The position numbers were made by a program, and so were the translations under genes. A model generated the notes under the pieces. That model saw only the letters and a program-made list of their open reading frames with translations, was not told the origin of the DNA and made no database searches. A stretch of DNA of 63,155 nt from Ruminococcus sp. (GTDB taxonomy: Bacteria; Bacillota; Clostridia; Oscillospirales; Acutalibacteraceae), in contig JAFRBX010000054.1 in the NCBI GenBank assembly GCA_017404665.1, forward strand, positions 1 to 63,155. The letters are read 5' to 3'. Shown piece by piece: positions 1-63,155 of the stretch (positions are counted from its first letter, which is position 1; every line of letters begins with the position of its first letter).

Positions 1-29
1 TCATCTATGTCTTTCGTTTCAGCCGGGGC

Positions 30-393
30 GACCCCTCTGTATCTCCCCTTACGCAGGGGAGACTTAGCGCTGCAATTTCTTAAGTTGACGACATTGCCCC
101 GTTGGGGGAATGTCCGCGAAGCGGACAAGGGGAGATTCCCCTGCTAGGGGAAATGTCCGCAAAGCGGACAAAGGGGTCGGCTGTCTTCGCAGAAGAAGCC
201 GTTTCCGGCGAGGAAGTTGGGGGAGAGATAACGCTGCATAACAGTTCCGATCCGTTTTCTGACTCAAGCCGTCGCTAAAAAGTCATTACAAAAGGTATTA
301 AGTCAAACGTTTCATCAATATTATAACGTTTCGTTATCTCTCCCTCCGTCACCGACCTTGACGATCGGCGACACCTCCCTCGTCAGAGGGAGG
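30..393. repeat. Family A palindromic interspersed repeat, copy 1
   Basis: Composite MITE-like element and the only content of bases 1-394. Its right end reads CCCTCGTCAGAGGGAGG. The inner pair is GGGGGAGAGATAACG (about 219-233) and CGTTATCTCTCCCTC (about 332-346), and a central pair is TGACTCAA and AAGTCAAAC. A GC-rich insert with CGCGAAGCGGACAAGGGG and CCGTTTCCGGCGAGGAAG is shared with the copy at 11974-12242. The left terminal repeat is degraded. No open frame of coding quality lies inside. Other copies are near 11974, 19694, 23427 and 33991. Confidence 0.75.
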
Positions 394-394
394 C

Positions 395-601
395 TTATTT
401 GCGCTGCAGCGCAACCCTTTCTCCGTTTCTCCACACCTGTCTGATATTATGTTCGACCTTTTGGCGCGGCACCATCACCTCGCGTCCGCATTTCATACAT
501 CGGATCTTGAAGTCCATGCCCACGCGCAGTACCAGAAAGCGGTTATCCCCGCAGGGATGGGGCTTTTTCATGATCAGTTCATCGTTGACACGGATATCCA
601 T
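395..601 (-). CDS. DUF951 domain-containing protein
   Basis: A 68-residue protein with the DUF951 pattern: MKKPHPCG near the N-terminus, a central LRVGMDFKIRCMKCGRE segment with a CxxC pair, and a basic VPRQKVEHNIR stretch. The cysteines of HPCG and CMKC suggest a small metal-binding or nucleic-acid-associated fold. This conserved Firmicutes family has no firmly established function; members often sit near parB/noc-type or translation genes, but no such neighbour is seen here. The ATG at 601 follows a GGGAGGT ribosome site at a sensible distance. The length matches the family. The stop lies immediately beside the right end of a family A repeat, so that repeat probably forms the 3' end of the transcript. 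Confidence 0.85.
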   Translation of the reverse strand: MDIRVNDELIMKKPHPCGDNRFLVLRVGMDFKIRCMKCGREVMVPRQKVEHNIRQVWRNGERVALQRK

Positions 602-624
602 CGGTACCTCCCAAGGCAGGATTC

Positions 625-722
625 GGTCGAGATTGCCACGGGCTGAAAACGCGTTTTCGCCCTCGCAATGACATTTTTAGAGGTTGAGATCGCCACAGCC
701 CTGAAGGGCTTCGCAATGACAT
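625..722. repeat. Two family C (GAGATTGCC...CGCAATGAC) palindromic units
   Basis: Two REP-like units in tandem. Each begins with GAGATTGCC or GAGATCGCC and ends with CGCAATGACA, around a variable GC-rich hairpin (GGCTGAAAACGCGTTTTCGCC in part, and AGCCCTGAAGGGCT). Further units lie at 12439, 24847, 29172, 40979, 41134 and 46922. This type of ATTGCGAG/GGCAATCTC repeat is widespread in bacterial genomes. No gene is seen here. Confidence 0.75.
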
Positions 723-783
723 ATTAATCTGATTTTAGATTATACCATATTCATACAGAAAAATCAAATAACGTTTCTGTCAT

Positions 784-840
784 CTATATATAGTGAATTC
801 GGTCAAAATTCTTGACTATATATAGAAGAAAGAGTATAAT
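784..840 (+). promoter_or_regulatory. Sigma-A-type promoter with twin CTATATATAG palindromes
   Basis: The -35 TTGACT (812-817) and -10 TATAAT (835-840) are separated by exactly 17 bp, about 40 bp before the start codon at 881. The palindrome CTATATATAG occurs at 784-793 and again at 816-825, 32 bp apart (about three helical turns). The second copy overlaps the last base of the -35 box and the spacer. This arrangement would suit a dimeric repressor, but no regulator is identified. Confidence 0.7.
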
Positions 841-880
841 ATAGGTTAACAATTTATGAGTAATCAATGAAGGACACATT

Positions 881-2941
881 ATGGAAGATAAACATTTATC
901 TCTCAAGCATCGCTTTGCGTTCGGCGGCGTGACCGCCGCCTTCTTCACCTTTACCCTGCTCGTCTACGGGCCGCTGTCGCTGTATGTGACCGGTAACGAC
1001 GAGATGTGGTTCAGCTTCCGCTCGCTGCTGTCGCCCGTGATCCTCGTGTCGGCGATCGGTTTCGTCGTGATGACGCTGGTGCTGTCGCTGGTGCCGAAGG
1101 GCATCCACAAGCTCCTGTGCTGTCTTGTCTTCGGCATATCGCTGGGACTGTACATCCAGTGCGGCTTTTTCAACATCAGCTACGGCTCCGGCGTGCTGGA
1201 CGGCTCACAGATCGCGTGGAAGGACTACACCACCTACGGCGCGATCGACTCCGCCATGTGGGCGGCGTGCCTCGCCCTGCCCTTCGCGCTGTACATGGTA
1301 TTCAAGCGCTCGTGGCGCCATATCCTGATGACGGCGGCGATCTTCATCATTCTCATGCAGATCGGCGGGCTGGCGGTCAACCTCTATCAGAACCAGAACT
1401 CGCTGAACAAGCTCAGCCATGAGGTCACGACCGACGGCATCTATGAGCTCAGCGAACAGGACAACACCATCGTATTCGTGCTGGGCTCGATGGACAAGAG
1501 CTACTATGAAGACTACAAAGAGAGCCATCCCGAGGTCAAAGAAGCGCTCAAGGGCTTCACAGAATACGACAATGTGCTCGCGGCAGGCTCCGACGCGCTG
1601 GTATCGGTGCCGGCGATGCTGACCGGCGAGGTCTACAAAAAGGACGTCAAGTACACCGAATATATCAACCGTGCATGGAGCACCTACAACGTCTTTGACC
1701 TGCTGCAGAAGAACGGCTGCGACGCGCGCGTCTACTCCGACGACAAATATTTCGGCAACGCCGCTGTCCGCAAGGTCGGGAATATCGCCGACCGCGCACA
1801 GGACGACGCGGCGTACTGGACCATCGGCAATACGATGTACCGCTACACCATGTACAATGCCGTGCCGCATTATCTCAAGCAGCTGTTCTGGATGAGCCTG
1901 AACGACTACAGCTCCTTCAAATCCAACAGCACCTACAACCCCGACAACGACGACAAGTTTTTCTCGGAATTTGACGAGCAGGGGGGCTTCACCTATACGG
2001 ACAGCTATGACGCGGCGGTGCGCGTCTACAACCTCAAGGGCGCCGAAAAGCCCTACCGCCTGACCTCTACGGGCGAGAAGAACACCGACGGCACCTCGCT
2101 GCAGGAGCAGGTAGCAGGCGACTTCTACTGCATTCTCAGGATGATCGACGATCTTAAAGAGAACGGCAGATACCAGAGCGCGCGCATCATCATCACCGCC
2201 GACTGCGGCGATACGGAATACAGCCAGCTCCCCGTGCTGCTGTACAAGGACAAGAACGATACGGCTCAGTACCGCACCAGCGACGCGCCGGTTTCTCTCT
2301 TTGACCTGCCCGCGACTCTCGCCTCGACGGTCACCAACGACTACAAGACCATCGGCACGGGCAAGAGCTTCAATGACGACGAGCGCTCCGCGTGGAACCG
2401 CCGCCGCTTCTTCTACCGCTCCACGGGCTCCAACGCCGAATCCCGCATCGAGGAGTATAAGACCAACTCCCCGCAGATCGCCGCGGACGAGCTCAAGCTG
2501 ATCAACAGCTACTACCTCAACGGGGGCAGGATCGACAACTATATCCTCGGCACGGAGCTGACCTTTACCGAGGATGAGACCGCCGTCATGTACTGCAAGG
2601 AGGGCTTCGGTCACACCAACGGCTGGCGCACGATCATCAACGGCACACAGGCGGTGATGGAGATCCCGCTGGAGGACGTTCCCGACAACCTCGAAGACCT
2701 GCACGCCTACTTCCACGTGCTCAACGTCTATGAGCAGACGCCGTGCGTCATCACGGCGAACGGCGAGGAGGTCTATGCGGGCACGCTGAGCTCTGACGTC
2801 CGGCAGAACGGACTCAACTTCCTGATTCCCACCGAAGTCATCGGACGTGACAAAACGATCCGACTGACCTTCACCTTCCCCGAGCTGACCGAGAGCACCG
2901 ACGTCATGGCGCTGATGTCCTTCAAGATCTACAATCAGTGA
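881..2941 (+). CDS. Membrane-anchored sulfatase/LTA-synthase-fold protein, probably degenerate
   Basis: A 686-aa protein. About five hydrophobic segments lie in residues 12-170 and an extracytoplasmic alkaline-phosphatase-superfamily domain spans about 190-500. Recognisable landmarks are IVFVLGSMDKSYYED followed by a FTEYDNV block, the VPAMLTGE block, and IITADCGD before LPVLLYK. In active relatives the first block carries a metal-binding Asp (LLDTFD-like) and the last reads ADHG or SDHG. Here the first Asp is Gly and the His is Cys, so metal binding is probably lost or altered. The family adds or removes phosphate or sulfate groups on surface polymers. The C-terminal 150 residues look beta-rich and are unassigned. 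It has its own promoter and convergently faces glmM across a repeat. The fold is fairly sure; the activity is not. Confidence 0.7.
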   Translation: MEDKHLSLKHRFAFGGVTAAFFTFTLLVYGPLSLYVTGNDEMWFSFRSLLSPVILVSAIGFVVMTLVLSLVPKGIHKLLCCLVFGISLGLYIQCGFFNISYGSGVLDGSQIAWKDYTTYGAIDSAMWAACLALPFALYMVFKRSWRHILMTAAIFIILMQIGGLAVNLYQNQNSLNKLSHEVTTDGIYELSEQDNTIVFVLGSMDKSYYEDYKESHPEVKEALKGFTEYDNVLAAGSDALVSVPAMLTGEVYKKDVKYTEYINRAWSTYNVFDLLQKNGCDARVYSDDKYFGNAAVRKVGNIADRAQDDAAYWTIGNTMYRYTMYNAVPHYLKQLFWMSLNDYSSFKSNSTYNPDNDDKFFSEFDEQGGFTYTDSYDAAVRVYNLKGAEKPYRLTSTGEKNTDGTSLQEQVAGDFYCILRMIDDLKENGRYQSARIIITADCGDTEYSQLPVLLYKDKNDTAQYRTSDAPVSLFDLPATLASTVTNDYKTIGTGKSFNDDERSAWNRRRFFYRSTGSNAESRIEEYKTNSPQIAADELKLINSYYLNGGRIDNYILGTELTFTEDETAVMYCKEGFGHTNGWRTIINGTQAVMEIPLEDVPDNLEDLHAYFHVLNVYEQTPCVITANGEEVYAGTLSSDVRQNGLNFLIPTEVIGRDKTIRLTFTFPELTESTDVMALMSFKIYNQ

Positions 2942-2945
2942 CTCG

Positions 2946-3223
2946 AAAAGAGATAAAAGATAAAAGATAAAAGATAATAGATAAAAGATAATAGATAAAA
3001 GATAGCAGATAACAGTTGTGGGAAACGCTGACACGCGTGTCCGCGTTTTAGATTTGAATAATTGCATAAAGAAACAACGTGCACGACTCTTTGTGAGCTG
3101 TGCACGTTTGTTTTTCTGTACGTTACGGATTATTAATGATCGGGTGCGGGCAGAGCCCGCCCTTCACTGTTCTCTGTTCTCTGTTATCTGTTATCTATAT
3201 ATCTGTTATCTATTCTCTGACTC
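2946..3223. repeat. Family B heptamer-array hairpin repeat
   Basis: The left arm is tandem GATAAAA/GATAATA/GATAACA heptamers (2951-3015). The right arm is tandem CTGTTAT/CTATTAT units on the same strand (about 3165-3215), so the arms are complementary. The core holds a hairpin, CGTGCACGACTC/GAGCTGTGCACG, followed by TTTGTTTTT, and the motif GGGTGCGGGCAGAGCCCGCCC. It separates the convergent 881-2941 gene and glmM and could serve both as terminator. Confidence 0.75.
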
Positions 3224-4585
3224 TTAATCTGCACAGTGTCCCTTAGCGCGGATCACGGCGATGACCTCGTCCACGTACTTCTCGCAGACCTCGTCGCTGC
3301 CTGCCTCGACCATCACGCGGATGACAGGCTCGGTGCCGCTCTCGCGCAGGAGAATACGTCCGTCGTCGCCGAGCTCGGCGGCGACCTTTTCCTTAGCCGC
3401 CTGCACGTCGGGGTCGTTCAGCGCCTCGGGCTTACTCTTGACGCGAACGTTCTTGAGCACCTGCGGATAGAACACGCAGGGAGCCGCCAGCTCGCTGATG
3501 GGCTTCTCCTTCGCCAGCATGACCTCCATCACCTTTAAGGAGGTGAGGATGCCGTCGCCGGTGGTGGCGTACTTGCTGAAGATGATATGACCGCTTTGCT
3601 CACCGCCGATGCGGTTGCCCTCTTCGACCATGTTCTCATAGACGAAGCGGTCGCCGACAGCGGTCTTGTTGTAGTCGATGCCGACCTTGTCGAGCGCCTT
3701 GTACAGACCGAAGTTCGACATGATCGTGGTAACGACCTTGTTGTTTAAGAGCTTGCCGCGCTCCTTCATATACAGACCGTAGATATACAGGATATGGTCG
3801 CCGGTGACGACCTCGCCCTTTTCGTCCACGCACAGGCAGCGGTCAGCGTCGCCGTCGTAGGCAAAGCCGATATCCAAGCCCTTTTCCACAACGAATTGCT
3901 GTAAATGCTCGATGTGGGTGGAGCCGCAGTCGGTGTTGATGTTGTAGCCGTCGGGGCTGTCATTCATGACATAGGTCTTGGCGCCCAGCGCGTCAAAGAC
4001 GGATTTTGCGATCTGCCACGCAGCGCCGTTGGCGACGTCCAAGCCGACCTTGACGCCCTTGAAGCTGTATTTGCTCATCGAGATCAGGTAGCCGATATAG
4101 CGGTTGCGGCCTGCGACATAGTCGACGGTTCTGCCGATGTTCTCACGCTCGGCAACGGGTACGTCCACCTTGCCGTCAAGATAGTCCTCGATCTCCAAGA
4201 GGGTCTCATCCATCATCTTCTCGCCGTTGGCGTTCAGGATCTTGATGCCGTTGTCATAGAACGGGTTATGCGACGCGGAGATCATGATGCCGCAGTCAAA
4301 ATCGTCGATGCGGGTGATGTACGCGACGGAAGGGGTGGTGGTGACGTGCATGATATACGCGTCCGCGCCGCTCGCCATCAGACCGGTGCAAAGCGCGTAC
4401 TCGAACATGTAGGAGCTGCGGCGGGTATCCTTGCCGATCAGCACCTTTGCCTTTTTACCCTGCTTTGTGCCGTAGTACCAGCCGAGAAAACGACCGATCT
4501 TGATCGCGTGGTCAAAGGTCAGGACCTTGTTCGCTTCACCGCGAAAGCCGTCCGTACCGAAATAGTGAAGTTTACGTTCTGCCAT
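3224..4585 (-). CDS. glmM: Phosphoglucosamine mutase
   Basis: Interconverts glucosamine-6-phosphate and glucosamine-1-phosphate in the cytoplasm, the second step to UDP-GlcNAc. The 453-aa length is normal. Visible alpha-D-phosphohexomutase motifs are FGTDGFRG at the N-terminus, the phosphoserine loop ISASHNP (Ser about 105), the metal loop DGDADR (about 248), GGEQSGH, and a C-terminal phosphate loop RESGTEP. It is the last gene of the minus-strand run nagB, acetyltransferase, glmM, starting 4 bases after the acetyltransferase stop. It is therefore probably under the same promoter and glmS-type ribozyme. It ends in a family B repeat. The assignment as GlmM rather than a phosphomannomutase rests on the GlmM-type motifs and the operon. 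Confidence 0.93.
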   Translation of the reverse strand: MAERKLHYFGTDGFRGEANKVLTFDHAIKIGRFLGWYYGTKQGKKAKVLIGKDTRRSSYMFEYALCTGLMASGADAYIMHVTTTPSVAYITRIDDFDCGIMISASHNPFYDNGIKILNANGEKMMDETLLEIEDYLDGKVDVPVAERENIGRTVDYVAGRNRYIGYLISMSKYSFKGVKVGLDVANGAAWQIAKSVFDALGAKTYVMNDSPDGYNINTDCGSTHIEHLQQFVVEKGLDIGFAYDGDADRCLCVDEKGEVVTGDHILYIYGLYMKERGKLLNNKVVTTIMSNFGLYKALDKVGIDYNKTAVGDRFVYENMVEEGNRIGGEQSGHIIFSKYATTGDGILTSLKVMEVMLAKEKPISELAAPCVFYPQVLKNVRVKSKPEALNDPDVQAAKEKVAAELGDDGRILLRESGTEPVIRVMVEAGSDEVCEKYVDEVIAVIRAKGHCAD

Positions 4586-4589
4586 GTGT

Positions 4590-5246
4590 TTACCTCTTTT
4601 CTACGATCTCGCCGCTGTTTTTATAGATGCAGTTCTCAGGAACCACGCCGCGCACGCAGGAGGTCGGATAGACGTTAGAGTGTCTGCCGATGACGGTGCC
4701 GGGGTTGCAGACGGCGTTGCAGCCGACCTCGACATAGTCGCCCAGCATCGCGCCGAATTTTTTGAGCCCCGTCTCGATCTTCTCGGTGCCGTTATGCACC
4801 ACGACGAGCTGCTTGTCGCTCTTGACGTTCGAGGTGATGGAGCCCGCTCCCATGTGGGAGAAATAGCCCAGAATCGAATCGCCGACATAGTTATAATGCG
4901 GGGTCTGGACGTGATCGAACAGGATAACGTTCTTCAGCTCAGCGGAGTTGCCGACCACGCAGTCAGCGCCGACCAGCGCCGAGCCACGGATGAAAGCGCA
5001 CTGGCGCACCTCGGTGTTCGGACCGATGATGCACGGAGCGCCCAGATAGGCGGAGTCAAAGACCTTGGCGGTCTTGTGCACCCACACCTGAGGAGCACGC
5101 TCCTCATAATCGTCGCCGAGGGTCTCACCCAGAGCGATGATCATATCCTTGATGCCCTTTAACGCCTCCCAAGGATAGGTGAATTGGCTCAGATAATCCT
5201 TCGCGAGGGTATGGTCAAGGTCATATAAATCCTTGATAGTATACAT
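4590..5246 (-). CDS. Left-handed beta-helix acyltransferase, GlmU C-domain-like (probable GlcN-1-P acetyltransferase)
   Basis: A 218-aa protein made mostly of hexapeptide repeats (from about residue 60: VWVHKTAKVFDSAYLGAPCIIGPNTEVR). The stretch PHYNYVGDSILGYFSHMGAG matches the GlmU acetyltransferase active region (HLSYLGD, NIGAG). The GlmU uridylyltransferase domain is absent; only about 50 helical residues precede the repeats. Between nagB and glmM the likely job is acetyl-CoA-dependent conversion of GlcN-1-P to GlcNAc-1-P, with uridylyl transfer done elsewhere. ATG 5246 was chosen because it starts MYTIKDLYDLD two bases after the nagB stop; an upstream in-frame extension lies inside nagB. 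Similar proteins are often annotated as UDP-GlcNAc pyrophosphorylase-related, so the exact substrate is inferred. Confidence 0.75.
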   Translation of the reverse strand: MYTIKDLYDLDHTLAKDYLSQFTYPWEALKGIKDMIIALGETLGDDYEERAPQVWVHKTAKVFDSAYLGAPCIIGPNTEVRQCAFIRGSALVGADCVVGNSAELKNVILFDHVQTPHYNYVGDSILGYFSHMGAGSITSNVKSDKQLVVVHNGTEKIETGLKKFGAMLGDYVEVGCNAVCNPGTVIGRHSNVYPTSCVRGVVPENCIYKNSGEIVEKR

Positions 5247-5248
5247 GC

Positions 5249-6040
5249 TTACAGTCTCTCTTTCTTTTCGATATCGAGGAAGTATTTGTACGCGCCGACG
5301 GTCAGCTCGTCGCACGCCGCCTCATCACAGGCGATGATCGCGCCGTTGTGCATCTGCAGCGCGGAGCAGGTCCACTTGTGGCTGACAGAGCCCTCTACGG
5401 TCTCGGCAAGCGCCTTCGCCTTGTTGTGACCGTTGATGAGGATGAGAACCTCTTTGGAATCGGTAACGGTGCCGACGCCGACGGAGAGCGCCTGAGCGGG
5501 AACCGCCTCGGGATCGTTGCCGAAGAAGCGGGAGTTCACGATACGCGTATCAGTAGTCAGGTTGCGCACGCCGGTGCGGGACGAAAGGCTGGTGAACGGC
5601 TCGTTGAACGCAATGTGACCGTCTACGCCGATGCCGCCCATGAACAGGTCGATGCCGCCGTAAGATGCGATCTTCTCTTCATAACGCGCGCACTCGCCCT
5701 CGGGATCGTCAGTCATGCCGTTGAGGATGTTGATGTTCTCGGGCTTCATGTCGACGAGGTGATCGAAGAAGTTGTCGTGCATGAAGTACCAGTAGCTCTG
5801 GTCATGCTCGTGAGGCAGACCGAGATATTCGTCCATGTTGAAGGTGACGACGTTCGCGAATGAAAGCTCGCCCTTTTGATTCATGGTGTACAGTTCCTTG
5901 TAAACGCCGATGGGCGAGGAGCCGGTCGGCAGACCCAGTACAAAGGGACGATCCTCTTTGTGAGCCTTGATCTTGGCGGCGATGTAGTTCGCAGCCCACT
6001 TGCACATCTTATCGTAATTGTCCTGAATAATAACTCTCAT
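5249..6040 (-). CDS. nagB: Glucosamine-6-phosphate deaminase/isomerase
   Basis: 263 aa, standard length. Family motifs are GLPTGSSP near residue 38, the catalytic FNMDEY (Asp about 69), and GIGVDGHIAFNEP containing the ring-opening His. The enzyme catalyses the reversible reaction GlcN6P + H2O = fructose-6-P + NH3. It usually works catabolically beside nagA, but no nagA or PTS gene is nearby. Here it heads an operon with a GlmU-like acetyltransferase and GlmM, and a glmS-type ribozyme lies in its leader. A biosynthetic, ammonia-using role is therefore likely. ATG 6040 follows GGAGG (6047-6051). An open frame runs further upstream to 6343, but it crosses a repeat and is judged untranslated. 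Confidence 0.94.
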   Translation of the reverse strand: MRVIIQDNYDKMCKWAANYIAAKIKAHKEDRPFVLGLPTGSSPIGVYKELYTMNQKGELSFANVVTFNMDEYLGLPHEHDQSYWYFMHDNFFDHLVDMKPENINILNGMTDDPEGECARYEEKIASYGGIDLFMGGIGVDGHIAFNEPFTSLSSRTGVRNLTTDTRIVNSRFFGNDPEAVPAQALSVGVGTVTDSKEVLILINGHNKAKALAETVEGSVSHKWTCSALQMHNGAIIACDEAACDELTVGAYKYFLDIEKKERL

Positions 6041-6063
6041 AATATTCCTCCGTATTGTGATAT

Positions 6064-6172
6064 GGTGGGACGACCATCGGTCGTCCGCTTGACAGAAGCG
6101 TTTCGCCTCTATCTGCGGCTTTCGATCACAGAAACGCCCGTCATGCCGCGGATGAGCAATGCTCATCCCTAC
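6064..6172. repeat. Family D repeat (GGGACGACCATCGGTCGTCC ... GAGCAATGCTC) in the nagB leader
   Basis: One end holds the palindrome GGGACGACCATCGGTCGTCC and the other GGATGAGCAATGCTCATCC followed by CTAC. The same two ends bound the element at 48366-48472. It lies between the ribozyme and the nagB ribosome site, so it is transcribed in the nagB 5' leader. Confidence 0.7.
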
Positions 6173-6309
6173 GACAACGATCTTTTTCTGAAATAAAGCA
6201 CATTCTGTCAAAACAAGCACCGGGAGAACCTCTGTTACAGTGTCGATTCTGCTTTTTCTTTTCTCCCTTACGACACGCTCAACGCAAACCAATAATTTGT
6301 ATATGTAAA

Positions 6310-6463
6310 ATACCTTCCGAGTATTACCCGGCTTGCTTCTCAAGCCTCATTGGTCCAATCACCTTTGCGTGATTTTGAAATAGCTTGCGTATTTGCCGTG
6401 GCGGCATCCGCCGAATCTTTCGATAACCGCCAAACCTCGTCAACCGTTTCCGGTCCCGGCGCT
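6310..6463 (-). ncRNA. glmS ribozyme: glmS-type self-cleaving ribozyme/riboswitch
   Basis: Read on the minus strand, the conserved glmS ribozyme core is present in order: AGCGCC (6463-6458) with the cleavage site between A6463 and G6462; a P1 stem ACCG-GAAA-CGGU; GTTGACGAGG; GGCGGTTATCGA; TTCGGCGGATGCCGCC, which pairs with GGCGG to form the P2 region; then a P4-like hairpin ATCACGCAAAGGTGAT and a GCTTGAGAAGCAAGC stem. In the known class, GlcN6P is the catalytic cofactor and cleavage destabilises the downstream mRNA. The next gene is nagB, not glmS. Core identity is very strong; the 3' boundary is approximate. Confidence 0.92.
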
Positions 6464-6542
6464 AACAGACCTCATAAACCTCCTTTGAAAGGACTGTTTT
6501 ATCCGATCGGGGATTTTTTTGCAAAACACCCTAATCGTTAAA

Positions 6543-6571
6543 ATTTTACCACATAGAAGCGTAGAAGTCAA
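6543..6571 (-). promoter_or_regulatory. Promoter of the ribozyme-nagB operon
   Basis: On the minus strand, -35 TTGACT (6571-6566) and -10 TAAAAT (6548-6543) are separated by 17 bp. Transcription would begin near 6536, about 70 nt before the ribozyme cleavage site, so the ribozyme is inside the transcript. Confidence 0.75.
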
Positions 6572-6595
6572 TAACGGATATCGGACAAAACAGAA

Positions 6596-6796
6596 GAAGA
6601 GATAAACAGAGAATAGATAACAGATAACAGTTATGGGAAACGCTGACGCGTTTTGGACTGAAATAACGACTGCAAAACACAACGCTCATGACTCTGTGTA
6701 AAAAAGTCATGAGCGTTTCCTGAAGTTGATATCAATCGGGTGCGGGCAGAGCCCGCCCTTCACTGTTATCTATTATCTGTTATCTATTCACTGAAC
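6596..6796. repeat. Family B heptamer-array hairpin repeat
   Basis: The left arm is GATAAACAGAGAATAGATAACAGATAACAG and the right arm is CTGTTATCTATTATCTGTTATCTATTC in part. The core has GGAAACGCTGACGCGTTTTGGA, the hairpin AACGCTCATGACT/AGTCATGAGCGTTT and GGGTGCGGGCAGAGCCCGCCC. It fills the space between the galE stop and the promoter of the nagB operon. Confidence 0.75.
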
Positions 6797-7804
6797 TCAG
6801 TATCCCTGCGGATTGTTCTTCTGCCAGTTCCAGCTGTCGCGGCACATTTCCTCGATACCGTACTTTGCCGTCCAGTGAAGCTCCTCTCTCGCCTTAGCGG
6901 GGTCGGCGTAGCATTCGGCTATATCGCCCGCGCGGCGCGGCTTGATATCGTAGGGGATGTCGATGTCGTTGACCTTCATAAAAGCGTTCACGATGTCCAG
7001 CACGCTGTAGCCGGTGCCGGTGCCGAGGTTGAAGATCTCCGTTCCCTTATGCTGAGCGGCGTACTCGATCGCCTTGACGTGACCCTGCGCCAGATCCACG
7101 ACGTGGATATAATCGCGCACGCCGGTGCCGTCATGGGTGGGATAATCGTTGCCGAACACGCCAAGACGCGGGAGCTTGCCCACTGCGACCTGCGTGATAT
7201 AGGGCATGAGGTTATTGGGGATGCCGTTGGGGTTCTCGCCGATCAGACCGCTTCGATGCGCGCCGATCGGGTTGAAATAGCGCAGCAGCACCACACTCAG
7301 CTGAGGATCGGCAGCTGACGCGTCGGTCAGGATGCGTTCGCTCATGTACTTCGTCCAGCCATAGGGGTTAGTGCAAAAGGTCGGCATACCCTCTTTCAGC
7401 GGCACCTGTTCGGGGATGCCGTAGACGGTCGCAGACGAGCTGAACACGATGATGTTCACACCGCGCTCCTTCATCACCTCAAGCAGAGTCAGCGTAGTAT
7501 CGAGATTGTTGCGGTAATAGCGCACGGGGATCGCACAGCTCTCACCCACCGCCTTGAGTCCCGCGAAATGCACCACCGCGTCAAAGTTTTCTTTTTGGAA
7601 CATCGCGTCCACGGCGGGCTTGTCCGCCACATCCAGCTCATACAGCACGGGGCGGGTACCGGTGATGGTCTCGATGCGGTCGAGCACCTTGGGCGAGCTG
7701 TTGTCAAAGTTGTCGGCGATGACAACCTCATAACCCGCTTCGATCATTTCCACAGCGGTATGGCTGCCGATGTATCCGGCGCCGCCTGTCAGTAATACTT
7801 TCAT
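6797..7804 (-). CDS. galE: UDP-glucose 4-epimerase
   Basis: 335 aa, typical for GalE. It has the N-terminal Rossmann motif TGGAGYIGS (residues 6-14), FSSSATVYG carrying the catalytic Ser/Thr region, YGWTKY with the catalytic Tyr-x-x-x-Lys, and RYFNPIGAH. It interconverts UDP-glucose and UDP-galactose, and sometimes the N-acetyl forms, using bound NAD+. It lies downstream of the PglF/CapD-type dehydratase on the same strand, with a family B repeat in the roughly 190-bp gap. In this setting it probably supplies UDP-Gal or UDP-GalNAc for surface glycans rather than serving galactose breakdown; no galK or galT is seen. Confidence 0.93.
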   Translation of the reverse strand: MKVLLTGGAGYIGSHTAVEMIEAGYEVVIADNFDNSSPKVLDRIETITGTRPVLYELDVADKPAVDAMFQKENFDAVVHFAGLKAVGESCAIPVRYYRNNLDTTLTLLEVMKERGVNIIVFSSSATVYGIPEQVPLKEGMPTFCTNPYGWTKYMSERILTDASAADPQLSVVLLRYFNPIGAHRSGLIGENPNGIPNNLMPYITQVAVGKLPRLGVFGNDYPTHDGTGVRDYIHVVDLAQGHVKAIEYAAQHKGTEIFNLGTGTGYSVLDIVNAFMKVNDIDIPYDIKPRRAGDIAECYADPAKAREELHWTAKYGIEEMCRDSWNWQKNNPQGY

Positions 7805-7815
7805 GTTAACCTCCT

Positions 7816-7990
7816 TTGTTTAGATAACAGAGAATAGTGAATAGATAATAGTGAATGGAAAAACCTTGCGGATTTTTGGATTGATAAAAATGAGAATGGA
7901 GCGTTTGATCAATGCTATCAATGGGGTGCGGGCAGCGCCCGCCCTTCACTGTTATCTATTATCTATTATCTATTCTCTAATATTTATGTA
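7816..7990. repeat. Family B heptamer-array hairpin repeat
   Basis: The left arm is degenerate (GATAACAGAGAATAGTGAATAGATAATAG), the core holds GGGGTGCGGGCAGCGCCCGCCC, and the right arm is CTGTTATCTATTATCTATTATC plus more units reaching the dehydratase stop. It sits between the dehydratase stop and the galE start. Confidence 0.7.
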
Positions 7991-7994
7991 TCTA

Positions 7995-9896
7995 TTATCT
8001 ATTATTGACGTGATGGAACGTATCCACCATTGCTTCGAGCTTTTTCACGGTCGCGTCGTTGTCGTTGGTCTCGACGATCTCGTGCAGCTCGTCCAGCTGT
8101 GCTGTCAGCTGGGCGGAATCGATGTCGATCTGGTTGCCGATGAAGATCTTTTTGTTGTCGGTCTTCTGGAGCCCTTCTTCATCCATCAGAAGCTCCTCAT
8201 ACAGCTTCTCGCCCGGCCGCAGTCCGGTGAACTTGATCTCCACATCGCGGTAAGGCACCTTGCCGTACATGCGGATCAGGTTCTCGGCGAGGGTGGTGAT
8301 CTTCACAGGGTCGCCCATATCAAGCACGAAGATCTCGCCGCCCTTGGCGATCGCGCCGGCTTCCAGCACCAGCGACACCGCCTCGGGGATGGTCATGAAG
8401 TAGCGGATGATGTTGGGGTCGGTGACCGTCACGGGTCTGCCCGCCTCGATCTGACGGCGGAACAGCGGGATGACGGAGCCGTTGGAGCCCAGTACATTGC
8501 CGAAGCGCGTGGTGACGAATTCCGTCCTGCCGCCCTGCTGGCTCTTCATCTGGACGATCATTTCACAGCAGCGCTTGGTGGCGCCCATGACGTTGGTGGG
8601 GTTGACCGCCTTGTCGGTGGAGATCATGACGAACTTTTCCACCGCGTACTTTTCGGCGAGGTTCACCATGTTGAGCGTGCCGAAGATATTGTTCTTGACC
8701 GCCTCGGTCGGAGAAACCTCCATCAGCGGCACGTGCTTATGCGCCGCTGCGTGGAATACAACCTGCGGACGGTACTCCTCAAAGATCGTGTCCATCTTAT
8801 CATAGTCGCGGATGGATGCGATCAGCGTAACCAGATTCAGCTCGTCGCCATAGTCGATATACAGCTCCTGCTGGATATCATAGGCGTTGTTCTCATAGAT
8901 ATCCACGATGATGATCTGCTCGGGATGGTACTTGACGATCTGGCGCACCAGCTCAGAGCCGATGGAGCCGCCGCCGCCGGTGACTAAGCATACCTTGCCG
9001 TAGATAAAGTCGCGGATCTTTTTCTTATTGAAGGTGATCGGCGGTCTGCCCAGCAAATCCTCGATCCTGATATCCTTGACCTGCGACAAAATCTGCTGGG
9101 AATCATCGTCCTGGAACAGCTGGCTTAAGTACGGCACTGTCTTGATGCGGCAGCCGGACTCGGAGCAGTAGCCCATGATGCTCTTGCGCTGCTCCTCGGT
9201 ACAGGAGGGGATGGCAAAAATTACAAGCTCGATGTTGTACTGGCGGCAGATCAGTGGAATATCCTTGGTCAGTCCTACAACCTCTACGCCCAGCACCTTG
9301 GTATGAAACTTTGACGGGTCGTCGTCAACAAGGCAGATCGGCAAAATGACGTTGGCGGGGTTGTTGGGATCACTGCGGGCGCCGTTGATCTCCTGCAGGA
9401 TCATGCGGGCGGCGTTGCCCGCGCCGACGATCAGGGTGCGGTCGCGCTCCTCGTTCTTGAGCTCTCCCGCATGGATCAGCTCAACGACCGTACTGCGGAA
9501 AGTCAGTCGGAAGATCACGATCGCCACGACGGATATCACCGTATTCGCAATCATAAACTGGACGGTGGCGGGCTTTTCCATAAAAGCGGCGAACGCGTAG
9601 CTCAGCCCCGAGCCGACAGCGACCGCCAAGCCGCACAGCGCGATATCACGCGCCTTCAGCTCGCGCCAGACCTTGTTGTAGGCGCCGAACACAAACAGCA
9701 AAAAGAAGCAGAACAGGACGCTCAGACCGATGACGCCGACGATACGGATCGGCTGCAGCGCAACCCCCTGCGTCTGATCATGCTTGACGATGCCGTACCA
9801 TGAGAGCAGCGCGTTGCTCAGCAGCGCCGATACCACGACGATCAGCGCGTCGGCTATCATCAGAAATATTTTTCTGACATTCATCTTTTTATTCAT
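7995..9896 (-). CDS. Membrane nucleoside-diphosphate-sugar 4,6-dehydratase, PglF/CapD family
   Basis: About 633 aa. Four hydrophobic segments lie in residues 8-130, a first nucleotide-binding domain follows (GAGNAARMIL near 160), and the catalytic SDR domain begins near 300 with VTGGGGSIGSEL and continues with STDKAVNPTNVMGATKR. Proteins of this build convert UDP-GlcNAc to its 4-keto-6-deoxy derivative at the membrane for glycan or glycoprotein synthesis. The nearby DegT-type aminotransferase (10689-11900) is a natural next enzyme. ATG 9896 is preferred: it follows AGGA at a good spacing, while the TTG two codons upstream has no better site. A 17-bp-spaced promoter lies 60 bases upstream. The family is certain; the exact sugar is not. 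Confidence 0.88.
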   Translation of the reverse strand: MNKKMNVRKIFLMIADALIVVVSALLSNALLSWYGIVKHDQTQGVALQPIRIVGVIGLSVLFCFFLLFVFGAYNKVWRELKARDIALCGLAVAVGSGLSYAFAAFMEKPATVQFMIANTVISVVAIVIFRLTFRSTVVELIHAGELKNEERDRTLIVGAGNAARMILQEINGARSDPNNPANVILPICLVDDDPSKFHTKVLGVEVVGLTKDIPLICRQYNIELVIFAIPSCTEEQRKSIMGYCSESGCRIKTVPYLSQLFQDDDSQQILSQVKDIRIEDLLGRPPITFNKKKIRDFIYGKVCLVTGGGGSIGSELVRQIVKYHPEQIIIVDIYENNAYDIQQELYIDYGDELNLVTLIASIRDYDKMDTIFEEYRPQVVFHAAAHKHVPLMEVSPTEAVKNNIFGTLNMVNLAEKYAVEKFVMISTDKAVNPTNVMGATKRCCEMIVQMKSQQGGRTEFVTTRFGNVLGSNGSVIPLFRRQIEAGRPVTVTDPNIIRYFMTIPEAVSLVLEAGAIAKGGEIFVLDMGDPVKITTLAENLIRMYGKVPYRDVEIKFTGLRPGEKLYEELLMDEEGLQKTDNKKIFIGNQIDIDSAQLTAQLDELHEIVETNDNDATVKKLEAMVDTFHHVNNR

Positions 9897-9956
9897 AATC
9901 AAAATCCTTTTTCAGCGAAATCCGGCAAATTTCGCGTCACACACTTAATCATTTTG

Positions 9957-9985
9957 ATTATAGTACGCAATCGGGATAAAGTCAA
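9957..9985 (-). promoter_or_regulatory. Promoter of the 4,6-dehydratase gene
   Basis: On the minus strand, -35 TTGACT (9985-9980), a 17-bp spacer and -10 TATAAT (9962-9957). The start site would be near 9950, giving a leader of about 55 nt. Confidence 0.75.
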
Positions 9986-10096
9986 TCTTTTTGCGAAAAT
10001 AGAAACGCCCGTCTTTTTCTCCGAGAGCCGCCCCGCGTATCACGCCCCACCCGGCGGAAAACTACAGACTCCTGCTTCCTGCTTTCCGTTCCATCC

Positions 10097-10125
10097 GCAT
10101 ATTCCTGCGCCTCCCGCCATATATA
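10097..10125 (+). promoter_or_regulatory. Sigma-E-type sporulation promoter of spoIIID
   Basis: GCATATT (10097-10103) fits the sigma-E -35 consensus KMATATT completely. After 14 bp comes CATATATA (10118-10125), close to the -10 CATACAMT. The start of transcription would be near 10132, 20 nt before the spoIIID ATG. In Bacillus subtilis spoIIID is sigma-E dependent, so the match is expected. Confidence 0.7.
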
Positions 10126-10151
10126 TTACCAAAAACTCCCGGAGGTATTCC

Positions 10152-10433
10152 ATGAAAGGGATCTTAGAAGAACGAGCCGTGCGCTTAGGCGAATACATCA
10201 TCGAGCATCAGAGTACCGTGCGCGATACAGCGGCGGTATTCGGCGTCAGCAAAAGCACCGTACATAAGGATATCACGACGCTGCTGCCGAAGCTGAACGC
10301 GGGGCTGTATAAAGAGGTGCGCGCCGTGCTGGACATCAACAAGGAGGAGCGCCATCTGCGCGGCGGTGAAGCGACAAAGCATAAGTATGAGATACTCAAG
10401 GAGCTCAAAGAAAGATCGGGAAACAGAGTATAG
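10152..10433 (+). CDS. spoIIID: Mother-cell sporulation regulator SpoIIID
   Basis: A 93-aa DNA-binding protein. SpoIIID acts in the mother cell after sigma-E, repressing and activating genes for engulfment and cortex/coat formation. The sequence shows the SpoIIID signature: RAVRLGEYIIEHQSTVRDTA, the helix-turn-helix FGVSKSTVHKDI (about residues 31-42), and a basic C-terminal helix ending HKYEILKELKER. The ATG at 10152 follows GGAGGTATTCC (10141-10151); an earlier ATG in the same frame lies upstream of the sigma-E promoter and is not needed. It stands alone, with divergent sugar genes upstream and a family B repeat downstream. Confidence 0.95.
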   Translation: MKGILEERAVRLGEYIIEHQSTVRDTAAVFGVSKSTVHKDITTLLPKLNAGLYKEVRAVLDINKEERHLRGGEATKHKYEILKELKERSGNRV

Positions 10434-10592
10434 AGAACAGATAATAGATAATAGATAACAGATAACAGTGAAGGGAAACGCTGGCGCGTTTTGGATTTAG
10501 ATATAAACAATTGACCAAGCGCAGCGAGATACATTCACTGTTATCTGATATCTGTTAACTGTCTATTATCCTCTATTATCTTCTCTGTTATC
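10434..10592. repeat. Family B heptamer-array hairpin repeat
   Basis: The left arm is GATAATAGATAATAGATAAC plus more units, then the core GGGAAACGCTGGCGCGTTTTGGATT, then a right arm of CACTGTTATCTGATATCTGTTAACTG followed by TATTATC units. It lies between spoIIID and the aminotransferase promoter. Confidence 0.7.
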
Positions 10593-10604
10593 TTCCTTCC
10601 CCTC

Positions 10605-10633
10605 TTTACAACCGCCGAAACAAGGTGTATAAT
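10605..10633 (+). promoter_or_regulatory. Promoter of the DegT-type aminotransferase gene
   Basis: TTTACA (10605-10610), a 17-bp spacer and TATAAT (10628-10633). A ribosome site AGGAGA (10675-10680) precedes the start codon. Confidence 0.7.
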
Positions 10634-10688
10634 ATAATCTGTAAAAATAGGACGAATATCGTTTTGTCCTTTACAGGAGAAATGACTT

Positions 10689-11900
10689 ATGATGAATATA
10701 CCCTTTTCCCCTCCCGATATCTCTGAGGAAGAGATCGCCGAGGTCGTCGATACCCTGCGCTCCGGCTGGATCACCACCGGACCCAAGACGAAGCTCTTTG
10801 AACAGGAGATCGCGAAGTACTGCAACACGAAGAAAGCGGTATGCCTGTCAAGCCAGACCGCCTGTGCGGAAATGACCCTGCGCATCCTCGGCGTGGGACC
10901 CGGCGACGAGGTCATCCTGCCCGCCTACACCTACACCGCCACCGCCTCGGTCGTCTATCATGTCGGTGCGACGCCCGTGATGATCGACTGCAAAAAGGAC
11001 TCCTTCGAAATGGACTATGACAAGGTCGAGGAAGCCGTCACCCCCAAGACCAAGGTGATCATCCCCGTAGACCTCGCGGGCGTGGTGTGCGACTATGACC
11101 GCATCTTCGATATCGTCGAGAAGAAGCGCTCGATCTTTAAGGCGTCCGAAAATCCGGTGCAGCTCGCCTTGGGGCGCGTCATCGTCATGGCTGACGCAGC
11201 GCACGCGTTCGGCGCCCGCTGGCACGGCAAAATGTGCGGCTCCATCGCGGATTTCACCAACTTCAGCTTCCACGCAGTTAAGAACATGACCACCGCCGAG
11301 GGCGGCGCCGCTACGTGGCGCGAGATCCCCGGCGTGGACAGCAATCTTCTCTACAAGAATTATATGCTGATGACCCTGCACGGTCAGACCAAGGACGCCT
11401 TCACCAAGGACAAGGGCACCTCGTGGGAATACGACGTGGTGAACACCCAGTACAAGTGCAATATGCCCGACGTGCTGGCGGCGATCGGACTGGCGCAGCT
11501 CAGGCGCTATGAGTACATCCTCAGCCGCCGCCATCAGCTGATCCGGCGCTATAACAAAGCCTTTGAGGGGCTCGACCTTCAGGTGCTGGATCACCGCAGT
11601 GACGATCACCGCTCCAGCGGTCATCTGTACTTTGTGCGTTTTCTGGGTAAGGACGCAGACTTCCGCAACCGCTTCTATGATGAGATGAAGCAGCGCGGCG
11701 TCAACTGCAACGTGCATTTCAAGCCCCTGCCGATGATGACCGCCTACAAGCAGAAGGGCTTCGACATCATCGACTACCCCTACGCCTACAATATGCACAA
11801 GAACCAGCTGACCCTGCCGCTGAACTCCGTGCTGACGGATGAAGAGGCGCAGTATGTCATCGACACCTTCCTTGAGGTGTACAAGCTGATGAACGAATGA
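10689..11900 (+). CDS. DegT/DnrJ/EryC1/StrS-family sugar aminotransferase
   Basis: 403 aa. A PLP enzyme that transfers an amino group to a nucleotide-linked keto-sugar. Motifs are SGWITTGPKTKLFE near residue 30, GDEVILPAYTYTATA near 80, ADAAHAFGA, and FSFHAVKNMTTAEGG, whose Lys (about 197) binds PLP. The 4-keto sugar made by the PglF/CapD-type enzyme on the opposite strand is a likely substrate. That would give a UDP-4-amino-4,6-dideoxy-sugar, but no acetyltransferase for such a product is seen here. Two adjacent ATG codons (10689, 10692) follow AGGAGA; either may start. There is a modest insertion between GVVCDYDRIFD and VIVMADAAH compared with short family members. The family is certain; the substrate is inferred. 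Confidence 0.88.
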   Translation: MMNIPFSPPDISEEEIAEVVDTLRSGWITTGPKTKLFEQEIAKYCNTKKAVCLSSQTACAEMTLRILGVGPGDEVILPAYTYTATASVVYHVGATPVMIDCKKDSFEMDYDKVEEAVTPKTKVIIPVDLAGVVCDYDRIFDIVEKKRSIFKASENPVQLALGRVIVMADAAHAFGARWHGKMCGSIADFTNFSFHAVKNMTTAEGGAATWREIPGVDSNLLYKNYMLMTLHGQTKDAFTKDKGTSWEYDVVNTQYKCNMPDVLAAIGLAQLRRYEYILSRRHQLIRRYNKAFEGLDLQVLDHRSDDHRSSGHLYFVRFLGKDADFRNRFYDEMKQRGVNCNVHFKPLPMMTAYKQKGFDIIDYPYAYNMHKNQLTLPLNSVLTDEEAQYVIDTFLEVYKLMNE

Positions 11901-11973
11901 TACGGAGGCTGCGAAAGCGGCCTCTCTGCGTATCAAAAAAAGGATATTTGCTAGGAGCAGGACGTCTATCACC

Positions 11974-12242
11974 GCCCCCTCTGACGAGGTACCCCCGTTG
12001 GGGGAATGTCCGCGAAGCGGACAAGGGGGGAGCCGTTTCCGGCGAGGAAGTTGGGGAGAGATAACGCAGCGTTATTGTTACAATCCGCATTCTGACTCAA
12101 GCCGCCGCTAAGATATTATTATAAACGGTATTGAGTCAAACGTATCAAAGTTACTGTAGCACTGCGTTCTCTCTCCCCCGCCGATTTTGACACATCACTC
12201 TATCAAGAGTCTCATTCGGCTTGCCCCCTCGTCAGAGGGGGC
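11974..12242. repeat. Family A palindromic interspersed repeat, copy 2
   Basis: Terminal repeats are GCCCCCTCTGACGAGG (11974-11989) and CCCCTCGTCAGAGGGGGC (12225-12242). The inner pair is GGGGAGAGATAACGCAGC and ACTGCGTTCTCTCTCCCCC, and the central pair is TGACTCAAGCCGCC and GGTATTGAGTCAAAC. A GC-rich insert is shared with copy 1. It is the main content of the 11901-12524 spacer. Confidence 0.8.
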
Positions 12243-12416
12243 TGAAAAACACCCTGCGGGTGCCCTGTGACACACGTATCCGTCAGAGGCGGCGGGTATC
12301 AGCGTCCCGCTTTATGTTAACGATATTTTCAACAATCCAAAGATGATAAAAGAATCAATTCTTCCTCCGCTCACGATAAATTTATAAAAAATTCACTTTT
12401 TCGCAAATAAATGTAT

Positions 12417-12494
12417 TATAATGTAAAAGAAGATAAACAGTCGGCTGAGATTGCCGCGGGCTGAAAACGCGTTTTCAGCCTTCGCAATGACGAT
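12417..12494. repeat. Family C palindromic unit downstream of a TATAAT box
   Basis: TATAAT at 12417-12422 is a possible -10 for the two-component operon; its best -35, TTCACT, lies at a poor 19-bp spacing. The repeat GAGATTGCCGCGGGCTGAAAACGCG...TTCGCAATGACGA at 12447-12494 would lie in the leader of the response-regulator mRNA. Confidence 0.6.
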
Positions 12495-12524
12495 TGATAA
12501 AAACAGAAACCACGAGGTGACACT

Positions 12525-13214
12525 ATGAACAACCGTAAGATCCTGATCGTCGACGACGACCCCAACATCTGCGAGCTTTTGCGCCTGTACATCGAGAAGG
12601 AGGACTACTCTACCGTGATCGCTAACGACGGCGAACAGGCGATCGCGCTCTTCAACCGCGAACAGCCCGTTCTGATCCTGCTGGACATCATGCTGCCCAA
12701 GATGGACGGCTGGCAGGTATGCCGCGAGATCCGCAAGACCTCCAACTGCCCGATCATCATGATCACCGCCAAGGGCGAGGTTTTCGACAAGATCCTCGGG
12801 CTGGAGCTGGGCGCCGACGACTATGTGGTCAAGCCCTTTGAGGGCAAGGAGGTCGTTGCCCGCATTCGCGCCGTGCTGCGCCGCGCGGGCGTCTCGGACG
12901 AGGATCAGATCAAGGAGGTGCGCTGGGACAAGCTCACCATCAACCTGACCAACTACGAGCTGATCGTCGACGGCAGGCAGGTCGACACGCCGCCCAAGGA
13001 GCTCGAGCTGCTGTATCACCTCGCCTCCAACCCCAACAAGGTCTTTACCCGCGACCAGCTGCTGGATCAGGTGTGGGGCTTTGAATACTACGGCGACAGC
13101 CGCACCGTAGACGTACACGTCAAGCGTATCAGAGAGAAAATCGACGGCGTCTCAGACAAATGGGAGCTGCGCACCGTCTGGGGAGTTGGCTATAAATTTG
13201 AAACCAAGGGCTGA
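12525..13214 (+). CDS. OmpR/PhoB-family response regulator
   Basis: 229 aa. The receiver domain (1-120) has the acidic pair DDD at 10-12, phospho-acceptor Asp54 in LLDIMLPKMDGW, a Thr in ITAKG and Lys in VVKPF. A winged-helix DNA-binding domain (about 135-228) carries PPKELELLYHLASNPNKVF and RTVDVHVKRIREK. It pairs with the histidine kinase that overlaps its end. Since an HtrA protease gene follows, an envelope-stress or cell-wall role is plausible, but the signal is unknown. ATG 12525 follows GAGGTGA. Confidence 0.93.
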   Translation: MNNRKILIVDDDPNICELLRLYIEKEDYSTVIANDGEQAIALFNREQPVLILLDIMLPKMDGWQVCREIRKTSNCPIIMITAKGEVFDKILGLELGADDYVVKPFEGKEVVARIRAVLRRAGVSDEDQIKEVRWDKLTINLTNYELIVDGRQVDTPPKELELLYHLASNPNKVFTRDQLLDQVWGFEYYGDSRTVDVHVKRIREKIDGVSDKWELRTVWGVGYKFETKG

Positions 13215-14784
13215 TCAGTCACCAAAAAAACCAAAACAGCATAAGGGCAAAGCGCCGTACTTCCGCGTGCGGCGTTCTCTGTTCAAAAAATACCTGATCT
13301 TCGGCATCGCGATCCTGCTGACCAGCTTCATCGCGCTGAGCGTGACCATGTACATCTTCGTCAACCGCTACTGGGAAACGGAGAAAAAGTCGAGTCTGAT
13401 CGACACCGCCAACCGCGTTGCCGACGTGATCGAATCGTCCTCCACCTATCTGCCCGCCGCGCATATGCTGATCATCGACAAGGAATCCCCCGTGGGGCTG
13501 ACGGTCGTCAATATCTCCGAGGTCATTGACGCCGATATTCTCGTGGTCGACAACACAGGCGTGTGCGCCTATTGCTCCTCGGACGAATTAGCCGGCTATA
13601 CTGCCGAGGCGATGCCCTCCTATGTGCTGGGCGCGACCGCGCAGGGCGAGTTCTTTGAATCGGGCACGCTGGGCGGCTATTTTCCGAACGCCAGATACAC
13701 CGCGGGCGTTCCGATCATCACAGACACCGGCAGCGGCGACGCGATCCTCGCGTTCTGCTACGCCTCTACCCCCGCGACCTTCGTCTCGGGGCTGCCGGTC
13801 ACGTTCCTGCAGATCTTCTTCACGGCGGCAGGTGTGATGCTCGTCATCATCATCATTTTCGTTGCGTCAATGTCCTACAGCATGTCGCGGCCGCTCAAGC
13901 AGATGTCCAACGCCGCCAAAAAGTTCGCAGTCGGCGATTTTTCGGTGCGCGTCAAGGTGCAGTCGGACGATGAGATCGGTGAGCTGGCGACCGCCTTCAA
14001 CTATATGGCGGACAGCCTGTCTGCCAGCGAGGGCATGCGCCGATCGTTTATCTCGAACGTATCCCACGAGCTGAAAACGCCGATGACCACCATCGCGGGC
14101 TTCATCGACGGCATGCTCGACGGCACCATCCCGCCCGAGCGCCATCCGCATTATATGAAGATTGTCAGTAACGAGGTCAAGCGCCTCTCGCGGCTGGTCA
14201 CCTCGATGCTCAGCCTGTCGCGCATCGACCGCGGCGAGCTGAAGGTCAACCGCCAGAGGTTCGACCTGTTCTCGCTGATCATCACAATCCTCGCAAGCTA
14301 TGAGCAGAAAATCGTCGCGCGAAAGCTGCACATTACGGGGCTGGAGGACTTCCGCAGCATCACGGTCAACGCCGACCCCGACCTGATGTACCAGGTCATC
14401 TATAACCTGATCGAGAACGCGGTCAAATTCACCGATGAGGGCGGTACCATCCACTTCGGCGTGGAAGAGACCCGCTACGATATCTCTGTCATGATCTCTA
14501 ACACCGGTCCCGGCATCCCGCCCGAGGACATCCGCTATGTCTTTGACAGATTTTACAAGACCGACAAGAGCCGCAGCATCGACAAAAAGGGCATGGGGCT
14601 CGGGCTGTTCATCGCCAAGACCATTATGCGTCTGCACGGCGGCGACATCTATGTCGAGTCCCGCGTCAACGAGTTCACCACCTTCACGTTCCGTCTGCCG
14701 CTGACCGAGACCTACGCCGCTCCGGCAAGGAATACCGAAAGCAAGTACGTCGAGACCACCGCAGGCAGGGAAACGGAAGAATAG
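13186..14784 (+). CDS. Membrane sensor histidine kinase
   Basis: Up to 532 aa. Two transmembrane segments (about residues 37-60 and 205-228) flank an extracytoplasmic sensor region. A HAMP segment (SRPLKQMSNAAKKFAVGDF), a HisKA domain with the phosphorylated His in SNVSHELKTPMTT (about 295), and a HATPase domain with NLIENAVKF, NTGPGIP and GMGLGLFIAK follow. It probably phosphorylates the preceding response regulator. The N-terminus is uncertain: the frame overlaps the regulator by 29 bases if TTG 13186 is used, and TTG 13198 is an alternative. No ATG lies before the first membrane segment, so an overlapping, translationally coupled non-ATG start is likely. Confidence 0.9.
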   Translation: MAINLKPRADQSPKKPKQHKGKAPYFRVRRSLFKKYLIFGIAILLTSFIALSVTMYIFVNRYWETEKKSSLIDTANRVADVIESSSTYLPAAHMLIIDKESPVGLTVVNISEVIDADILVVDNTGVCAYCSSDELAGYTAEAMPSYVLGATAQGEFFESGTLGGYFPNARYTAGVPIITDTGSGDAILAFCYASTPATFVSGLPVTFLQIFFTAAGVMLVIIIIFVASMSYSMSRPLKQMSNAAKKFAVGDFSVRVKVQSDDEIGELATAFNYMADSLSASEGMRRSFISNVSHELKTPMTTIAGFIDGMLDGTIPPERHPHYMKIVSNEVKRLSRLVTSMLSLSRIDRGELKVNRQRFDLFSLIITILASYEQKIVARKLHITGLEDFRSITVNADPDLMYQVIYNLIENAVKFTDEGGTIHFGVEETRYDISVMISNTGPGIPPEDIRYVFDRFYKTDKSRSIDKKGMGLGLFIAKTIMRLHGGDIYVESRVNEFTTFTFRLPLTETYAAPARNTESKYVETTAGRETEE

Positions 14785-14808
14785 TATACAGAAAGAAGGT
14801 ATATATAA

Positions 14809-16758
14809 ATGGATGATTTTATTCCCGAAAAGAAATATCAACCCGAGGATGAATACGAGGCGCTGGAGATTACTCCGCCTTCGGAAGCGTCCGCTGACGC
14901 GGCGGACAGTTCGCCGAAAGAGCCTCAGACCGGCGCGTCCGCTCCCGCGCAAAGCGCTCCCAACGCTCCCGGCATGAACGGCACTGCCGCTGTACCGCAG
15001 CCGGTTAATCCGCAGCAGGGGATGCGTCAGCCGGTTTATCCCCAACAGCCTGTACAGCCGATTTATCCGCAGCAGCAGGCCCAGCCTGTCTATCCGCAGC
15101 AGCAGGCTCAGCCTGTCTATCCGCGGCAACCGATGCGTCAGCCTGTCTACCCGCAGCCGCCCGTCCGCTGCGGCGCTCCCGGTTATCCTCAGCAGGCTCA
15201 GCCGGTATATCCTCAACCCATGCAGCAGCAGGCGCAGAATGTTTTTCCCCAACAATCCATGCAGAAGCCTGTGAACCAACAGGTTTATCCGCAGGCACAG
15301 CCTGTGTATCCCCAACAGCCCATGCAGCAGCAGGCGTCTGTGCAAACGCAGGTTCAAACACCCGTTCAGGCTCCGGTACAAGCTTCACCCCAGCCGCCCG
15401 TTCAGGCTCCCGTACAAAACGCCATGCCGCTGTCGCCGAATCCCTACGCGCAGGACTACGGCCGTCAGCCCGCACCTACCCAACCACATCCCAATCAGCC
15501 TAAGCCCGCTACGCCCACCGGCACCAAGGTGTTCATCATCATCCTGTGCGCCCTGCTGGCGGCGATGGTAATCGGCTTCATCGTCTATGTCGCGAGTACG
15601 GCAAAGGACAAGGATAAATCCCAAAACGACAATCCCTTCGGCAATTACTCAATCGATAACGGCGGCGAGGATGACAACGGCTTCGGCATCAGCCCCTTCA
15701 TCAACAACAACAGTGTCGGCAGCTACACCGAGGTCGAGGATGAGATCACCCTCAAAGCGGATAACGGCGACACCCAGAAGCGCGGCGATGACAACGAAGC
15801 GTCGGTCGGCACGCCCGATGAAAGCGCGAAAAACATCACCCTCAGCGAGCTTCCCAAGGATAAGGACGACGCAAAATACACCACCCAGAGCGCCTATGAG
15901 AGCGTCAGCGACAGCGTCGTGACCGTGGTATGCTATGAGGGCGAGATCACCGACGAGGACAACGACGCGGTATCCTCCGGCTCAGGCACCATTATTTCTA
16001 CCGACGGCTACCTGATCACCAACGCGCATGTCATCGGCAACAGCCGCGTCTACGCGGTCAAGATCGTGCTGAACAACGGCGACCACTATCAGGCGAAGAT
16101 TGTCGGCTATGATACATGGACTGACCTCGCGGTGCTCAAGATCGATGCGAAGGACCTCAAAGCCGTCACCTTCGGCGACTCCTCTCTGATCAACGTCGGC
16201 GACGACGTGATCGCGATCGGCTCCCCCGGCGGCGAGAAATTCCAGAACTCGCTGACGAAGGGTATCGTCTCGGCGGTCGACAGAGAGCTTTCCGTCAACA
16301 AATACGTCCGCTACATCCAGAGCGACGCCGCCATCAGCCCCGGCAGCTCGGGCGGTCCCCTGTGCAACATCTACGGTCAGGTCATCGGCATCACCACTGC
16401 CAAGACCGTTGCCGAGTACTATGAGAACATGAGCTTTTCGATCCCCTCTGCAACCGTGGAAGAGATCGTCGGCGACCTGATGCACTACGGCTATGTCAAG
16501 GGCCGCACCCGCATCGGCATCACCGGCAGCGAGGTCGGCTCCGACGAAATCTACTACTACAGTATGCCCGCGGGCGTAGAGATCAGCGAGATCGACGAGA
16601 GCGGCTCTGTGGCAGGCTCCGATATCAAGGAAGGCGACATCATCACCGAATTAGACGGCAAAGAGATCACCTCGTTCCAGGACATCTATGACGTTCTAGC
16701 CAAGCACCAAGAGGGCGACAAGATCACCATCAAGGTGCAGAGGCCGGAGAACAGATAA
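14809..16758 (+). CDS. HtrA/DegP-like S1C serine protease with Pro/Gln-repeat cytoplasmic tail
   Basis: 649 aa. Residues 1-235 are acidic, then a long run of Q-P-V-Y-P-Q-Q type repeats (about 65-200). One membrane segment (VFIIILCALLAAMVIGFIVY, about 240-262) follows. The trypsin-like domain shows the triad His in TNAHV (about 405), Asp in DLAVLKID (about 438) and Ser in GSSGGPL (about 513). A PDZ domain ends the protein (about 555-648). It is anchored with the protease outside, where it should degrade or process misfolded envelope proteins. It begins 24 bases after the kinase stop in what looks like a three-gene operon, suggesting it is a target or partner of that two-component system. A family B repeat follows at once. 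Confidence 0.92.
   Translation: MDDFIPEKKYQPEDEYEALEITPPSEASADAADSSPKEPQTGASAPAQSAPNAPGMNGTAAVPQPVNPQQGMRQPVYPQQPVQPIYPQQQAQPVYPQQQAQPVYPRQPMRQPVYPQPPVRCGAPGYPQQAQPVYPQPMQQQAQNVFPQQSMQKPVNQQVYPQAQPVYPQQPMQQQASVQTQVQTPVQAPVQASPQPPVQAPVQNAMPLSPNPYAQDYGRQPAPTQPHPNQPKPATPTGTKVFIIILCALLAAMVIGFIVYVASTAKDKDKSQNDNPFGNYSIDNGGEDDNGFGISPFINNNSVGSYTEVEDEITLKADNGDTQKRGDDNEASVGTPDESAKNITLSELPKDKDDAKYTTQSAYESVSDSVVTVVCYEGEITDEDNDAVSSGSGTIISTDGYLITNAHVIGNSRVYAVKIVLNNGDHYQAKIVGYDTWTDLAVLKIDAKDLKAVTFGDSSLINVGDDVIAIGSPGGEKFQNSLTKGIVSAVDRELSVNKYVRYIQSDAAISPGSSGGPLCNIYGQVIGITTAKTVAEYYENMSFSIPSATVEEIVGDLMHYGYVKGRTRIGITGSEVGSDEIYYYSMPAGVEISEIDESGSVAGSDIKEGDIITELDGKEITSFQDIYDVLAKHQEGDKITIKVQRPENR
15010..15420 (+). 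repeat. In-frame QPVYPQQ-type tandem repeat in the HtrA gene
   Basis: Imperfect 18-30 bp units encoding QPVYPQQ and QPMQQQA variants, about 20 proline-rich repeats in all, in the cytoplasmic tail before the membrane segment. Codons vary between units, so the protein repeat seems to be under selection. Confidence 0.8.
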
Positions 16759-17010
16759 CAAATAATAGATAATAGATAACAGTGAAGGGAGGGCTTCGCC
16801 CTCACCCGATTTGTAATAGTATTTTGGAAAAGCTTCAAATAAAACAGCAACGTGCACAGCTCATAAAGAGTTGCGCACGTTGTTTTTTTATGCAGTTATA
16901 CAAATTCAAAAGCCGTCAGGCTTTCCCATAACTGTTATCTATTATCTGTTATCTATTATCTGTTATCTGTTATCTGTTATCTTTTATCTATTCTCTACTA
17001 TCTGTATATC
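16756..17010. repeat. Family B heptamer-array hairpin repeat, longest right arm
   Basis: The left arm (GATAACAAATAATAGATAATAG) overlaps the htrA stop. The core has the hairpin CAACGTGCACAGCTC/GAGTTGCGCACGTTG followed by TTTTTTT, and the right arm holds about ten CTGTTAT/CTATTAT units (16930-16990). It lies between convergent htrA and sirtuin genes, and the core hairpin resembles a bidirectional terminator. Confidence 0.78.
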
Positions 17011-17019
17011 CGTCTCATT

Positions 17020-17733
17020 TTACAAGTGCGAAAGGACCTCCCCCACCTTATCGTGGATGACGAGGTCGGCGATATGGTCATAGGGGGTGGCGTCGCGGTT
17101 GATCAGGATCATGTGATCGCCGCCGAAATAGCGGATATAGCTCGCCGCAGGGTAGACCGTCAGCGAGGTACCCGCTACGATCAGAACGTCCGCCTGTCGG
17201 ATATCGTCGAGCGCCTGCATGACCGTATCCTCGGGCAGGGGCTCTTCATACAGCACCACATCGGGCTTGATGATCCCGCCGCAGGAGCAGGTCGGCACGC
17301 CCTCGCTCTGCGCGATCTTCTCAACGCCGTAGGGCTTGCCGCATTTCATGCAGTGATTGCGCAGCACCGAGCCATGCAGCTCATGCACACGCTTGCTCCC
17401 CGCCGCCTGATGCAGCCCGTCGATGTTCTGGGTCACGACGGAGCGCAGCTTACCCTCGCGCTCCCACTCTGCGAGCTTTAAATGCGCCTTGTTGGGCTTG
17501 GCGGTCAGACACAGCATCTTATCGCGGTAAAAGCGATAGAATTCCTCAGGCTTATTCATGAAGAAGGTGTGGCTGAGGATCTCCTCGGGCGGGTAATCAT
17601 ATTTTTGGTGATAGAGCCCTTCCGCGGAGCGGAAGTCGGGGATGCCGCTCTCGGTGGATACCCCCGCGCCGCCGAAAAATACGATGCGCTGTGCTTTATC
17701 AATGATCTCTCTGAGTTGGTCAAAATCTGTCAT
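17020..17733 (-). CDS. Sir2-family NAD-dependent protein deacylase
   Basis: 237 aa, typical for bacterial CobB/SrtN-type sirtuins. It removes acyl groups from lysines, using NAD+. Motifs are GAGVSTESGIPDFRS (about 23-37), TQNIDGLH (about 101-108), the catalytic His in HELHGS, zinc-binding CMKC and CSCG, and GTSLTVYPA. ATG 17733 follows AGGAGG. It stands alone; the flanking spacers are family B repeats, so the neighbours give no hint of its target. Confidence 0.93.
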   Translation of the reverse strand: MTDFDQLREIIDKAQRIVFFGGAGVSTESGIPDFRSAEGLYHQKYDYPPEEILSHTFFMNKPEEFYRFYRDKMLCLTAKPNKAHLKLAEWEREGKLRSVVTQNIDGLHQAAGSKRVHELHGSVLRNHCMKCGKPYGVEKIAQSEGVPTCSCGGIIKPDVVLYEEPLPEDTVMQALDDIRQADVLIVAGTSLTVYPAASYIRYFGGDHMILINRDATPYDHIADLVIHDKVGEVLSHL

Positions 17734-17779
17734 TTGTAAATCCTCCTTTTAGCGGCGGGCACATGTGCCTTTTTCTGTC

Positions 17780-17884
17780 ATAGGTGAGGGCGTTGCCCTC
17801 TTTTCACTGTTCTCTGTTCTCCGTTATCCATTTATAAAAGGGTGAGGACGAAGCCCTCCCGCAACCTTTCACTATTCACCATTC
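17780..17884. repeat. Degenerate family B repeat
   Basis: Contains GTGAGGGCGTTGCCCTC, CACTGTTCTCTGTTCTCCGTTATCC and GGTGAGGACGAAGCCCTCCCGC, then TTTCACTATTCACCATTCACC. The heptamer arms are eroded. It lies between the sirtuin start and the OadB terminator. Confidence 0.5.
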
Positions 17885-17885
17885 A

Positions 17886-17920
17886 CCAAAAAAGCCTCCC
17901 CGACAAACGTCAGAGAGGCA
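17886..17920 (-). terminator. Rho-independent terminator after oadB
   Basis: On the minus strand, GCCTCTCTGACG / CGGGGAGGC with a TTTG loop, followed by TTTTTT (17893-17888), just past the stop of the decarboxylase beta subunit. Confidence 0.8.
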
Positions 17921-17925
17921 GAATA

Positions 17926-19167
17926 TCATCCTAATACGCTGAGCAGAACGCCTGCCGCGACAGCGGAGCCGATGACGCCCGCGACGTTGGGACCCATCGC
18001 GTGCATCAGCAGGAAGTTGCCGGGATCCTCCTGCTGTCCGACCTTGTTGGCGACGCGCGCCGCCATCGGTACGGCGGATACGCCCGCGGAGCCGATCAGC
18101 GGGTTGACCTTGCCGCCGGTGACCTTGTACATGATCTTGCCGAACAGCACGCCGCACGCGGTGCCCATGCAGAACGCCAGCAGTCCCAGACCCACGATGC
18201 CGAGGGTCTTCCACTGCAGGAACACGGTGCCGGTGGCGGTAGCGCCGACCGTCACGCCGAGGAAAATGGTGATGATGTTCATCAGCTCATTCTGCGCGGT
18301 CTTGGAGATGCGCTCCACGACGCCGCTCTCTTTAAAGAGGTTGCCCAGCATCAGCATGCCGACCAGCGGAGCCGCCGAGGGAAGGGCGATGGCGCAGATG
18401 ATAACGACGATGATCGGGAACACGATCTTCTCGAGCTTTGAGACGGGACGGAGCTGACCCATCACGACACTCCGCTCCTTCTTGGTGGTGAGCGCCTTCA
18501 TGATCGGAGGCTGAATGATGGGCACCAGCGCCATGTAGGAGTATGCCGCGACCGCGATGGGACCCAATAATTCGGGAGCCAGCTTGGAGGTGACGTAGAT
18601 CGCCGTGGGGCCGTCCGCGCCGCCGATAATGCCGATCGCGCCGGACTGGGCGGGTGTGAAGCCCAAAAGGATCGCGCCGATGAAGGTGATGAAGATGCCG
18701 ATCTGCGCCGCCGCGCCGAGAATAAAGCTCTTGGGGTTGGCGATCAGCGGGCCGAAGTCGGTCATACAGCCGATGCCGAGGAAGATCAGGGGCGGATAGA
18801 TGCCGAGCTTGACGCCCTGATACAGATAGTACAGCAGTCCGCCGTAGGTCGGGACATTATAGTAGGATACGCCGTTCATCGTGGTGACGGCATAGTTGAT
18901 GACCTGTCCCTGATGCGCCGCCTCATACGCCGAGCATTCGATCAGCTCGGTCGAGGGTGCGCCCATGATGGCGGGATAGAGGTTGACGAGCAGCATGCCG
19001 AAGGCGATCGGCAGGAGCAGCAGCGGTTCATACTGCTTTTTGATCGCGAGGTACAGCAGACCGCAGGCTACCGCGATCATCACATAGTTCTGCCATGCGA
19101 GCTGGGTAAAGCCCGAATCGGTCCACAAGCCCTTGAGGGCGTCCAAAAATCCGTTGAGTATTTCCAT
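17926..19167 (-). CDS. Na+-pumping decarboxylase beta subunit (OadB/GcdB family)
   Basis: 413 aa and highly hydrophobic, with about nine to eleven membrane segments. In biotin-dependent decarboxylases (oxaloacetate, methylmalonyl-CoA, glutaconyl-CoA) this subunit releases CO2 from carboxybiotin and exports Na+. Family motifs are GIGCMTDFGPLIANP, GAIGIIGGADGPTAIY with the essential Asp, LTTKKERSVVM, and GNLFKESGVV. It follows the small OadG-like gene by 10 bases. No alpha (carboxyltransferase) or biotin-carrier gene lies in the window, so its substrate cannot be told. A clear terminator ends the unit. Confidence 0.92.
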   Translation of the reverse strand: MEILNGFLDALKGLWTDSGFTQLAWQNYVMIAVACGLLYLAIKKQYEPLLLLPIAFGMLLVNLYPAIMGAPSTELIECSAYEAAHQGQVINYAVTTMNGVSYYNVPTYGGLLYYLYQGVKLGIYPPLIFLGIGCMTDFGPLIANPKSFILGAAAQIGIFITFIGAILLGFTPAQSGAIGIIGGADGPTAIYVTSKLAPELLGPIAVAAYSYMALVPIIQPPIMKALTTKKERSVVMGQLRPVSKLEKIVFPIIVVIICAIALPSAAPLVGMLMLGNLFKESGVVERISKTAQNELMNIITIFLGVTVGATATGTVFLQWKTLGIVGLGLLAFCMGTACGVLFGKIMYKVTGGKVNPLIGSAGVSAVPMAARVANKVGQQEDPGNFLLMHAMGPNVAGVIGSAVAAGVLLSVLG

Positions 19168-19177
19168 GATTGCCCTC

Positions 19178-19552
19178 CTAGAACGGTCTGACGTTATCCG
19201 ATAAGCCCGCGCTGCGCCATGCGCTGCCGCGCGGCTGCGCCTTGCGGATGCTCTTGATGCGGACCTGTGAAGAGGAGTACATCGTGTATACTGCAGCTGA
19301 GATGACAGCGATCAGCTCGCCGTCGTCCGCCTCGGGCTCGGCTTCGATGACCGCCGCGGGCTCGGGGTCGTCGTCCCGCTGCGCTTTCGGCAGGTCGGCG
19401 TTGCGCGACGCCTTTTGCACCTGCTTCTTGTTCTGGATGTTGTAGATCACGGTGCCGTACAGCTTGATGATGCCGATCAGGATCAGCAGCACCGCGAACA
19501 CGACGGCAAAGCCAGTCAGCAGGATGGTGATCGACAATGTGAAATTTTCCAT
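19178..19552 (-). CDS. OadG-like gamma/delta subunit of Na+-pumping decarboxylase
   Basis: 124 aa. One N-terminal membrane segment (about residues 8-30), a charged linker with a DDDPEPAAVIEAEPEADDGE acidic stretch, then ELIAVISAAVYTMYSSS, which is typical of the C-terminal part of OadG/MmdC-type proteins. This subunit tethers the soluble transferase to the beta subunit and stabilises the complex. It is the first gene of a two-gene operon with the beta subunit. The start codon at 19552 follows AGGAGG and a promoter lies 55-80 bases upstream. Confidence 0.85.
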   Translation of the reverse strand: MENFTLSITILLTGFAVVFAVLLILIGIIKLYGTVIYNIQNKKQVQKASRNADLPKAQRDDDPEPAAVIEAEPEADDGELIAVISAAVYTMYSSSQVRIKSIRKAQPRGSAWRSAGLSDNVRPF

Positions 19553-19605
19553 GGATAAAGCCTCCTTATCTGTGCGCGGGTTTATCCCATAATAATCTAT
19601 ATTAT

Positions 19606-19634
19606 AGTATACACCTTTTCGGGGAGGATTTCAA
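19606..19634 (-). promoter_or_regulatory. Promoter of the oadG-oadB operon
   Basis: On the minus strand, TTGAAA (19634-19629), a 17-bp spacer and TATACT (19611-19606). A second TATAAT-like box lies 5 bases further downstream. Confidence 0.65.
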
Positions 19635-19693
19635 CCATTTTTTGGAGAACGGAGAACGGTTAACGGTTGCGGGAAAGAGATACAAACGTATAA

Positions 19694-19929
19694 AGCCCCC
19701 TCTGACGAGGGGGCAGCCGAACGAAACATTTGATAGAGTATGAAACGCAATGCCGGCAGGGGAGAGATAACGCAGCATGACAATTCCGATCCGCTTTTTG
19801 ACTCAAGCCGCCGCAAAAGTATCACTGCGTAAGAGGTAAAGTCAGACGTTTCAACGCTTTTTTATCACTGCGTTATCTCTCCCTCAGTCACGGCTTGATG
19901 CCGCGACAGCTCCCTCGTCAGAGGGAGCC
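19694..19929. repeat. Family A palindromic interspersed repeat, copy 3
   Basis: Ends GCCCCCTCTGACGAGGGGGC and GCTCCCTCGTCAGAGGGAGC; inner pair GGGGAGAGATAACGCAGC and CACTGCGTTATCTCTCCCTC; central TTGACTCAAGCCGCCGC and GTAAAGTCAGACG. It occupies most of the 19553-19978 spacer. Confidence 0.8.
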
Positions 19930-19978
19930 TTGGAAACGTTCCGCTCCTCAGGACAGAATCCCTTACAATCATCCGCTA

Positions 19979-21457
19979 TCACAGAATAATGCAAATCAGC
20001 CCGTTGCAGCCGTCGTTGATGATCTTCTCCACCGTCTCCCCTATTCGCAGGCGCGCCTTGTCGGGCATGCGGCAGAGCTTGTTGTGCAGTCCTTCGTTCA
20101 CAAGGTCTGAGACCGACTTGCCGAAGATGTTGCTGTCCCAGATCTTCGCGGGGCTTTCCTCAAACTCCTTGAGGAGATAGGTCACCAGCTCCTCGCTCTG
20201 CTGCTCCGAGCCGACGATCGGCGTGACCTCGGCATTGGTACGCACGCGCATCATGTGGATAGACGGCGCGCTCGCCTTCAGCCGGATGCCGTACTTGCCG
20301 CCCTGCCGCACGATCTCGGGCTCCTCGAGGCTTAATTCCTCCATCGTGGGCATGACGATGCCGTAGCCCTTGTCGAGCACCTCCTCATACGCCTTGCCGA
20401 TGCGGTCGTAATTGCTCTTTGCCTTTGCCAGCTCACAGACGCACGCCATCAGCTCGCGCTCGTCGCGAATGTCGATACCGCTTTTCTCGGTCAGAATGCG
20501 GTAGAACAGCCCGGGCGCCAAAACGACGGTGATATCAGCCCTGCCTATCCCTAAATCCATCGCGCTGAGCTCTGCGGAATCGACATGCTCGTTCTCGGAA
20601 AGCGCCGGGATCATATCCTGCACCTCGCGGATTTTGCCAACCTCGCGGGCACGGCTGCGGATCGTGTCAAAGATCGCCTCGCGCAGCCAGTTGCCGCGCT
20701 CCAGCCCCCTCAGCCAGCCGGGCAGCTCGACGTGGATCTCCTTGATCGGGAACTCAAACAGCAGGGTCGCCAAAATCCCCTTGACAGTGTTCTCGTCCAT
20801 CGCAGCACAATCGGCGGCGACGGTCGGCGCACCGTATTTGCGGCTCAGCGACGCCGCTAAAGCCGACGCGGAGGCGCTCTCGGGCGCGGTGGTGTTCAAA
20901 AGGATGATGTAGGGCTTTCCCGAAGCGCTGAGCTGTGCCGCGATGCGTTCCTCGGCTGTGACGTAATCCTCACGGGGAATGTCGCCGATGGAGCCGTCGG
21001 TGGTAACCATGACGCCCACGGTGCTGTGGTCGGTGATGACCTTTTCGGTGCCCAGCTCCGCCGCCTGACGGAAGGGCATCTCCGCTTCGCTCCACGGGGT
21101 GCGCACCATGCGCTCGCCGTCCTCCTCGACATAGCCCATCGCGCTCTCGACGATGTAGCCGACACAGTCGATCATCCGCACGCTCAGCCGCGCGTTGTCC
21201 TCCAGCGTGACGGGAACGGCGTTCTCGGGCACGAACTTAGGCTCCGTGGTCATGATGGTGCGTCCCGCAGCGCTCTGGGGCAGCTCGTCGGTTGCGCGTG
21301 AGCGCAGATTTTCATCCGTGATGCGCGGCAGCACCAGCGTATCCATGAACCGTTTGATAAAGGTGGACTTGCCCGTCCGCACGGGCCCCACCACGCCGAT
21401 ATAGATATTGCCGCCCGTGCGGCTCTCGATATCCTTGTAAATGCTTCTCTCTTCCAT
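19979..21457 (-). CDS. spoIVA: Stage IV sporulation protein A
   Basis: 492 aa, standard for SpoIVA. It is a cytoskeletal ATPase of the mother cell that polymerises around the forespore as the basement layer of the coat. The P-loop GPVRTGKST is at residues 24-32, followed by the switch-like TTEPKFVPENAV and MIDCVGY, and the conserved C-terminal region ending CNGLICIIL. ATG 21457 follows GGAGG. It lies just downstream of the sipL-like gene on the same strand, with a family B repeat in the roughly 295-bp gap; the two products are expected to interact. Confidence 0.96.
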   Translation of the reverse strand: MEERSIYKDIESRTGGNIYIGVVGPVRTGKSTFIKRFMDTLVLPRITDENLRSRATDELPQSAAGRTIMTTEPKFVPENAVPVTLEDNARLSVRMIDCVGYIVESAMGYVEEDGERMVRTPWSEAEMPFRQAAELGTEKVITDHSTVGVMVTTDGSIGDIPREDYVTAEERIAAQLSASGKPYIILLNTTAPESASASALAASLSRKYGAPTVAADCAAMDENTVKGILATLLFEFPIKEIHVELPGWLRGLERGNWLREAIFDTIRSRAREVGKIREVQDMIPALSENEHVDSAELSAMDLGIGRADITVVLAPGLFYRILTEKSGIDIRDERELMACVCELAKAKSNYDRIGKAYEEVLDKGYGIVMPTMEELSLEEPEIVRQGGKYGIRLKASAPSIHMMRVRTNAEVTPIVGSEQQSEELVTYLLKEFEESPAKIWDSNIFGKSVSDLVNEGLHNKLCRMPDKARLRIGETVEKIINDGCNGLICIIL

Positions 21458-21483
21458 AGATTCCTCCGTATATGAAAATCAAT

Positions 21484-21752
21484 TAATAGATAACAGATAA
21501 TAGATAACAGATAACAGTGAAGGAAAAGCCTTCGGCTTTTGGATTCCTATTAGATAGGAGCTGCAATGTTTCATCCTCTCTTTTATCACTCGGGGTCCCC
21601 GACATGCCCTGCGCGGCGGGGAAAGGAGGAGCTGCAGCGCGAGGTCAAGGCAAACCAACCGGATATGCCTACCCAGTACAGCGGGCGACGACGAGGGTGC
21701 GGGCGTCCCGCCCTCGACTGTTATCTGTTCTCTTTTCTCCGTTCTCTGAAAA
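21484..21752. repeat. Family B heptamer-array repeat with unusual core
   Basis: The left arm is AATAGATAACAGATAATAG plus more units, then GTGAAGGAAAAGCCTTCGGCTTTTGGATT. An unassigned GC-rich core runs from 21550 to 21700, then GGGTGCGGGCGTCCCGCCCTC and an eroded right arm CTGTTATCTGTTCTC. The core shows no gene or known RNA. It fills the space between spoIVA and the sipL-like gene. Confidence 0.6.
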
Positions 21753-23279
21753 CTATGCTCTCGGGATCAGCAGCATCATGCCGCTGTCCGCGCAGTCGCC
21801 CGACAGGTTGTTTTCATCGATGATATCCGCGGGGCGGGAGCAAAAGCGCTTGGCGATATCCCACACCTGCTCGCCGCTGTCGGGATAATACAGGATCAGC
21901 GCGTCGTCCCTCACCCTTTCGGGGGCGTCATCATCCGCGGTCACAGCGGTCAGCGCGGTGCAGCTTTGGCGGCGGCACAGGGTCATATGATAGGCGAGCT
22001 CGGCTCTGAGCTCGATATGACGGGCGTCGGTCAGGCGGTAGCTCAGGCTGTCTAAGCTCGATTTCAGCCGCACGACCTCGTCGTTTTCCCCCGTATCGGG
22101 CGTATAACGGAACTCTGCGTCACGCTGCGCATAGCGCTTCTCGCCGTCGGTATTCTCATACAAAATGCCGGCGCAGAGCTTGGTATAAACGGTGACGGCA
22201 TCCTCGTTCTGCACAACGGAGGAGGTCAGCTTCTCGCAACGAACGTCGATGACCCTGCCGATGTCCTCCTCCACGCTCACAGCCGCCTTGCCCACGTCGG
22301 TGAAGCTGCGGCAGACCATACCGCCGCGGCAGGAGAAGGGCTCCTGTTTCAGCTGAACCTCACGGTCGGTCGAGAAGGCGTCGCACAGCACGTCGAGCTG
22401 CTGCTCCTCCCAGCACAACGCGCTGAAGCACAGCTTGACGTCGGTCAGAAGGAGCCGCGAATCGTCGGGGGAATCGTCGGACAAACGCACATCGGCGCTG
22501 AGCACGTTCAGCTCGCCGTCGATCACCGCGTCCTCGGTGACGCCCTCGCAGTCGATCACCCGCGATACAGGTACGGCAAAGGACATACACTCCGCTTCGG
22601 TCTGCTCCGCGCCGCGCGGGAGCATCATTTCGAGCCTGATCTCCGCGCTGAGCATGATCTTGCCTCGGATTGCCCTGACTTCGGTCATCCGCGCGCTCAC
22701 ACGGCGGCCCAGGATCGTCCCGCTGCCGCTTTCGGCGCTGACGGGGAGGTCCTCCTGCACCGAAAAGCTCTCGCTGCAAATGCCGCACAGGGAGGATACA
22801 GACAGCGTCTCGCTCTTGGTCTGCAGATCGCCGCCGTCCTCATAGCTAAAGCTTTCGATCTCGCAGGGAACAGTCACCCGCGCGCACAGCGAAAACGCGC
22901 CGTGCAGGCTGAGCTTGCGCGGGCTCAGGGCGCGGCAGTTGATATACTCCGGCTTCGCCTGTACCGACACGGCGCAGTCCGTGACGTCGCCCTTGAGGGG
23001 GAAGCTCTCCGAAAAAGGCTGTGAGGTCTCATAGGCGCGCAGACATCCGCGCTCGCTGTCGAGATACAGGACGCGCACGCACGAGGCGCCCTCGACGTTC
23101 AGCCTGTCGCCGCTGACGCTGTTCATATAGATCTGCGGATCCAGCGTACAGGACAGGATCCGCTCGATATCGGGGCAGTAATCGGGCAGGGTCAGGTCGA
23201 TATCCGCCGCCTGCTCCGCACACGTGTCCAGCGCGCGGCGTGTGCCCCTGATGCTTTTCTTTGTCAGATGATATTCCAT
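21753..23279 (-). CDS. sipL: SipL-like DUF3794 and LysM protein (SpoIVA partner)
   Basis: 508 aa. Three DUF3794-type beta segments (roughly residues 30-150, 180-290 and 330-430) precede a C-terminal LysM domain, seen as DSGEQVWDIAKRF and a final SGMMLLIPRA. In Clostridioides difficile SipL has this architecture and length, binds SpoIVA through its LysM domain, and is needed for coat assembly. The gene immediately precedes spoIVA, which supports the name. ATG 23279 (MEYHLTKKSIRG) is chosen because GGAG sits 9 bases upstream and a near-perfect sigma-E promoter starts just beyond; a longer in-frame extension would run through that promoter. Confidence 0.88.
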   Translation of the reverse strand: MEYHLTKKSIRGTRRALDTCAEQAADIDLTLPDYCPDIERILSCTLDPQIYMNSVSGDRLNVEGASCVRVLYLDSERGCLRAYETSQPFSESFPLKGDVTDCAVSVQAKPEYINCRALSPRKLSLHGAFSLCARVTVPCEIESFSYEDGGDLQTKSETLSVSSLCGICSESFSVQEDLPVSAESGSGTILGRRVSARMTEVRAIRGKIMLSAEIRLEMMLPRGAEQTEAECMSFAVPVSRVIDCEGVTEDAVIDGELNVLSADVRLSDDSPDDSRLLLTDVKLCFSALCWEEQQLDVLCDAFSTDREVQLKQEPFSCRGGMVCRSFTDVGKAAVSVEEDIGRVIDVRCEKLTSSVVQNEDAVTVYTKLCAGILYENTDGEKRYAQRDAEFRYTPDTGENDEVVRLKSSLDSLSYRLTDARHIELRAELAYHMTLCRRQSCTALTAVTADDDAPERVRDDALILYYPDSGEQVWDIAKRFCSRPADIIDENNLSGDCADSGMMLLIPRA

Positions 23280-23308
23280 GCTTTTCGCTCCTTCATGCTT
23301 GCTGGTAC

Positions 23309-23337
23309 AGTGTATGAGGACAAAGGGACAAATATGA
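23309..23337 (-). promoter_or_regulatory. Sigma-E-type promoter of the sipL-like gene
   Basis: On the minus strand, TCATATT (23337-23331) fits KMATATT exactly. After 14 bp, CATACACT (23316-23309) fits CATACAMT exactly. The start site would be near 23302, 23 nt before the ATG. This is the best sporulation promoter in the window. Confidence 0.85.
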
Positions 23338-23426
23338 CCGGTTAATGAAGATGTCATTGCTAGGGAGCAGAGCATTTCCAAGCCTCACTCTTACGGACAC
23401 ATTTGTTACGGGATCACGCATAACCA

Positions 23427-23661
23427 GCCCCCTCTGACGAGGTGGCAAGCAGGTAGGCGTTTTGAAAGAGACAGTTGTTCAAATTGCGGGGGAGAGATAA
23501 CGCGGCGCAACAATTACATACCGCCTATTGACTCAAGCCTCTGCTGAAGTGCCCTTACTCACGATATCAAGTCTGACGTTTCTCTGCTGCTTTATCGTTT
23601 CGTTATCTCTCCCTCCGAGTTCGCCCTTGGCGAACCCACCTCCCTCGTCAGAGGGAGGCTT
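23427..23661. repeat. Family A palindromic interspersed repeat, copy 4
   Basis: Ends GCCCCCTCTGACGAGG and CCTCCCTCGTCAGAGGGAGG; inner pair GGGGGAGAGATAACGCGGC and TTTCGTTATCTCTCCCTC; central TTGACTCAAGCC and ATCAAGTCTGACG. It lies between the sipL promoter region and a broken regulator gene. Confidence 0.8.
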
Positions 23662-23708
23662 GGAGACGCTCTGCTGCTCACTCAGGCTGTAAAAGAATTT
23701 TCACATGA

Positions 23709-23930
23709 CGAATCGGGAAAGAGTATAACCATCGGCAAATCGCAGAGCTTTTAGGCGTTGAGCGTTCCACCTACACGAAATATGAAAACGGCGCTTCAGA
23801 GCCATCCGTCAAACAGCTCCAACGGTTGAAAGAGATTTTCGGTGTTTCCTTTGATGAATTGCTTTCTCCCGAGCTGAGCGAAACGGAGATCGCCGACTAT
23901 GAAATGCGCAGATACAGAAAAACCTGTCAA
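23709..23930 (+). pseudogene. Remnant of an XRE-family helix-turn-helix regulator
   Basis: The frame from 23709 reads as the second half of a Cro/C1-type helix-turn-helix domain: RQIAELLGVERSTYTKYENG, ASEPSVKQLQRLKEIFGV, then SFDELLSPELSE. There is no start codon or N-terminal helix. A TGA (23706-23708) sits just before, and ATG 23705 in another frame meets TAA after seven codons. The downstream frame runs on to 24131 but loses likeness after about 23925, where a terminator-like hairpin follows. Truncation beside a family A repeat suggests a rearrangement removed the 5' part. Confidence 0.65.
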
Positions 23931-23938
23931 ACTAGCAG

Positions 23939-23970
23939 CGCCCCTATCCACGCGGGACAGGGGTGTTTTT
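23939..23970 (+). terminator. Terminator-like hairpin after the XRE remnant
   Basis: CCCCTATCC-ACGC-GGGACAGGGG stem followed by TGTTTTTG. It lies inside the unrecognisable tail of the broken regulator frame, suggesting the original gene ended here. Confidence 0.55.
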
Positions 23971-24082
23971 GCGTAAAAAGAAAGAGCAGGATCACTCCTA
24001 CTCCTTCCAAAAGTCAGTATCAATGCGGTTTTGACACGCCTTTTCTGCAGCGCCGGTTAATCACAGCGTTCGAAAAAGCGGA

Positions 24083-24099
24083 TAAAAGGCACGCGTGCC
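24083..24099 (-). terminator. Terminator after the rubrerythrin gene
   Basis: Minus strand: the perfect palindrome GGCACGCGTGCC followed by TTTTAT directly after the stop codon. The same GGCACGCGTGCC core occurs in the inserted segment of rsmA near 28070. Confidence 0.6.
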
Positions 24100-24645
24100 T
24101 TAGCCGAAATATCTCTTCAAGAGACCCTTGAAGCCGGCGCCGTGTCTGGCTTCGTCGCGCGCCATCTCATGGACGGTATCGTGGATAGCGTCGAGGTTGA
24201 GCGCCTTTGCGCGCTTCGCGAGATCCTGCTTGCCGGCGCAGGTGCCTGTCTCGGCTTCTACGCGCAGCTCGAGGTTCCTTTTGGAGCTGTCGGTCAGCAC
24301 CTCGCCCAAAAGCTCCGCGAACTTTGCGGCGTGCTCGGCTTCTTCAAAAGCGTACTTGGTGAAAGCGGCGCTGATCTCGGGATAACCCTCTCTGTCGGCG
24401 ACTCTCGCCATAGCCAGATACATGCCGACCTCACTGCACTCGCCCTCGAAGTTGGAGCGCAGATCAGCCTTGATATCCTCGGGAGCGTCAGCGGCTACAC
24501 CCAGCACATGCTCTACGGCAAAGCCCGCATCCTCGCTCATTTTGTTGAACTTCTCACCGGGCACCTTGCATACCGGGCACTTTTCGGGAGGGGTGTCTCC
24601 CTCGTGAACATATCCGCATACGGGACAAACCCATTTTGTCATCAT
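24100..24645 (-). CDS. Rubrerythrin with N-terminal rubredoxin domain (reverse-rubrerythrin layout)
   Basis: 181 aa. The N-terminal rubredoxin-like iron site is WVCPVCGYVHEG with CPVCKVPG (residues 5-29). A four-helix diiron domain follows, with ExxH-type ligands in FEGECSEVGMYLAMA, AFEEAEHAAKF and ARDEARHG. Rubrerythrins with the rubredoxin part in front reduce hydrogen peroxide in strict anaerobes, with electrons from NADH via the rubredoxin. Two adjacent ATGs (24645 and 24642) follow AGGAGG; either fits. It is transcribed alone and ends at a palindromic terminator. Confidence 0.93.
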   Translation of the reverse strand: MMTKWVCPVCGYVHEGDTPPEKCPVCKVPGEKFNKMSEDAGFAVEHVLGVAADAPEDIKADLRSNFEGECSEVGMYLAMARVADREGYPEISAAFTKYAFEEAEHAAKFAELLGEVLTDSSKRNLELRVEAETGTCAGKQDLAKRAKALNLDAIHDTVHEMARDEARHGAGFKGLLKRYFG

Positions 24646-24846
24646 ATTTTCCTCCTTTGTAATGATAAATTAAGATAAAATCGGTTGCACACAATATACC
24701 ATAAACTCTCTGAAATAAATTTCTGTATTGGAATAATGCAAGCGATTTGTGCATAATATTTTTATGCAATATCACTGCGATGAGGACTTTGATCCGATAC
24801 GGTAATCCCTTCTCTTTTATAACAGTTCAAATATCGCTTGAATAAG

Positions 24847-24886
24847 GTTGAGATTGCCGCGGCATAATTGCCTCGCAATGACGATT
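24847..24886. repeat. Family C palindromic unit
   Basis: GGTTGAGATTGCCGCGGCATAATTGCCTCGCAATGACGA, with the complementary ends of the family. It lies between the divergent rubrerythrin and amidase genes; the rest of 24646-24904 is AT-rich with no gene seen. Confidence 0.7.
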
Positions 24887-24904
24887 TGAAATGGAGTTGA
24901 TAGC

Positions 24905-25447
24905 ATGCCGTCAGTTTTTTTGAGCCCGTCCCTGCAGGAATGGAACCCCTATGTCAACGGCGGGAACGAGGAGTATTACATGAATCTGGTCGCGGACGCG
25001 ATCGAGCCCTATCTGCGCGCGTCGGGGATATCCTACGCCCGCAACACGCCCAGCCAGACGCTGAGTCAGGCGATCGCGCAGAGTAACGCGGGGAACTACG
25101 ATCTGCATTTAGCGATCCATTCGAACGCCGCGGGCGCGCAGAACAGCGGCACGGTGCGCGGCACGGACGTGTACTACTATCCGACAAGCACGAAGGGCAA
25201 ACGCGCCGCCGAGATCATCGCCGAGAATTATCGCGACATCTATCCCCTGCCCGACCGTGTCAAAACCGTCGCCTCTGCAGCTTTGGCGGAGCTCAGACGC
25301 ACCAAGGCGCCCGCCGTGCTGATCGAGACCGCCTACCATGACAACCTCGCCGACGCGGAGTGGATACAGGAGAACATCGGCGCCATCGGCAGGAACCTCG
25401 CGCAGAGCATCGCGCAGTACCTCGGCGTGCCGTTCGTGGATGTCTAG
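24905..25447 (+). CDS. Amidase_3-type N-acetylmuramoyl-L-alanine amidase, no signal peptide
   Basis: 180 aa. It should cleave the amide bond between muramic acid and the stem peptide. The fold is recognised by GGNEEYYMN (zinc Glu about residue 21), DLHLAIHSNA (zinc His about 77) and APAVLIETAYHDN (catalytic Glu). The usual first zinc ligand in DxGHGG is replaced by the FLSPSLQEWN start, as in a clade of such proteins common in Clostridia. No signal peptide or cell-wall-binding domain is present, so the enzyme may act in the mother cell or be released by lysis, like CwlC-type enzymes; this is inference. The gene is monocistronic. Confidence 0.82.
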   Translation: MPSVFLSPSLQEWNPYVNGGNEEYYMNLVADAIEPYLRASGISYARNTPSQTLSQAIAQSNAGNYDLHLAIHSNAAGAQNSGTVRGTDVYYYPTSTKGKRAAEIIAENYRDIYPLPDRVKTVASAALAELRRTKAPAVLIETAYHDNLADAEWIQENIGAIGRNLAQSIAQYLGVPFVDV

Positions 25448-25448
25448 G

Positions 25449-25535
25449 GTTGAGAATGTCACACCCGGAACCCTCAGTCGCCTGCGGTGACAGCTCCCGA
25501 GATATGGGAACCTCTGGGGGCGCAATGACATTTAT
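25449..25535. repeat. Degenerate family C-like palindromic stretch
   Basis: Begins GGTTGAGAATGTCACACCCGG and ends GGGGGCGCAATGACATTT, with GGAACCCTCAG, GGTGACAGCTCCC and GGGAACCTCTGGGGG between. It lies directly after the amidase stop. Confidence 0.45.
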
Positions 25536-25641
25536 CGTAGAGAAAGTTCGCATATTTATGTTGCAGACAAAACAGCCGTGTGTTATAATGTCGATATAAC
25601 GCACGGCTTTGCTGTGTATACAGATTCGGAGGTATATTACA

Positions 25642-26301
25642 ATGGATGAAACCATGATGAAAAGGATCGACAGAACGATGGAAGCCCTGCGCTCCAACAA
25701 CATGGCGGCATACTATGTTGAGACCAAGGAAGAGGTCGTGCCGCTCCTGAAAACGCTGATGAACAAGGGAGAGACCGTCACCCACGGCGGCTCAGTGACC
25801 CTCGGTGAATGCGGCGTGACCGAGCTGCTGAACAGCGGCGCGTACACCTACTATGACCGCTCCAAGGCGAAAACTCCCGAGGAAATTCAGGAAATCTACC
25901 GCAAGGCGTACTTTGCGGACACCTTTCTCGCCAGCGCCAATGCAGTGACCGAAGGCGGTCTGCTGTATAATGTGGACGGCAATAGTAACCGCGTGTCAGC
26001 GATCCTCTTCGGACCCAAGCAGGTCATCTTCATTTGCGGATACAACAAGATCGTCAAGGATCTGGATGAAGCAGTCACCCGTCTGAAAACAATTGCCGCG
26101 CCGAAGAACACCAAGCGCCTGAACTGTGAGACCTACTGCGCGAAGGAGGGCGAATGCCTCGCAACGGGATGCGACGCTTCTTACATGTGCGACGGCTGCA
26201 AAAGCCCCCAGCGCATCTGCTGCAACTATGTCATCTCCGCGCGCCAGCGTCACAAGGACAGGATCAAGGTCATCTTCGTCGGCGAGAAATTAGGCTATTG
26301 A
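25642..26301 (+). CDS. LUD-domain (LutC/YkgG, DUF162) protein
   Basis: 219 aa. The N-terminal LUD domain (about 1-160) shows VTHGGSVTLGECGV, ASANAVTEGGLLYNVDGNSNRV and the FGPKQVIFICGYNKIV strand typical of the family. A Cys-rich tail follows (CAKEGEC, CDASYMCDGC, RICC), which may bind a metal or Fe-S cluster. LUD proteins take part in lactate oxidation in some bacteria (LutABC), but stand-alone clostridial members with this Cys tail have no proven role, and no lutA or lutB is near. ATG 25642 follows GGAGG (25628-25632); an earlier in-frame ATG lacks a ribosome site. A 20-bp inverted repeat, AGGGCACGAGGTCGTGCCCT (26315-26334), follows. Confidence 0.85.
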   Translation: MDETMMKRIDRTMEALRSNNMAAYYVETKEEVVPLLKTLMNKGETVTHGGSVTLGECGVTELLNSGAYTYYDRSKAKTPEEIQEIYRKAYFADTFLASANAVTEGGLLYNVDGNSNRVSAILFGPKQVIFICGYNKIVKDLDEAVTRLKTIAAPKNTKRLNCETYCAKEGECLATGCDASYMCDGCKSPQRICCNYVISARQRHKDRIKVIFVGEKLGY

Positions 26302-26337
26302 TCTGAAAATATGTAGGGCACGAGGTCGTGCCCTCGC

Positions 26338-26505
26338 TTATCGGCAGTTGCTCTCGCCGCAATCCTTTGCCGAGCTGCCGTGACAGTCGGTCGTCTTTTC
26401 CGACTGCTTGTCGGTCGCGTAGCTCATATTGTTCTCGCTGTTCTGCGTACTGTTCTGAGTATTCTGCGCATTGTCCTTCTTTGCGCTTTTCTTGGACTTG
26501 CTCAT
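26338..26505 (-). CDS. Small hydrophilic Asn/Ser/Lys-rich protein with Cys tail
   Basis: A 55-aa protein. It begins MSKSKKSAKKDN, continues with NTQNSTQNSENN, and ends TTDCHGSSAKDCGESNCR with three cysteines. Support for translation: ATG 26505 is preceded by AGGAGGT at 7-bp spacing, the frame is closed by TAA exactly at the edge of a hairpin, and codon usage is ordinary. It is divergent from rsmF with about 53 bp between. No known family is recognised. The composition recalls small clostridial spore-associated or metal-handling peptides, but that is only a resemblance. Confidence 0.65.
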   Translation of the reverse strand: MSKSKKSAKKDNAQNTQNSTQNSENNMSYATDKQSEKTTDCHGSSAKDCGESNCR

Positions 26506-26558
26506 GCTGACACCTCCTTTAACATATCATCAGTATTCCCGAAAAGAGGCGATTTATT

Positions 26559-27908
26559 ATGAAAATGAACGATTATTTTGCGCGCATGAAAACGGTTCTG
26601 GGCGAGGACTATGACCGCTTTCTGGAAACGGTGGACAAGCCCGCCTACAAAGCGATCCGCGTCAACACGCTGAAGATGCAGCCCGAGGAGCTCTTGCCGC
26701 TGCTGTCCTTTGCGGGCGGACAGGTACCGTTCGCCGAGACGGGATACTATGTCGACGTCGATAAGCTCGGCAAGCATCCGCTGCATCACGCGGGCGCATT
26801 TTATGTGCAGGAGCCGTCGGCGATGAGCGCGGTAACCGCGCTGCGTGTCCGACCGGGCGACAAGGTGCTTGACCTGTGTGCCGCTCCGGGCGGCAAAAGC
26901 ACCCAGATCGCCGCTGAGCTCTCCGGAACGGGACTGCTGTGGGCGAATGAGATCGTGCGTCCCAGAGCGCATATATTGCTGTCAAATATCGAGCGCATGG
27001 GCGTCAAGAACGCCGTGGTGTCCAACATGGCGCCTGAGACGCTGTGCACAAGGCTCGAAGGCTTCTTTGACAAGGTGCTGGTCGACGCGCCGTGCTCCGG
27101 CGAGGGCATGTTCCGCAAGGATAAGGAAGCCATCTACGAATGGTCGGTAGAGCACAGCTTATCCTGCGCCGAAAGGCAGAAGGCGATCATGGACTGCGCT
27201 GCCAAGGCGGTCAGACCCGAGGGCGAGATGGTCTATTCCACCTGCACCTTCTCCCCCGACGAGAACGAGGGCGTTGTCCGGCATTTTCTGAAAGAGCATC
27301 CCGAGTTCGAGCTCATCGACACCGGCTGCCGCTTCGGCACACCGACGCTCGACTATGCTATCCGCATCTATCCCTTCCACGGCGGCGAGGGACATTTTGT
27401 CGCCAAGTTCCGCAAAAAGAAGGGCAGGGCGTACAAGGGCGACATGTTCCGCTATACGGAGCCGACCCGTGAAGAACGTTTAGAGATCGAAAGGTTTATT
27501 GCCGACATCCTGCGCAACGTCGGCTTCCGTCACTATCATGTGATCGACGAGCGTATCCTCAACCTGCCCGATACCGAGCTGCTGCCCGGTATGGAGGGGA
27601 TGAACATCCTGCGCGCAGGCGTCAAGCTGGGCGACTTTAAAAAGAACCGTATCGAGCCGCATCACAACCTCGCGACCTCGCTGACCCCGTATGAGTTCAA
27701 GCGCAGGCTGATTATGGATTGTGAGGACACGATCTGCGCCCGCTATATCAGCGGCGAGGAGCTGGAGATCGACCACTGGATCAACGGCTGGGGCGCAGCG
27801 ACGGTCAACGGCATCACACTGGGACTGGGCAAGGCGGTGGACGGTCACCTCAAGAATAAATACCCGAAAGGACTGCGCACCCTCGCATGGAAAGACTTAC
27901 AGATATAA
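26559..27908 (+). CDS. RsmF-like rRNA (cytosine-C5) methyltransferase, NOL1/NOP2/Sun family
   Basis: 449 aa. The methyltransferase core (about 1-290) has VLDLCAAPGGKSTQIA (SAM binding), DAPCSGEGMFRKD with the conserved Cys and YSTCTFSPDENE with the catalytic Cys. The C-terminal 150 residues (ERLEIERFIADIL to the end) match the RsmF/YebU-type C-terminal RNA-binding region. It should make 5-methylcytosine in 16S rRNA. Its end overlaps the rsmA start by 22 bases, so the two are translationally linked. Confidence 0.9.
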   Translation: MKMNDYFARMKTVLGEDYDRFLETVDKPAYKAIRVNTLKMQPEELLPLLSFAGGQVPFAETGYYVDVDKLGKHPLHHAGAFYVQEPSAMSAVTALRVRPGDKVLDLCAAPGGKSTQIAAELSGTGLLWANEIVRPRAHILLSNIERMGVKNAVVSNMAPETLCTRLEGFFDKVLVDAPCSGEGMFRKDKEAIYEWSVEHSLSCAERQKAIMDCAAKAVRPEGEMVYSTCTFSPDENEGVVRHFLKEHPEFELIDTGCRFGTPTLDYAIRIYPFHGGEGHFVAKFRKKKGRAYKGDMFRYTEPTREERLEIERFIADILRNVGFRHYHVIDERILNLPDTELLPGMEGMNILRAGVKLGDFKKNRIEPHHNLATSLTPYEFKRRLIMDCEDTICARYISGEELEIDHWINGWGAATVNGITLGLGKAVDGHLKNKYPKGLRTLAWKDLQI

Positions 27909-28792
27909 GCACAATCAGGGACGTGCTGGGGCGGCACGGGTTCACCTTCTCGAAGGCGCTGGGACAGAATTTTCTGATCAATCCGTCGGTCTGTCCGCGG
28001 ATGGCAGAAGCTGCGATTGATAGTAACAATGGACTCCGCGCCGAAGCAGCTTTACAGAGAGAAAAAAAGGGCACGCGTGCCGTGCTGGAGATCGGACCCG
28101 GCATCGGGGTGCTGACCAAAGAGCTGCTGGAGCGCGCGGATAAGGTCGTCGCTGTGGAGCTCGACAAGCGCCTGCTGCCCGTGCTGGAGGAAACGCTCGG
28201 AGATTACGACAACCTCAAGGTCGTCAACGCCGATGTGCTGGAGCTCAACCTGCACCGTCTGATCGCCGAGGAATTCGGCGGCATGGAGGTCGCCGTGTGC
28301 GCCAACCTCCCCTATTACATCACCTCGCCCGTGATCATGAAGCTGCTCGAGGACAGGCTGCCGATCACCTCGATCACCGTCATGGTGCAAAAGGAAGCGG
28401 CGGTGCGGCTGTGCGCCGAGCCCGGCACGCGCGACAGCTCCGCGATCACCGCAGCGGTGCGCTATTACTGCACGCCCGAGCTGCTGTTCCATGTTTCGGC
28501 AGGCTCGTTCCTGCCCGCGCCGAAGGTGGACTCGTCGGTCATCCGGCTCAGACTCCATGAGCCCGTCGTGCATCCGAAAAATGAAAAGACCTTCTTTGAA
28601 GTGATACGGGCGGCGTTCGCCCAGCGAAGAAAAACGGTTTTGAATTCACTTTCTTCGTCGCTTTCTCTTGACAAGAACGCCGTTCGTGCTATACTGAAAA
28701 CAGCGGGGGTGGATGAAACCGCCCGCGCCGAGAGATTGACGTTGGAAGATTTTGCGCGCATAGCCGACGCCGTTGATGATGGGAGAAAATGA
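27887..28792 (+). CDS. rsmA: 16S rRNA (adenine1518/1519-N6)-dimethyltransferase
   Basis: 301 aa. It dimethylates the two adjacent adenines at the 3' end of 16S rRNA. Motifs are FSKALGQNFLI, LEIGPGIGVLT (SAM motif I), ANLPYYITSP (motif IV) and the C-terminal AFAQRRKTVLNSL. Compared with typical KsgA proteins there are about 14 extra residues (SNNGLRAEAALQRE region) just before the SAM motif. The DNA there carries an A-rich run and the palindrome GGCACGCGTGCC, seen also after the rubrerythrin gene. The insertion is in frame and the rest is intact, so function is probably kept. The start overlaps the RsmF gene and the stop overlaps the next start (ATGA). Confidence 0.93.
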   Translation: MERLTDISTIRDVLGRHGFTFSKALGQNFLINPSVCPRMAEAAIDSNNGLRAEAALQREKKGTRAVLEIGPGIGVLTKELLERADKVVAVELDKRLLPVLEETLGDYDNLKVVNADVLELNLHRLIAEEFGGMEVAVCANLPYYITSPVIMKLLEDRLPITSITVMVQKEAAVRLCAEPGTRDSSAITAAVRYYCTPELLFHVSAGSFLPAPKVDSSVIRLRLHEPVVHPKNEKTFFEVIRAAFAQRRKTVLNSLSSSLSLDKNAVRAILKTAGVDETARAERLTLEDFARIADAVDDGRK

Positions 28793-29013
28793 TGGAAAAG
28801 AAATACTTTACCATACTGTTCGTTTTGATCGGTCTGTTAGCTGTCAGCATCCTGCTGATGGGTATCTCGCTGCTGCTGTCCGAAAAGGTATTCGGTCAGG
28901 TCTCCAGCTATATCGCCATCGCGTGCGTCGTCGTGACGCTGGTCGGCGTCGTGATCGTGATGCGCAGCAACCGAAAGAAAAAAGACGATGAAGACAATGA
29001 CGACGATGAATAA
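28789..29013 (+). CDS. Small two-segment membrane protein with acidic tail
   Basis: 74 aa (73 from the second ATG). Hydrophobic segments lie at about residues 9-30 and 40-60, then RSNRKKKDDEDNDDDE. It overlaps the rsmA stop by four bases (ATGA), so translation is probably coupled. No family is recognised. A good terminator follows, which ends the rsmF-rsmA unit. Confidence 0.7.
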   Translation: MMEKKYFTILFVLIGLLAVSILLMGISLLLSEKVFGQVSSYIAIACVVVTLVGVVIVMRSNRKKKDDEDNDDDE

Positions 29014-29021
29014 GACGATAC

Positions 29022-29051
29022 GGCACTGCTGAATAACAGCGGTGCTTTTTT
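29022..29051 (+). terminator. Rho-independent terminator of the rsmF-rsmA operon
   Basis: GCACTGCTG-AATAA-CAGCGGTGC followed by TTTTTT (29046-29051). Confidence 0.88.
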
Positions 29052-29171
29052 GTATTCGATTACTTTGTTAAAAAAATAACAATATGTCTATAAACATCAA
29101 AAATCCCGCTTTTTCTTTGGTGCTTATGCAAATTGAAAGCCGCAGACGCATATGCTATACTTATGATAATA

Positions 29172-29213
29172 GGCATTGCGAACCCCCTCTTGCGGGGTGT
29201 GGCAATCTCAACC
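29172..29213. repeat. Family C palindromic unit
   Basis: GGCATTGCGAACCCCC, then TCTTGCGGGGTGTGGCAATCTCAACC, in reverse orientation to the unit at 24847. It is upstream of the dockerin protein gene. Confidence 0.65.
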
Positions 29214-29270
29214 GATGTGATATGACGCTGACAAATGATCTATCTGCTTTACTGAACAGGAGGAATCCTC

Positions 29271-30467
29271 ATGAAAAAAATCACCGCTTTATTATTATCG
29301 CTCGCGAGCCTGTTATGCTTTGCGGCTGTGCCTGCATACGCTGAAACCGTCGACGCCGAGACGGATACCGACGCTCAGACGGCTTTGCATATCATCGGCG
29401 ACGCGGACGGCGATCAGGTCGTCACGATCATCGACGCGACATGGATACAAAGGGCGCTGTTAGGCGTCAGGCTCCCGTTTGACTTTAACAAAGATACCGC
29501 CGACGCCGATGAGGACGGCGAGGTGACGATCATCGACGTGACCGGTATCCAGCGCTGGCTGAATAATACGAGTATTCAGCTGAACGTCGGTCAGGAGGTA
29601 ATTCCGTGGTTTGATAAGTCCGAAGCTTATCGAGCCGACTATATAGATGCAGCCCAACGGCTTCTCATTATCAGAATCTGCCGGACATGCTTCTATGCGT
29701 ACTCGGAAGAATACAATTACATCTATAAGATCAACGGCGTCGACGGCAGAAGCGGATTATTATTCGGTCAATTCGGCGTAGGCGATGAAATCGGATGCAC
29801 CTTCGACAACATTTATTATCCCGAAAGCAATCTCGAGGATTTTCCTCTGCGGGCAGAGGCTGATCTGCTGTCTGTTTCTTATCCGTGGACAGTTCCCGAC
29901 CCCTATGTCTGCTACAAGCCCGTTATCTATCTGTATCCCGAAGAGGAGACCGAGGTCGGCGTTAAGCTCGATCTGAACGGCTCTTTCCTGTATACAAAGC
30001 CCGCGTATGAGGACGGCTGGACAGTCACCGCCGCTCCCGACGGCACACTGACCGCCGAGGATGGCAGGATCTATCCTTACCTCTTCTGGGAGGGCAAGCT
30101 TAACACAGAATATGATTTCTCAACGGGCTTCTGCATTGAAGGCAGTGATACCGAAGCGTTCCTCAAAGAGTCGCTGGCAGAGATGGGACTCAACGACACG
30201 GAAACGGAGGATTTCATCGGCTTCTGGCTGCCGCTCATGAAAAAGAATCCCTACAACGTCATTTCGTTCCAGACCGAGGCGTATACCGACGCGGCACAGC
30301 TGAGCATCAGTCCGCAGCCCGATACGACCATCCGTGTGTTCATGGCATGGTACAGCTCGGATGAAGTGGTCGACATCCCTGCCCAGACGCTGCCGAAAGC
30401 GCAGAGAAGCGGTTTTACCGCAGTCGAATGGGGCGGGACGTATGTGCCTTTTTCCGTCTCGGACTGA
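29271..30467 (+). CDS. Secreted protein with N-terminal dockerin and C-terminal KPVIYLYPEE domain
   Basis: 398 aa. A signal peptide ends near PAYAE (about 25). Two dockerin-type repeats follow at once: GDADGDQVVTIIDATWIQRALLG (in part, about 43-65) and ADADEDGEVTIIDVTGIQRWL, each with Asp at loop positions 1, 3, 5 and 12. The middle is unassigned. The C-terminal 200 residues hold CYKPVIYLYPEEETEV, WTVTAAPDGTL, YPYLFWEG and WGGTYV, a pattern found in various secreted bacterial proteins with no known function. The dockerin should dock the protein to a cohesin scaffold outside the cell. An N-terminal dockerin is less common than a C-terminal one. AGGAGG precedes ATG 29271. Confidence 0.8.
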   Translation: MKKITALLLSLASLLCFAAVPAYAETVDAETDTDAQTALHIIGDADGDQVVTIIDATWIQRALLGVRLPFDFNKDTADADEDGEVTIIDVTGIQRWLNNTSIQLNVGQEVIPWFDKSEAYRADYIDAAQRLLIIRICRTCFYAYSEEYNYIYKINGVDGRSGLLFGQFGVGDEIGCTFDNIYYPESNLEDFPLRAEADLLSVSYPWTVPDPYVCYKPVIYLYPEEETEVGVKLDLNGSFLYTKPAYEDGWTVTAAPDGTLTAEDGRIYPYLFWEGKLNTEYDFSTGFCIEGSDTEAFLKESLAEMGLNDTETEDFIGFWLPLMKKNPYNVISFQTEAYTDAAQLSISPQPDTTIRVFMAWYSSDEVVDIPAQTLPKAQRSGFTAVEWGGTYVPFSVSD

Positions 30468-30588
30468 CGTCTGCGAATCTATATTGTCTGATAAATAAAC
30501 ATTAAAATGCTGTGCAATTCTTGTGTGCGGATTGCATGAATCAATATTGAATATTCAGTATAAGCCCCAAAAGTAAGGAGGAATCCCT

Positions 30589-33213
30589 ATGGATCAAGAA
30601 AAGTATTTGGTAGACAGCGTAGCGGCGCTGGAGCGCAAGATCGGCGACGTCCGCAAGGCGCAGGAGCAATTCAGCACTTATACGCAGGAGCAGGTGGACG
30701 CCATCTTCAAGGCGGCGGCGCTGGCGGCAAACAAAGCGCGTCTGTCGCTCGCGAAGGACGCTGTAGCCGAGACCGGCATGGGCGTTGTGGAGGACAAGGT
30801 CATCAAGAACAACTATGCCTCCGAGTATATCTACAACGCCTATAAGGATACCAAGACCTGCGGCGTGATTGAGGAGGACGCGGCGGCAGGCATGGTGCGC
30901 GTCGCAGAGCCGATCGGCGTCGTCGCGGCGGTCATCCCGACCACCAACCCGACCTCTACCGCCATCTTCAAGTGCCTGATCTCCTTAAAGACCCGCAACG
31001 GCATCATCATCTCCCCTCACCCGCGCGCCAAAAAGAGCACGATCGATGCCGCGAAAATCGTGCTGGACGCCGCCGTCAAAGCGGGCGCTCCCGAAGACAT
31101 CATCGCGTGGATCGATATCCCGTCTCTCGACATGACCAACACCCTGATGAAGGAGGCTGACATCATCCTCGCCACCGGCGGACCCGGCATGGTCAAGGCG
31201 GCATACAGCTCCGGCAAACCTGCCCTCGGCGTCGGCGCGGGCAATACTCCCGCTATCATTGACGAGAGTGCCGATATCATCCTCGCCGTCAACTCCATCA
31301 TCCACTCTAAAACCTTTGACAACGGTATGATCTGCGCCTCCGAGCAGAGCGTGCACGTGCCGTCCTCTATCTATGATCAGGTCAAAAACGAGTTCAGATA
31401 CCGCGGCTGTTACTTCCTCAAGCCGGACGAGCTTGATAAAGTCCGCAAAACTATCATCATCAACGGCTCCCTGAACGCGAAGATCGTCGGTCAGAGCGCC
31501 TATAAGATCGCGAAGCTTTCCGGCGTAGACGTTCCCGAAAACGCCAAGGTGCTGATCGGTGAGGTCGAAAGCGTCGACATCAGCGAGGAATTCGCTCACG
31601 AAAAGCTCTCCCCGGTGCTGGCGATGTACAAATACGATACCGTCGAAGAAGCGTTCAACAACGCCGAACAGCTGATCGCCGACGGCGGCTACGGTCACAC
31701 CTCATCCATCTATATCAACGAGCTGACCCGCAAGGAAGTCCTCGACGAGTTCATGGAGCGCATGAAGACCTGCCGTATCGTGGTCAACACCCCCTCCTCA
31801 CACGGCGGTATCGGCGACATCTACAACTTCCGCCTTGCCCCCTCGCTCACTTTAGGATGCGGTTCATGGGGCGGCAACTCGATCCACGAGAATGTCGGCG
31901 TCAAGCATCTGCTGAATGTCAAAACCGTTGCCAAGAGGAGGAACAATATGCTTTGGTTCAGAGCGCCTGAGAAGGTATATATGAAGCAGGGCTGCTTAAG
32001 CGTCGCACTCGATGAATTAGGCAGCGTCATGAATAAGAAAAAGGCGTTTATCGTCACCGACAGCTTCCTGTACGCAAACGGCTACACCAAGCCGATCGAG
32101 CAGAAGCTGGATGAAATGGGAATTATGCACACCACGTTCAGCGAGGTCGCTCCCGATCCTACCCTCGCCTGCGCGAAGATGGGCGCGAAGCTGATGGAGA
32201 GCTTCAAGCCCGACGTCATCATCGCGGTCGGCGGCGGTTCTCCGATGGACGCCGCGAAGATCATGTGGGTGCTGTATGAGCATCCCGAGGTCGATTTTGA
32301 GGACATGGCAATGCGCTTCATGGATATCCGCAAGCGCGTCTACACCTTCCCGCACATGGGCGACAAGGCATATTTCATCGCCATCCCCACCTCTGCGGGC
32401 ACAGGCAGTGAGGTGACTCCCTTCGCGGTCATCACCGATGAACAGAGCGGTATCAAGTATCCGCTGGCGGACTATGAGCTGCTGCCCGACATGGCGATCG
32501 TCGACGCGGACATGATGATGAACGCGCCGAAGGGTCTGACCTCTGCTTCGGGTATCGACGCGGTATCGCATGCGCTTGAAGCCTACGCTTCCATCATGGC
32601 GACTGACTACACCGACGGTCTGGCTCTGCAAGCTCTGAAGGTTCTCTTTGAGTATCTGCCCAAGGCATATGAGAGCGCTGTCACGGGCGTTCCGAATAAA
32701 GAAGCAAGAGAAAAGATGGCGAACGCCGCTACGATGGCAGGTATGGCTTTTGCGAACGCCTTCCTCGGCGTCATGCACTCGATGGCGCACAAGCTCGGCG
32801 CCTTCCACCACATCCCTCACGGCGTCGCGAACGCGCTGATGATGAACGAAGTGCTGCTGTTCAACAGTAAGGAAGCGCCGACCAAGATGGGCACCTTCTC
32901 CCAGTACGATCATCCGCATACCCTGCGCAGATACGCAGAGGTCGCGGAAGCGCTCGGTATCGGCGGCAAGGATGACGAAGAGAAGCTCCAAAATCTGCTT
33001 GACCGCATCACCGCCCTCAAGACGGAGATCGGCATCATGCAGACCATCCGCGACTATGTGCCCGATGAAGAAGCCTTCCTCTCCACCCTCGACGAGATGA
33101 GCGAGCAGGCGTTCGACGATCAGTGCACGGGCGCGAATCCGCGTTATCCGCTGATTAGTGAAATCAAGCAGATGTATCTGAACGCCTACTACGGCGAACA
33201 TAAAGACGTATAA
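30589..33213 (+). CDS. adhE: Bifunctional acetaldehyde-CoA/alcohol dehydrogenase
   Basis: 874 aa, full length. The N-terminal half reduces acetyl-CoA to acetaldehyde: its NAD-binding and catalytic region includes GGPGMVKAAY, GVGAGNTPAIID and the nucleophile Cys in DNGMICASEQSV (about 248). The C-terminal iron-dependent alcohol dehydrogenase has VGGGSPMDAAK, TSAGTGSEVTPFAV and the metal-binding HSMAHKLGAFHHIPHG. The enzyme regenerates NAD+ by making ethanol and forms spirosomes in many species. It is preceded by AGGAGG and a 120-bp AT-rich leader without a clear regulator site, and followed 12 bases later by a kinase-like gene. Confidence 0.97.
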   Translation: MDQEKYLVDSVAALERKIGDVRKAQEQFSTYTQEQVDAIFKAAALAANKARLSLAKDAVAETGMGVVEDKVIKNNYASEYIYNAYKDTKTCGVIEEDAAAGMVRVAEPIGVVAAVIPTTNPTSTAIFKCLISLKTRNGIIISPHPRAKKSTIDAAKIVLDAAVKAGAPEDIIAWIDIPSLDMTNTLMKEADIILATGGPGMVKAAYSSGKPALGVGAGNTPAIIDESADIILAVNSIIHSKTFDNGMICASEQSVHVPSSIYDQVKNEFRYRGCYFLKPDELDKVRKTIIINGSLNAKIVGQSAYKIAKLSGVDVPENAKVLIGEVESVDISEEFAHEKLSPVLAMYKYDTVEEAFNNAEQLIADGGYGHTSSIYINELTRKEVLDEFMERMKTCRIVVNTPSSHGGIGDIYNFRLAPSLTLGCGSWGGNSIHENVGVKHLLNVKTVAKRRNNMLWFRAPEKVYMKQGCLSVALDELGSVMNKKKAFIVTDSFLYANGYTKPIEQKLDEMGIMHTTFSEVAPDPTLACAKMGAKLMESFKPDVIIAVGGGSPMDAAKIMWVLYEHPEVDFEDMAMRFMDIRKRVYTFPHMGDKAYFIAIPTSAGTGSEVTPFAVITDEQSGIKYPLADYELLPDMAIVDADMMMNAPKGLTSASGIDAVSHALEAYASIMATDYTDGLALQALKVLFEYLPKAYESAVTGVPNKEAREKMANAATMAGMAFANAFLGVMHSMAHKLGAFHHIPHGVANALMMNEVLLFNSKEAPTKMGTFSQYDHPHTLRRYAEVAEALGIGGKDDEEKLQNLLDRITALKTEIGIMQTIRDYVPDEEAFLSTLDEMSEQAFDDQCTGANPRYPLISEIKQMYLNAYYGEHKDV

Positions 33214-33224
33214 GGAGGCACATT

Positions 33225-33980
33225 ATGAGCGATACTAACTATGAAATCTTAGCACAGCGTTCCAAAAAGGTCATTTATAAAGACGGCGACACCGTTTTAA
33301 AGGTATTTGACAGCGACTACAGCAAGGCGGATATCCTCAACGAAGCCCTGAATCAGGCGCGCATCGAAGAAACAGGGCTGAACGTCCCGAAGCTCCTCGA
33401 GGTCAGCAAGATCGACGGCAAGTGGGCGATCCGCACCGAGTATATCCCCGGCAAGACCCTCGCAAAGCTGATGGAAGAAAATCCCGACAAGCTCGACGAA
33501 TACCTCGACGTTTTCATCGAGATCCAGAAGGAGATATTCAGCAAGGAAGCGCCCCTCTTGAATAAGATCAAGGATAAATTCAACCGCAAGATCTCGGCGA
33601 GCCGCTTTGATGCGACGACCCGCTATGAGCTGCACACGCGGCTCGAAAGCATGAAGGATCACAAGAAGATCTGCCACGGCGACTTCACCCCTTCAAATAT
33701 TATTATTACTCCGGGTGAAAGCTACTATATCCTCGATTGGTCGCATGTCACGCAGGGCAACGCGGCGGCTGACGCGGCGCGCACCTATATGCTGTTCTGT
33801 CTCAAGGGCATGGACGAAACAGCGGAAAAATATCTCAATCTGTTCTGCAAAAAGACCGACACCGCAAAGCAGTATGTACAGCGCTGGATGCCCATTGTCG
33901 CCTGTACCCAGAGCGTCAAGGGCAAAGCGGAGGAACAGGATTTTCTTGACCGCTGGGTCAACGTCGTAGAGTACGAGTAA
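33225..33980 (+). CDS. Aminoglycoside-phosphotransferase/choline-kinase-like protein
   Basis: 251 aa. A protein-kinase-like fold of the APH family: an N-terminal lobe with VIYKDGDTVLKVF (Lys) and EYIPGKTL, the catalytic loop HGDFTPSNIII (about 148-158) and metal-binding ILDWSHVTQGN. Such proteins phosphorylate small molecules (choline, ethanolamine, fructosamine, homoserine). The real substrate cannot be read from the sequence, and antibiotic resistance should not be assumed. It lies 12 bases after adhE with its own AGGAGG, so it is probably co-transcribed. A family A repeat ends the unit. Confidence 0.8.
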   Translation: MSDTNYEILAQRSKKVIYKDGDTVLKVFDSDYSKADILNEALNQARIEETGLNVPKLLEVSKIDGKWAIRTEYIPGKTLAKLMEENPDKLDEYLDVFIEIQKEIFSKEAPLLNKIKDKFNRKISASRFDATTRYELHTRLESMKDHKKICHGDFTPSNIIITPGESYYILDWSHVTQGNAAADAARTYMLFCLKGMDETAEKYLNLFCKKTDTAKQYVQRWMPIVACTQSVKGKAEEQDFLDRWVNVVEYE

Positions 33981-33990
33981 TAGTAAATCA

Positions 33991-34201
33991 GCCCCCTCTG
34001 ACGAGGGGGCAAGCGAGTAGAATCCTTGAAAGTGAATATGCTTTAATTCGCGGGGGAGAGATAACGCAACGGAATAATAGAACTGATGCGCCTGACTCAA
34101 TACCGTAAGCAATAATAATATAAATGACGGCTTGAGTCATACAGCGGATTATTACTGTTATGTTGCTTTATCTCTCTCCCAACCCCCTCGTCAGAGGGGG
34201 C
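33991..34201. repeat. Family A palindromic interspersed repeat, copy 5 (shortest)
   Basis: Ends GCCCCCTCTGACGAGGGGGC and CCCCCTCGTCAGAGGGGGC; inner pair GGGGGAGAGATAACGCAAC and GTTGCTTTATCTCTCTCCC. The centre (TGACTCAATACCG ... ACGGCTTGAGTCA) is in the opposite orientation to the other copies. The cleanest copy for defining ends. Confidence 0.85.
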
Positions 34202-34260
34202 AACGCCAATGCGCTGTTTTATTCATTTCCTGTATATAATACGAAAGGAACAATTATACT

Positions 34261-34656
34261 ATGCCCCCTATCACTTCCGGTATCACCAACGAAAAATCCG
34301 TAGCCGTGACGATCGAGAACACCGCCCTCGCTATGGGCAGCGGCACGCTCCGTGTGTTCGCCACCCCCGCGATGATCGCGCTGGTGGAGGGCTGCTGTGC
34401 TGAAAGCGTCGAAGATCTGCTGGACGAAGGGATCACCTCGGTCGGCACAAAGGTCGAGATCGAACACCTCGTCGCCTCACCCTTGGGCGCGTCCATCCTG
34501 TGCAAAAGCACGCTGACCGCCGTTGACGGCAGACGGCTCGACTTTGCGGTCGAGGTCTTTGACAACGCGGGACTGATCGGCAGAGGCACACACACGCGCT
34601 TCACCGTAGACGCGGAAAGGTTCCTTACTAAAACCTACGCGAAGCTGAACAAATAA
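34261..34656 (+). CDS. FlK-like hot-dog thioesterase
   Basis: 131 aa. A single hot-dog domain with the pattern of the fluoroacetyl-CoA-thioesterase (FlK)-like family: ATPAMIALVEGCCAESV, SVGTKVEIEHLVASPLG (conserved Glu and His), and a GRGTHTRFTVD end. It probably hydrolyses a short acyl-CoA in the cytoplasm. Resistance to fluoroacetate is not implied; most relatives have no assigned substrate. It is monocistronic, with a convergent terminator shared with prsW. Confidence 0.82.
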   Translation: MPPITSGITNEKSVAVTIENTALAMGSGTLRVFATPAMIALVEGCCAESVEDLLDEGITSVGTKVEIEHLVASPLGASILCKSTLTAVDGRRLDFAVEVFDNAGLIGRGTHTRFTVDAERFLTKTYAKLNK

Positions 34657-34684
34657 CGAATCACAAACTGCATATAATGCACAA

Positions 34685-34717
34685 ACCGCCTGCGGGGCTT
34701 CCGTAGGCGGTATTTAT
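34685..34717. terminator. Hairpin between thioesterase and prsW-like gene
   Basis: ACCGCCTGCGG-GGCTT-CCGTAGGCGGT followed by ATTTATAT on the plus strand. It lies between convergent genes; the weak T-run leaves the plus direction more likely. Confidence 0.6.
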
Positions 34718-34724
34718 ATCCTAT

Positions 34725-35858
34725 TCAGTTATCGGGAAACTTAGGTCCGTTCGGGCGATTAGGATCATACCCCTGCTGCTGAACGGGATGCTCATAGGGC
34801 GGATTGCCCTGCACGGGCTGACCGTAGGGAGCGTTGCCCTGCACCGGGCGCGCATAAGGCTGATTACCTTGAACCGGCTGCGCATAAGGCGCGCTGCCCT
34901 GCACGGGCTGACCGTAGGGAGCACTGCCTTGTACCGGCTGAGCCGGCTGTACGGGCATGGGCTGTTGTACCGCCGGCTGATAGAAATAGATGGAATACTC
35001 CGGCATTGTGCTGACGTATGCAGCAGCCTGAGGATGCTTCTTGAGCACCATCGCCATGCTCAGATAGCTGTTGTGTGCATCGATCTTTCTCAGCTTGGAG
35101 ACGCCGCGGAAACACAGGAAGTATAAGAATCCCATGAACAGAAGGAAAAGGATGATATAGATCCAATGATCCATCAAAGCGCAGAAATCATAAAAGCCGT
35201 GCGCCAAGGTCGGTGCAATAATGCTCAAAACCAGCAAGCCGCCCGAGCGGAAATTCGATGCGCCCGCAGGAATAATCCTGTTCATACGCAGGTGGCTTTC
35301 CAGCTGTCCCGCCTGATGAGTGAGATGCCATTTGCTGTAGAAATAGCCCATGATCACGCCGAAAAAGCAGTGTCCGGGCACGGCGGTGAGCATACGCGCA
35401 ATCGCGTTGCCGATACCGTACTGGAACACATAGAGAATGTTCTCCGCGGCGGCAAATCCAAGCGATACGAACACCGTATATACCACACCGTCAAACAGGC
35501 AGTTGAAGCTTTTGCTCTTATGGGTGAGCAGGAACGCAAACAGCCACTTGCAGCCCTCTTCGATCAGGGCGATAATGACAAAGGAATAAAGCAGATAATA
35601 GAAAAACTGCGTGACACCGCCGGAAAAATACGTCGGTTCATCACTGCTGAACACGCCGAAAAACAGCGCGTTCAGGCACGAATGCAGCAGCATCTCTAAG
35701 ATCATCGCGGGTATAACGGAGCCGACGCCGATAAAGAAAAGACCTGTCAGCAGACCCTTGGGCTCTTTGTCTACCCGATCCATTTTATAAATATAGAACA
35801 ACAGTCCCGCTGCAGGCAGCAGCGCCAATACGATCAGTAAGATCGTCGATACACTCAT
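34725..35858 (-). CDS. PrsW-family intramembrane metalloprotease with C-terminal repeat tail
   Basis: 377 aa. About eight membrane segments occupy residues 1-265. Catalytic motifs of the PrsW/Abi-type fold are ALIEEGCKW (about 97-105), FAAAENILY and AVPGHCFFG, with a later THQAG and LAHGFYD. In B. subtilis PrsW makes the first cut of the anti-sigma factor RsiW. The C-terminal 75 residues consist of about six copies of a QPVQGSAPYG-type decapeptide, then GYDPNRPNGPKF; such a tail is not part of the family core. No anti-sigma factor gene is near. Start ATG 35858. Confidence 0.85.
   Translation of the reverse strand: MSVSTILLIVLALLPAAGLLFYIYKMDRVDKEPKGLLTGLFFIGVGSVIPAMILEMLLHSCLNALFFGVFSSDEPTYFSGGVTQFFYYLLYSFVIIALIEEGCKWLFAFLLTHKSKSFNCLFDGVVYTVFVSLGFAAAENILYVFQYGIGNAIARMLTAVPGHCFFGVIMGYFYSKWHLTHQAGQLESHLRMNRIIPAGASNFRSGGLLVLSIIAPTLAHGFYDFCALMDHWIYIILFLLFMGFLYFLCFRGVSKLRKIDAHNSYLSMAMVLKKHPQAAAYVSTMPEYSIYFYQPAVQQPMPVQPAQPVQGSAPYGQPVQGSAPYAQPVQGNQPYARPVQGNAPYGQPVQGNPPYEHPVQQQGYDPNRPNGPKFPDN
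34780..34946 (-). repeat. In-frame 30-bp tandem repeats in the PrsW tail
   Basis: Roughly five to six 30-bp units built on GCCCTGCACGGGCTGACCGT (plus strand), encoding QPVQGSAPYG variants. The units are much alike at DNA level, so copy number could vary between strains. Confidence 0.8.
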
Positions 35859-35903
35859 AAAAACATTCTCCCCCTCATATCAGTTTATCAACCATCAGCT
35901 TTT

Positions 35904-37316
35904 TCATCCGATCAGCTCCTTGAGCTTTGCAATCACAGTGGGTGCGTCAGCGCGTCCGCGGCTCTGCTTCATCACGTTGCCCAGCACCGCCATCAGCGCT
36001 TTTTCCTTGCCGTTTTTGTAGTCGCTGACCGCCGCGGGCATGGCGTTGATCGCGTTTTGACAATACTCCGTCAAGGTCGCGTCGTCAAGACCCGCCATAT
36101 CCGATTCGCTGACGAACTCGGTTACCGGCTTGCCGGTATCGAGCATTTTCTCCAAAGCGGTTTTGGCGAGGTTGTTTTTGAGCTTACCGCTCTCGAGCAG
36201 CTTGCACAGCTCGTTCAATTGCTCCGCGGAGGTCTTGATATCCAGCGCTTCCTTGTCCGCTTCGGTTTCGAGTCTGCGGAAGATCTGACCGATGATGAAG
36301 TTCGACGCGGTCTTGGGGGATTTCAGTCCCTCGCTCGCCTTGTCAAAATACTCGGAGATACTGCGGTATTTGGTCAGCTGAGCGGCGTCCTTTTCGGGGA
36401 TGCCGTACTCCTCGGTATAGCGCCTGAACTTCTGCTCAGGCAGCTCCGGGAGGCGCGCCTCGATTTCTTTCACTCTGTCACGCGGTACGTTGATCGTGAC
36501 CAGATCCGGCTCGCGGAAATAGCGGTAGTCATGGGCGTCCTCCTTCGATCTCATGGAGGAGGTGGTACCGGTCGCGTCGTCGTAGCGCAGGGTTTCCTGC
36601 ACGACCGCGCCGCCGCTCTCAATCAGCTCGACCTGACGCTCAAATTCGTATTCCATCGCCTTCGCAATATTGGTGATGGAGTTCATGTTCTTGATCTCGG
36701 TACGGGTGCCAAGCTTCTCAGACCCCTCGGGACGGACGGAAATATTCACGTCGCAGCGCATGGAGCCCTCCTGCATGCGGCAGTCGGAAACGCCGATGTA
36801 GCGCATGGTCTGCTGGAGCTTTTCGACATACTCCTTGGCTTCGTCGATACTGCGGAAATCCGGCTCGGTGACGATCTCGATCAGCGGAACGCCGCCGCGG
36901 TTATAATCAACGTAAGTGTCGCCGTGGTTGTGGATCAGCTTGCCCGCGTCCTCCTCGATATGGATACGAAGGATCCTGATCTTTCTTCCATTGGAAAGCT
37001 GGATAAATCCGTGCTCGCACAGCGGCTTGTCGTACTGGGATATCTGATACGCCTTCGGCAGATCGGGATAGCAGTAGTTCTTGCGGTCCATCTTGGCGAT
37101 CTCGGCGATCTCGCAGTTGGTCGCGAGCCCCGCCATGATCGCGTACTCCACAACCTTTTCATTCAGCTTCGGGAGGGTTCCCGGCAAGCCGATACAGATA
37201 GGACAGCAGTGGGTGTTGGGTTCGCCGCCGAATTTGGTGGTGCAGGAACAGAAGATCTTGGTATTGGTCTGTAATTCTACATGGGTCTCAAAGCCCGCTA
37301 CCAGTTCGTATTTCAC
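35904..37316 (-). CDS. gatB: Aspartyl/glutamyl-tRNA amidotransferase subunit B
   Basis: 470 aa. GatB binds the mischarged tRNA and phosphorylates the acyl group. Motifs are AGFETHVELQT, CPICIGLPGTLP, MDRKNYCYPDLPKAYQISQYD, and a C-terminal YqeY-like tail to PTVIAKLKELIG. The GTG at 37316 is chosen because it overlaps the gatA stop (GTGA) and gives MKYELVAG, the family's usual start. It is the last gene of the aspS-gatC-gatA-gatB run. Confidence 0.96.
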   Translation of the reverse strand: MKYELVAGFETHVELQTNTKIFCSCTTKFGGEPNTHCCPICIGLPGTLPKLNEKVVEYAIMAGLATNCEIAEIAKMDRKNYCYPDLPKAYQISQYDKPLCEHGFIQLSNGRKIRILRIHIEEDAGKLIHNHGDTYVDYNRGGVPLIEIVTEPDFRSIDEAKEYVEKLQQTMRYIGVSDCRMQEGSMRCDVNISVRPEGSEKLGTRTEIKNMNSITNIAKAMEYEFERQVELIESGGAVVQETLRYDDATGTTSSMRSKEDAHDYRYFREPDLVTINVPRDRVKEIEARLPELPEQKFRRYTEEYGIPEKDAAQLTKYRSISEYFDKASEGLKSPKTASNFIIGQIFRRLETEADKEALDIKTSAEQLNELCKLLESGKLKNNLAKTALEKMLDTGKPVTEFVSESDMAGLDDATLTEYCQNAINAMPAAVSDYKNGKEKALMAVLGNVMKQSRGRADAPTVIAKLKELIG

Positions 37317-38770
37317 AGCTTGACACCCCACTTTGTTTCGATAAATTTGTGCTCAGCCTGCTCGTATTGGTAAGCGAGGTTGAGGATGGTTTTCTCATCA
37401 AACTTCTTGCCGATCAGCTGCATGCCGATGGGCAGACCGTCCTTATCCGCGCCGCAGGGGATGGAAACGCCGGGCAGACCCGCGGTGTTGACGGGTACAG
37501 TGCAGATATCGGAAAGATACTGTTCGATCTGGTCGGTCTCTTCACCGAAGAGATAACCGTTTTTGAACGCGGTGACGGGAGCGGTCGGCGCTAAGATCGC
37601 GTCGCAAACCGCAAACGCTCTGTCGAACGCCTCGACGATCGCGCCGCGCAGGTTGACCGCCTTCTTATAGTAAGCGTCGTAGTAGCCTGCGGACAAAACA
37701 TAAGTACCCATCAGGATACGGCGCTGTACCTCTTTGCCGAAGCCCTCGCTGCGGGTACGGCAGATCATGTCGTGGGTGCCGTTATAGTGCTCCGCCTTGT
37801 AGCCGTAACGGATGCCGTCGTAGCGTCCGAGGTTGGACGAAGCCTCCGCCATTGCGAGGATATAGTAGCACGGCAGGGCGAACTGCAGCTCGGGAAAGTC
37901 GAAATACACGATCTCGGCGCCCATATCCTCATAGGCTTTCGCCGCGTCCAATACAGCCTGCTTAACGTCCTCGCGAACGCCGTCGAGGTACTGGTTGGCG
38001 ATGCCGATCTTCTTGCCGCATATATCGTCATACAGGGTCGGGAGCGTCGGCTCGCTGCCCTGCGAGGTAGAATCGCGCTCGTCATACTTTGCGATCGCGT
38101 CAAAGACGATCGCCGCGTCCTCCACGTCGTGGGTGATGGGTCCGATTTGGTCAAAGGACGACGCGTAGGCGATCAGACCGTAGCGGGATACCGCGCCGTA
38201 GGTGGGCTTCAAGCCGACGATGCCGCAGAAGGAAGCTGGCTGGCGGATAGAGCCGCCGGTATCGGAGCCCAAGCCGTAGACAGCTAAGTTGCCGCCGACA
38301 GCGCTCGCGACGCCGCCCGACGAGCCGCCTGCCACATGGTCGAGGCTGTGGGGGTTCTTTGCGCCGCCGAAGTAAGAGGTCTCGCAGGAGGAGCCCATCG
38401 CGAACTCATCCATGTTGGTCTTGCCGAGCATGACGACGCCCTCTTTTTGGAGCAGCTCATAGACGGTCGCGTCATAGATAGGCTTGTAGCCCGTCAGGAT
38501 CTTGGACGCGCAGGTGGTCTCGATCCCCTTGGTGGAGATATTGTCCTTGAGTGTCATCGGGATGCCCTCGAGCAGACCGATCTCTTCTCCGTTTGCGATC
38601 TTTTGATCGACCTTTTCAGCCTGAGCCAAAGCGACCTCGGGGGTAACGGTGATATAAGCGTTTAATTCTTTATTCGCATTTTCGATCGCGTCAAGGAACT
38701 GTTTGGTCAGCTCGACGCAGGATATTTCTTTGTTTTGGAGCATCTCATGGATGCGTTTGATCTGTCCCAT
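37313..38770 (-). CDS. gatA: Aspartyl/glutamyl-tRNA amidotransferase subunit A
   Basis: 485 aa. GatA is the glutaminase that supplies ammonia. The amidase signature includes the catalytic Lys in MTLKDNIST (about 78), Ser in AGGSSGG and Ser in GSDTGGSIRQPA. It starts one base after the gatC stop and overlaps gatB by four bases. The complex converts Glu-tRNAGln to Gln-tRNAGln and/or Asp-tRNAAsn to Asn-tRNAAsn. Confidence 0.97.
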   Translation of the reverse strand: MGQIKRIHEMLQNKEISCVELTKQFLDAIENANKELNAYITVTPEVALAQAEKVDQKIANGEEIGLLEGIPMTLKDNISTKGIETTCASKILTGYKPIYDATVYELLQKEGVVMLGKTNMDEFAMGSSCETSYFGGAKNPHSLDHVAGGSSGGVASAVGGNLAVYGLGSDTGGSIRQPASFCGIVGLKPTYGAVSRYGLIAYASSFDQIGPITHDVEDAAIVFDAIAKYDERDSTSQGSEPTLPTLYDDICGKKIGIANQYLDGVREDVKQAVLDAAKAYEDMGAEIVYFDFPELQFALPCYYILAMAEASSNLGRYDGIRYGYKAEHYNGTHDMICRTRSEGFGKEVQRRILMGTYVLSAGYYDAYYKKAVNLRGAIVEAFDRAFAVCDAILAPTAPVTAFKNGYLFGEETDQIEQYLSDICTVPVNTAGLPGVSIPCGADKDGLPIGMQLIGKKFDEKTILNLAYQYEQAEHKFIETKWGVKL

Positions 38771-38771
38771 G

Positions 38772-39050
38772 TCACGCTCTCTTTCTGACGAGGAAGTGAT
38801 CCTCCGCCTGCTCGGGGGCGTTTTTGAGGATCTCCCCGACGGGTAAGGATTCTTTTACCTCATCCGCGCGGAAGGCGTTCTGCAAATTATTGATATTATC
38901 GAACTCGCCGCTGTTGACCTCGACGCTGTTGATCGTGTCGGCAAAGGCGACAATCTTCTGCATCTCCTCGGTCAGGCTGTCGATGTCCTTTTCATCGACG
39001 AACAGCTTCGAAAGCAGGGCGATGTTCTCGATGTCTTCTCTGGTTATCAT
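38772..39050 (-). CDS. gatC: Aspartyl/glutamyl-tRNA amidotransferase subunit C
   Basis: 92 aa. The small subunit that holds GatA and GatB together. Its pattern is MITREDIENIALLSKL, then EMQKIVAFADTINSVEV and the closing FRADEVKESLP. ATG 39050 follows AGGA and matches the family start; an upstream in-frame ATG is less likely. A palindromic element separates it from aspS. Confidence 0.93.
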   Translation of the reverse strand: MITREDIENIALLSKLFVDEKDIDSLTEEMQKIVAFADTINSVEVNSGEFDNINNLQNAFRADEVKESLPVGEILKNAPEQAEDHFLVRKRA

Positions 39051-39066
39051 AATATATTCCTTTCTC

Positions 39067-39205
39067 AAAGCCTCCCTTTCCTAAGGGAGGTGCCCGATAG
39101 GGCGGAGGGTTGCGTTATATGTGAACAGAAAGGTTGCCTTCGTACAGCAACCCCCAGTCGCGTGACACAAGTGTCCGAGTCAGCCCCTTAGGAAAGGGGG
39201 GCTTT
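39067..39205. repeat. Palindromic element between aspS and gatC
   Basis: Ends AAAGCCTCCCTTTCCTAAGG and CCTTAGGAAAGGGGGGCTTT are inverted copies. The inside has GGTTGCGTTATATGTGAAC and GGTTGCCTTCGTACAGCAACC. About 139 bp, MITE-like in size. Its ends differ from families A to D, so it is probably a fifth family; no second copy is seen here. Confidence 0.65.
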
Positions 39206-39210
39206 ACGTA

Positions 39211-40956
39211 TCAGCGAATCTTGATATGCACTTCTCTAAGCTGCTGCTCGCTGACCTCGCCGGGCGAGCCCATCAGGATATCCTGCGCATTACTGTTCAT
39301 CGGGAAGGCGATGACCTCGCGGATGTTCTCCTCCTCGGTCAGCAGCATCAGCATACGGTCGACGCCGGGCGCCATGCCCGCGTGGGGCGGCGCGCCGTAC
39401 TGGAACGCGGTATAGAGCGAGCGGAACTTCGCTTTCAGGTCGTCCTCACTATAGCCGGCGATTGCAAACGCCTTCTTCATGATCTCAATATCGTGGTTGC
39501 GCACAGCGCCGGAGGAAAGCTCCACGCCGTTGCAGACGATGTCGTACTGGTAGGCGAGGACGTCGCAGGGATCCTTTTCCAGCAGTGCCTGCATGCCGCC
39601 CTGCGGCATCGAGAACGGGTTGTGGGTAAAGATGATCTGACCGGTCTCTTCATCCTGCTCGAACATCGGGAAATCGACGATGAAACAGAATTCAAAGCGG
39701 CTCCTGTCGATCAGGTCGAGACGGGTCGCGACCTCGGTGCGAATCTGACCCGCGAGCTTAGGCGCGTCGGCGGCGGTATCGGCGATGAAGTAGATCACGT
39801 CGCCGGCTTTGGAACCGTTTCTTTTGATCAGCTCTTCCCTGTCGCCGGGCTTCAAGAACTTGTCGATCGGGCCGTCGAACAGCAGTTCATCAGTGACCTT
39901 GACATAACCCAGACCCTTCATGCCGATGGAGAGCGCGAACTCTTCCATCTTCTTGAACCAGCTCTTGGAGCAGGACGCAGCGCCCGGGACGTTGATCGAG
40001 CGGACGCACTTCTTGAGGAAGGGCTTGAAGTCTGTCTCCTCAAACATATCGGAGATCTCAACGATCTCCAGCGGGTTGCGCAGGTCGGGCTTATCGGTGC
40101 CGTATTTCAGCATAGACTCAGCATACGGGATGCGTCGGAAGGGCGGCTTGGATATTTCTTTATCAGAATATTTCTTGAAGGTAGAGTAGAGGACCTCTTC
40201 CGCTACCGCAAAAACGTCCTCCTGGGTCGCGAACGCCATTTCAAAGTCGAGCTGGTAGAACTCGCCGGGAGAGCGGTCGGCGCGGGCGTCCTCATCGCGG
40301 AAGCACGGCGCGATCTGGAAATACTTATCAAAGCCGGAGACCATCAACAGCTGCTTGAAGATCTGCGGCGCCTGCGGCAGGGCATAGAACTTGCCCTTAT
40401 GCTTGCGGGAGGGGATCAGATAATCGCGCGCGCCCTCGGGAGAGGACACGCCGAGGATGGGGGTAGCGATATCCAAAAAGCCCATCTCGCTCATCTTACT
40501 GCGCAGGTAAGAGATCACCTGTGAGCGCAGGATGATCTTGTCATGCACCTTGGGGTTGCGCAGATCGAGGAAGCGGTATCTGAGGCGAACGTCCTCATTG
40601 GTAGAGGTGGAAGTAACGACCTCAAAGGGCAGGTTGTTTTTGCACTTGCCGAGGATGGTGAGCGTGTCGGCGGTGACCTCAACGGTACCGGTGGCGATCT
40701 TCTTGTTGATCGTATCCTCGTCGCGCTTGACGACCTTGCCGGAGATCGTAACGGTGCACTCGCGGTTGACGCCTTCTAAGAGCGCGTCGTCATGGACGAC
40801 GACCTGCGTCACGCCGTACTGATCGCGGATATCGAGGAACATCACGCCGCCGTGATCGCGGATATTCTCCACCCAGCCGGCGAGGCGCACCTCTTCTCCG
40901 ATATGGTTTTCTCTCAGGTCTCCGCAGGTCACGGAGCGATAGATGTTTGCATTCAT
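39211..40956 (-). CDS. aspS: Aspartyl-tRNA synthetase
   Basis: 581 aa, bacterial-type AspRS. It has an OB-fold anticodon domain (GWVENIRDHGGVMFLDIRD), class II catalytic motifs (FRDEDARADRSPGEFYQLD; motif 3 near GVDRMLMLL) and the inserted GAD domain. The anticodon-side residue that is Leu in strictly discriminating bacterial enzymes is His here (RDHGG), as in non-discriminating ones. The second known position (Gly versus Lys) appears to be Asp, so specificity remains open. With gatCAB directly downstream, indirect Asn-tRNA formation is plausible. A promoter with 17-bp spacing and a family C unit make up the leader. Confidence 0.96.
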   Translation of the reverse strand: MNANIYRSVTCGDLRENHIGEEVRLAGWVENIRDHGGVMFLDIRDQYGVTQVVVHDDALLEGVNRECTVTISGKVVKRDEDTINKKIATGTVEVTADTLTILGKCKNNLPFEVVTSTSTNEDVRLRYRFLDLRNPKVHDKIILRSQVISYLRSKMSEMGFLDIATPILGVSSPEGARDYLIPSRKHKGKFYALPQAPQIFKQLLMVSGFDKYFQIAPCFRDEDARADRSPGEFYQLDFEMAFATQEDVFAVAEEVLYSTFKKYSDKEISKPPFRRIPYAESMLKYGTDKPDLRNPLEIVEISDMFEETDFKPFLKKCVRSINVPGAASCSKSWFKKMEEFALSIGMKGLGYVKVTDELLFDGPIDKFLKPGDREELIKRNGSKAGDVIYFIADTAADAPKLAGQIRTEVATRLDLIDRSRFEFCFIVDFPMFEQDEETGQIIFTHNPFSMPQGGMQALLEKDPCDVLAYQYDIVCNGVELSSGAVRNHDIEIMKKAFAIAGYSEDDLKAKFRSLYTAFQYGAPPHAGMAPGVDRMLMLLTEEENIREVIAFPMNSNAQDILMGSPGEVSEQQLREVHIKIR

Positions 40957-40978
40957 GTTTCATATTCCTTTCACAAAA

Positions 40979-41030
40979 TTGTCATTGCGAGGACGCGCAC
41001 GTCTTTTATGCGGCAATCTCAACCGCATAA
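40979..41030. repeat. Family C palindromic unit in the aspS leader
   Basis: GTCATTGCGAGGACGCGCACG, then TTTTATGCGGCAATCTCAACCG. Transcribed as part of the aspS 5' leader. Confidence 0.75.
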
Positions 41031-41057
41031 CAAGGCAATTTTTCCCTATTCTGTAGT

Positions 41058-41086
41058 ATTATAGCACAGAGGAAAGGTAAAATCAA
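41058..41086 (-). promoter_or_regulatory. Promoter of aspS-gatCAB
   Basis: Minus strand: TTGATT (41086-41081), a 17-bp spacer and TATAAT (41063-41058). Confidence 0.75.
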
Positions 41087-41090
41087 TATA

Positions 41091-41120
41091 AAAATGCTCC
41101 CCTCGCGGAGAGGGGAGCAT
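41091..41120 (-). terminator. Terminator of the amylase operon
   Basis: Minus strand: ATGCTCCCCTC-TCC-GCGAGGGGAGCAT followed by TTTTATA. It lies just upstream of the aspS promoter, 65 bases past the amylase stop. Confidence 0.8.
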
Positions 41121-41133
41121 GTTCATTTCGTTT

Positions 41134-41175
41134 CGGTTGAGATCGCTGCGGACTAAAGCCCTCGCAATGACCGTT
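41134..41175. repeat. Family C palindromic unit
   Basis: GGTTGAGATCGCTGCGGACTAAAGCCCTCGCAATGACCG in part, between the amylase stop and its terminator. Confidence 0.7.
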
Positions 41176-41183
41176 TTGTATCA

Positions 41184-43610
41184 TTACTTGAGGTAAGTCT
41201 GACCGGAAGGTCCGATCGCGCCGTTGACCTTGGAATTGCTGTTCTGAAGGACATAAACGCGCATATTGCCCTTACCGATATCGCCTACGGAGAAGGAGCC
41301 GCCGGAGGAAACCGTCTTCTTATCGCCGGTAACAGCGTCGACATAGGTGCCGCCCGGAAGGTTTTTGAAGGTAGCGCCGCTGGTAACGGTCACACAGGCG
41401 ACAGAGTCTACGTTTCTTGTGCCGTCGTGATCGGTATAGCTGCCGGTGTAGCGTCTGATGTACGCCATATTGCCGCTGACATAGTTGCTGTTAGTGGTAT
41501 ACTGTCCCATCTGCAGCGCGGGAACCGCACGGCGGATCGCGTTGAGCTTCTGCAGGTGCTTCGCGAGTGTGCTGTTCAGGGTCGTCGCCATCTTGCCGGT
41601 CGCGTTGGAGTACTGAGAGAAGCCGGTGGTGTTGATCGTACCCTCGATGTTATCGCCGAAGTAGGCGCGTCCGGAATTCGCCAGAGAAATGTTGGTGCCC
41701 TGGTCGATCTGCTTGCCCTTCTGGAACTCGATCTCACCGCCGTAGTACAGGCAGGGGATGCCGCGGAAGGTGAACATCAGGTTGAGGTTCTCCGCCCATG
41801 TCTGCGTACCGCCGGTAAAGCGGGTGAACTGGCATTCATCGGGCGAGTAGTCATGGGATTCGACATAGGTGACGTTCCAAGTAGAGTCGTTGAAGTACTG
41901 ATCCTCAGACAGCGCGATGTTATACGCTTTGCCCGCCTCATAGAAGTTCCAGTGCATGGTGAAGTCGATCGCGCCTAAACCCGAGCTTTCCGAGTAGTTG
42001 GGAGTATGGTAGCTGATACCGTTGAGGAAAGCGTTGGTAGAGGTCTTAGGATTGGTGACCGGCGACAGGGAGTCGTTGTAATCGATCGAAGCCTGCAGAT
42101 TCTTCTTGACGGAATCGGCGTCGGTCTTATCGGTGTACTTGTTCAGCCATGTAGAGGTGTCAGCCCATGTATAGAACTGTACAGACTCTGTCTGCGCTTC
42201 GCGGTACCAGATGCCGTTGTAGCGGGTGCAAACCTCGCCGAACATATAGAAGTTATTGTTGCCCGCGGACTTCGCGGCAGCGTTCAGACGACCGTTGTAC
42301 CACTTGTTCAGCGACAGACGCGGCATATGACGGACGGTATCGACACGGAAGCCGTCAACACCCATGTCGAGATACTGGCTGTACGCCTCTACGGTGTAGT
42401 CGGCGACCGCCTTGTTCTCGGTATTGAGGTCGACGCAGTCGCCCGCGATCTGGCTGTACTTGTTGGTCCAGTTATCCCAGTTGAAGCCGCCGAAGTAACC
42501 GTTGTGGTAGTAGTTGTTGGAGTTCGCGACCTTATCGTAGGAAACCATGTCGGTGTGTCCGGTGGTCTGCTTCATGATCTGCAGACGGGAATCGTACTGC
42601 TGACCGTCAGAAAGCTTCCAGTAATCCTCAGGCTTGCTGATGCCGTTATAGTCCAGCAGCTTCTTGGTCGGGATCATGGTAGCTTTCATGTCGCCGAGCT
42701 TGGTACGGTCGGAGTCGTCCTTGACGAACAGCTGTTCAAGAGTATTTTCGCCGAAGTTGCCGGTGTGGTTCCAAACGACGTCCTGGATGATCTTCATATC
42801 TCTTTCGTGAGCCGCTTCGATCAGATCTTCATAGGTGAAGTCGTCGCTCTCATAGCGCGCGTCGACCTTCGAGAAGTTGAGCGCGTGGTAGCCGTGGTAG
42901 TCATAGCCGGAGGCATTCTCGACGACCGGAGTGATCCACACGGCGGAGAAGCCCAGCGCCTTGATGTAGTCGAGCTTTTCGGCAAGACCCTTGAAGTCGC
43001 CGCGCCACGCGGGGTCGGAATCGGGGTTGTTTGCGTGACTGTCATCCCAGCAGTGGACGTTGTTGCCCTTGTCGCCGTCATAGAAACGAGTCGTCATGAC
43101 AAAATAGATGGTGTCCTGACGCATATCGACACAGGTATAGTCATCGGGGATATACGGATTCTTCTTCTTGAAGCGTCCTTCCTTTGTATACCACCACTCG
43201 CCTGAGGTACGGGTCAGCTCGTTCGAGAGCTGGCCGGACTTCGCGGTCGTACCGTCGGTGATCATAAAGTTGATCTTAGTGGTATTGGTGAAGGTATAGG
43301 TATACCAGTTCGAACCGTTCGTGATCGAGGTATCCTTGGTCAGCCTGACGCCGGGATAAGCGACTTCCTTATCAGTGGGAAGCGCGTTCCAATAGTAGAG
43401 ATACGGCACCTTGTCAGGGCTGTCGATATGGAGAATGATGCTGTCCGCAGCGGTCTCGGCAAGCTCTTCATCAGCTGCCGCATCCTGAACGTCAACGTCA
43501 GCCGCAGCGTCGGCGATATCTTCATCTGCCGCCTGAGCAGAGATAACAGCAGCGGATACGATCATCGCAAGGCACATCAGCAGCGCCAGAATACGAGAAA
43601 GCTTTTTCAT
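41184..43610 (-). CDS. Secreted GH13 alpha-amylase with N-terminal starch-binding-like domain
   Basis: 808 aa. Signal peptide (about 1-27, ISAQAA), an Ala/Asp-rich linker, and a CBM25/26-like domain (about 58-150: LYYWNALPTDKEVAYPGVRL, WYTYTF). The GH13 barrel shows region I DVVWNH (about 278), region II DGFRVDTVRH with the nucleophile Asp (about 421), region III FGEVCT with the acid Glu (about 456) and region IV VESHD (about 585). The C-terminal beta domain (ending NGAIGPSGQTYLK) follows. It should cut internal alpha-1,4 bonds of starch outside the cell. No dockerin is present. It lies 16 bases after the starch-binding dockerin gene, so the two are co-expressed. Confidence 0.93.
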   Translation of the reverse strand: MKKLSRILALLMCLAMIVSAAVISAQAADEDIADAAADVDVQDAAADEELAETAADSIILHIDSPDKVPYLYYWNALPTDKEVAYPGVRLTKDTSITNGSNWYTYTFTNTTKINFMITDGTTAKSGQLSNELTRTSGEWWYTKEGRFKKKNPYIPDDYTCVDMRQDTIYFVMTTRFYDGDKGNNVHCWDDSHANNPDSDPAWRGDFKGLAEKLDYIKALGFSAVWITPVVENASGYDYHGYHALNFSKVDARYESDDFTYEDLIEAAHERDMKIIQDVVWNHTGNFGENTLEQLFVKDDSDRTKLGDMKATMIPTKKLLDYNGISKPEDYWKLSDGQQYDSRLQIMKQTTGHTDMVSYDKVANSNNYYHNGYFGGFNWDNWTNKYSQIAGDCVDLNTENKAVADYTVEAYSQYLDMGVDGFRVDTVRHMPRLSLNKWYNGRLNAAAKSAGNNNFYMFGEVCTRYNGIWYREAQTESVQFYTWADTSTWLNKYTDKTDADSVKKNLQASIDYNDSLSPVTNPKTSTNAFLNGISYHTPNYSESSGLGAIDFTMHWNFYEAGKAYNIALSEDQYFNDSTWNVTYVESHDYSPDECQFTRFTGGTQTWAENLNLMFTFRGIPCLYYGGEIEFQKGKQIDQGTNISLANSGRAYFGDNIEGTINTTGFSQYSNATGKMATTLNSTLAKHLQKLNAIRRAVPALQMGQYTTNSNYVSGNMAYIRRYTGSYTDHDGTRNVDSVACVTVTSGATFKNLPGGTYVDAVTGDKKTVSSGGSFSVGDIGKGNMRVYVLQNSNSKVNGAIGPSGQTYLK

Positions 43611-43626
43611 GTTCTGTTACCTCCTT

Positions 43627-45360
43627 TTAAGATTGCGCGGGGAATTTCTTGATGATTCCCGCTATGAGCCGCTGGATATAGGTCGCATCGATGATCGTGA
43701 CGTCTTCGTCGCCGTCAACATCCGCATTGCGCTCGTTCAGCGGCGAGGGCAGCGGGATATTCGCGTCATAACGCTGGATATAGGTCACGTCGAGGATCGT
43801 GACGTCGCCGTCGTCATCCGCGTCGCCCAAGGTGACCGTTCCGACCGGCTCCGTGGGAACCACAGGAGGATCAGTAGGCTTGGGCTGTGTGGGCGGCTGT
43901 GTAGCAGCCTGCGTGGGCTGTACGGGCGGCTCTGTCGCGGGCGGGTCTGTCGGAGCGACGGAACCGACGCTGTTCAGGATATAGCTGCGCTGGACGGTCT
44001 TGTTGTCGGAACCCTGTACGTCCACGGTCGCGGTATACAAGCCCAGCACGGTAGGCTTGAAGGTATAGCTGGTGTTCTTCGTATAATACGGAGTGTTCAC
44101 GATCTCGCCGGAAGGATTCTTGATCGTGTACTTGTAGAACAGCAGATTGGTGCCGGTCTTGCCGCCGCCTGCGGATACGATGATATTAGTGTTCTGGTTG
44201 TTCGGGATATCGCCGCCGAACGGGGTAACGGTCTTGATGAAAGGCGCCACCACACTGCTGCCGTCCTCAACAACAAAGCTCTTGGTACGGTTATTGGTGT
44301 TTCCCTTGGCGTCCTTGAAATCATAGATCAGGGTGTAGGCGCCGGCAGTCTGCGGGATCCACTGCACAGAATTCGCGGTGTTGAAATCCTTCAGCACGGT
44401 GGTCGTGCCGCTGCTGTTCTTAATAGAGAACTTGTAATAGACGGTCGACTGGTTCTCACCCTCCGCCGCTGCGCTCAGCGTGACCGCTACGCCGTCATAT
44501 ACGGGAGACTCGGTGTCTGTCTCGAAGGAGTCGATCCGCAGGGGATTGGTATCGTAGACGTCCCATACTTTCGTCTTGTTGAACCAATAAGCGTTCTTAC
44601 CGGGGAAGTTGAGGTTTGAAGTCTGATCAGCGCCGTTGTTGCTGAAGATGATCATATCCCATTTGCTGTTGGTGACCTCATAGCGCCATGTGTTGCCGCC
44701 GATATTGGTCATCGCTTTGCCCGGCCAGCTTGCGTTATTGGTCTCGGTACCGCTGATCCACATATACGCGGTCACGGTACTCCAGCCGGCTTCGTTCTCA
44801 CAATAGACATAGGTCTTGCCGGTATCGGAGCCGGAAGTGGGCTGCGGGGTGGTAGGCGTCACGGTGGTAGGCGTGACAGTGGTGGGAGTCACGGTGGTGG
44901 GCTGCACCTCATAGACGCTCCACTGCTTCGAAGAGTTGTCATAGATATAGCCCGCGCCGGGATATTCCATGTTGCCTGTCTGATTGGAACCGTTTTCGCT
45001 GAAGATGATCATATCCAAAGCGTTAGTCGACAGCTGATAGCGCCAGATGTTGCCGCTGACATTGGTCATTTTCACACCCGGCCAGCCGGCGTTCGCGTTA
45101 CCGTCGGACGCCTTGTTCCACATGTAGGCGTACACGGTTGACCAGCCTGCCGTGTTCTTACAGTAGATATAATCACCCGCTGCACTGGTGTCGGCAAGCT
45201 CTTTTGAGCTGTCATAAGTAATCGAATCCGCTGCTGTCGAGGCGATCTCGTCAGCTTCTTCCGCGCGAACGGTCAGCGCCAACGCCATCATCGTCACCAG
45301 CAGCGTCAGACAAAGCAGCAGCGATACAGCGCGCTTGGTCTGTTTACCCGATACTCTCAT
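43627..45360 (-). CDS. Secreted starch-binding protein: two CBM26-like modules and a dockerin
   Basis: 577 aa, no catalytic domain seen. Signal peptide (to about LTVRAEE), first CBM26-like module (about 63-152: YIYCKNTAGWSTVYAYMW, AGWPGVKMT, WRYQLST), a TVTPT-repeat linker, second module (about 175-265: YVYCENEAGWSTVTAYMW). Two Ig/PKD-like domains, a Pro/Thr linker, and a C-terminal dockerin follow (GDADDDGDVTILDVTYIQRY and ADVDGDEDVTIIDATYIQRL, about 510-570). It probably brings starch granules to a cohesin scaffold, as in the amylosome of Ruminococcus bromii. It heads the operon with the amylase. A TATAAT lies at 45424-45429 but the -35 is weak. Confidence 0.88.
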   Translation of the reverse strand: MRVSGKQTKRAVSLLLCLTLLVTMMALALTVRAEEADEIASTAADSITYDSSKELADTSAAGDYIYCKNTAGWSTVYAYMWNKASDGNANAGWPGVKMTNVSGNIWRYQLSTNALDMIIFSENGSNQTGNMEYPGAGYIYDNSSKQWSVYEVQPTTVTPTTVTPTTVTPTTPQPTSGSDTGKTYVYCENEAGWSTVTAYMWISGTETNNASWPGKAMTNIGGNTWRYEVTNSKWDMIIFSNNGADQTSNLNFPGKNAYWFNKTKVWDVYDTNPLRIDSFETDTESPVYDGVAVTLSAAAEGENQSTVYYKFSIKNSSGTTTVLKDFNTANSVQWIPQTAGAYTLIYDFKDAKGNTNNRTKSFVVEDGSSVVAPFIKTVTPFGGDIPNNQNTNIIVSAGGGKTGTNLLFYKYTIKNPSGEIVNTPYYTKNTSYTFKPTVLGLYTATVDVQGSDNKTVQRSYILNSVGSVAPTDPPATEPPVQPTQAATQPPTQPKPTDPPVVPTEPVGTVTLGDADDDGDVTILDVTYIQRYDANIPLPSPLNERNADVDGDEDVTIIDATYIQRLIAGIIKKFPAQS

Positions 45361-45533
45361 GATAGTTCCCTCCTTTTTTCATGTAATTTTCCTTATAGGC
45401 GCACATTGCACCTAATTATTATCATTATACAAAATCATCGGCTTATTAATTTTCTCATTCGGAATTATCGAGCATTTAATGTTGCACAATCTTTCACAGA
45501 GAAAATTATACAAGATATATCAAACTTTTACAG

Positions 45534-45569
45534 AAAAAAATAAGGCGGTGAAAACTGAATTTCACCGCA
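45534..45569 (-). terminator. Terminator after rarA
   Basis: Minus strand: GCGGTGAAATTC-AG-TTTTCACCGCC followed by TTATTTTTTT. The remaining 45361-45533 is AT-rich and holds only the -10 of the starch-binding gene. Confidence 0.75.
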
Positions 45570-45639
45570 AAAAATGGTCAATGATTTTTTATGCGCAACA
45601 CTTTGAATAACCGCGCTTTTCTATGCACGTTCCGGATAA

Positions 45640-46902
45640 TCATTTGTTTTTGATCTTATCCCAGTACATTTTGTACGCCTGCTCGGTCTTGTTGTCGCCG
45701 GATTCGTAGTACACGTGATTGCGCACATCGTCGGGCAGGTACTGCTGAAATACCCAGTGGTTGGGATAGCTGTGGGGATACAGATAATGCTGTCCCTTCA
45801 CCTCGCGTTCTTCACCGTCGGCATGGACATTCTGCAGCTGACGGGGCACGACCTGCCCCAGCCCCGCCCGCACGTCCTCCTGCGCCGCCGAAATCGCGTT
45901 CACGCCGGAGTTGGACTTAGGCGCCAGACACACCATGATCACCGCGTCGGCAAGCGGAATGCGCGCCTCGGGGAAGCCGACCTGCATCGCGATATCCACA
46001 CAGGACTTGACGATAGGGATCAGCTGGGGATAGGCAAGCCCGACGTCCTCGCACGCACAGACGACCAGCCGCCTGCAGGCGGAGATCAGATCGCCCGATT
46101 CGACCAGCCGCGCCAGATAGAACAGCGCCGCGTCAACGTCGGAGCCGCGCATGCTCTTCTGGTAGGCGGAGATCACGTCATAGTGAGCGTCACCGTCGCG
46201 GTCATAGCGCGCGCCGGAGCGCTGGGTCAGCGATTTTGCCAGCTCGAGATCGACCGTTATGACCTCTTCCCCGTCCCCTGCCAGCACGCAGAGCTCCACG
46301 GCGTTGAGCGATTTTCTGACGTCGCCGCCGCAGGCGGAACAGATATGCGCCTTTGCTTCATCCGAAAAGACGATCTCTTTGCCCTGTTCCTCGCTGAGCA
46401 CACGGATCGCTCTGTCGATCGCTTTGAGCACTTCCCCAGGCTCAACAGGTCGGAACTCAAAGACCGTCGAGCGCGACAGGATCGCGTTGTAGACGTAAAA
46501 ATACGGGTTCTCGGTGGTGGAGGCAATCAGGGTGATGGAGCCGTTCTCGATGAATTCAAGCAGGGTCTGCTGCTGTTTTTTGTTGAGATATTGGATCTCG
46601 TCGAGATACAAGAGCACGCCGTTGAGCCCCTCGAAGGTGTTCAGGGAGGACACGATCTCTTTGATATCGGCGGTGGAAGCAGTGGTGCCGTTGAGCTTCT
46701 TGAAGCGGCGGTTGGTGATCCGCGCGATGTAGGAGGCGAGGGTCGTCTTTCCCACGCCTGACGGACCGTAGAATATCAGGTTGGGGATATTGCCGCTCTC
46801 GATGATCTTTCGAAGCGGTCTCCCGGGAGCTAAAAGCTCCTTTTGCCCGACGATATCGTCGAGCGATTCGGGTCTCAGCCTGTCGGCAAGGGGAGTGTTC
46901 AT
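45640..46902 (-). CDS. rarA: Replication-associated recombination protein A (AAA+ ATPase)
   Basis: 420 aa. Walker A GPSGVGKTT (about 47-55), Walker B LLYLDEIQ, sensor 1 ASTTENP, a SRSTVFEF arginine-finger segment, and the C-terminal MgsA/RarA domain (GSDVDAALFYLARLVESGD and NHWVFQQYLPDD). It acts at stalled replication forks with clamp-loader-like features. It is monocistronic and followed by a strong terminator. Confidence 0.94.
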   Translation of the reverse strand: MNTPLADRLRPESLDDIVGQKELLAPGRPLRKIIESGNIPNLIFYGPSGVGKTTLASYIARITNRRFKKLNGTTASTADIKEIVSSLNTFEGLNGVLLYLDEIQYLNKKQQQTLLEFIENGSITLIASTTENPYFYVYNAILSRSTVFEFRPVEPGEVLKAIDRAIRVLSEEQGKEIVFSDEAKAHICSACGGDVRKSLNAVELCVLAGDGEEVITVDLELAKSLTQRSGARYDRDGDAHYDVISAYQKSMRGSDVDAALFYLARLVESGDLISACRRLVVCACEDVGLAYPQLIPIVKSCVDIAMQVGFPEARIPLADAVIMVCLAPKSNSGVNAISAAQEDVRAGLGQVVPRQLQNVHADGEEREVKGQHYLYPHSYPNHWVFQQYLPDDVRNHVYYESGDNKTEQAYKMYWDKIKNK

Positions 46903-46921
46903 AGGGATTCCTCCGGTTCAT

Positions 46922-47055
46922 TTGTCATTGTGAAGTCCTTGAACATGCCTGTTCAAGGGCTGTGGCAATCCCACAAAAATTTGCAGTTGATTTACGAAAA
47001 GGAGCACAGCTTCCTGACAAGGGAATTCCCACGTCGCTGCGCTCCTCGGAATGAC
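46922..47055. repeat. Family C units between rarA and glyA
   Basis: GTCATTGTGAAGTCCTTGAAC, then CTGTGGCAATCCC (46926-46970), and a second related stretch GGGAATTCCCACGTCGCTGCG with CTCCTCGGAATGACAA (47020-47055). No gene is seen. Confidence 0.65.
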
Positions 47056-47059
47056 AATA

Positions 47060-48313
47060 TTATTCGTAAAGCGGATATTTCTCGCACAGCGCCGCTACCA
47101 TAGCGTTCACTGTATCCTTGTTGCCCTCAAAGTCCTTGATGACAAGGCTGATGCACTCGGCGATGACGTCCATATCCTCTTCCTTGAGACCGCGTGTGGT
47201 CACGGCGGCGGTACCGATGCGGATACCGGAGGTGACGAACGGAGAGAGCGGCTCGCCGGGGATGGTGTTCTTGTTGACGGTGATGTGCACTTCGTCGAGG
47301 TTATGCTCCAGCTCCTTGCCGGTCACACCGTCCTCACGCAGATCCATCAGCATGACATGGTTGTCGGTGCCGCCGGATACCAGCTTGTGACCGCGCTTCG
47401 TCAATCCGTCGGCGAGCGCCTTGCAGTTCTTGACGATCTGCTCTGCATATGCCTTGAACTCAGGCTGCATCGCTTCCTTGAAGCAAACCGCCTTGGCGGC
47501 GATGATGTGCATCAGAGGACCGCCCTGCATGCCGGGGAACAGCGCCTTGTCGATCGCTTTCGCGTACTGCTCCTTGCACAGGATCATACCGCCGCGGGGT
47601 CCGCGGAGGGTCTTATGAGTAGTGGTGGTGACAAAGTCGGCATACGGCACGGGATTCTCGTGCTGACCGCCGGCTACCAAACCCGCGATGTGCGCCATAT
47701 CGACCATCAGCAGAGCGCCGACCTCGTCGCAGATCTCACGGAATTTCTTGAAATCGATCGCGCGGGGATAAGCGGACGCGCCGCAGACGATCATCTTCGG
47801 CTGGCATTCCTTCGCAATCTCGAGCACCTTATCATAGTCAATGCGGTGGGTCACGGGATCGACGCCGTAGCTGACAAAGTTGAAGTACTTGCCGGAAAGG
47901 TTGACGGGCGAGCCGTGGGTCAGATGACCGCCCTCAGACAGGCTCATACCCATAACGGTATCGCCGGGCTGCAGCATTGCGAAGTAGACGGTCTGGTTCG
48001 CCTGAGAGCCGGAGTGGGGCTGGACGTTCGCGTGCTCCGCGCCGAACAGCTCGCACGCGCGCTTACGGGCGATATCCTCGGCGATATCCACCGCAAAGCA
48101 GCCGCCGTAGTAGCGCTTGGACGGATAGCCCTCGGCATACTTGTTGGTGAGCACAGAGCCCATCGCCGCCATCACAGCGGGAGAAACGATGTTCTCGCTG
48201 GCGATCAGCTCGAGGTTCTGCCGCTGACGGGTCAGCTCCTTGTCCATCGCTTCGCCGATCTCGGGATCAACGTTTTTGACAAAACCGATCGAATCCATTA
48301 AGTCCTTGTACAT
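47060..48313 (-). CDS. glyA: Serine hydroxymethyltransferase
   Basis: 417 aa. PLP enzyme converting serine and tetrahydrofolate to glycine and methylene-THF. Motifs are [36 protein letters not shown], and the PLP-Lys segment [16 protein letters not shown] 48313 follows GGAGGT. It is not linked to other one-carbon genes here. Confidence 0.97.
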
Positions 48314-48365
48314 GTTATACCTCCAAAGTTTTTCATTTCTTCATCTATATAAATGCTGTCTATCC

Positions 48366-48472
48366 GTAGGGACGACCATCGGTCGTCCGAGAATGACGAA
48401 CACATCATTTAATACATACCTCAGATAGGAAAGAGGGGCGTCTGCAAACGGACGAGCAATGCTCGTCCCTAC
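48366..48472. repeat. Family D repeat overlapping the dusB stop codon
   Basis: Ends GTAGGGACGACCATCGGTCG and GGACGAGCAATGCTCGTCCCTAC. The TAG stop of dusB (48471-48469, minus strand) is formed by the terminal CTAC/GTAG of this element, so the insertion supplied the present stop codon. Confidence 0.75.
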
Positions 48473-49419
48473 ATGGACGCTATCAGGTTCTCCAGATCGC
48501 TGAGCGTTTCCATCGAGAACGCGAGATTTCTCAGCTTTGCGGCGTTTTTAACGCCCTTGATATAGTAGGCGGTGTGCTTGCGCGCTTCGCGCATACCGAC
48601 ATATTCGCCTTTATACTCCACCACGGCACGGATATGCCGCAGAAGGGTATCGCATTTTTCTTCAAGGGTCGGCGGATCAATAATAATTCCTTTTTCGAAA
48701 TATTCATTGATCTCGCGGAAAACCCACGGATTACCGAGTGCGCCGCGTCCGATCATCAGATAATCACAGCCGGTGTAATCGAGCACATACTCGGCAGACT
48801 TCGCGTCCGTGATATCGCCGTTGCCGATAATCGGGATCGTCAGCGCTTGTTTGACGGCGCGGATGATGTCGTAATCGACCGGCGGGGCATAAAACTGCTC
48901 CTTGGTCCTGCCGTGGACGGTCACCGCCTGCGCGCCGTTGCTCTCAGCGATCTTCGCGATCTCGACGGCATTGATGTGATCTTTATCAAAGCCCGCGCGG
49001 ATCTTGACGGTCACGGGGATATCCACTGCGCGGCTAACCGCCTGTACGATCCTGCCGCACAGCGCCGGATCGCGCATCAGAGCCGCTCCCGAGCCGCTGC
49101 CCGCGATCTTCGGGGCGGGACAGCCCATGTTGATGTCTATGACCTCGGGCTTGTACTGTAACGCAAATCGTGCCGCATCCGCCATCGTATCGGGCTCTGT
49201 GCCGAAGATCTGCACCGCGCAGGGGCGCTCGCTGTCGGATATCTCCATCAGCTCAGCGCTCTTTTTACTGTTGTAGGCGATGCCCTTGGAGCTGACCATT
49301 TCGCTGACGCAGTAGCCCGCGCCGAAATCCATGCACAGCTCGCGGAAGGCTCTGTCCGCAACGCCCGCCATCGGCGCTAAAGCGGCATAGCCGTTTAGTT
49401 TGACATTTCCTATTTGCAT
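48469..49419 (-). CDS. tRNA-dihydrouridine synthase, DusB family
   Basis: 316 aa. FMN-dependent reduction of uridines in tRNA. Motifs are LAPMAGVADRAFR, QIFGTEPDTMADAAR, DINMGCPAPKIAGSGSGAALM with the catalytic Cys, VTVHGRTKEQFY, GNGDITDAKSAEYVL and MIGRGALGNPW. ATG 49419 (MQIGNVKLNG) starts two bases after the stop of the preceding membrane protein gene. A longer frame extending into that gene is rejected. The 3' end is fused to a family D repeat. Confidence 0.93.
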   Translation of the reverse strand: MQIGNVKLNGYAALAPMAGVADRAFRELCMDFGAGYCVSEMVSSKGIAYNSKKSAELMEISDSERPCAVQIFGTEPDTMADAARFALQYKPEVIDINMGCPAPKIAGSGSGAALMRDPALCGRIVQAVSRAVDIPVTVKIRAGFDKDHINAVEIAKIAESNGAQAVTVHGRTKEQFYAPPVDYDIIRAVKQALTIPIIGNGDITDAKSAEYVLDYTGCDYLMIGRGALGNPWVFREINEYFEKGIIIDPPTLEEKCDTLLRHIRAVVEYKGEYVGMREARKHTAYYIKGVKNAAKLRNLAFSMETLSDLENLIASM

Positions 49420-49420
49420 A

Positions 49421-49933
49421 TTAAACTCCGCGGCGGCGGGTACGCTTACTGACCAGCACGCCGACCACGACCGCAATACCCAGTGCGACGCACAGCCACA
49501 TCACGATACCGGAGAACAGCGATGCATCGGAAACCGCTACCGTAGGCATCGGCACGGCGGTCGCCTCGACAACCTGCTGAGAGGATACCTCGGGCAGCTC
49601 GCCGAGATGCTCGGGCTCGACATAGGAAGAAACCGCATTCTCATCATAGCTGTAGATATAGTCATACCACTCGTTGTCCTGAGGTTCAGGCTCCTGAGGG
49701 GGTTCGGGCTGCTCCTCTTGATCCTGCGGCGTTTCGTCCTGCGGGAAATCATCCTGAGGCGTTTCATCCCGAGGCATTTCATCCTGAGGCGTTTCATCCT
49801 GCGGAGCTTCCTGCTGTTCCTGCAGTTGTTCGTCAAACGGTTCGGCAAACGCCGTGACCGCGCCGACAGCACAGACAACACACAGGGTCAAAAGCAGTGA
49901 TATCAGATTGTTGATCCATCGATGCTGTTTCAT
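49421..49933 (-). CDS. Secreted/membrane protein with acidic P-Q-D-E-T repeats
   Basis: About 170 aa. Signal peptide ending near TAFAEP, then tandem pentapeptides of the type PQDET/PQDEM/PRDET/PQDDF (about 45-85), a Pro/Glu-rich linker, a short unassigned region, and a C-terminal membrane segment (GIVMWLCVALGIAVVVGVLV) with a KRTRRRGV tail. It is therefore exposed outside and anchored at both hydrophobic ends or at the C-terminus. No family is recognised. ATG 49933 is preferred over a GTG 18 bases upstream; neither has a strong ribosome site. Confidence 0.7.
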   Translation of the reverse strand: MKQHRWINNLISLLLTLCVVCAVGAVTAFAEPFDEQLQEQQEAPQDETPQDEMPRDETPQDDFPQDETPQDQEEQPEPPQEPEPQDNEWYDYIYSYDENAVSSYVEPEHLGELPEVSSQQVVEATAVPMPTVAVSDASLFSGIVMWLCVALGIAVVVGVLVSKRTRRRGV

Positions 49934-49986
49934 AAGCGTTTCACTCTTCACTACTACTCTTCACTATTCGCCGTTTATCGTGTCAT

Positions 49987-50015
49987 ATTATAGCAAAGCC
50001 CCGATCTTTTTGCAA
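49987..50015 (-). promoter_or_regulatory. Promoter overlapping the spoIIP terminator
   Basis: Minus strand: TTGCAA (50015-50010) in the loop of the terminator hairpin, a 17-bp spacer and TATAAT (49992-49987). It would drive the acidic-repeat protein and dusB. Confidence 0.6.
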
Positions 50016-50025
50016 GACCGGGGCG
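49995..50025 (-). terminator. Terminator hairpin after spoIIP
   Basis: Minus strand: GCCCCGGTCTTGC-AAAA-AGATCGGGGC followed by TTTGCT, about 95 bases past the spoIIP stop. The T-run is short. Confidence 0.6.
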
Positions 50026-50119
50026 GTGAATTTGACATTATGCCTAATCTGCGGGGAATCCGCGTTCCATTTTCTTTTGACTATGAATAATTTATTCTGA
50101 GGGGGGGTCATACATAATT

Positions 50120-51178
50120 CTATGAACGAAGTAAATCCGCCATTGCCTCGCCGAGATACGCGCCGCTGCGGCATGCTTCGTCAACCGTGTTGGCGTCGGT
50201 GCCGACCTCGATCAGCAGTGAACCGTTGTTGAAATTCATGTTGTAGGTATACTCGCCGAAGTTCAGCGGACGGGTCATATCGGGATACAAATCCTCGCAC
50301 TTCTTCTGGAGCTGCATGGCGAAGATCAGGTTCTCGTCCCAGAAATCAAAACCGCCGTCGCTGTCGCAGCCCGCCATAATCATGATCTGCGCCGCCTTTT
50401 CGCCGTCATGCTCAAAGGTCGGCTTATACTTGACGCCCTCGTCTGTGGTCATCGCGTCGCGGTGGAGGTCGATGGTCACCTTGATCGAGGGATACTTTTC
50501 TTTGTACTTGCAGATGGTCTCCCACGAGCGGGCATAGGAGCCCTCGTAGGAGGGATAATCGTGCAGGGTTGTGTCATGCACCGCGCCGATGCCGCGTTCC
50601 TTGAGCGTTTCGACGAGCCTCTCGCCTACCGCCATGACGCCCAGCTCTCCGTCAGTCGAACGGGGATAATAATCTTCGTAATATTCGCCTGTATCCTCAG
50701 TGAGATACCGCTCACAGGTATGGGTGTGGTACACCAGCACCTGCACCTCATGGTTATCGTCGAGCGAGAAGGGCAGCTCGGAGGAAAGTAGCGACGCCGC
50801 GTCGAGCTCCACATCGGTCGTGTTGCGGATCGTGATGTTCTCATAGCTCATATTGCCGTTGCTGACCAACAGCTCCTTGACGGGATAACTGTCGCCCTCG
50901 TGGGTGTTATCCTGCGGTTTTTCGGGGCTTTGAGCGGTTGGTGTTTCGGCAAGCGGCCGAGCAGGCGTCTGTACAGAGGGCTGTTCATCGGAGGTCGAGG
51001 GATTTTCCGTCCCGTCTGCGGTGCCGTTGATGAAGCTCAGCCTGCCCGTCAGCAGCGCCGCTTCATCTTCAAGCGCCATGCAGACCTGTGCGCGATACGC
51101 GACCATGCTCAGACACAGCGCCATGAGCACCGTCAGCGCGATAGCAGACGCCGCTGTTTTGCGATTCTGGTTCTTCAT
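50120..51178 (-). CDS. spoIIP: Stage II sporulation protein P
   Basis: 352 aa. A membrane-anchored amidase/endopeptidase of the engulfment complex (SpoIIDMP) that strips peptidoglycan during engulfment. One N-terminal membrane segment, a low-complexity linker (about 55-100), then the SpoIIP domain with VLVYHTHTCERY, GELGVMAVGERL, TIDLHRDA and the final SLLIEVGTDANTVDEA. ATG 51178 follows AGGTGA. It lies 100 bases downstream of gpr, the conserved gpr-spoIIP order of Firmicutes, and has its own sigma-E-like promoter. Confidence 0.95.
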   Translation of the reverse strand: MKNQNRKTAASAIALTVLMALCLSMVAYRAQVCMALEDEAALLTGRLSFINGTADGTENPSTSDEQPSVQTPARPLAETPTAQSPEKPQDNTHEGDSYPVKELLVSNGNMSYENITIRNTTDVELDAASLLSSELPFSLDDNHEVQVLVYHTHTCERYLTEDTGEYYEDYYPRSTDGELGVMAVGERLVETLKERGIGAVHDTTLHDYPSYEGSYARSWETICKYKEKYPSIKVTIDLHRDAMTTDEGVKYKPTFEHDGEKAAQIMIMAGCDSDGGFDFWDENLIFAMQLQKKCEDLYPDMTRPLNFGEYTYNMNFNNGSLLIEVGTDANTVDEACRSGAYLGEAMADLLRS

Positions 51179-51206
51179 ACTCTCACCTTTTTGCACATAT
51201 TGGTAT

Positions 51207-51235
51207 AGGATATGCGGACGCTTTTCGTTTTATGA
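51207..51235 (-). promoter_or_regulatory. Candidate sigma-E promoter of spoIIP
   Basis: Minus strand: TCATAAA (51235-51229; 5 of 7 match KMATATT), a 14-bp spacer and CATATCCT (51214-51207; 6 of 8). The start site would be about 22 nt before the ATG. spoIIP is sigma-E dependent in B. subtilis. Confidence 0.5.
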
Positions 51236-51277
51236 GAGTTATCGCCGATCACACGAAGCATGAAACGTCGCTGCGCA

Positions 51278-52162
51278 TCAAAGCAGATTCAACAGATCCT
51301 CCGTTTCGATGTCCGATTGCAGCGCCATGTTGACCGACAGTGAAATCAGATGTGCCGCGCGGTCGATCAGCAGATCGACCTCCTTGGGGGTGACCACCAT
51401 GCTCCTGCCCTGCGGGGATACGGTTTTGGACAGCTCTCTGCTCTCTTTCTCGCCGTCGATATCCAGCAGATCGAACGCCAGCGTCAGCGCGTCGACCACA
51501 GTGGGAACGCCGACGGCGATCACGGGTATCCCCATCGTGTCCGCGTCGATCCGCACGCGCCTGTTCCCCACGCCCGCTCCCGGGGCGATGCCCGTATCAG
51601 AGATCTGTACGGTACAGCCGAGGCGTTCGAGCCGACGCGACGCGAGCGCGTCCACCGCGATCAGCGCCGATGGCCGGATGTTTTTGATGACGCCCTGCAG
51701 CAGCTCTCCCGTTTCGATACCGGTCTGTCCGGTCACGCCGGTATTGACCACCGCTACTGCTCTGAGCCTGTCCAGTCCGGTTGAGCGGGCGATCTCGCCC
51801 GGAATATGGCGGGTTGCCAGCACCTTTGACGCTGTCTTCGGTCCCAGCGCGTCGGGCGTGATCTCCACATTTCCCAACCCCGCTACCAGCACCAGCCCGT
51901 TTACGGGAAGCAGCCGTCTGATCTCCTCCGACAGCGCCTTGACACGGCTGTCGGTGTCGCGGATGTTGTCCGTCAGCGGCGGCAGCCCCACGGTGATATA
52001 GGTGCCGACGGGCTTTTTCAGAAGCTGTCCCGCGCGCTGCGTCAGGATATGCAGCCGCTCGATCGGCAGTCCTGCTATCTCCTCCTCGCTGTACTCTACG
52101 CCTTTGATATCCTCGCCCAGCAGCTCCCGCTCCTCTACCGCGAGGTCAGTCCTGCGTTCCAT
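51278..52162 (-). CDS. gpr: Germination protease (SASP endopeptidase)
   Basis: 294 aa. Made in the forespore as a zymogen; on germination it degrades small acid-soluble spore proteins. Typical sequences are the RTDLAVE propeptide site at the N-terminus, YITVGLPPL, LVAGLGNVEITPDALGP, VNTGVTGQTGIETGE, DALASRRLERLG and QISDTGIAPGAGVGN. Start ATG 52162 gives the standard N-terminus. It is followed by spoIIP. Confidence 0.96.
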   Translation of the reverse strand: MERRTDLAVEERELLGEDIKGVEYSEEEIAGLPIERLHILTQRAGQLLKKPVGTYITVGLPPLTDNIRDTDSRVKALSEEIRRLLPVNGLVLVAGLGNVEITPDALGPKTASKVLATRHIPGEIARSTGLDRLRAVAVVNTGVTGQTGIETGELLQGVIKNIRPSALIAVDALASRRLERLGCTVQISDTGIAPGAGVGNRRVRIDADTMGIPVIAVGVPTVVDALTLAFDLLDIDGEKESRELSKTVSPQGRSMVVTPKEVDLLIDRAAHLISLSVNMALQSDIETEDLLNLL

Positions 52163-52211
52163 TTGCCCTTCCCCTTTGATACTGATTGTGTTTTTTCAGT
52201 GATTTTTTCGA

Positions 52212-52241
52212 TAGTATGCGCAAAAACCGCTTCTATTATTA
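52212..52241 (-). promoter_or_regulatory. Candidate forespore (sigma-G-like) promoter of gpr
   Basis: Minus strand: TAATA (52241-52237; 4 of 5 match GHATR), an 18-bp spacer and CATACTA (52218-52212; fits CATNHTA). It lies about 50 nt before the gpr ATG. gpr is a forespore gene in B. subtilis. Confidence 0.45.
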
Positions 52242-52334
52242 TCCGGAAAGATATTATTTACAATCCGAACAAAATATGTTAACATTATCATGTTATCGTA
52301 TGATAGAAATATTATCTCTTGACGGAGGTTTTGC

Positions 52335-53978
52335 ATGATACGTAAAATGATCGCCGCGATCTTAGCGGGCGTCGTCATCCTGTCTGTACCGCTGTCCTCG
52401 GACGCGGCTCAGATCGACGGAGCCGGGACGGGCGCGCAGGTTGAAGCCGCCATCGTCGCCGCGGATTACGCTCAGGTCGGCGGCACCTTGAAGCCGACGT
52501 CGGCGCTGCCCTCTTCTTACAGCTCGGCGGATATGGGCTTTACCACGCCGGTGCGTTCGCAGTATTATAATACCTGCTGGGCATACAGCTCCACCGCGAC
52601 GCTGGAATCCTTAGCCCTGACAAAGGGGCTGGCTTCACCCCATCTGTCCACTATGCACATGAACTTCTGGGGCTGCACAAAGGACGACGGCACCGGCTGG
52701 CAGCGCACTTACACCTCCGCGGGTTATCCTTATATCGCGCTGGGGTATCTGACGTCCTTTGGGTGTGTCGCAAACACGGTGTTTGATGAACACAAGACAG
52801 AAACCGACTATGACGCTCTACAGAGCTCTCTCGAACCCTTCAGGATCGTCGATTCTGTCATCTACCTTGACGGCAGCGACCGCAACACGATCAAAACCGC
52901 GATCTACACCTACGGCGGCGTGATCGGCAACTTTCATTATAACACCCCCTTTCTCAATGACAGCACTTACGCCTATTACTGTGATACGTCCGGTCTGCAA
53001 ACCAGACAGCTCAACGGTCACGCGATCGAGATCGTCGGCTGGGATGACAGCTACAGCCGCACTGAATTCACCGGCGGTCATCAGCCGTCTTCCCCCGGTG
53101 CGTGGCTGTGCAAGAACAGCTGGGGCAGCTCTTGGGGCAACAGCGGCTATTTCTGGATCTCTTACGAGGATTATTACCTGTTTGACTCGCGCTTCGGTCC
53201 GAGCTATGCCATCACAGGCTGTGAGCCGATGGCGGAGTTCAATAAGGTCAAGCAGAACGAGATCTACGGCGCCACCTACGAATTTGACTATGTTCAGCAG
53301 GGCAACTCCTCTTTGAACAAGATGACCTATGCGAATGTTTTTGACTTTTCGGACGGCTATCATCACCTCGATAAAGTCATTTTCGAATCCACCTCACAGG
53401 GCTCGACCTACTCTGTCTATTACATCCCTGTCGATACGCAAGGCGTTCCCGTACCCAACACCGATCAGTGGATGCTGCTGGCGCAGGGGACCGTCGATTA
53501 CGAGGGTTATATCTGTGCAGAATGCTACGGCTTTGATGCGCCTCAAAGCAAAGGCGCTATCGGTATTCAGATCAAAAAGAACGGCGCCACCGACATCACC
53601 ATCGGCGTCGACGAATGGCTGACGACCGCCGGCAGATACCTGTTCAAGCCGGATTCGACCTACGGACAGAGCTACCTGATCGGATATCAGACGAAACCGA
53701 CGGACGTCATGGATTATTACAAGACAAAGCTGAGCGACGAGGTCGGCGGCACCTTTGTGATCAAGGCACTGTGCCATAACGACGATATCGAAGACGTTGA
53801 AGGCGACGTTGACCGCGACGGCGCTTTGACCGTCCTCGACGTCACGCTTGTCCAACGGTATCTGGCTCATTTAGCACAGTTGGACGAGGAACAGCTGTCG
53901 TACGCGGATTACGACAAAAACGGTGCAGTCGAAATCATCGATCCGACCCTCATGCAGCGCCGGCTCGCTCAATTGTGA
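52335..53978 (+). CDS. Secreted papain-family (C1A) cysteine peptidase with C-terminal dockerin
   Basis: 547 aa. Signal peptide (to about SSDAAQ), then a C1 peptidase domain with Cys in SQYYNTCWAYSS (about 80), His in LNGHAIEIVGWDD (about 228) and Asn in CKNSWGSSWG (about 261). A beta-rich domain like those after C1 domains in clostridial surface proteases follows (about 300-475), then a dockerin: GDVDRDGALTVLDVTLVQRY and ADYDKNGAVEIIDPTLMQRR. It should join a cohesin scaffold and cut proteins outside the cell. Known relatives without a dockerin act on surface proteins; the target here is unknown. It is divergent from gpr and ends at a strong bidirectional terminator. Confidence 0.9.
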   Translation: MIRKMIAAILAGVVILSVPLSSDAAQIDGAGTGAQVEAAIVAADYAQVGGTLKPTSALPSSYSSADMGFTTPVRSQYYNTCWAYSSTATLESLALTKGLASPHLSTMHMNFWGCTKDDGTGWQRTYTSAGYPYIALGYLTSFGCVANTVFDEHKTETDYDALQSSLEPFRIVDSVIYLDGSDRNTIKTAIYTYGGVIGNFHYNTPFLNDSTYAYYCDTSGLQTRQLNGHAIEIVGWDDSYSRTEFTGGHQPSSPGAWLCKNSWGSSWGNSGYFWISYEDYYLFDSRFGPSYAITGCEPMAEFNKVKQNEIYGATYEFDYVQQGNSSLNKMTYANVFDFSDGYHHLDKVIFESTSQGSTYSVYYIPVDTQGVPVPNTDQWMLLAQGTVDYEGYICAECYGFDAPQSKGAIGIQIKKNGATDITIGVDEWLTTAGRYLFKPDSTYGQSYLIGYQTKPTDVMDYYKTKLSDEVGGTFVIKALCHNDDIEDVEGDVDRDGALTVLDVTLVQRYLAHLAQLDEEQLSYADYDKNGAVEIIDPTLMQRRLAQL

Positions 53979-54003
53979 TCATCCGCACAACATCATATGA
54001 TTC

Positions 54004-54041
54004 AAAGAGGCTATCGCATATCAGTGCAATAGCCTCTTTTC
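54004..54041. terminator. Bidirectional terminator
   Basis: AAAGAGGCTATCGCA-TATCAG-TGCAATAGCCTCTTTT, with A-run and T-run at both ends, between the convergent dockerin protease and CHAP protein genes. It touches the CHAP stop codon. Confidence 0.85.
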
Positions 54042-54696
54042 ACTGATCCACATAGATATAGCCCTGAAAGATCCAGTTATCCCTGCCCTGAGACGGATCA
54101 TCAACCGGAACGGTGTCCAGATAGAAGGTATCGCCGCTGTAGGCGGAGTTGGACAGCAGCACCGTATCGTCCTCCACCTCCTCTACAACAGCTACGTGAC
54201 CCGAGCCGCCGTCGGCATACGCCCAGCAGGCGATCGCGCCCTGCCGCGGCTCGTCGCCGTAATCATATATTTCGTATTCAGAATTATAATCATACCATGT
54301 ACAGGCGTCGTAGGGCGACAGCTCGGGCTTTTCACCGCTGATCTCATACGCTCTTCCCCACGCGTAGCAGGTACAGTTGGGCATCCCGTAATCCGCGGCA
54401 TAAAAGATGTTGTCGGACGAATAGTAGCGCGGATCGTCCTCATCGGGAGCAGTCAGACGCGGCGTGTAATCCTGTGTGCTTTGCGCATGCTCGTCTACCG
54501 AGGGCAGCGTCGGCCTCTCTGTCGGCGCTTCGGCAGGGAGCGCATCAGGTTCCGTCGCACCGTCATTTACCGCTTGCTTCTCCGGCTCAGCCGCGGGCGG
54601 CTCGTACATCGCCGCTGAGATCGCCGTGATCGTACAGGCAAGCAGCAAAAACACCGTTATAAATGATATGAACCTGTACAAGCTACCACATCCCAT
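54040..54696 (-). CDS. CHAP-domain secreted peptidase/amidase
   Basis: 218 aa. N-terminal hydrophobic segment (about 10-30), Pro/Glu-rich linker, then a CHAP domain (about 100-215) with the nucleophile Cys in PNCTCYAWGRAYE and His in GGSGHVAVVEEVED. CHAP enzymes cut peptidoglycan peptide or amide bonds. With no binding domain, it is probably a membrane-tethered cell-wall hydrolase. Confidence 0.85.
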   Translation of the reverse strand: MGCGSLYRFISFITVFLLLACTITAISAAMYEPPAAEPEKQAVNDGATEPDALPAEAPTERPTLPSVDEHAQSTQDYTPRLTAPDEDDPRYYSSDNIFYAADYGMPNCTCYAWGRAYEISGEKPELSPYDACTWYDYNSEYEIYDYGDEPRQGAIACWAYADGGSGHVAVVEEVEDDTVLLSNSAYSGDTFYLDTVPVDDPSQGRDNWIFQGYIYVDQ

Positions 54697-54728
54697 CCGT
54701 TTTTTGATAGTATATGATAACAGTACGG

Positions 54729-54769
54729 AAAAAATAACAGCTCCTCCGGCGTTGACCGAAGGAGCTGAC
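54729..54769 (-). terminator. Terminator after the hemolysin III-like gene
   Basis: Minus strand: AGCTCCTTCGG-TCAACG-CCGGAGGAGCT followed by GTTATTTTTTCC. It also lies just upstream of the CHAP gene. Confidence 0.75.
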
Positions 54770-54867
54770 TGTATGAAAGATTATACATATCCTAAACCCG
54801 GCGCAAGCACAAAGGTGTCTGCTGGACACTTGTCACTTGCCACAGGTCACTGAATAATCACTTTCCG

Positions 54868-55572
54868 CTACATCACAAAAAACAGGATCGCAAAGAACTG
54901 GAGCACACAGCCGATCAGAACGAACACATGAAAAACCGAGTGAATATAGCGCACCTTTTTGCCGATACCGTAGAGTACCGCGCCGATGGTGAAAGCGATA
55001 CCGCCGAACAGCAGCAGCAAAAAGCCCTGTACGGTCATCGCCTCTATCGTCGTCTTCAGCACGGCGATCACACACCAGCCCATGCCGATGTAGCAGACCA
55101 TCGACACCTTTTCAAAGCGCTTGAGGTCGATCGCGTTGAGCGTTACGGCGATCGCCGTCAGCGCCCATTCCACGCCGAAGATAGACCACGCCAGCGCAGG
55201 GTTGAGCGGTCGGATCGCCGCAAGCAGGATCGGGGTATAGGTGCCCGCGATCAGAAAGTAAATGTCACAGTGATCGATCACGCGCATCACACGCTTTGCG
55301 CCGCCGGGACGCAGCCCGTGGTAGACGCTGGATACCGTGAACATGATCAGCAGCGCCGCGCCGTAGATGGCGCCGGATACGATCGCCCACGGATTATGAT
55401 GCCTTGCCGCCGCTACGACCAAGATCGGGATCGCCGCGATTGCGAACGCTGCGCCCGTGATATGGGTCACCATGTTGGTGATCTCTTCACCGCGCGTATA
55501 ATCGGGGAGCTGGGTCTTATATCTTCTGCGTTCTGCTCTCAGGTCGCCGGACAAAGCCCTCGCGGCGTTCAT
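54868..55572 (-). CDS. Hemolysin III/YqfA (PAQR-like) membrane protein
   Basis: 234 aa with seven membrane segments. Family motifs are EEITNMVTHITGAAF, VSSVYHGLRPG with Ser and His of the metal site, VIDHCDIYFLIAGTYTP, and a C-terminal HSVFHVFVLIG holding the two late His. Related to eukaryotic PAQR receptors; the bacterial role is unclear (membrane homeostasis in some reports), and the hemolysin name is historical. Its start overlaps the degV stop by ATGA, so the two are translationally coupled. Confidence 0.88.
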   Translation of the reverse strand: MNAARALSGDLRAERRRYKTQLPDYTRGEEITNMVTHITGAAFAIAAIPILVVAAARHHNPWAIVSGAIYGAALLIMFTVSSVYHGLRPGGAKRVMRVIDHCDIYFLIAGTYTPILLAAIRPLNPALAWSIFGVEWALTAIAVTLNAIDLKRFEKVSMVCYIGMGWCVIAVLKTTIEAMTVQGFLLLLFGGIAFTIGAVLYGIGKKVRYIHSVFHVFVLIGCVLQFFAILFFVM

Positions 55573-56459
55573 CGCGCGTCCTCTCTTTCACCCTTTCCGG
55601 TGAAGTACAGCGCGACGGTACCTGTGCCGGTATGCGCGCCGATCGTGGTGCCGATATCAAAGATCGAGACATCCTTGACATGCTTGAAGCGCTCTTTGAC
55701 CAGCGCTTTGACAAATTGAGCATCCTCGATGCAGTCGGAATGAGAGATATAACATGGACCGTCATATTTTCTGCCGTTATCGGCATGCTGTTCCATCTTA
55801 TCGACAAGCGCAGTGAGAACCTTTTTCTTGGTTCTGACCTTGGCGATGACCTTCAGCTTGCCCTCGGGGCTGACGCACAGCAGGGGGCAAATCTCAAAAA
55901 TGCCGCCGAGGATGCCGCTGACCTTCGAAACTCTGCCGCCCTTGATATAGTAGGTCAGGTCGGTGGAGCAGAACCAGTGATGCACCTCTTTGCGGTGCTC
56001 CTTCGCCCATTGATACAGGCTGTCGATATCCTCGCCCGCCTCGCGCCTCTGACCCAGCAGAACGTTGAACAGACCGAAGCCGGAGGAAGCGCACAGAGAG
56101 TCCACGATATAGATCTTTCTGTTGGGGAACTCCGCCTTGAGCATTCCCGCTGCGGCAGTCGCGCTCTGGACGGTGTTGGAGATACCGGAAGACAGGCATG
56201 TATGCAGGATATCATGCCCCTGAAGCAGCAGCTCGCGGAAATGGTCGATATACTCGCCGACCGATACCTGTGAGGTCGAGGTATCCGCGCCGCGGCGGAT
56301 ATGCTGATAGAATTCCCCGATAGACATTGTCTTGCCGAGGTCGTCGGTATAAGACTTGCCGTCGACAAAATAATGCATACCGAGGTAACGGATATCGTAT
56401 TTTTCAAAAACTTCCTTTGACAGATCACATGCTGTACACGTGCTGATGACATAGCTCAT
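55569..56459 (-). CDS. DegV-family fatty-acid-binding protein
   Basis: 296 aa. DegV/FakB proteins bind a fatty acid for phosphorylation by FakA. The motifs are YVISTCTACDLSKE (N-terminal loop), TSTSQVSVGEY (lipid-pocket Ser/Thr) and HTCLSSGISNTVQSA. The C-terminal part has GTTIGAHTGTGTVALYF with the conserved His. ATG 56459 follows AGGAG; a longer upstream frame is not supported. It forms an operon with the hemolysin III-like gene. No fakA is in view. Confidence 0.92.
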   Translation of the reverse strand: MSYVISTCTACDLSKEVFEKYDIRYLGMHYFVDGKSYTDDLGKTMSIGEFYQHIRRGADTSTSQVSVGEYIDHFRELLLQGHDILHTCLSSGISNTVQSATAAAGMLKAEFPNRKIYIVDSLCASSGFGLFNVLLGQRREAGEDIDSLYQWAKEHRKEVHHWFCSTDLTYYIKGGRVSKVSGILGGIFEICPLLCVSPEGKLKVIAKVRTKKKVLTALVDKMEQHADNGRKYDGPCYISHSDCIEDAQFVKALVKERFKHVKDVSIFDIGTTIGAHTGTGTVALYFTGKGEREDAR

Positions 56460-56674
56460 GGGGAAACACTCCTTTTCATAAAAGCGCCGTTCGTCGCTTT
56501 CTGCGCCGCACTGCAACAAAGCGCAAAATAGCAATAAAGCATCTCGGTGCATCGACAGAAGCACCGGAATCGGCGTCCGATTTTTACAACTACCATTGTA
56601 TCCCGTGTCCGTCAAATTGCAATCTATTCTAAAAGAGATGCTGTCTACTGATGCCCGCACGGTATTCTACGCGC

Positions 56675-56714
56675 AAAAAGAAAGGAGTAGAGCGTTCAAA
56701 GACGACTCTACTCT
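56675..56714 (-). terminator. Terminator after the XRE membrane regulator
   Basis: Minus strand: GAGTAGAG and CTCTACTC pair around a 13-nt loop, followed by CTTTCTTTTT. Confidence 0.65.
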
Positions 56715-56732
56715 CAGTAGAAGCTCAGTATT

Positions 56733-57320
56733 TTACTGCTTTTTGGGCTTTTTCTTGATCGAGAACGCAAAGATGATGATAATCTGCGCGGGGATGCCCA
56801 GCAAAAACAGCTGCCACCAATTCTGTTGGATCGCGGTCAAATAAAGCGAGCAGATGATCCCCCACACCAGACCGGAGATGATATACAGGTTCCATGTGCG
56901 GTCGCCCCAGACAGAGTTGAGCACCAGCAGCGTGATCAATGATACCGGAACGGCATATATGAATACCAGCCAGTTGAAGATACCCGCCAGCCACAGCACC
57001 ACGAAGACCAGCACCGCCAGCGTCCAGATGCCCGCGAGCACCGTCAGCGTGATGAAGCGGCGGCTGTACCGATGGGTCTTCTGCTGTACCTGCGGCGCTT
57101 CATCCGCGTCATGCGGCGTGATGATATAGTCGACCGTCACGCCCGCCATATCCGCGAGGTTTTTCAGCACCAGCACATCCGGCACCGACTCGCCTCTCTC
57201 CCACTTCGAAATACTCTTGTCGGAATAGTTGAGCTTCTCACCGAGCTGCGCCTGCGTCAGATTCATCGAGGTACGCAGCTTGATGATATTTTCCGCTACG
57301 ACTTTCTTGAAATCATCCAT
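56733..57320 (-). CDS. XRE-family regulator with four membrane segments
   Basis: 195 aa. The N-terminal Cro/C1-type helix-turn-helix (residues 5-62: LTQAQLGEKLNYSDKSISKWERGESVPDV) is followed by a short linker and about four hydrophobic segments (90-190) ending KKKPKKQ. This is a common Firmicutes design; such proteins may sense membrane or cytoplasmic signals. Neighbouring genes do not point to a target. Confidence 0.85.
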   Translation of the reverse strand: MDDFKKVVAENIIKLRTSMNLTQAQLGEKLNYSDKSISKWERGESVPDVLVLKNLADMAGVTVDYIITPHDADEAPQVQQKTHRYSRRFITLTVLAGIWTLAVLVFVVLWLAGIFNWLVFIYAVPVSLITLLVLNSVWGDRTWNLYIISGLVWGIICSLYLTAIQQNWWQLFLLGIPAQIIIIFAFSIKKKPKKQ

Positions 57321-57420
57321 TTATCTATCACCAAAAAACATTAAACTTTTTTCAAACTCGCTGATAAGTATACCATAACAGAAACAATAAATCAAGGAAA
57401 AGTTGCCGGCTGTATCACTG

Positions 57421-57452
57421 AAAAAACAAAACCCGCGGCATAAACCACGGGT
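57421..57452 (-). terminator. Terminator of ABC operon 1
   Basis: Minus strand: CCCGTGG-TTTATG-CCGCGGG followed by TTTTGTTTTTT, 15 bases after the ATPase stop. Confidence 0.85.
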
Positions 57453-57465
57453 CGTTTTGATCCTT

Positions 57466-58209
57466 CTACAGAACTTTCGCCAAAAAGCTCTTCAGACGGT
57501 CGCTCTGAGGATGATCAAAGATCTGTTCGGGCGTACCCTCTTCGACGATCTTGCCGCTGTCCATGAATACGACGCGGCTGCCGACCTCGCGGGCAAAGCC
57601 CATCTCGTGGGTGACGACCGCCATGGTCATGCCCTCACGCGCGAGCTCCTTCATGACGTCCAGCACCTCGCCGACCATTTCGGGGTCGAGAGCCGAGGTG
57701 GGCTCGTCAAAGAGCATCACATCCGGCTCCATACACAGCGCTCGCACAATCGCGATACGCTGCTTCTGACCGCCGGACAGCTGGGAGGGATAGGCGTCCG
57801 CTCTGTCGGACAGACCGACGCGCCCGAGCAGCTCCATCGCCTTGGCGTTAGCTTCCTCCTTGCTTTTTTTCAGCAGCTTCTGCGGACCGATGGTCATGTT
57901 GCGCAGGATGGTCATATTCGGGAACAGATTGAAGTGCTGGAACACCATACCCATCTTCTGGCGATGCTTGTTGATATTGACATGCGGATCCGTAATATTG
58001 ACGCCTTCAAAGAGGATCTCGCCCGAAGTCGGCTCTTCGAGCAGGTTCAGCGAGCGCAGAAAGGTCGATTTGCCGGAGCCGGAGGGTCCGATGATGACGA
58101 TGACCTCACCGCGGCTGATCTCCATGCTCACGCCGTCCAGCGCGTGGATGGAGCCTTCCTTAAAATGCTTTTTCAAGTCAGTGACCTTGATCAGTATCTT
58201 ATCGTTCAC
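57466..58209 (-). CDS. Polar amino-acid ABC transporter ATPase (GlnQ-like), operon 1
   Basis: 247 aa. Walker [10 protein letters not shown] (about 38-46), Q-loop [11 protein letters not shown], signature LSGGQKQR, Walker [14 protein letters not shown] and H-loop VTHEMGFA. It energises import of a polar amino acid. It overlaps the permease end by about 11 bases and ends in a terminator. Confidence 0.95.
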
Positions 58210-58930
58210 TCTTGCTGAGCCTCCTTTCCAGCTTTCTGAGCAGATAGGACAATATCATGACGATCGCAAGATAGATCAGCGCAATCGTGATCAGCGGGAA
58301 AAACGCCTCATAAGTGCGCGAGCGGATCAGGTTGCCGATATAGGTCAGATCCTGGATCGCGACATAACCGGCGACCGAGGTCTCCTTGAGCAGTACGATA
58401 AACTCGTTGCCCAGAGCAGGCAGAACATTCTTCAGCGCCTGCGGAAGGATCACGAAAATCATCGTGCTTTTGTAGTCAAAGCCGATGGAACGGCTCGCCT
58501 CGAACTGTCCGTTATCGATCGACATGATGCCGCCGCGGACGATCTCGGCTACATACGCGCCGGAATTGATACCGAACGCCAGTATTGCCGAGAACAAACC
58601 GTTTCTGGAAGAAGCCAGGATGATATAATACATAATCATCAGCTGGATGACGACGGGCGTACCGCGTATGACGGTGATATATATATTACATATCCCGTTG
58701 AAGAATTTCAATAAATAATCACTGAGCCTGATACACTTTTTCCCCGCCAGCGTCTTATCATAGCTGGAACGGACCACCGCTACCAGGAAGCCCAGCGCAA
58801 TACCCAGCAGCGCCGCAAAAAAGGTGATCTCCAGGCTTGTTCCCAAGCCCTTCACCAGCTGCAGCCATCTGTCGTCGGTGATAAAAGTCCGCGTAAAGCT
58901 CGCGGCGATATCCTCAAAAAAACTTTGCAT
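58199..58930 (-). CDS. Polar amino-acid ABC transporter permease, operon 1
   Basis: 243 aa. HisM/GlnP-type permease with about five membrane segments and the cytoplasmic EAA-type loop ([22 protein letters not shown]). An N-terminal stretch with [19 protein letters not shown] and the RGTPVVIQL motif is typical. It sits between the permuted binding protein gene and the ATPase gene. Confidence 0.93.
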
Positions 58931-58950
58931 AACAATATCCCTTTAAATAC

Positions 58951-58979
58951 CATAGCAACCGCACGCGGCGGTTGCTATG
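58951..58979 (-). other. Intercistronic hairpin between binding protein and permease, operon 1
   Basis: CATAGCAACCGC-ACGC-GGCGGTTGCTATG, a near-perfect stem without a strong T-run. It could protect or mark the 3' end of the binding-protein mRNA, giving that protein a higher dose than the permease. Confidence 0.65.
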
Positions 58980-59013
58980 AACACAATGATGCAAATAACT
59001 GTCTGAATAGTTA

Positions 59014-59832
59014 TTATTCCTTCACGATGATGACCTGAGTGGAGGTGGTATAAGGATCGGTAAAGTCGATCGACTCCAGACGCTCCTCGGTAACGGTCAT
59101 GCCCGCCATACCGAAATCAGCCTTACCGGACTGAACCGCGGTGATGATAGAATCAAAGTCCATATCGTCGATGACCAGCTTGCAGCCGATCTTGTCGCAG
59201 ATTGCCTGCGCCAGCTCAGCGTCGATACCGACGACCTTTTCGCCCTCATAGTACTCATACGGCTCAAAGAACGCGTTGGTAGCCATATGCAGCTCGCCGT
59301 TGGAGGTATCGACATCCTCGGGAGAAGTATAAGGAGACTGACCCTTGGTCTCGTCGCCGATGTAATTGTTGATGATGCTGTCAATGGTACCGTCAGCCTT
59401 CAGCGCGGCAAGAGCCTCGTTGATCTTTGCGGTCAGATCAGCGTTATCCTTGGAAACACAAATCGCGTACTCTTCCTCGGTAAAGGGCTCGTCAAGGATC
59501 TTCAGACCCTCGTTAGCGGCGACAAAAGCCTTTGCGGGCTCGCTGTCGATGATCACACAGTCAACCTTGCCCTGAGAAAGCGCGAGGACAGCGTCGGCGC
59601 CCTTGTTAAAGCGTTCGATCGTGGAACCCTCTTCCTCATAATCGGAAGCGAAGATGTCGCCCGTTGTGCCCAGCTGTACGCCGATGGTAGCGCCGGCGAG
59701 ATCGTCTACGGTCGCTACGGTCTTGGCTGTGCTGTCAGCAGTATCCTCGGTCTTGGTCTCGCCGCAGCCGGCGAGCATCGCGACAGAGGCGATCGTCGCA
59801 ACAGCCAGAACGATTGCTAAAATCTTTTTCAT
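59014..59832 (-). CDS. Circularly permuted SBP_bac_3-type amino-acid-binding lipoprotein, operon 1
   Basis: 272 aa. Lipoprotein signal peptide with lipobox LAGC (Cys23). In usual polar amino-acid binding proteins the segment with an xPPFEY-like ligand motif and GMTxTxER comes first and DLxGxxIGVQxGTTGD comes later. Here the order is reversed: VDDLAGATIGVQLGTTGD (42-59) through LKADGTIDSIINNYIG (144-159) comes first, then a linker. ELHMATNAFFEPYEYYEG (180-197), FDSIITAVQSGKADFGMAGM and TVTEERLESIDFTDPY (246-261) make up the second part. All parts of both lobes are present, so the fold should close normally with new termini at the hinge. The ligand is probably a polar amino acid. The neighbouring operon's protein has the normal order. 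Confidence 0.88.
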   Translation of the reverse strand: MKKILAIVLAVATIASVAMLAGCGETKTEDTADSTAKTVATVDDLAGATIGVQLGTTGDIFASDYEEEGSTIERFNKGADAVLALSQGKVDCVIIDSEPAKAFVAANEGLKILDEPFTEEEYAICVSKDNADLTAKINEALAALKADGTIDSIINNYIGDETKGQSPYTSPEDVDTSNGELHMATNAFFEPYEYYEGEKVVGIDAELAQAICDKIGCKLVIDDMDFDSIITAVQSGKADFGMAGMTVTEERLESIDFTDPYTTSTQVIIVKE

Positions 59833-59885
59833 TTCATGTACCTCATTTCATTATTATTGTATTGTTTATAAACCGCTTGCCTACT

Positions 59886-59936
59886 ACTATACATCAAACG
59901 CACGCAACAGGCAAGCAGAATATGCATATTTATTCT
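59886..59936 (-). promoter_or_regulatory. Promoter of ABC operon 1 with upstream palindrome
   Basis: Minus strand: TTGCCT (59914-59909), a 17-bp spacer and TATAGT (59891-59886). Just upstream lies AGAATATGCATATTTATTCT (59917-59936), an imperfect palindrome that could bind a regulator. Confidence 0.6.
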
Positions 59937-60039
59937 AATTTCATAGAATTAAACAATTGACATATTTTATCAAGTGTCAAATATGGACATTTTTATGATG
60001 CCGTTGTTCGGATTATGCATTTATGCAGAATGATATGCA

Positions 60040-60783
60040 TCAAAACGACGTCAAAAACGCCTGCAGACGCTCGCTCTTGGGATGCTCGAGAATCCCGGGA
60101 TCGCCATATTCAGCGATCACACCGTCGTCCATGAAAATGATCTTATCGGAAACATCGTGCGCGAAGGTCATCTCATGGGTGACGATGATCATCGTCATAT
60201 GCCGTTCGGCAAGCGACCGAATGACCTTGAGCACTTCGCCGGTCAGCTCGGGATCGAGCGCCGAGGTCGGCTCGTCAAAGCACAGGATGTTCGGCTTCAT
60301 CGCCAGCGCCCGCGCGATCGCGACGCGCTGCTGCTGACCGCCCGAAAGCTCGCAGGGGTAGCTGTTCACCTTATCCTTCAGCCCGACGCTGTCGATCAGC
60401 CCAAGGGCGTATTTTTCGATCTCTTCCTTACTGTACTTTTTGAGCAGCCGCGGCGCGAGGGTCACATTCTCCAGCACGCTGTACTGCGGGAACAGATTGA
60501 AGTTCTGAAATACCAGTCCGAAATGCAGCCGCTTGAGCCGCAGTTCCTTTTCGGAGGGCCGCTTATTGATCGCCGCGTCAAAGATCGTCTCGCTGTTCAC
60601 GATGATCTGACCCTCGTCGGCGAATTCCAGCGAATTCAGACACCGCAGCAGAGTGGTCTTTCCGGAACCGGAGGAGCCGATGATCGACAGGACCTCACCC
60701 TTCTCCAAGGTAAAGTCGATGCCCTTGAGCACATGGTTGCGTCCGAAGCTCTTATTGAGATTTTTCACTTCTAATATCGCCAT
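60040..60783 (-). CDS. Polar amino-acid ABC transporter ATPase, operon 2
   Basis: 247 aa. Walker [21 protein letters not shown], signature LSGGQQQR, Walker [14 protein letters not shown] and H-loop VTHEMTFA. It is last in operon 2, 12 bases after the permease stop. It is clearly related to the operon 1 ATPase but diverged, so not a recent copy. Confidence 0.95.
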
Positions 60784-60795
60784 AACGCCGCCCCC

Positions 60796-61485
60796 TTACG
60801 CCTTAAAGTAGCTCAGCTTCTTCTCGATCCAGCCGAACAGCAGGGTGAGAATACCGGAGAAAGCGAGATAATACACGCCGGTAAAGAACAGCGGCCAGAT
60901 GGCGCCGGAGATGCCCTGACTGCCCTTCATAAACGCCTGACCTGCCCAGATGATCTCCTGCAGCGCGATGATGCGCGCTAAGGAAGTATCCTTGACAAGG
61001 GTGATAATCTCGTTGGACATGGGCGGCACGATGCGCTTGATCATCTGCAAAAGCGTGATCCGGAAGAAGATCCGGCTCTTGGGCAAGCCTAATACCTGCC
61101 CCGCCTCCTGCTGACCGTGGGGCACCCCTTGGATACCGCCGCGGTAGATCTCGGAAAAGTAGCAGGCATAGTTGATGATAAACGCGATCGCGGAAGCGAG
61201 AAATCTGCCGCTCTCACCGCCGCCCCAAAGCTGCTTTCCGAATACAAGTCCCGGGAAATAGAAGATAATCAGCAGCTGGAGCATCAGCGGCGTGCCGCGA
61301 ATGATCCATACGATGAACTTGACTGCCGCCGACAGCGGCTTGAACCTGCTCATAGAGCCGAAGGAAATCACCAGACCCAGCGGGATCGCGCCGAGCAGGG
61401 TGACCGCAAAGAGCTTGAGCGTTTGCAGAAAACCGACGTTTAGGCTTTGGAAAACGATCGGGAACTGCTGCATAAACGTATTCAT
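60796..61485 (-). CDS. Polar amino-acid ABC transporter permease, operon 2
   Basis: 229 aa from ATG 61485 (MNTFMQQF). Two other in-frame ATGs lie at 61491 and 61503; AGAGG at 8 bp favours 61485. About five membrane segments, IIRGTPLMLQLL and the EAA-type loop QEAGQVLGLPKSRIFFRI are seen. It partners the ATPase downstream. Confidence 0.92.
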   Translation of the reverse strand: MNTFMQQFPIVFQSLNVGFLQTLKLFAVTLLGAIPLGLVISFGSMSRFKPLSAAVKFIVWIIRGTPLMLQLLIIFYFPGLVFGKQLWGGGESGRFLASAIAFIINYACYFSEIYRGGIQGVPHGQQEAGQVLGLPKSRIFFRITLLQMIKRIVPPMSNEIITLVKDTSLARIIALQEIIWAGQAFMKGSQGISGAIWPLFFTGVYYLAFSGILTLLFGWIEKKLSYFKA

Positions 61486-61571
61486 ACCCATTACCTCTTT
61501 CATAAGATAACGGAATAAATACGAAGTATATTCGCACTTATTCCGTTATCCTGAAAATCAATAAACCAACC

Positions 61572-61604
61572 AAAAGACAGAGAGCATAAGCTCTCTGTCT
61601 TTTA
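61572..61604 (-). terminator. Intercistronic terminator/attenuator between binding protein and permease, operon 2
   Basis: Minus strand: AAGACAGAGAGC-TTAT-GCTCTCTGTCTT followed by TTGG. A perfect stem 30 bases after the binding-protein stop; partial read-through would yield more binding protein than permease. No clear new promoter is seen before the permease. Confidence 0.75.
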
Positions 61605-61635
61605 TTCCGGTCAATCATTCAACAAACCGTAACGA

Positions 61636-62460
61636 TTATTCCTTAACCAGATACTTAGCGGTGAGGGAATCGATCGTACCGTCAGTCACAGCGTTTGCCA
61701 AGAAGTCGTTGCACTTCGCGGTCAGATCGGAGCCCTGACGGAAGCCGACGCCGTACTTCTCTGAGTTCAGAGAAACGGTGTAGGTGAGCTGCTCATAGCC
61801 GGTGCCCTCGCCTACCATAGCCTTCGCCATCAGAAGATCGATAACGGCAGCGTCACAGGTGCCGGAAGCAACCTCCATCAGCGCGGTTGCCTGATCCTTG
61901 ACCTCGGTAACGGTAAAGCCGTTCGCCTCAGCCTCTTCCTGACCGGCAGAACCGCTCTCAACAGCGAAGTTAAGCTCCTTGCAGGACTCAACGTCGGCAT
62001 ACTGATCGGCAGCGTCCTTGTTAACAACAACGACCTGAGCGTTATCCAGATACGCATCGGTGCAGGACATGGAGGCGAGAACCTCTTCGGTCAGGGTCAT
62101 GCCGTTCCAGATGCAGTCCACGGTTCCGCCGTTGAGCTCAAGGATCTTGTTGTCCCAGTCAACCTCAACGAACTCAACGTCTACGCCGAGGCTCGCGGCG
62201 AAAGCGGCAGCCAGTTCAGCGTCGAAGCCGATCCAATTGCCCTCTTCGTCCTTATAATCCATCGGCTCGAAGTCGGTGATACCGACGACCAGCTTACCGG
62301 CAGCGGTAACAGCGTCGACGTCAGCTACGGTCGCTGCATCATCACCTGCAGCTGCGTTATCATCCGCAGCGGTCGTCTCGGCAGTGTCAGCGTTGCCGCA
62401 GGCAACCAGAACTGCGCCTACCATCAGCAGTGCTAACATGAATGCAATGATTTTTTTCAT
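61636..62460 (-). CDS. Polar amino-acid-binding lipoprotein (SBP_bac_3), operon 2
   Basis: 274 aa. Lipobox LVACG (Cys about 21), acidic Ala/Asp linker, then the normal-order fold: KLVVGITDFEPMDYKDEEG, GFDAELAAAFAASLG, NGMTLTEE, then the second lobe (ELNFAVESGSAGQEEA) and the end VTDGTIDSLTAKYLVKE. ATG 62460 follows GGAGGA. It heads operon 2. Ligand unknown; probably a polar amino acid. Confidence 0.93.
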   Translation of the reverse strand: MKKIIAFMLALLMVGAVLVACGNADTAETTAADDNAAAGDDAATVADVDAVTAAGKLVVGITDFEPMDYKDEEGNWIGFDAELAAAFAASLGVDVEFVEVDWDNKILELNGGTVDCIWNGMTLTEEVLASMSCTDAYLDNAQVVVVNKDAADQYADVESCKELNFAVESGSAGQEEAEANGFTVTEVKDQATALMEVASGTCDAAVIDLLMAKAMVGEGTGYEQLTYTVSLNSEKYGVGFRQGSDLTAKCNDFLANAVTDGTIDSLTAKYLVKE

Positions 62461-62488
62461 GATTATCCTCCAGATTAAATAATCTTCC

Positions 62489-62548
62489 TGTCGGATTTTC
62501 CGACAGTACAACGCTAACAATTTTATCGTATTAGCACGCTAAAGTCAA
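62489..62548 (-). promoter_or_regulatory. Promoter and leader hairpin of ABC operon 2
   Basis: Minus strand: TTGACT (62548-62543), a 17-bp spacer and TAAAAT (62525-62520). The leader holds CTGTCGGA-AAA-TCCGACAG (62507-62489), a stem of unknown role. Confidence 0.7.
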
Positions 62549-62633
62549 TATCTATTTTGCACAAAGAAAGCGCGGGGTGTTCCATGCGTAATGTAATAAT
62601 CTGCCATAGCGGGACAATGCGTAGGAGGGAAAA

Positions 62634-62663
62634 AGAAAAAAGGCGGCAGTCGAAACTGCCGCC
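62634..62663 (-). terminator. Terminator of the SPKTG protein gene
   Basis: Minus strand: GGCGGCAGT-TTCG-ACTGCCGCC followed by TTTTTTC. Confidence 0.9.
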
Positions 62664-62679
62664 GTTCGAAAACTATCAA

Positions 62680-62916
62680 TTATTCTTTGATCTTCTTCAC
62701 CGCAAGAGCGCCTAAGCCAAGCGCCAAAACGCCCAAGCCGACAACAAAAATCATGGGATCTCCGGTCTTCGGAGAAGTACCGCCGCTGTTGCCGGGAGTG
62801 GTAGCAGCAGGAGTCGTGGGATGCTCGGTAGCCTGGGGGCTGCTCGCAGCGCTGACAGAAAGAACAAAAGAAAGCATCATAATGCATACTAAAACAACTG
62901 AAATCAACTTTTTCAT
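62680..62916 (-). CDS. Small secreted protein with SPKTG-type C-terminal sorting-like signal
   Basis: 78 aa. Signal peptide (MKKLISVVLVCIMMLSFVLSVSAA), a short Pro/Thr/Ser stretch (HPTTPAATTPGNSGG), then SPKTGD, a hydrophobic segment and a KKIKE tail. This is the layout of an LPxTG-type sortase substrate, with Ser in place of Leu, but nearly nothing lies between signal and anchor. It may be a remnant or a tiny surface protein; a plain two-segment membrane protein is the alternative. ATG 62916 follows GGGAG at 9 bp. No sortase gene is near. Confidence 0.75.
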   Translation of the reverse strand: MKKLISVVLVCIMMLSFVLSVSAASSPQATEHPTTPAATTPGNSGGTSPKTGDPMIFVVGLGVLALGLGALAVKKIKE

Positions 62917-62966
62917 AAGTATCATCTCCCAATCAATATACCGGATATCAGCTAACGGTTGGTATT

Positions 62967-62996
62967 ATAATAACATTGCTTTCACATATTTGTCAA
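62967..62996 (-). promoter_or_regulatory. Promoter of the SPKTG protein gene
   Basis: Minus strand: a perfect -35 TTGACA (62996-62991), an 18-bp spacer and TATTAT (62972-62967). Confidence 0.65.
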
Positions 62997-63093
62997 TAGC
63001 AAATTTAAGGTATTACACGTCAATCTAATTCTGTCATAAAGATGTAACCACCATTACAGCCCATATATGGTATAACATAGATGGGTGGTCAAA

Positions 63094-63155
63094 ATGGATG
63101 GATTAGAAAGATTACAAGAACATTTGGCGACATTGGAACAAGAAACGGAACACAA
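63094..63155 (+). CDS. Start of an unidentified ORF, cut by the window end
   Basis: ATG 63094 follows GGGTGG at 5 bp and reads MDGLERLQEHLATLEQETEH to the window edge. The visible part is short and looks like an amphipathic helix. Base composition is AT-richer than most genes here. Nothing more can be said. Confidence 0.4.
   Translation, partial: MDGLERLQEHLATLEQETEH

Follow-up and report, generated by a model that had tools for sequence, protein, structure and literature searches.

A glmS-class ribozyme ahead of a nagB-acetyltransferase-glmM operon in Ruminococcus and its recurrence with nagB in other gut bacteria

The locus and its leader ribozyme

The DNA analyzed here (referred to as the window) is a stretch of 63,155 nucleotides from a Ruminococcus sp. 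(assembly GCA_017404665.1, contig JAFRBX010000054.1). Its minus strand carries, in this order, a promoter-like site, a glmS-class ribozyme, nagB, an acetyltransferase gene and glmM (Table 1); galE (7804-6797) has the same orientation and is located further upstream. The nagB product matches TIGR00502 with 376.2 bits (cut-off 236.9) and solved NagB relatives with a best E of 1.7e-98, and no second acetyltransferase gene of this kind is matched in the genome at E<=1e-10. With NagB reversed, the three genes cover the steps from fructose-6-P to UDP-GlcNAc save that of a uridylyltransferase. If NagB does run backwards, they would form a UDP-GlcNAc biosynthesis operon. The controlled unit would be the whole operon rather than nagB alone.

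A preliminary description of this DNA had placed a glmS ribozyme core on the minus strand, within a transcript with a good promoter and with nagB as the next gene. The core and its neighbor are borne out: the core strings, including GTTGACGAGG and TTCGGCGGATGCC, can be read in the sequence, and 5249-6571 spans promoter, ribozyme leader and nagB. The promoter stood in part, since the two hexamers are present and the site, weak alone, is only plausible because shuffles of the scanned 3.9 kb yield 2.9 such sites on average.

Table 1. Features of the nagB locus in the window and, in the last four lines, ribozymes at loci of one family (f19) of the order.
Feature	Position	Strand	Remarks
Promoter-like TTGACT-N17-TAAAAT	6543..6571	-	10/12 consensus; TG before second hexamer
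glmS ribozyme, full extent	6215..6463	-	A-1 at 6463, G1 at 6462, end of P3.1 3' strand at 6215; 3' half relocated using 15 congeners
P1 stem and core GACGAGG	6435..6455	-	6455-6451 with 6446-6442
P2, enclosing TTATCGA and CGGCGGATG	6399..6432	-	6432-6427 with 6404-6399
L3, 120 nt	6275..6394	-	between the P3 strands
P3.1 pseudoknot	6215..6280	-	6280-6275 with 6220-6215
P4 with internal loop and inner hairpin	6222..6267	-	6267-6261 with 6228-6222
nagB, glucosamine-6-phosphate deaminase/isomerase, 263 aa	5249..6040	-	TIGR00502; ATG at 6040
Left-handed beta-helix acetyltransferase, GlmU C-terminal-like, 218 aa	4590..5246	-	below curated cut-offs of the matched NCBIfam models
glmM, phosphoglucosamine mutase, 453 aa	3224..4585	-	TIGR01455, 540 bits (cut-off 447.55)
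f19 ribozyme, L293	6635-6801	-	
f19 ribozyme, L294	5478-5637	-	
f19 ribozyme, L295	5853-6013	-	
f19 ribozyme, L296	5776-5933	-	

The Rfam covariance model RF00234 matches 6474-6346 on the minus strand, about 0.4 kb 5' of nagB, with 43.7 bits against a cut-off of 37 (E 6.8e-7). This is a rather low score and the sole match in the genome at E<=0.001; a chance match is ruled out by the E value and by recurrence in the genus. The match is shorter than the whole ribozyme because a 120-nt expansion of L3 hides P3.1 and P4: the last third of the alignment is forced, and the real 3' strand of P3, P4 and P3.1 lie beyond the expansion, at 6280-6215. The core strings AGCGCC (6463-6458), GACGAGG (6441-6435), TTATCGA (6426-6420) and CGGCGGATG (6413-6405) are invariant in all 16 genus sequences, the one exception being the last base of CGGCGGATG in G018.

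We placed the strands of P1, P2, P3, P3.1 and P4 in these 16 sequences (window included) by the anchor AGC(A/G)GAAT, which lies 96-148 bases from the core start in 13 congeners, 203 in G012 and G017, and 211 in the window; the P4 offset in our script hangs on a spacing rule and was set by hand for G027. Pairing was compared with 1000 shuffles, which take no account of kinship. All 28 helix pairs form in the window. P3.1 pairs in 79 of 96 cells (shuffle maximum 72) with double changes at all six positions, and P4 in 105 of 112 (maximum 100) with double changes at five of seven. The totals for P1 (75 of 80; shuffle mean 68.7, maximum 75) and P2 (96 of 96; mean 91.2, maximum 96) are equalled by the best shuffles, with double changes at two positions in P1 and at two of six in P2, and the four pairs of P3 (6398-6395 and 6274-6271) show no double changes among the 16 sequences. 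By its score, conserved core and covarying P3.1 and P4, the leader element is confirmed as a glmS-class ribozyme. L3 reaches 112 nt in G012 and G017, and its length ranges over 6-57 nt in the remaining 13 sequences of the genus. The window's expansion folds somewhat better than shuffles (z -2.09), a consensus fold of two expanded sequences contains no double changes, and we assign no function to it.

The leader between ribozyme and nagB (6041-6215, about 175 nt) contains palindromic stretches and has no counterpart in the congener loci examined; a 108-bp piece of it, perhaps another mobile repeat, shows 74% identity to a stretch close to this genome's RNase J gene (L251). A dispersed intergenic repeat occupies 6575-6800, with partial copies near 2976-3216, 7899-7978, 10424-10503, 16762-16996 and 21479-21527; near 6780-6740 it reads GATAACAGATAATAGATAACAG and GGGCGGGCTCTGCCC.

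Recurrence of the ribozyme ahead of nagB

Across a genus sample of 40 genomes, the window's own included, we found 16 ribozymes at E <= 5.5e-7, all directly 5' of nagB; 15 exceed the cut-off, and that of G017 is slightly below it (36.6 bits). Eleven further RF00234 matches (E 0.01-0.9) adjoin neither nagB nor glmS and look like chance. A close NagB is encoded in 17 of the 40 genomes, and the ribozyme precedes it in all 16 with readable upstream sequence; in the 17th (G004) the upstream region is cut by a contig end and no ribozyme is visible. Among the 23 genomes without close NagB, no RF00234 match rises above 21 bits. The genes nagB, acetyltransferase and glmM are contiguous in all 17, with nagB incomplete in some.

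An order-wide sample (295 genomes, strict filters) yielded 64 ribozymes, 63 of them over the cut-off: 54 head glmS, two head nagB and eight head neither, meaning that no glmS or nagB lies in the 1.5-2.5 kb fetched behind them. The nagB-heading pair consists of the window and G310, from another family of the order, where a ribozyme under the cut-off (33.6 bits) stands ahead of an 88% identical nagB. In three other genera of the window's family (G167, G180 and G300), the ribozyme heads glmS.

A NagB scan of named genomes, of which we considered the best 80 of 590 loci (L097-L176), led mostly to rumen or gut records titled Ruminococcus, Oscillospiraceae, Lachnospiraceae, Erysipelotrichaceae, Clostridiales or Clostridia. 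From these 80 loci, 50 genomes were picked by their NagB, and the proportions given for them are conditional on that choice. The set omits five near-identical congeners (L098-L100, L102 and L103), each of which has the ribozyme core, as well as 25 loci whose NagB is below 77% identity, of which 23 contain no glmS ribozyme by Rfam and two (L175 and L176) were covered by a core-motif scan only. It contains 32 ribozymes in 31 genomes (31 over the Rfam cut-off), 19 of the 50 genomes being without one. One of the 31 genomes, Ruminococcaceae bacterium P7 (L101), perhaps an isolate, combines ribozyme and nagB with two full GlmS matches and shows no NagA at E<=1e-20. All but one of the 32 head a nagB-containing cluster; the remaining one heads glmS in G370, which has one ribozyme ahead of nagB and a second ahead of glmS. 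The first gene of the 31 clusters is nagB in 24, the acetyltransferase gene in six and glmM in one (glmM-nagB-glmS), and the order behind the ribozyme varies (acetyltransferase-nagB-glmM, acetyltransferase-glmM-nagB, glmM-nagB-glmS, or nagB without flanking partners). One cluster (L150/L292) has both nagB and glmS behind a single ribozyme, and glmS also lies beside the cassette in L127 and L138, the latter without ribozyme.

Eighteen close NagB relatives in the same tree group as the ribozyme-linked NagBs are without ribozyme, and their genomes contain no glmS ribozyme by Rfam (strict filters). A search for a degenerate ribozyme up to 700 bases ahead of these 18 clusters (465 for L136) gave best core matches with 6-11 mismatches, versus 1-2 in three positive controls, and shuffles did equally well or better in 17 of the 18, the exception being L126 (6 mismatches, against 7 for the lowest of 20 shuffles). 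By eye, a TACTCCCNNGGGAGTA-like palindrome, imperfect in L136, occurs upstream of ribozyme-free nagB-glmM-acetyltransferase clusters in L129, L141 and L136, and is perhaps an operator in place of the ribozyme.

GlmS, NagA and the direction of the NagB reaction

The preliminary description had further proposed that the cell treats NagB as its GlcN6P-making enzyme and restrains it by the product. The first half does not hold as worded: glmS is present in the same genome, and NagB is at most a second route. This glmS is split between contigs C6, at the end of which residues 1-334 are encoded, and C17, which starts near residue 170. The two overlap by 503 bp at 97.4% identity, a sign of possible strain variation in the assembly; the idea that glmS was lost and replaced by nagB is thereby rejected for this genome. 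No ribozyme precedes it, in the genome scan at E<=0.001 or in the contig piece with the glmS start, so that a glmS with its own ribozyme beside a catabolically controlled nagB is not what this genome contains. Neighbors of glmS (L090/L091, C17 and C6) are gdhA (over cut-off, opposite strand), an amt-PII fusion, purF, a diaminopimelate aminotransferase gene, two glutamine-synthetase-like genes that score below the curated cut-off, a third that matches weakly, and weakly matched response-regulator-like genes.

The other half, NagB as a GlcN6P maker under product feedback, is favored by comparative evidence, namely the operon with glmM, the distribution of NagA, recurrence outside the genus, and G370. 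In 36 genus genomes, of which 19 are at least 90% complete, NagA never exceeds the cut-off, the best match in the window's genome (G000) having an E of 4.6e-4 over 41 profile positions; in the outgroup, nagA is over the cut-off in all 11 genomes with NagB over the cut-off. GlmS is present in 30 of the 36. A link between its loss and NagB in the genus was considered and rejected (NagB in five of six genomes without GlmS and in 13 of 30 with it, p 0.18). Two genomes, G016 (99% complete) and G025 (83%), have neither GlmS nor NagA over the cut-off and encode a different NagB (37% identity) directly 3' of glmM. In G033 (100% complete) glmS is fragmented and contains a frame change and a stretch of N; a sequencing error is possible, and hence it is not used as proof.

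We propose, with a probability of roughly 70%, that a GlcN6P-activated ribozyme switches off the nagB-acetyltransferase-glmM operon and that NagB most likely works in the aminating direction, beside GlmS. NagB would then make GlcN6P from fructose-6-P and NH4+, with GlmM and the acetyltransferase providing the pull. As GlcN6P rises, the mRNA would cut itself between 6463 and 6462, which by homology we take to be the cleavage point, and degradation of the 5'-OH remainder would lower all three enzymes. In B. subtilis this remainder is degraded by RNase J, the basis of our analogy for mRNA decay, and RNase J is encoded in the window's genome. Because glmS sits among nitrogen genes and is without ribozyme, we infer two routes. 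When nitrogen is low, GlmS, whose gene has glutamine-synthetase-like, ammonium-transporter and regulator-like neighbors, would supply GlcN6P from glutamine; in the ammonia-rich rumen, NagB would do so cheaply from ammonia. NagB is thus probably an ammonia-dependent source of GlcN6P under product feedback, beside GlmS and not instead of it.

In the enzyme itself, SRTGVRN takes the place of the SRTRIKT of the five solved relatives compared. R158, K160 and T161 of the latter motif presumably make up the GlcNAc6P activator site of E. coli-type NagB, and this allosteric triad is not kept. The change was rejected as a mark of the ribozyme set, since ribozyme-free relatives share it. Reported Km values for NH4+ are 31.4 mM in E. 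coli NagB and 3.7 mM in bovine GNPDA1, and the equilibrium constant of the reaction is given as 0.2 M (PMC11593775). At that constant, 10 mM ammonium would leave GlcN6P at only about 5% of fructose-6-P; therefore a pull by GlmM is needed, and glmM in the operon fits. Akkermansia NagB reportedly has a Km(NH4+) of 41 mM and made no GlcN6P at physiological conditions (PMC5902328).

The synthesis direction is thus favored by the operon partners, the absence of NagA over the cut-off, the control logic, nagB and glmS behind one ribozyme, and G016 and G025. Against it stand the coexistence of GlmS in 30 of 36 genomes, the lack of a significant link between GlmS loss and NagB among them, the weak ammonium binding of bacterial NagBs, the 18 ribozyme-free close relatives within the same tree group, and nagA in six of the seven ribozyme-nagB genomes without a GlmS match (genomes of unstated completeness).

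The clusters led by the acetyltransferase gene or glmM (seven of 31), and the acetyltransferase being the only one of its kind in the window's genome, would also suit a ribozyme that mainly serves these two genes, with nagB a passenger or an overflow valve deaminating excess GlcN6P. We consider this unlikely: a deaminase that drains an excess should not be switched off by the very substrate it removes, nagB leads 24 of the 31 clusters, four loci (L115, L118, L121 and L135) show neither partner gene in the fetched flanks behind ribozyme and nagB, and close NagB and ribozyme co-occur in the genus. Somewhat less probable still is an ordinary catabolic NagB whose mRNA is cut when amino sugars arrive, sparing incoming GlcN6P for wall synthesis. 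Characterized bacterial NagBs are described as favoring deamination (PMC5902328), and nagA occurs at E<=1e-20 in 16 of the 31 ribozyme-nagB genomes of the 50-genome set (two of the 16 under the curated cut-off), where NagB may be bidirectional or catabolic; however, no nagA is over the cut-off in the 36 genus genomes, glmM shares the operon, and nagA was found in only three of the best 80 of 590 NagB loci (one NagA query, flanks up to 6 kb), none of the three with ribozyme. A decayed ribozyme that has lost cleavage would account for the low score and the grown L3, but is very improbable in view of core strings kept throughout the genus save that one base in G018, double changes that preserve P3.1 and P4, and a window in which every pair forms.

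Known systems, cassette history and ribozymes at other sites

The glmS ribozyme has been described as feedback control of GlmS. The ribozymes of B. subtilis and Thermoanaerobacter tengcongensis (RF00234; PMC11602151) share with the window's the P1-P2 core with double pseudoknot, the peripheral P3/P3.1 and P4, the position in a 5' leader and the expected ligand GlcN6P; they head glmS, whereas the window's heads nagB-acetyltransferase-glmM and has an L3 of 120 nt. GlmNagB of Giardia, also a NagB-type enzyme, is viewed as anabolic; the candidate effectors tried had no effect on it, and, in contrast to the window, the organism is a eukaryote and the part of the paper drawn on here mentions no ribozyme (PMC4281351). 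Akkermansia muciniphila, a gut bacterium without GlmS, likewise has NagB as sole candidate GlcN6P maker and no activation by GlcNAc6P, but its NagB reportedly yields no GlcN6P under physiological conditions, and the organism depends on GlcNAc or GalNAc (PMC5902328).

NagA and NagB of E. coli are catabolic. Those of B. subtilis are catabolic as well (PMC6171935). Both NagBs share the family of the window's enzyme (TIGR00502), and the present genus differs in having no nagA over the cut-off and in the operon partners glmM and acetyltransferase.

Titles and the openings of abstracts, and passages of some of the papers naming both, did not report nagB as the gene behind a glmS ribozyme. Although this class of RNA is known, its target here and the cassette are undescribed as far as the literature searched shows. 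The abstract of McCown 2011 is said to place all but two known glmS ribozymes in glmS mRNAs, and a published exception may therefore exist.

That the ribozyme heads nagB operons in dozens of genomes leads to the prediction that a "catabolic" deaminase would serve as a wall-sugar synthase in ammonia-rich guts, and it suggests that rumen bacteria of the Ruminococcus kind may also build wall sugar from ammonia. This bears on the old question of whether NagB is ever anabolic in bacteria, for which one tested case, Akkermansia, was negative. It also cautions against annotating nagB as amino-sugar degradation, or calling gut bacteria without GlmS GlcNAc auxotrophs, before operon and leader have been read.

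A quick NagB tree gathers all 37 ribozyme-linked rows into a single group of 56 (support 85), whose other members are 18 rows without ribozyme and one unknown; the pattern requires 11 changes, and 42 of the 77 inner forks are weak. The acetyltransferase has one match each in 38 of the 40 genus genomes: in the 17 with close NagB its gene directly adjoins nagB and glmM and identity is 86-100%, and in the 21 others the copy has diverged (56-66% identity); at the 13 of these 21 loci examined, neither glmM nor nagB nor glmS was detected within 1.5 kb. At the loci of other genera, identity is mostly 80-90% for NagB, acetyltransferase and GlmM, apart from copies near 60% at a few loci without ribozyme, and GlmS in three of these other-genus loci is 49-51% identical to that of congener G010. 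From such gene identities we read the cassette as probably transferred, with replacement of a native acetyltransferase. A wider picture, on which we are evenly divided, is that of a horizontally moving cassette, made up of ribozyme, nagB, GlmU-like acetyltransferase and glmM in varying order, through which many rumen bacteria would reach UDP-GlcNAc from ammonia and without glutamine, beside or instead of GlmS, the riboswitch class having followed its metabolite from the synthase to a reversed deaminase.

Strong glmS ribozymes (78-87 bits) that head no glmS were also seen in the f19 family (Table 1), in G053, G124, G110 and G094, with G150 resembling G110. They lie behind malQ (G053 and G124), behind a CAAX-protease-like gene (G094), or, in G110, are flanked on the same strand by an AAA/SMC-like gene and a Na/Pi transporter gene, and could be orphan, 3'-end or retargeted elements. 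In G135 a ribozyme (L297, 6548-6699, minus strand) is directly 3' of glmM in the order acetyltransferase-glmM-ribozyme, and in G326 one (L298, 5601-5753, plus strand) follows an acetyltransferase gene; the next genes are convergent in both, and the element looks like a 3'-UTR glmS ribozyme.
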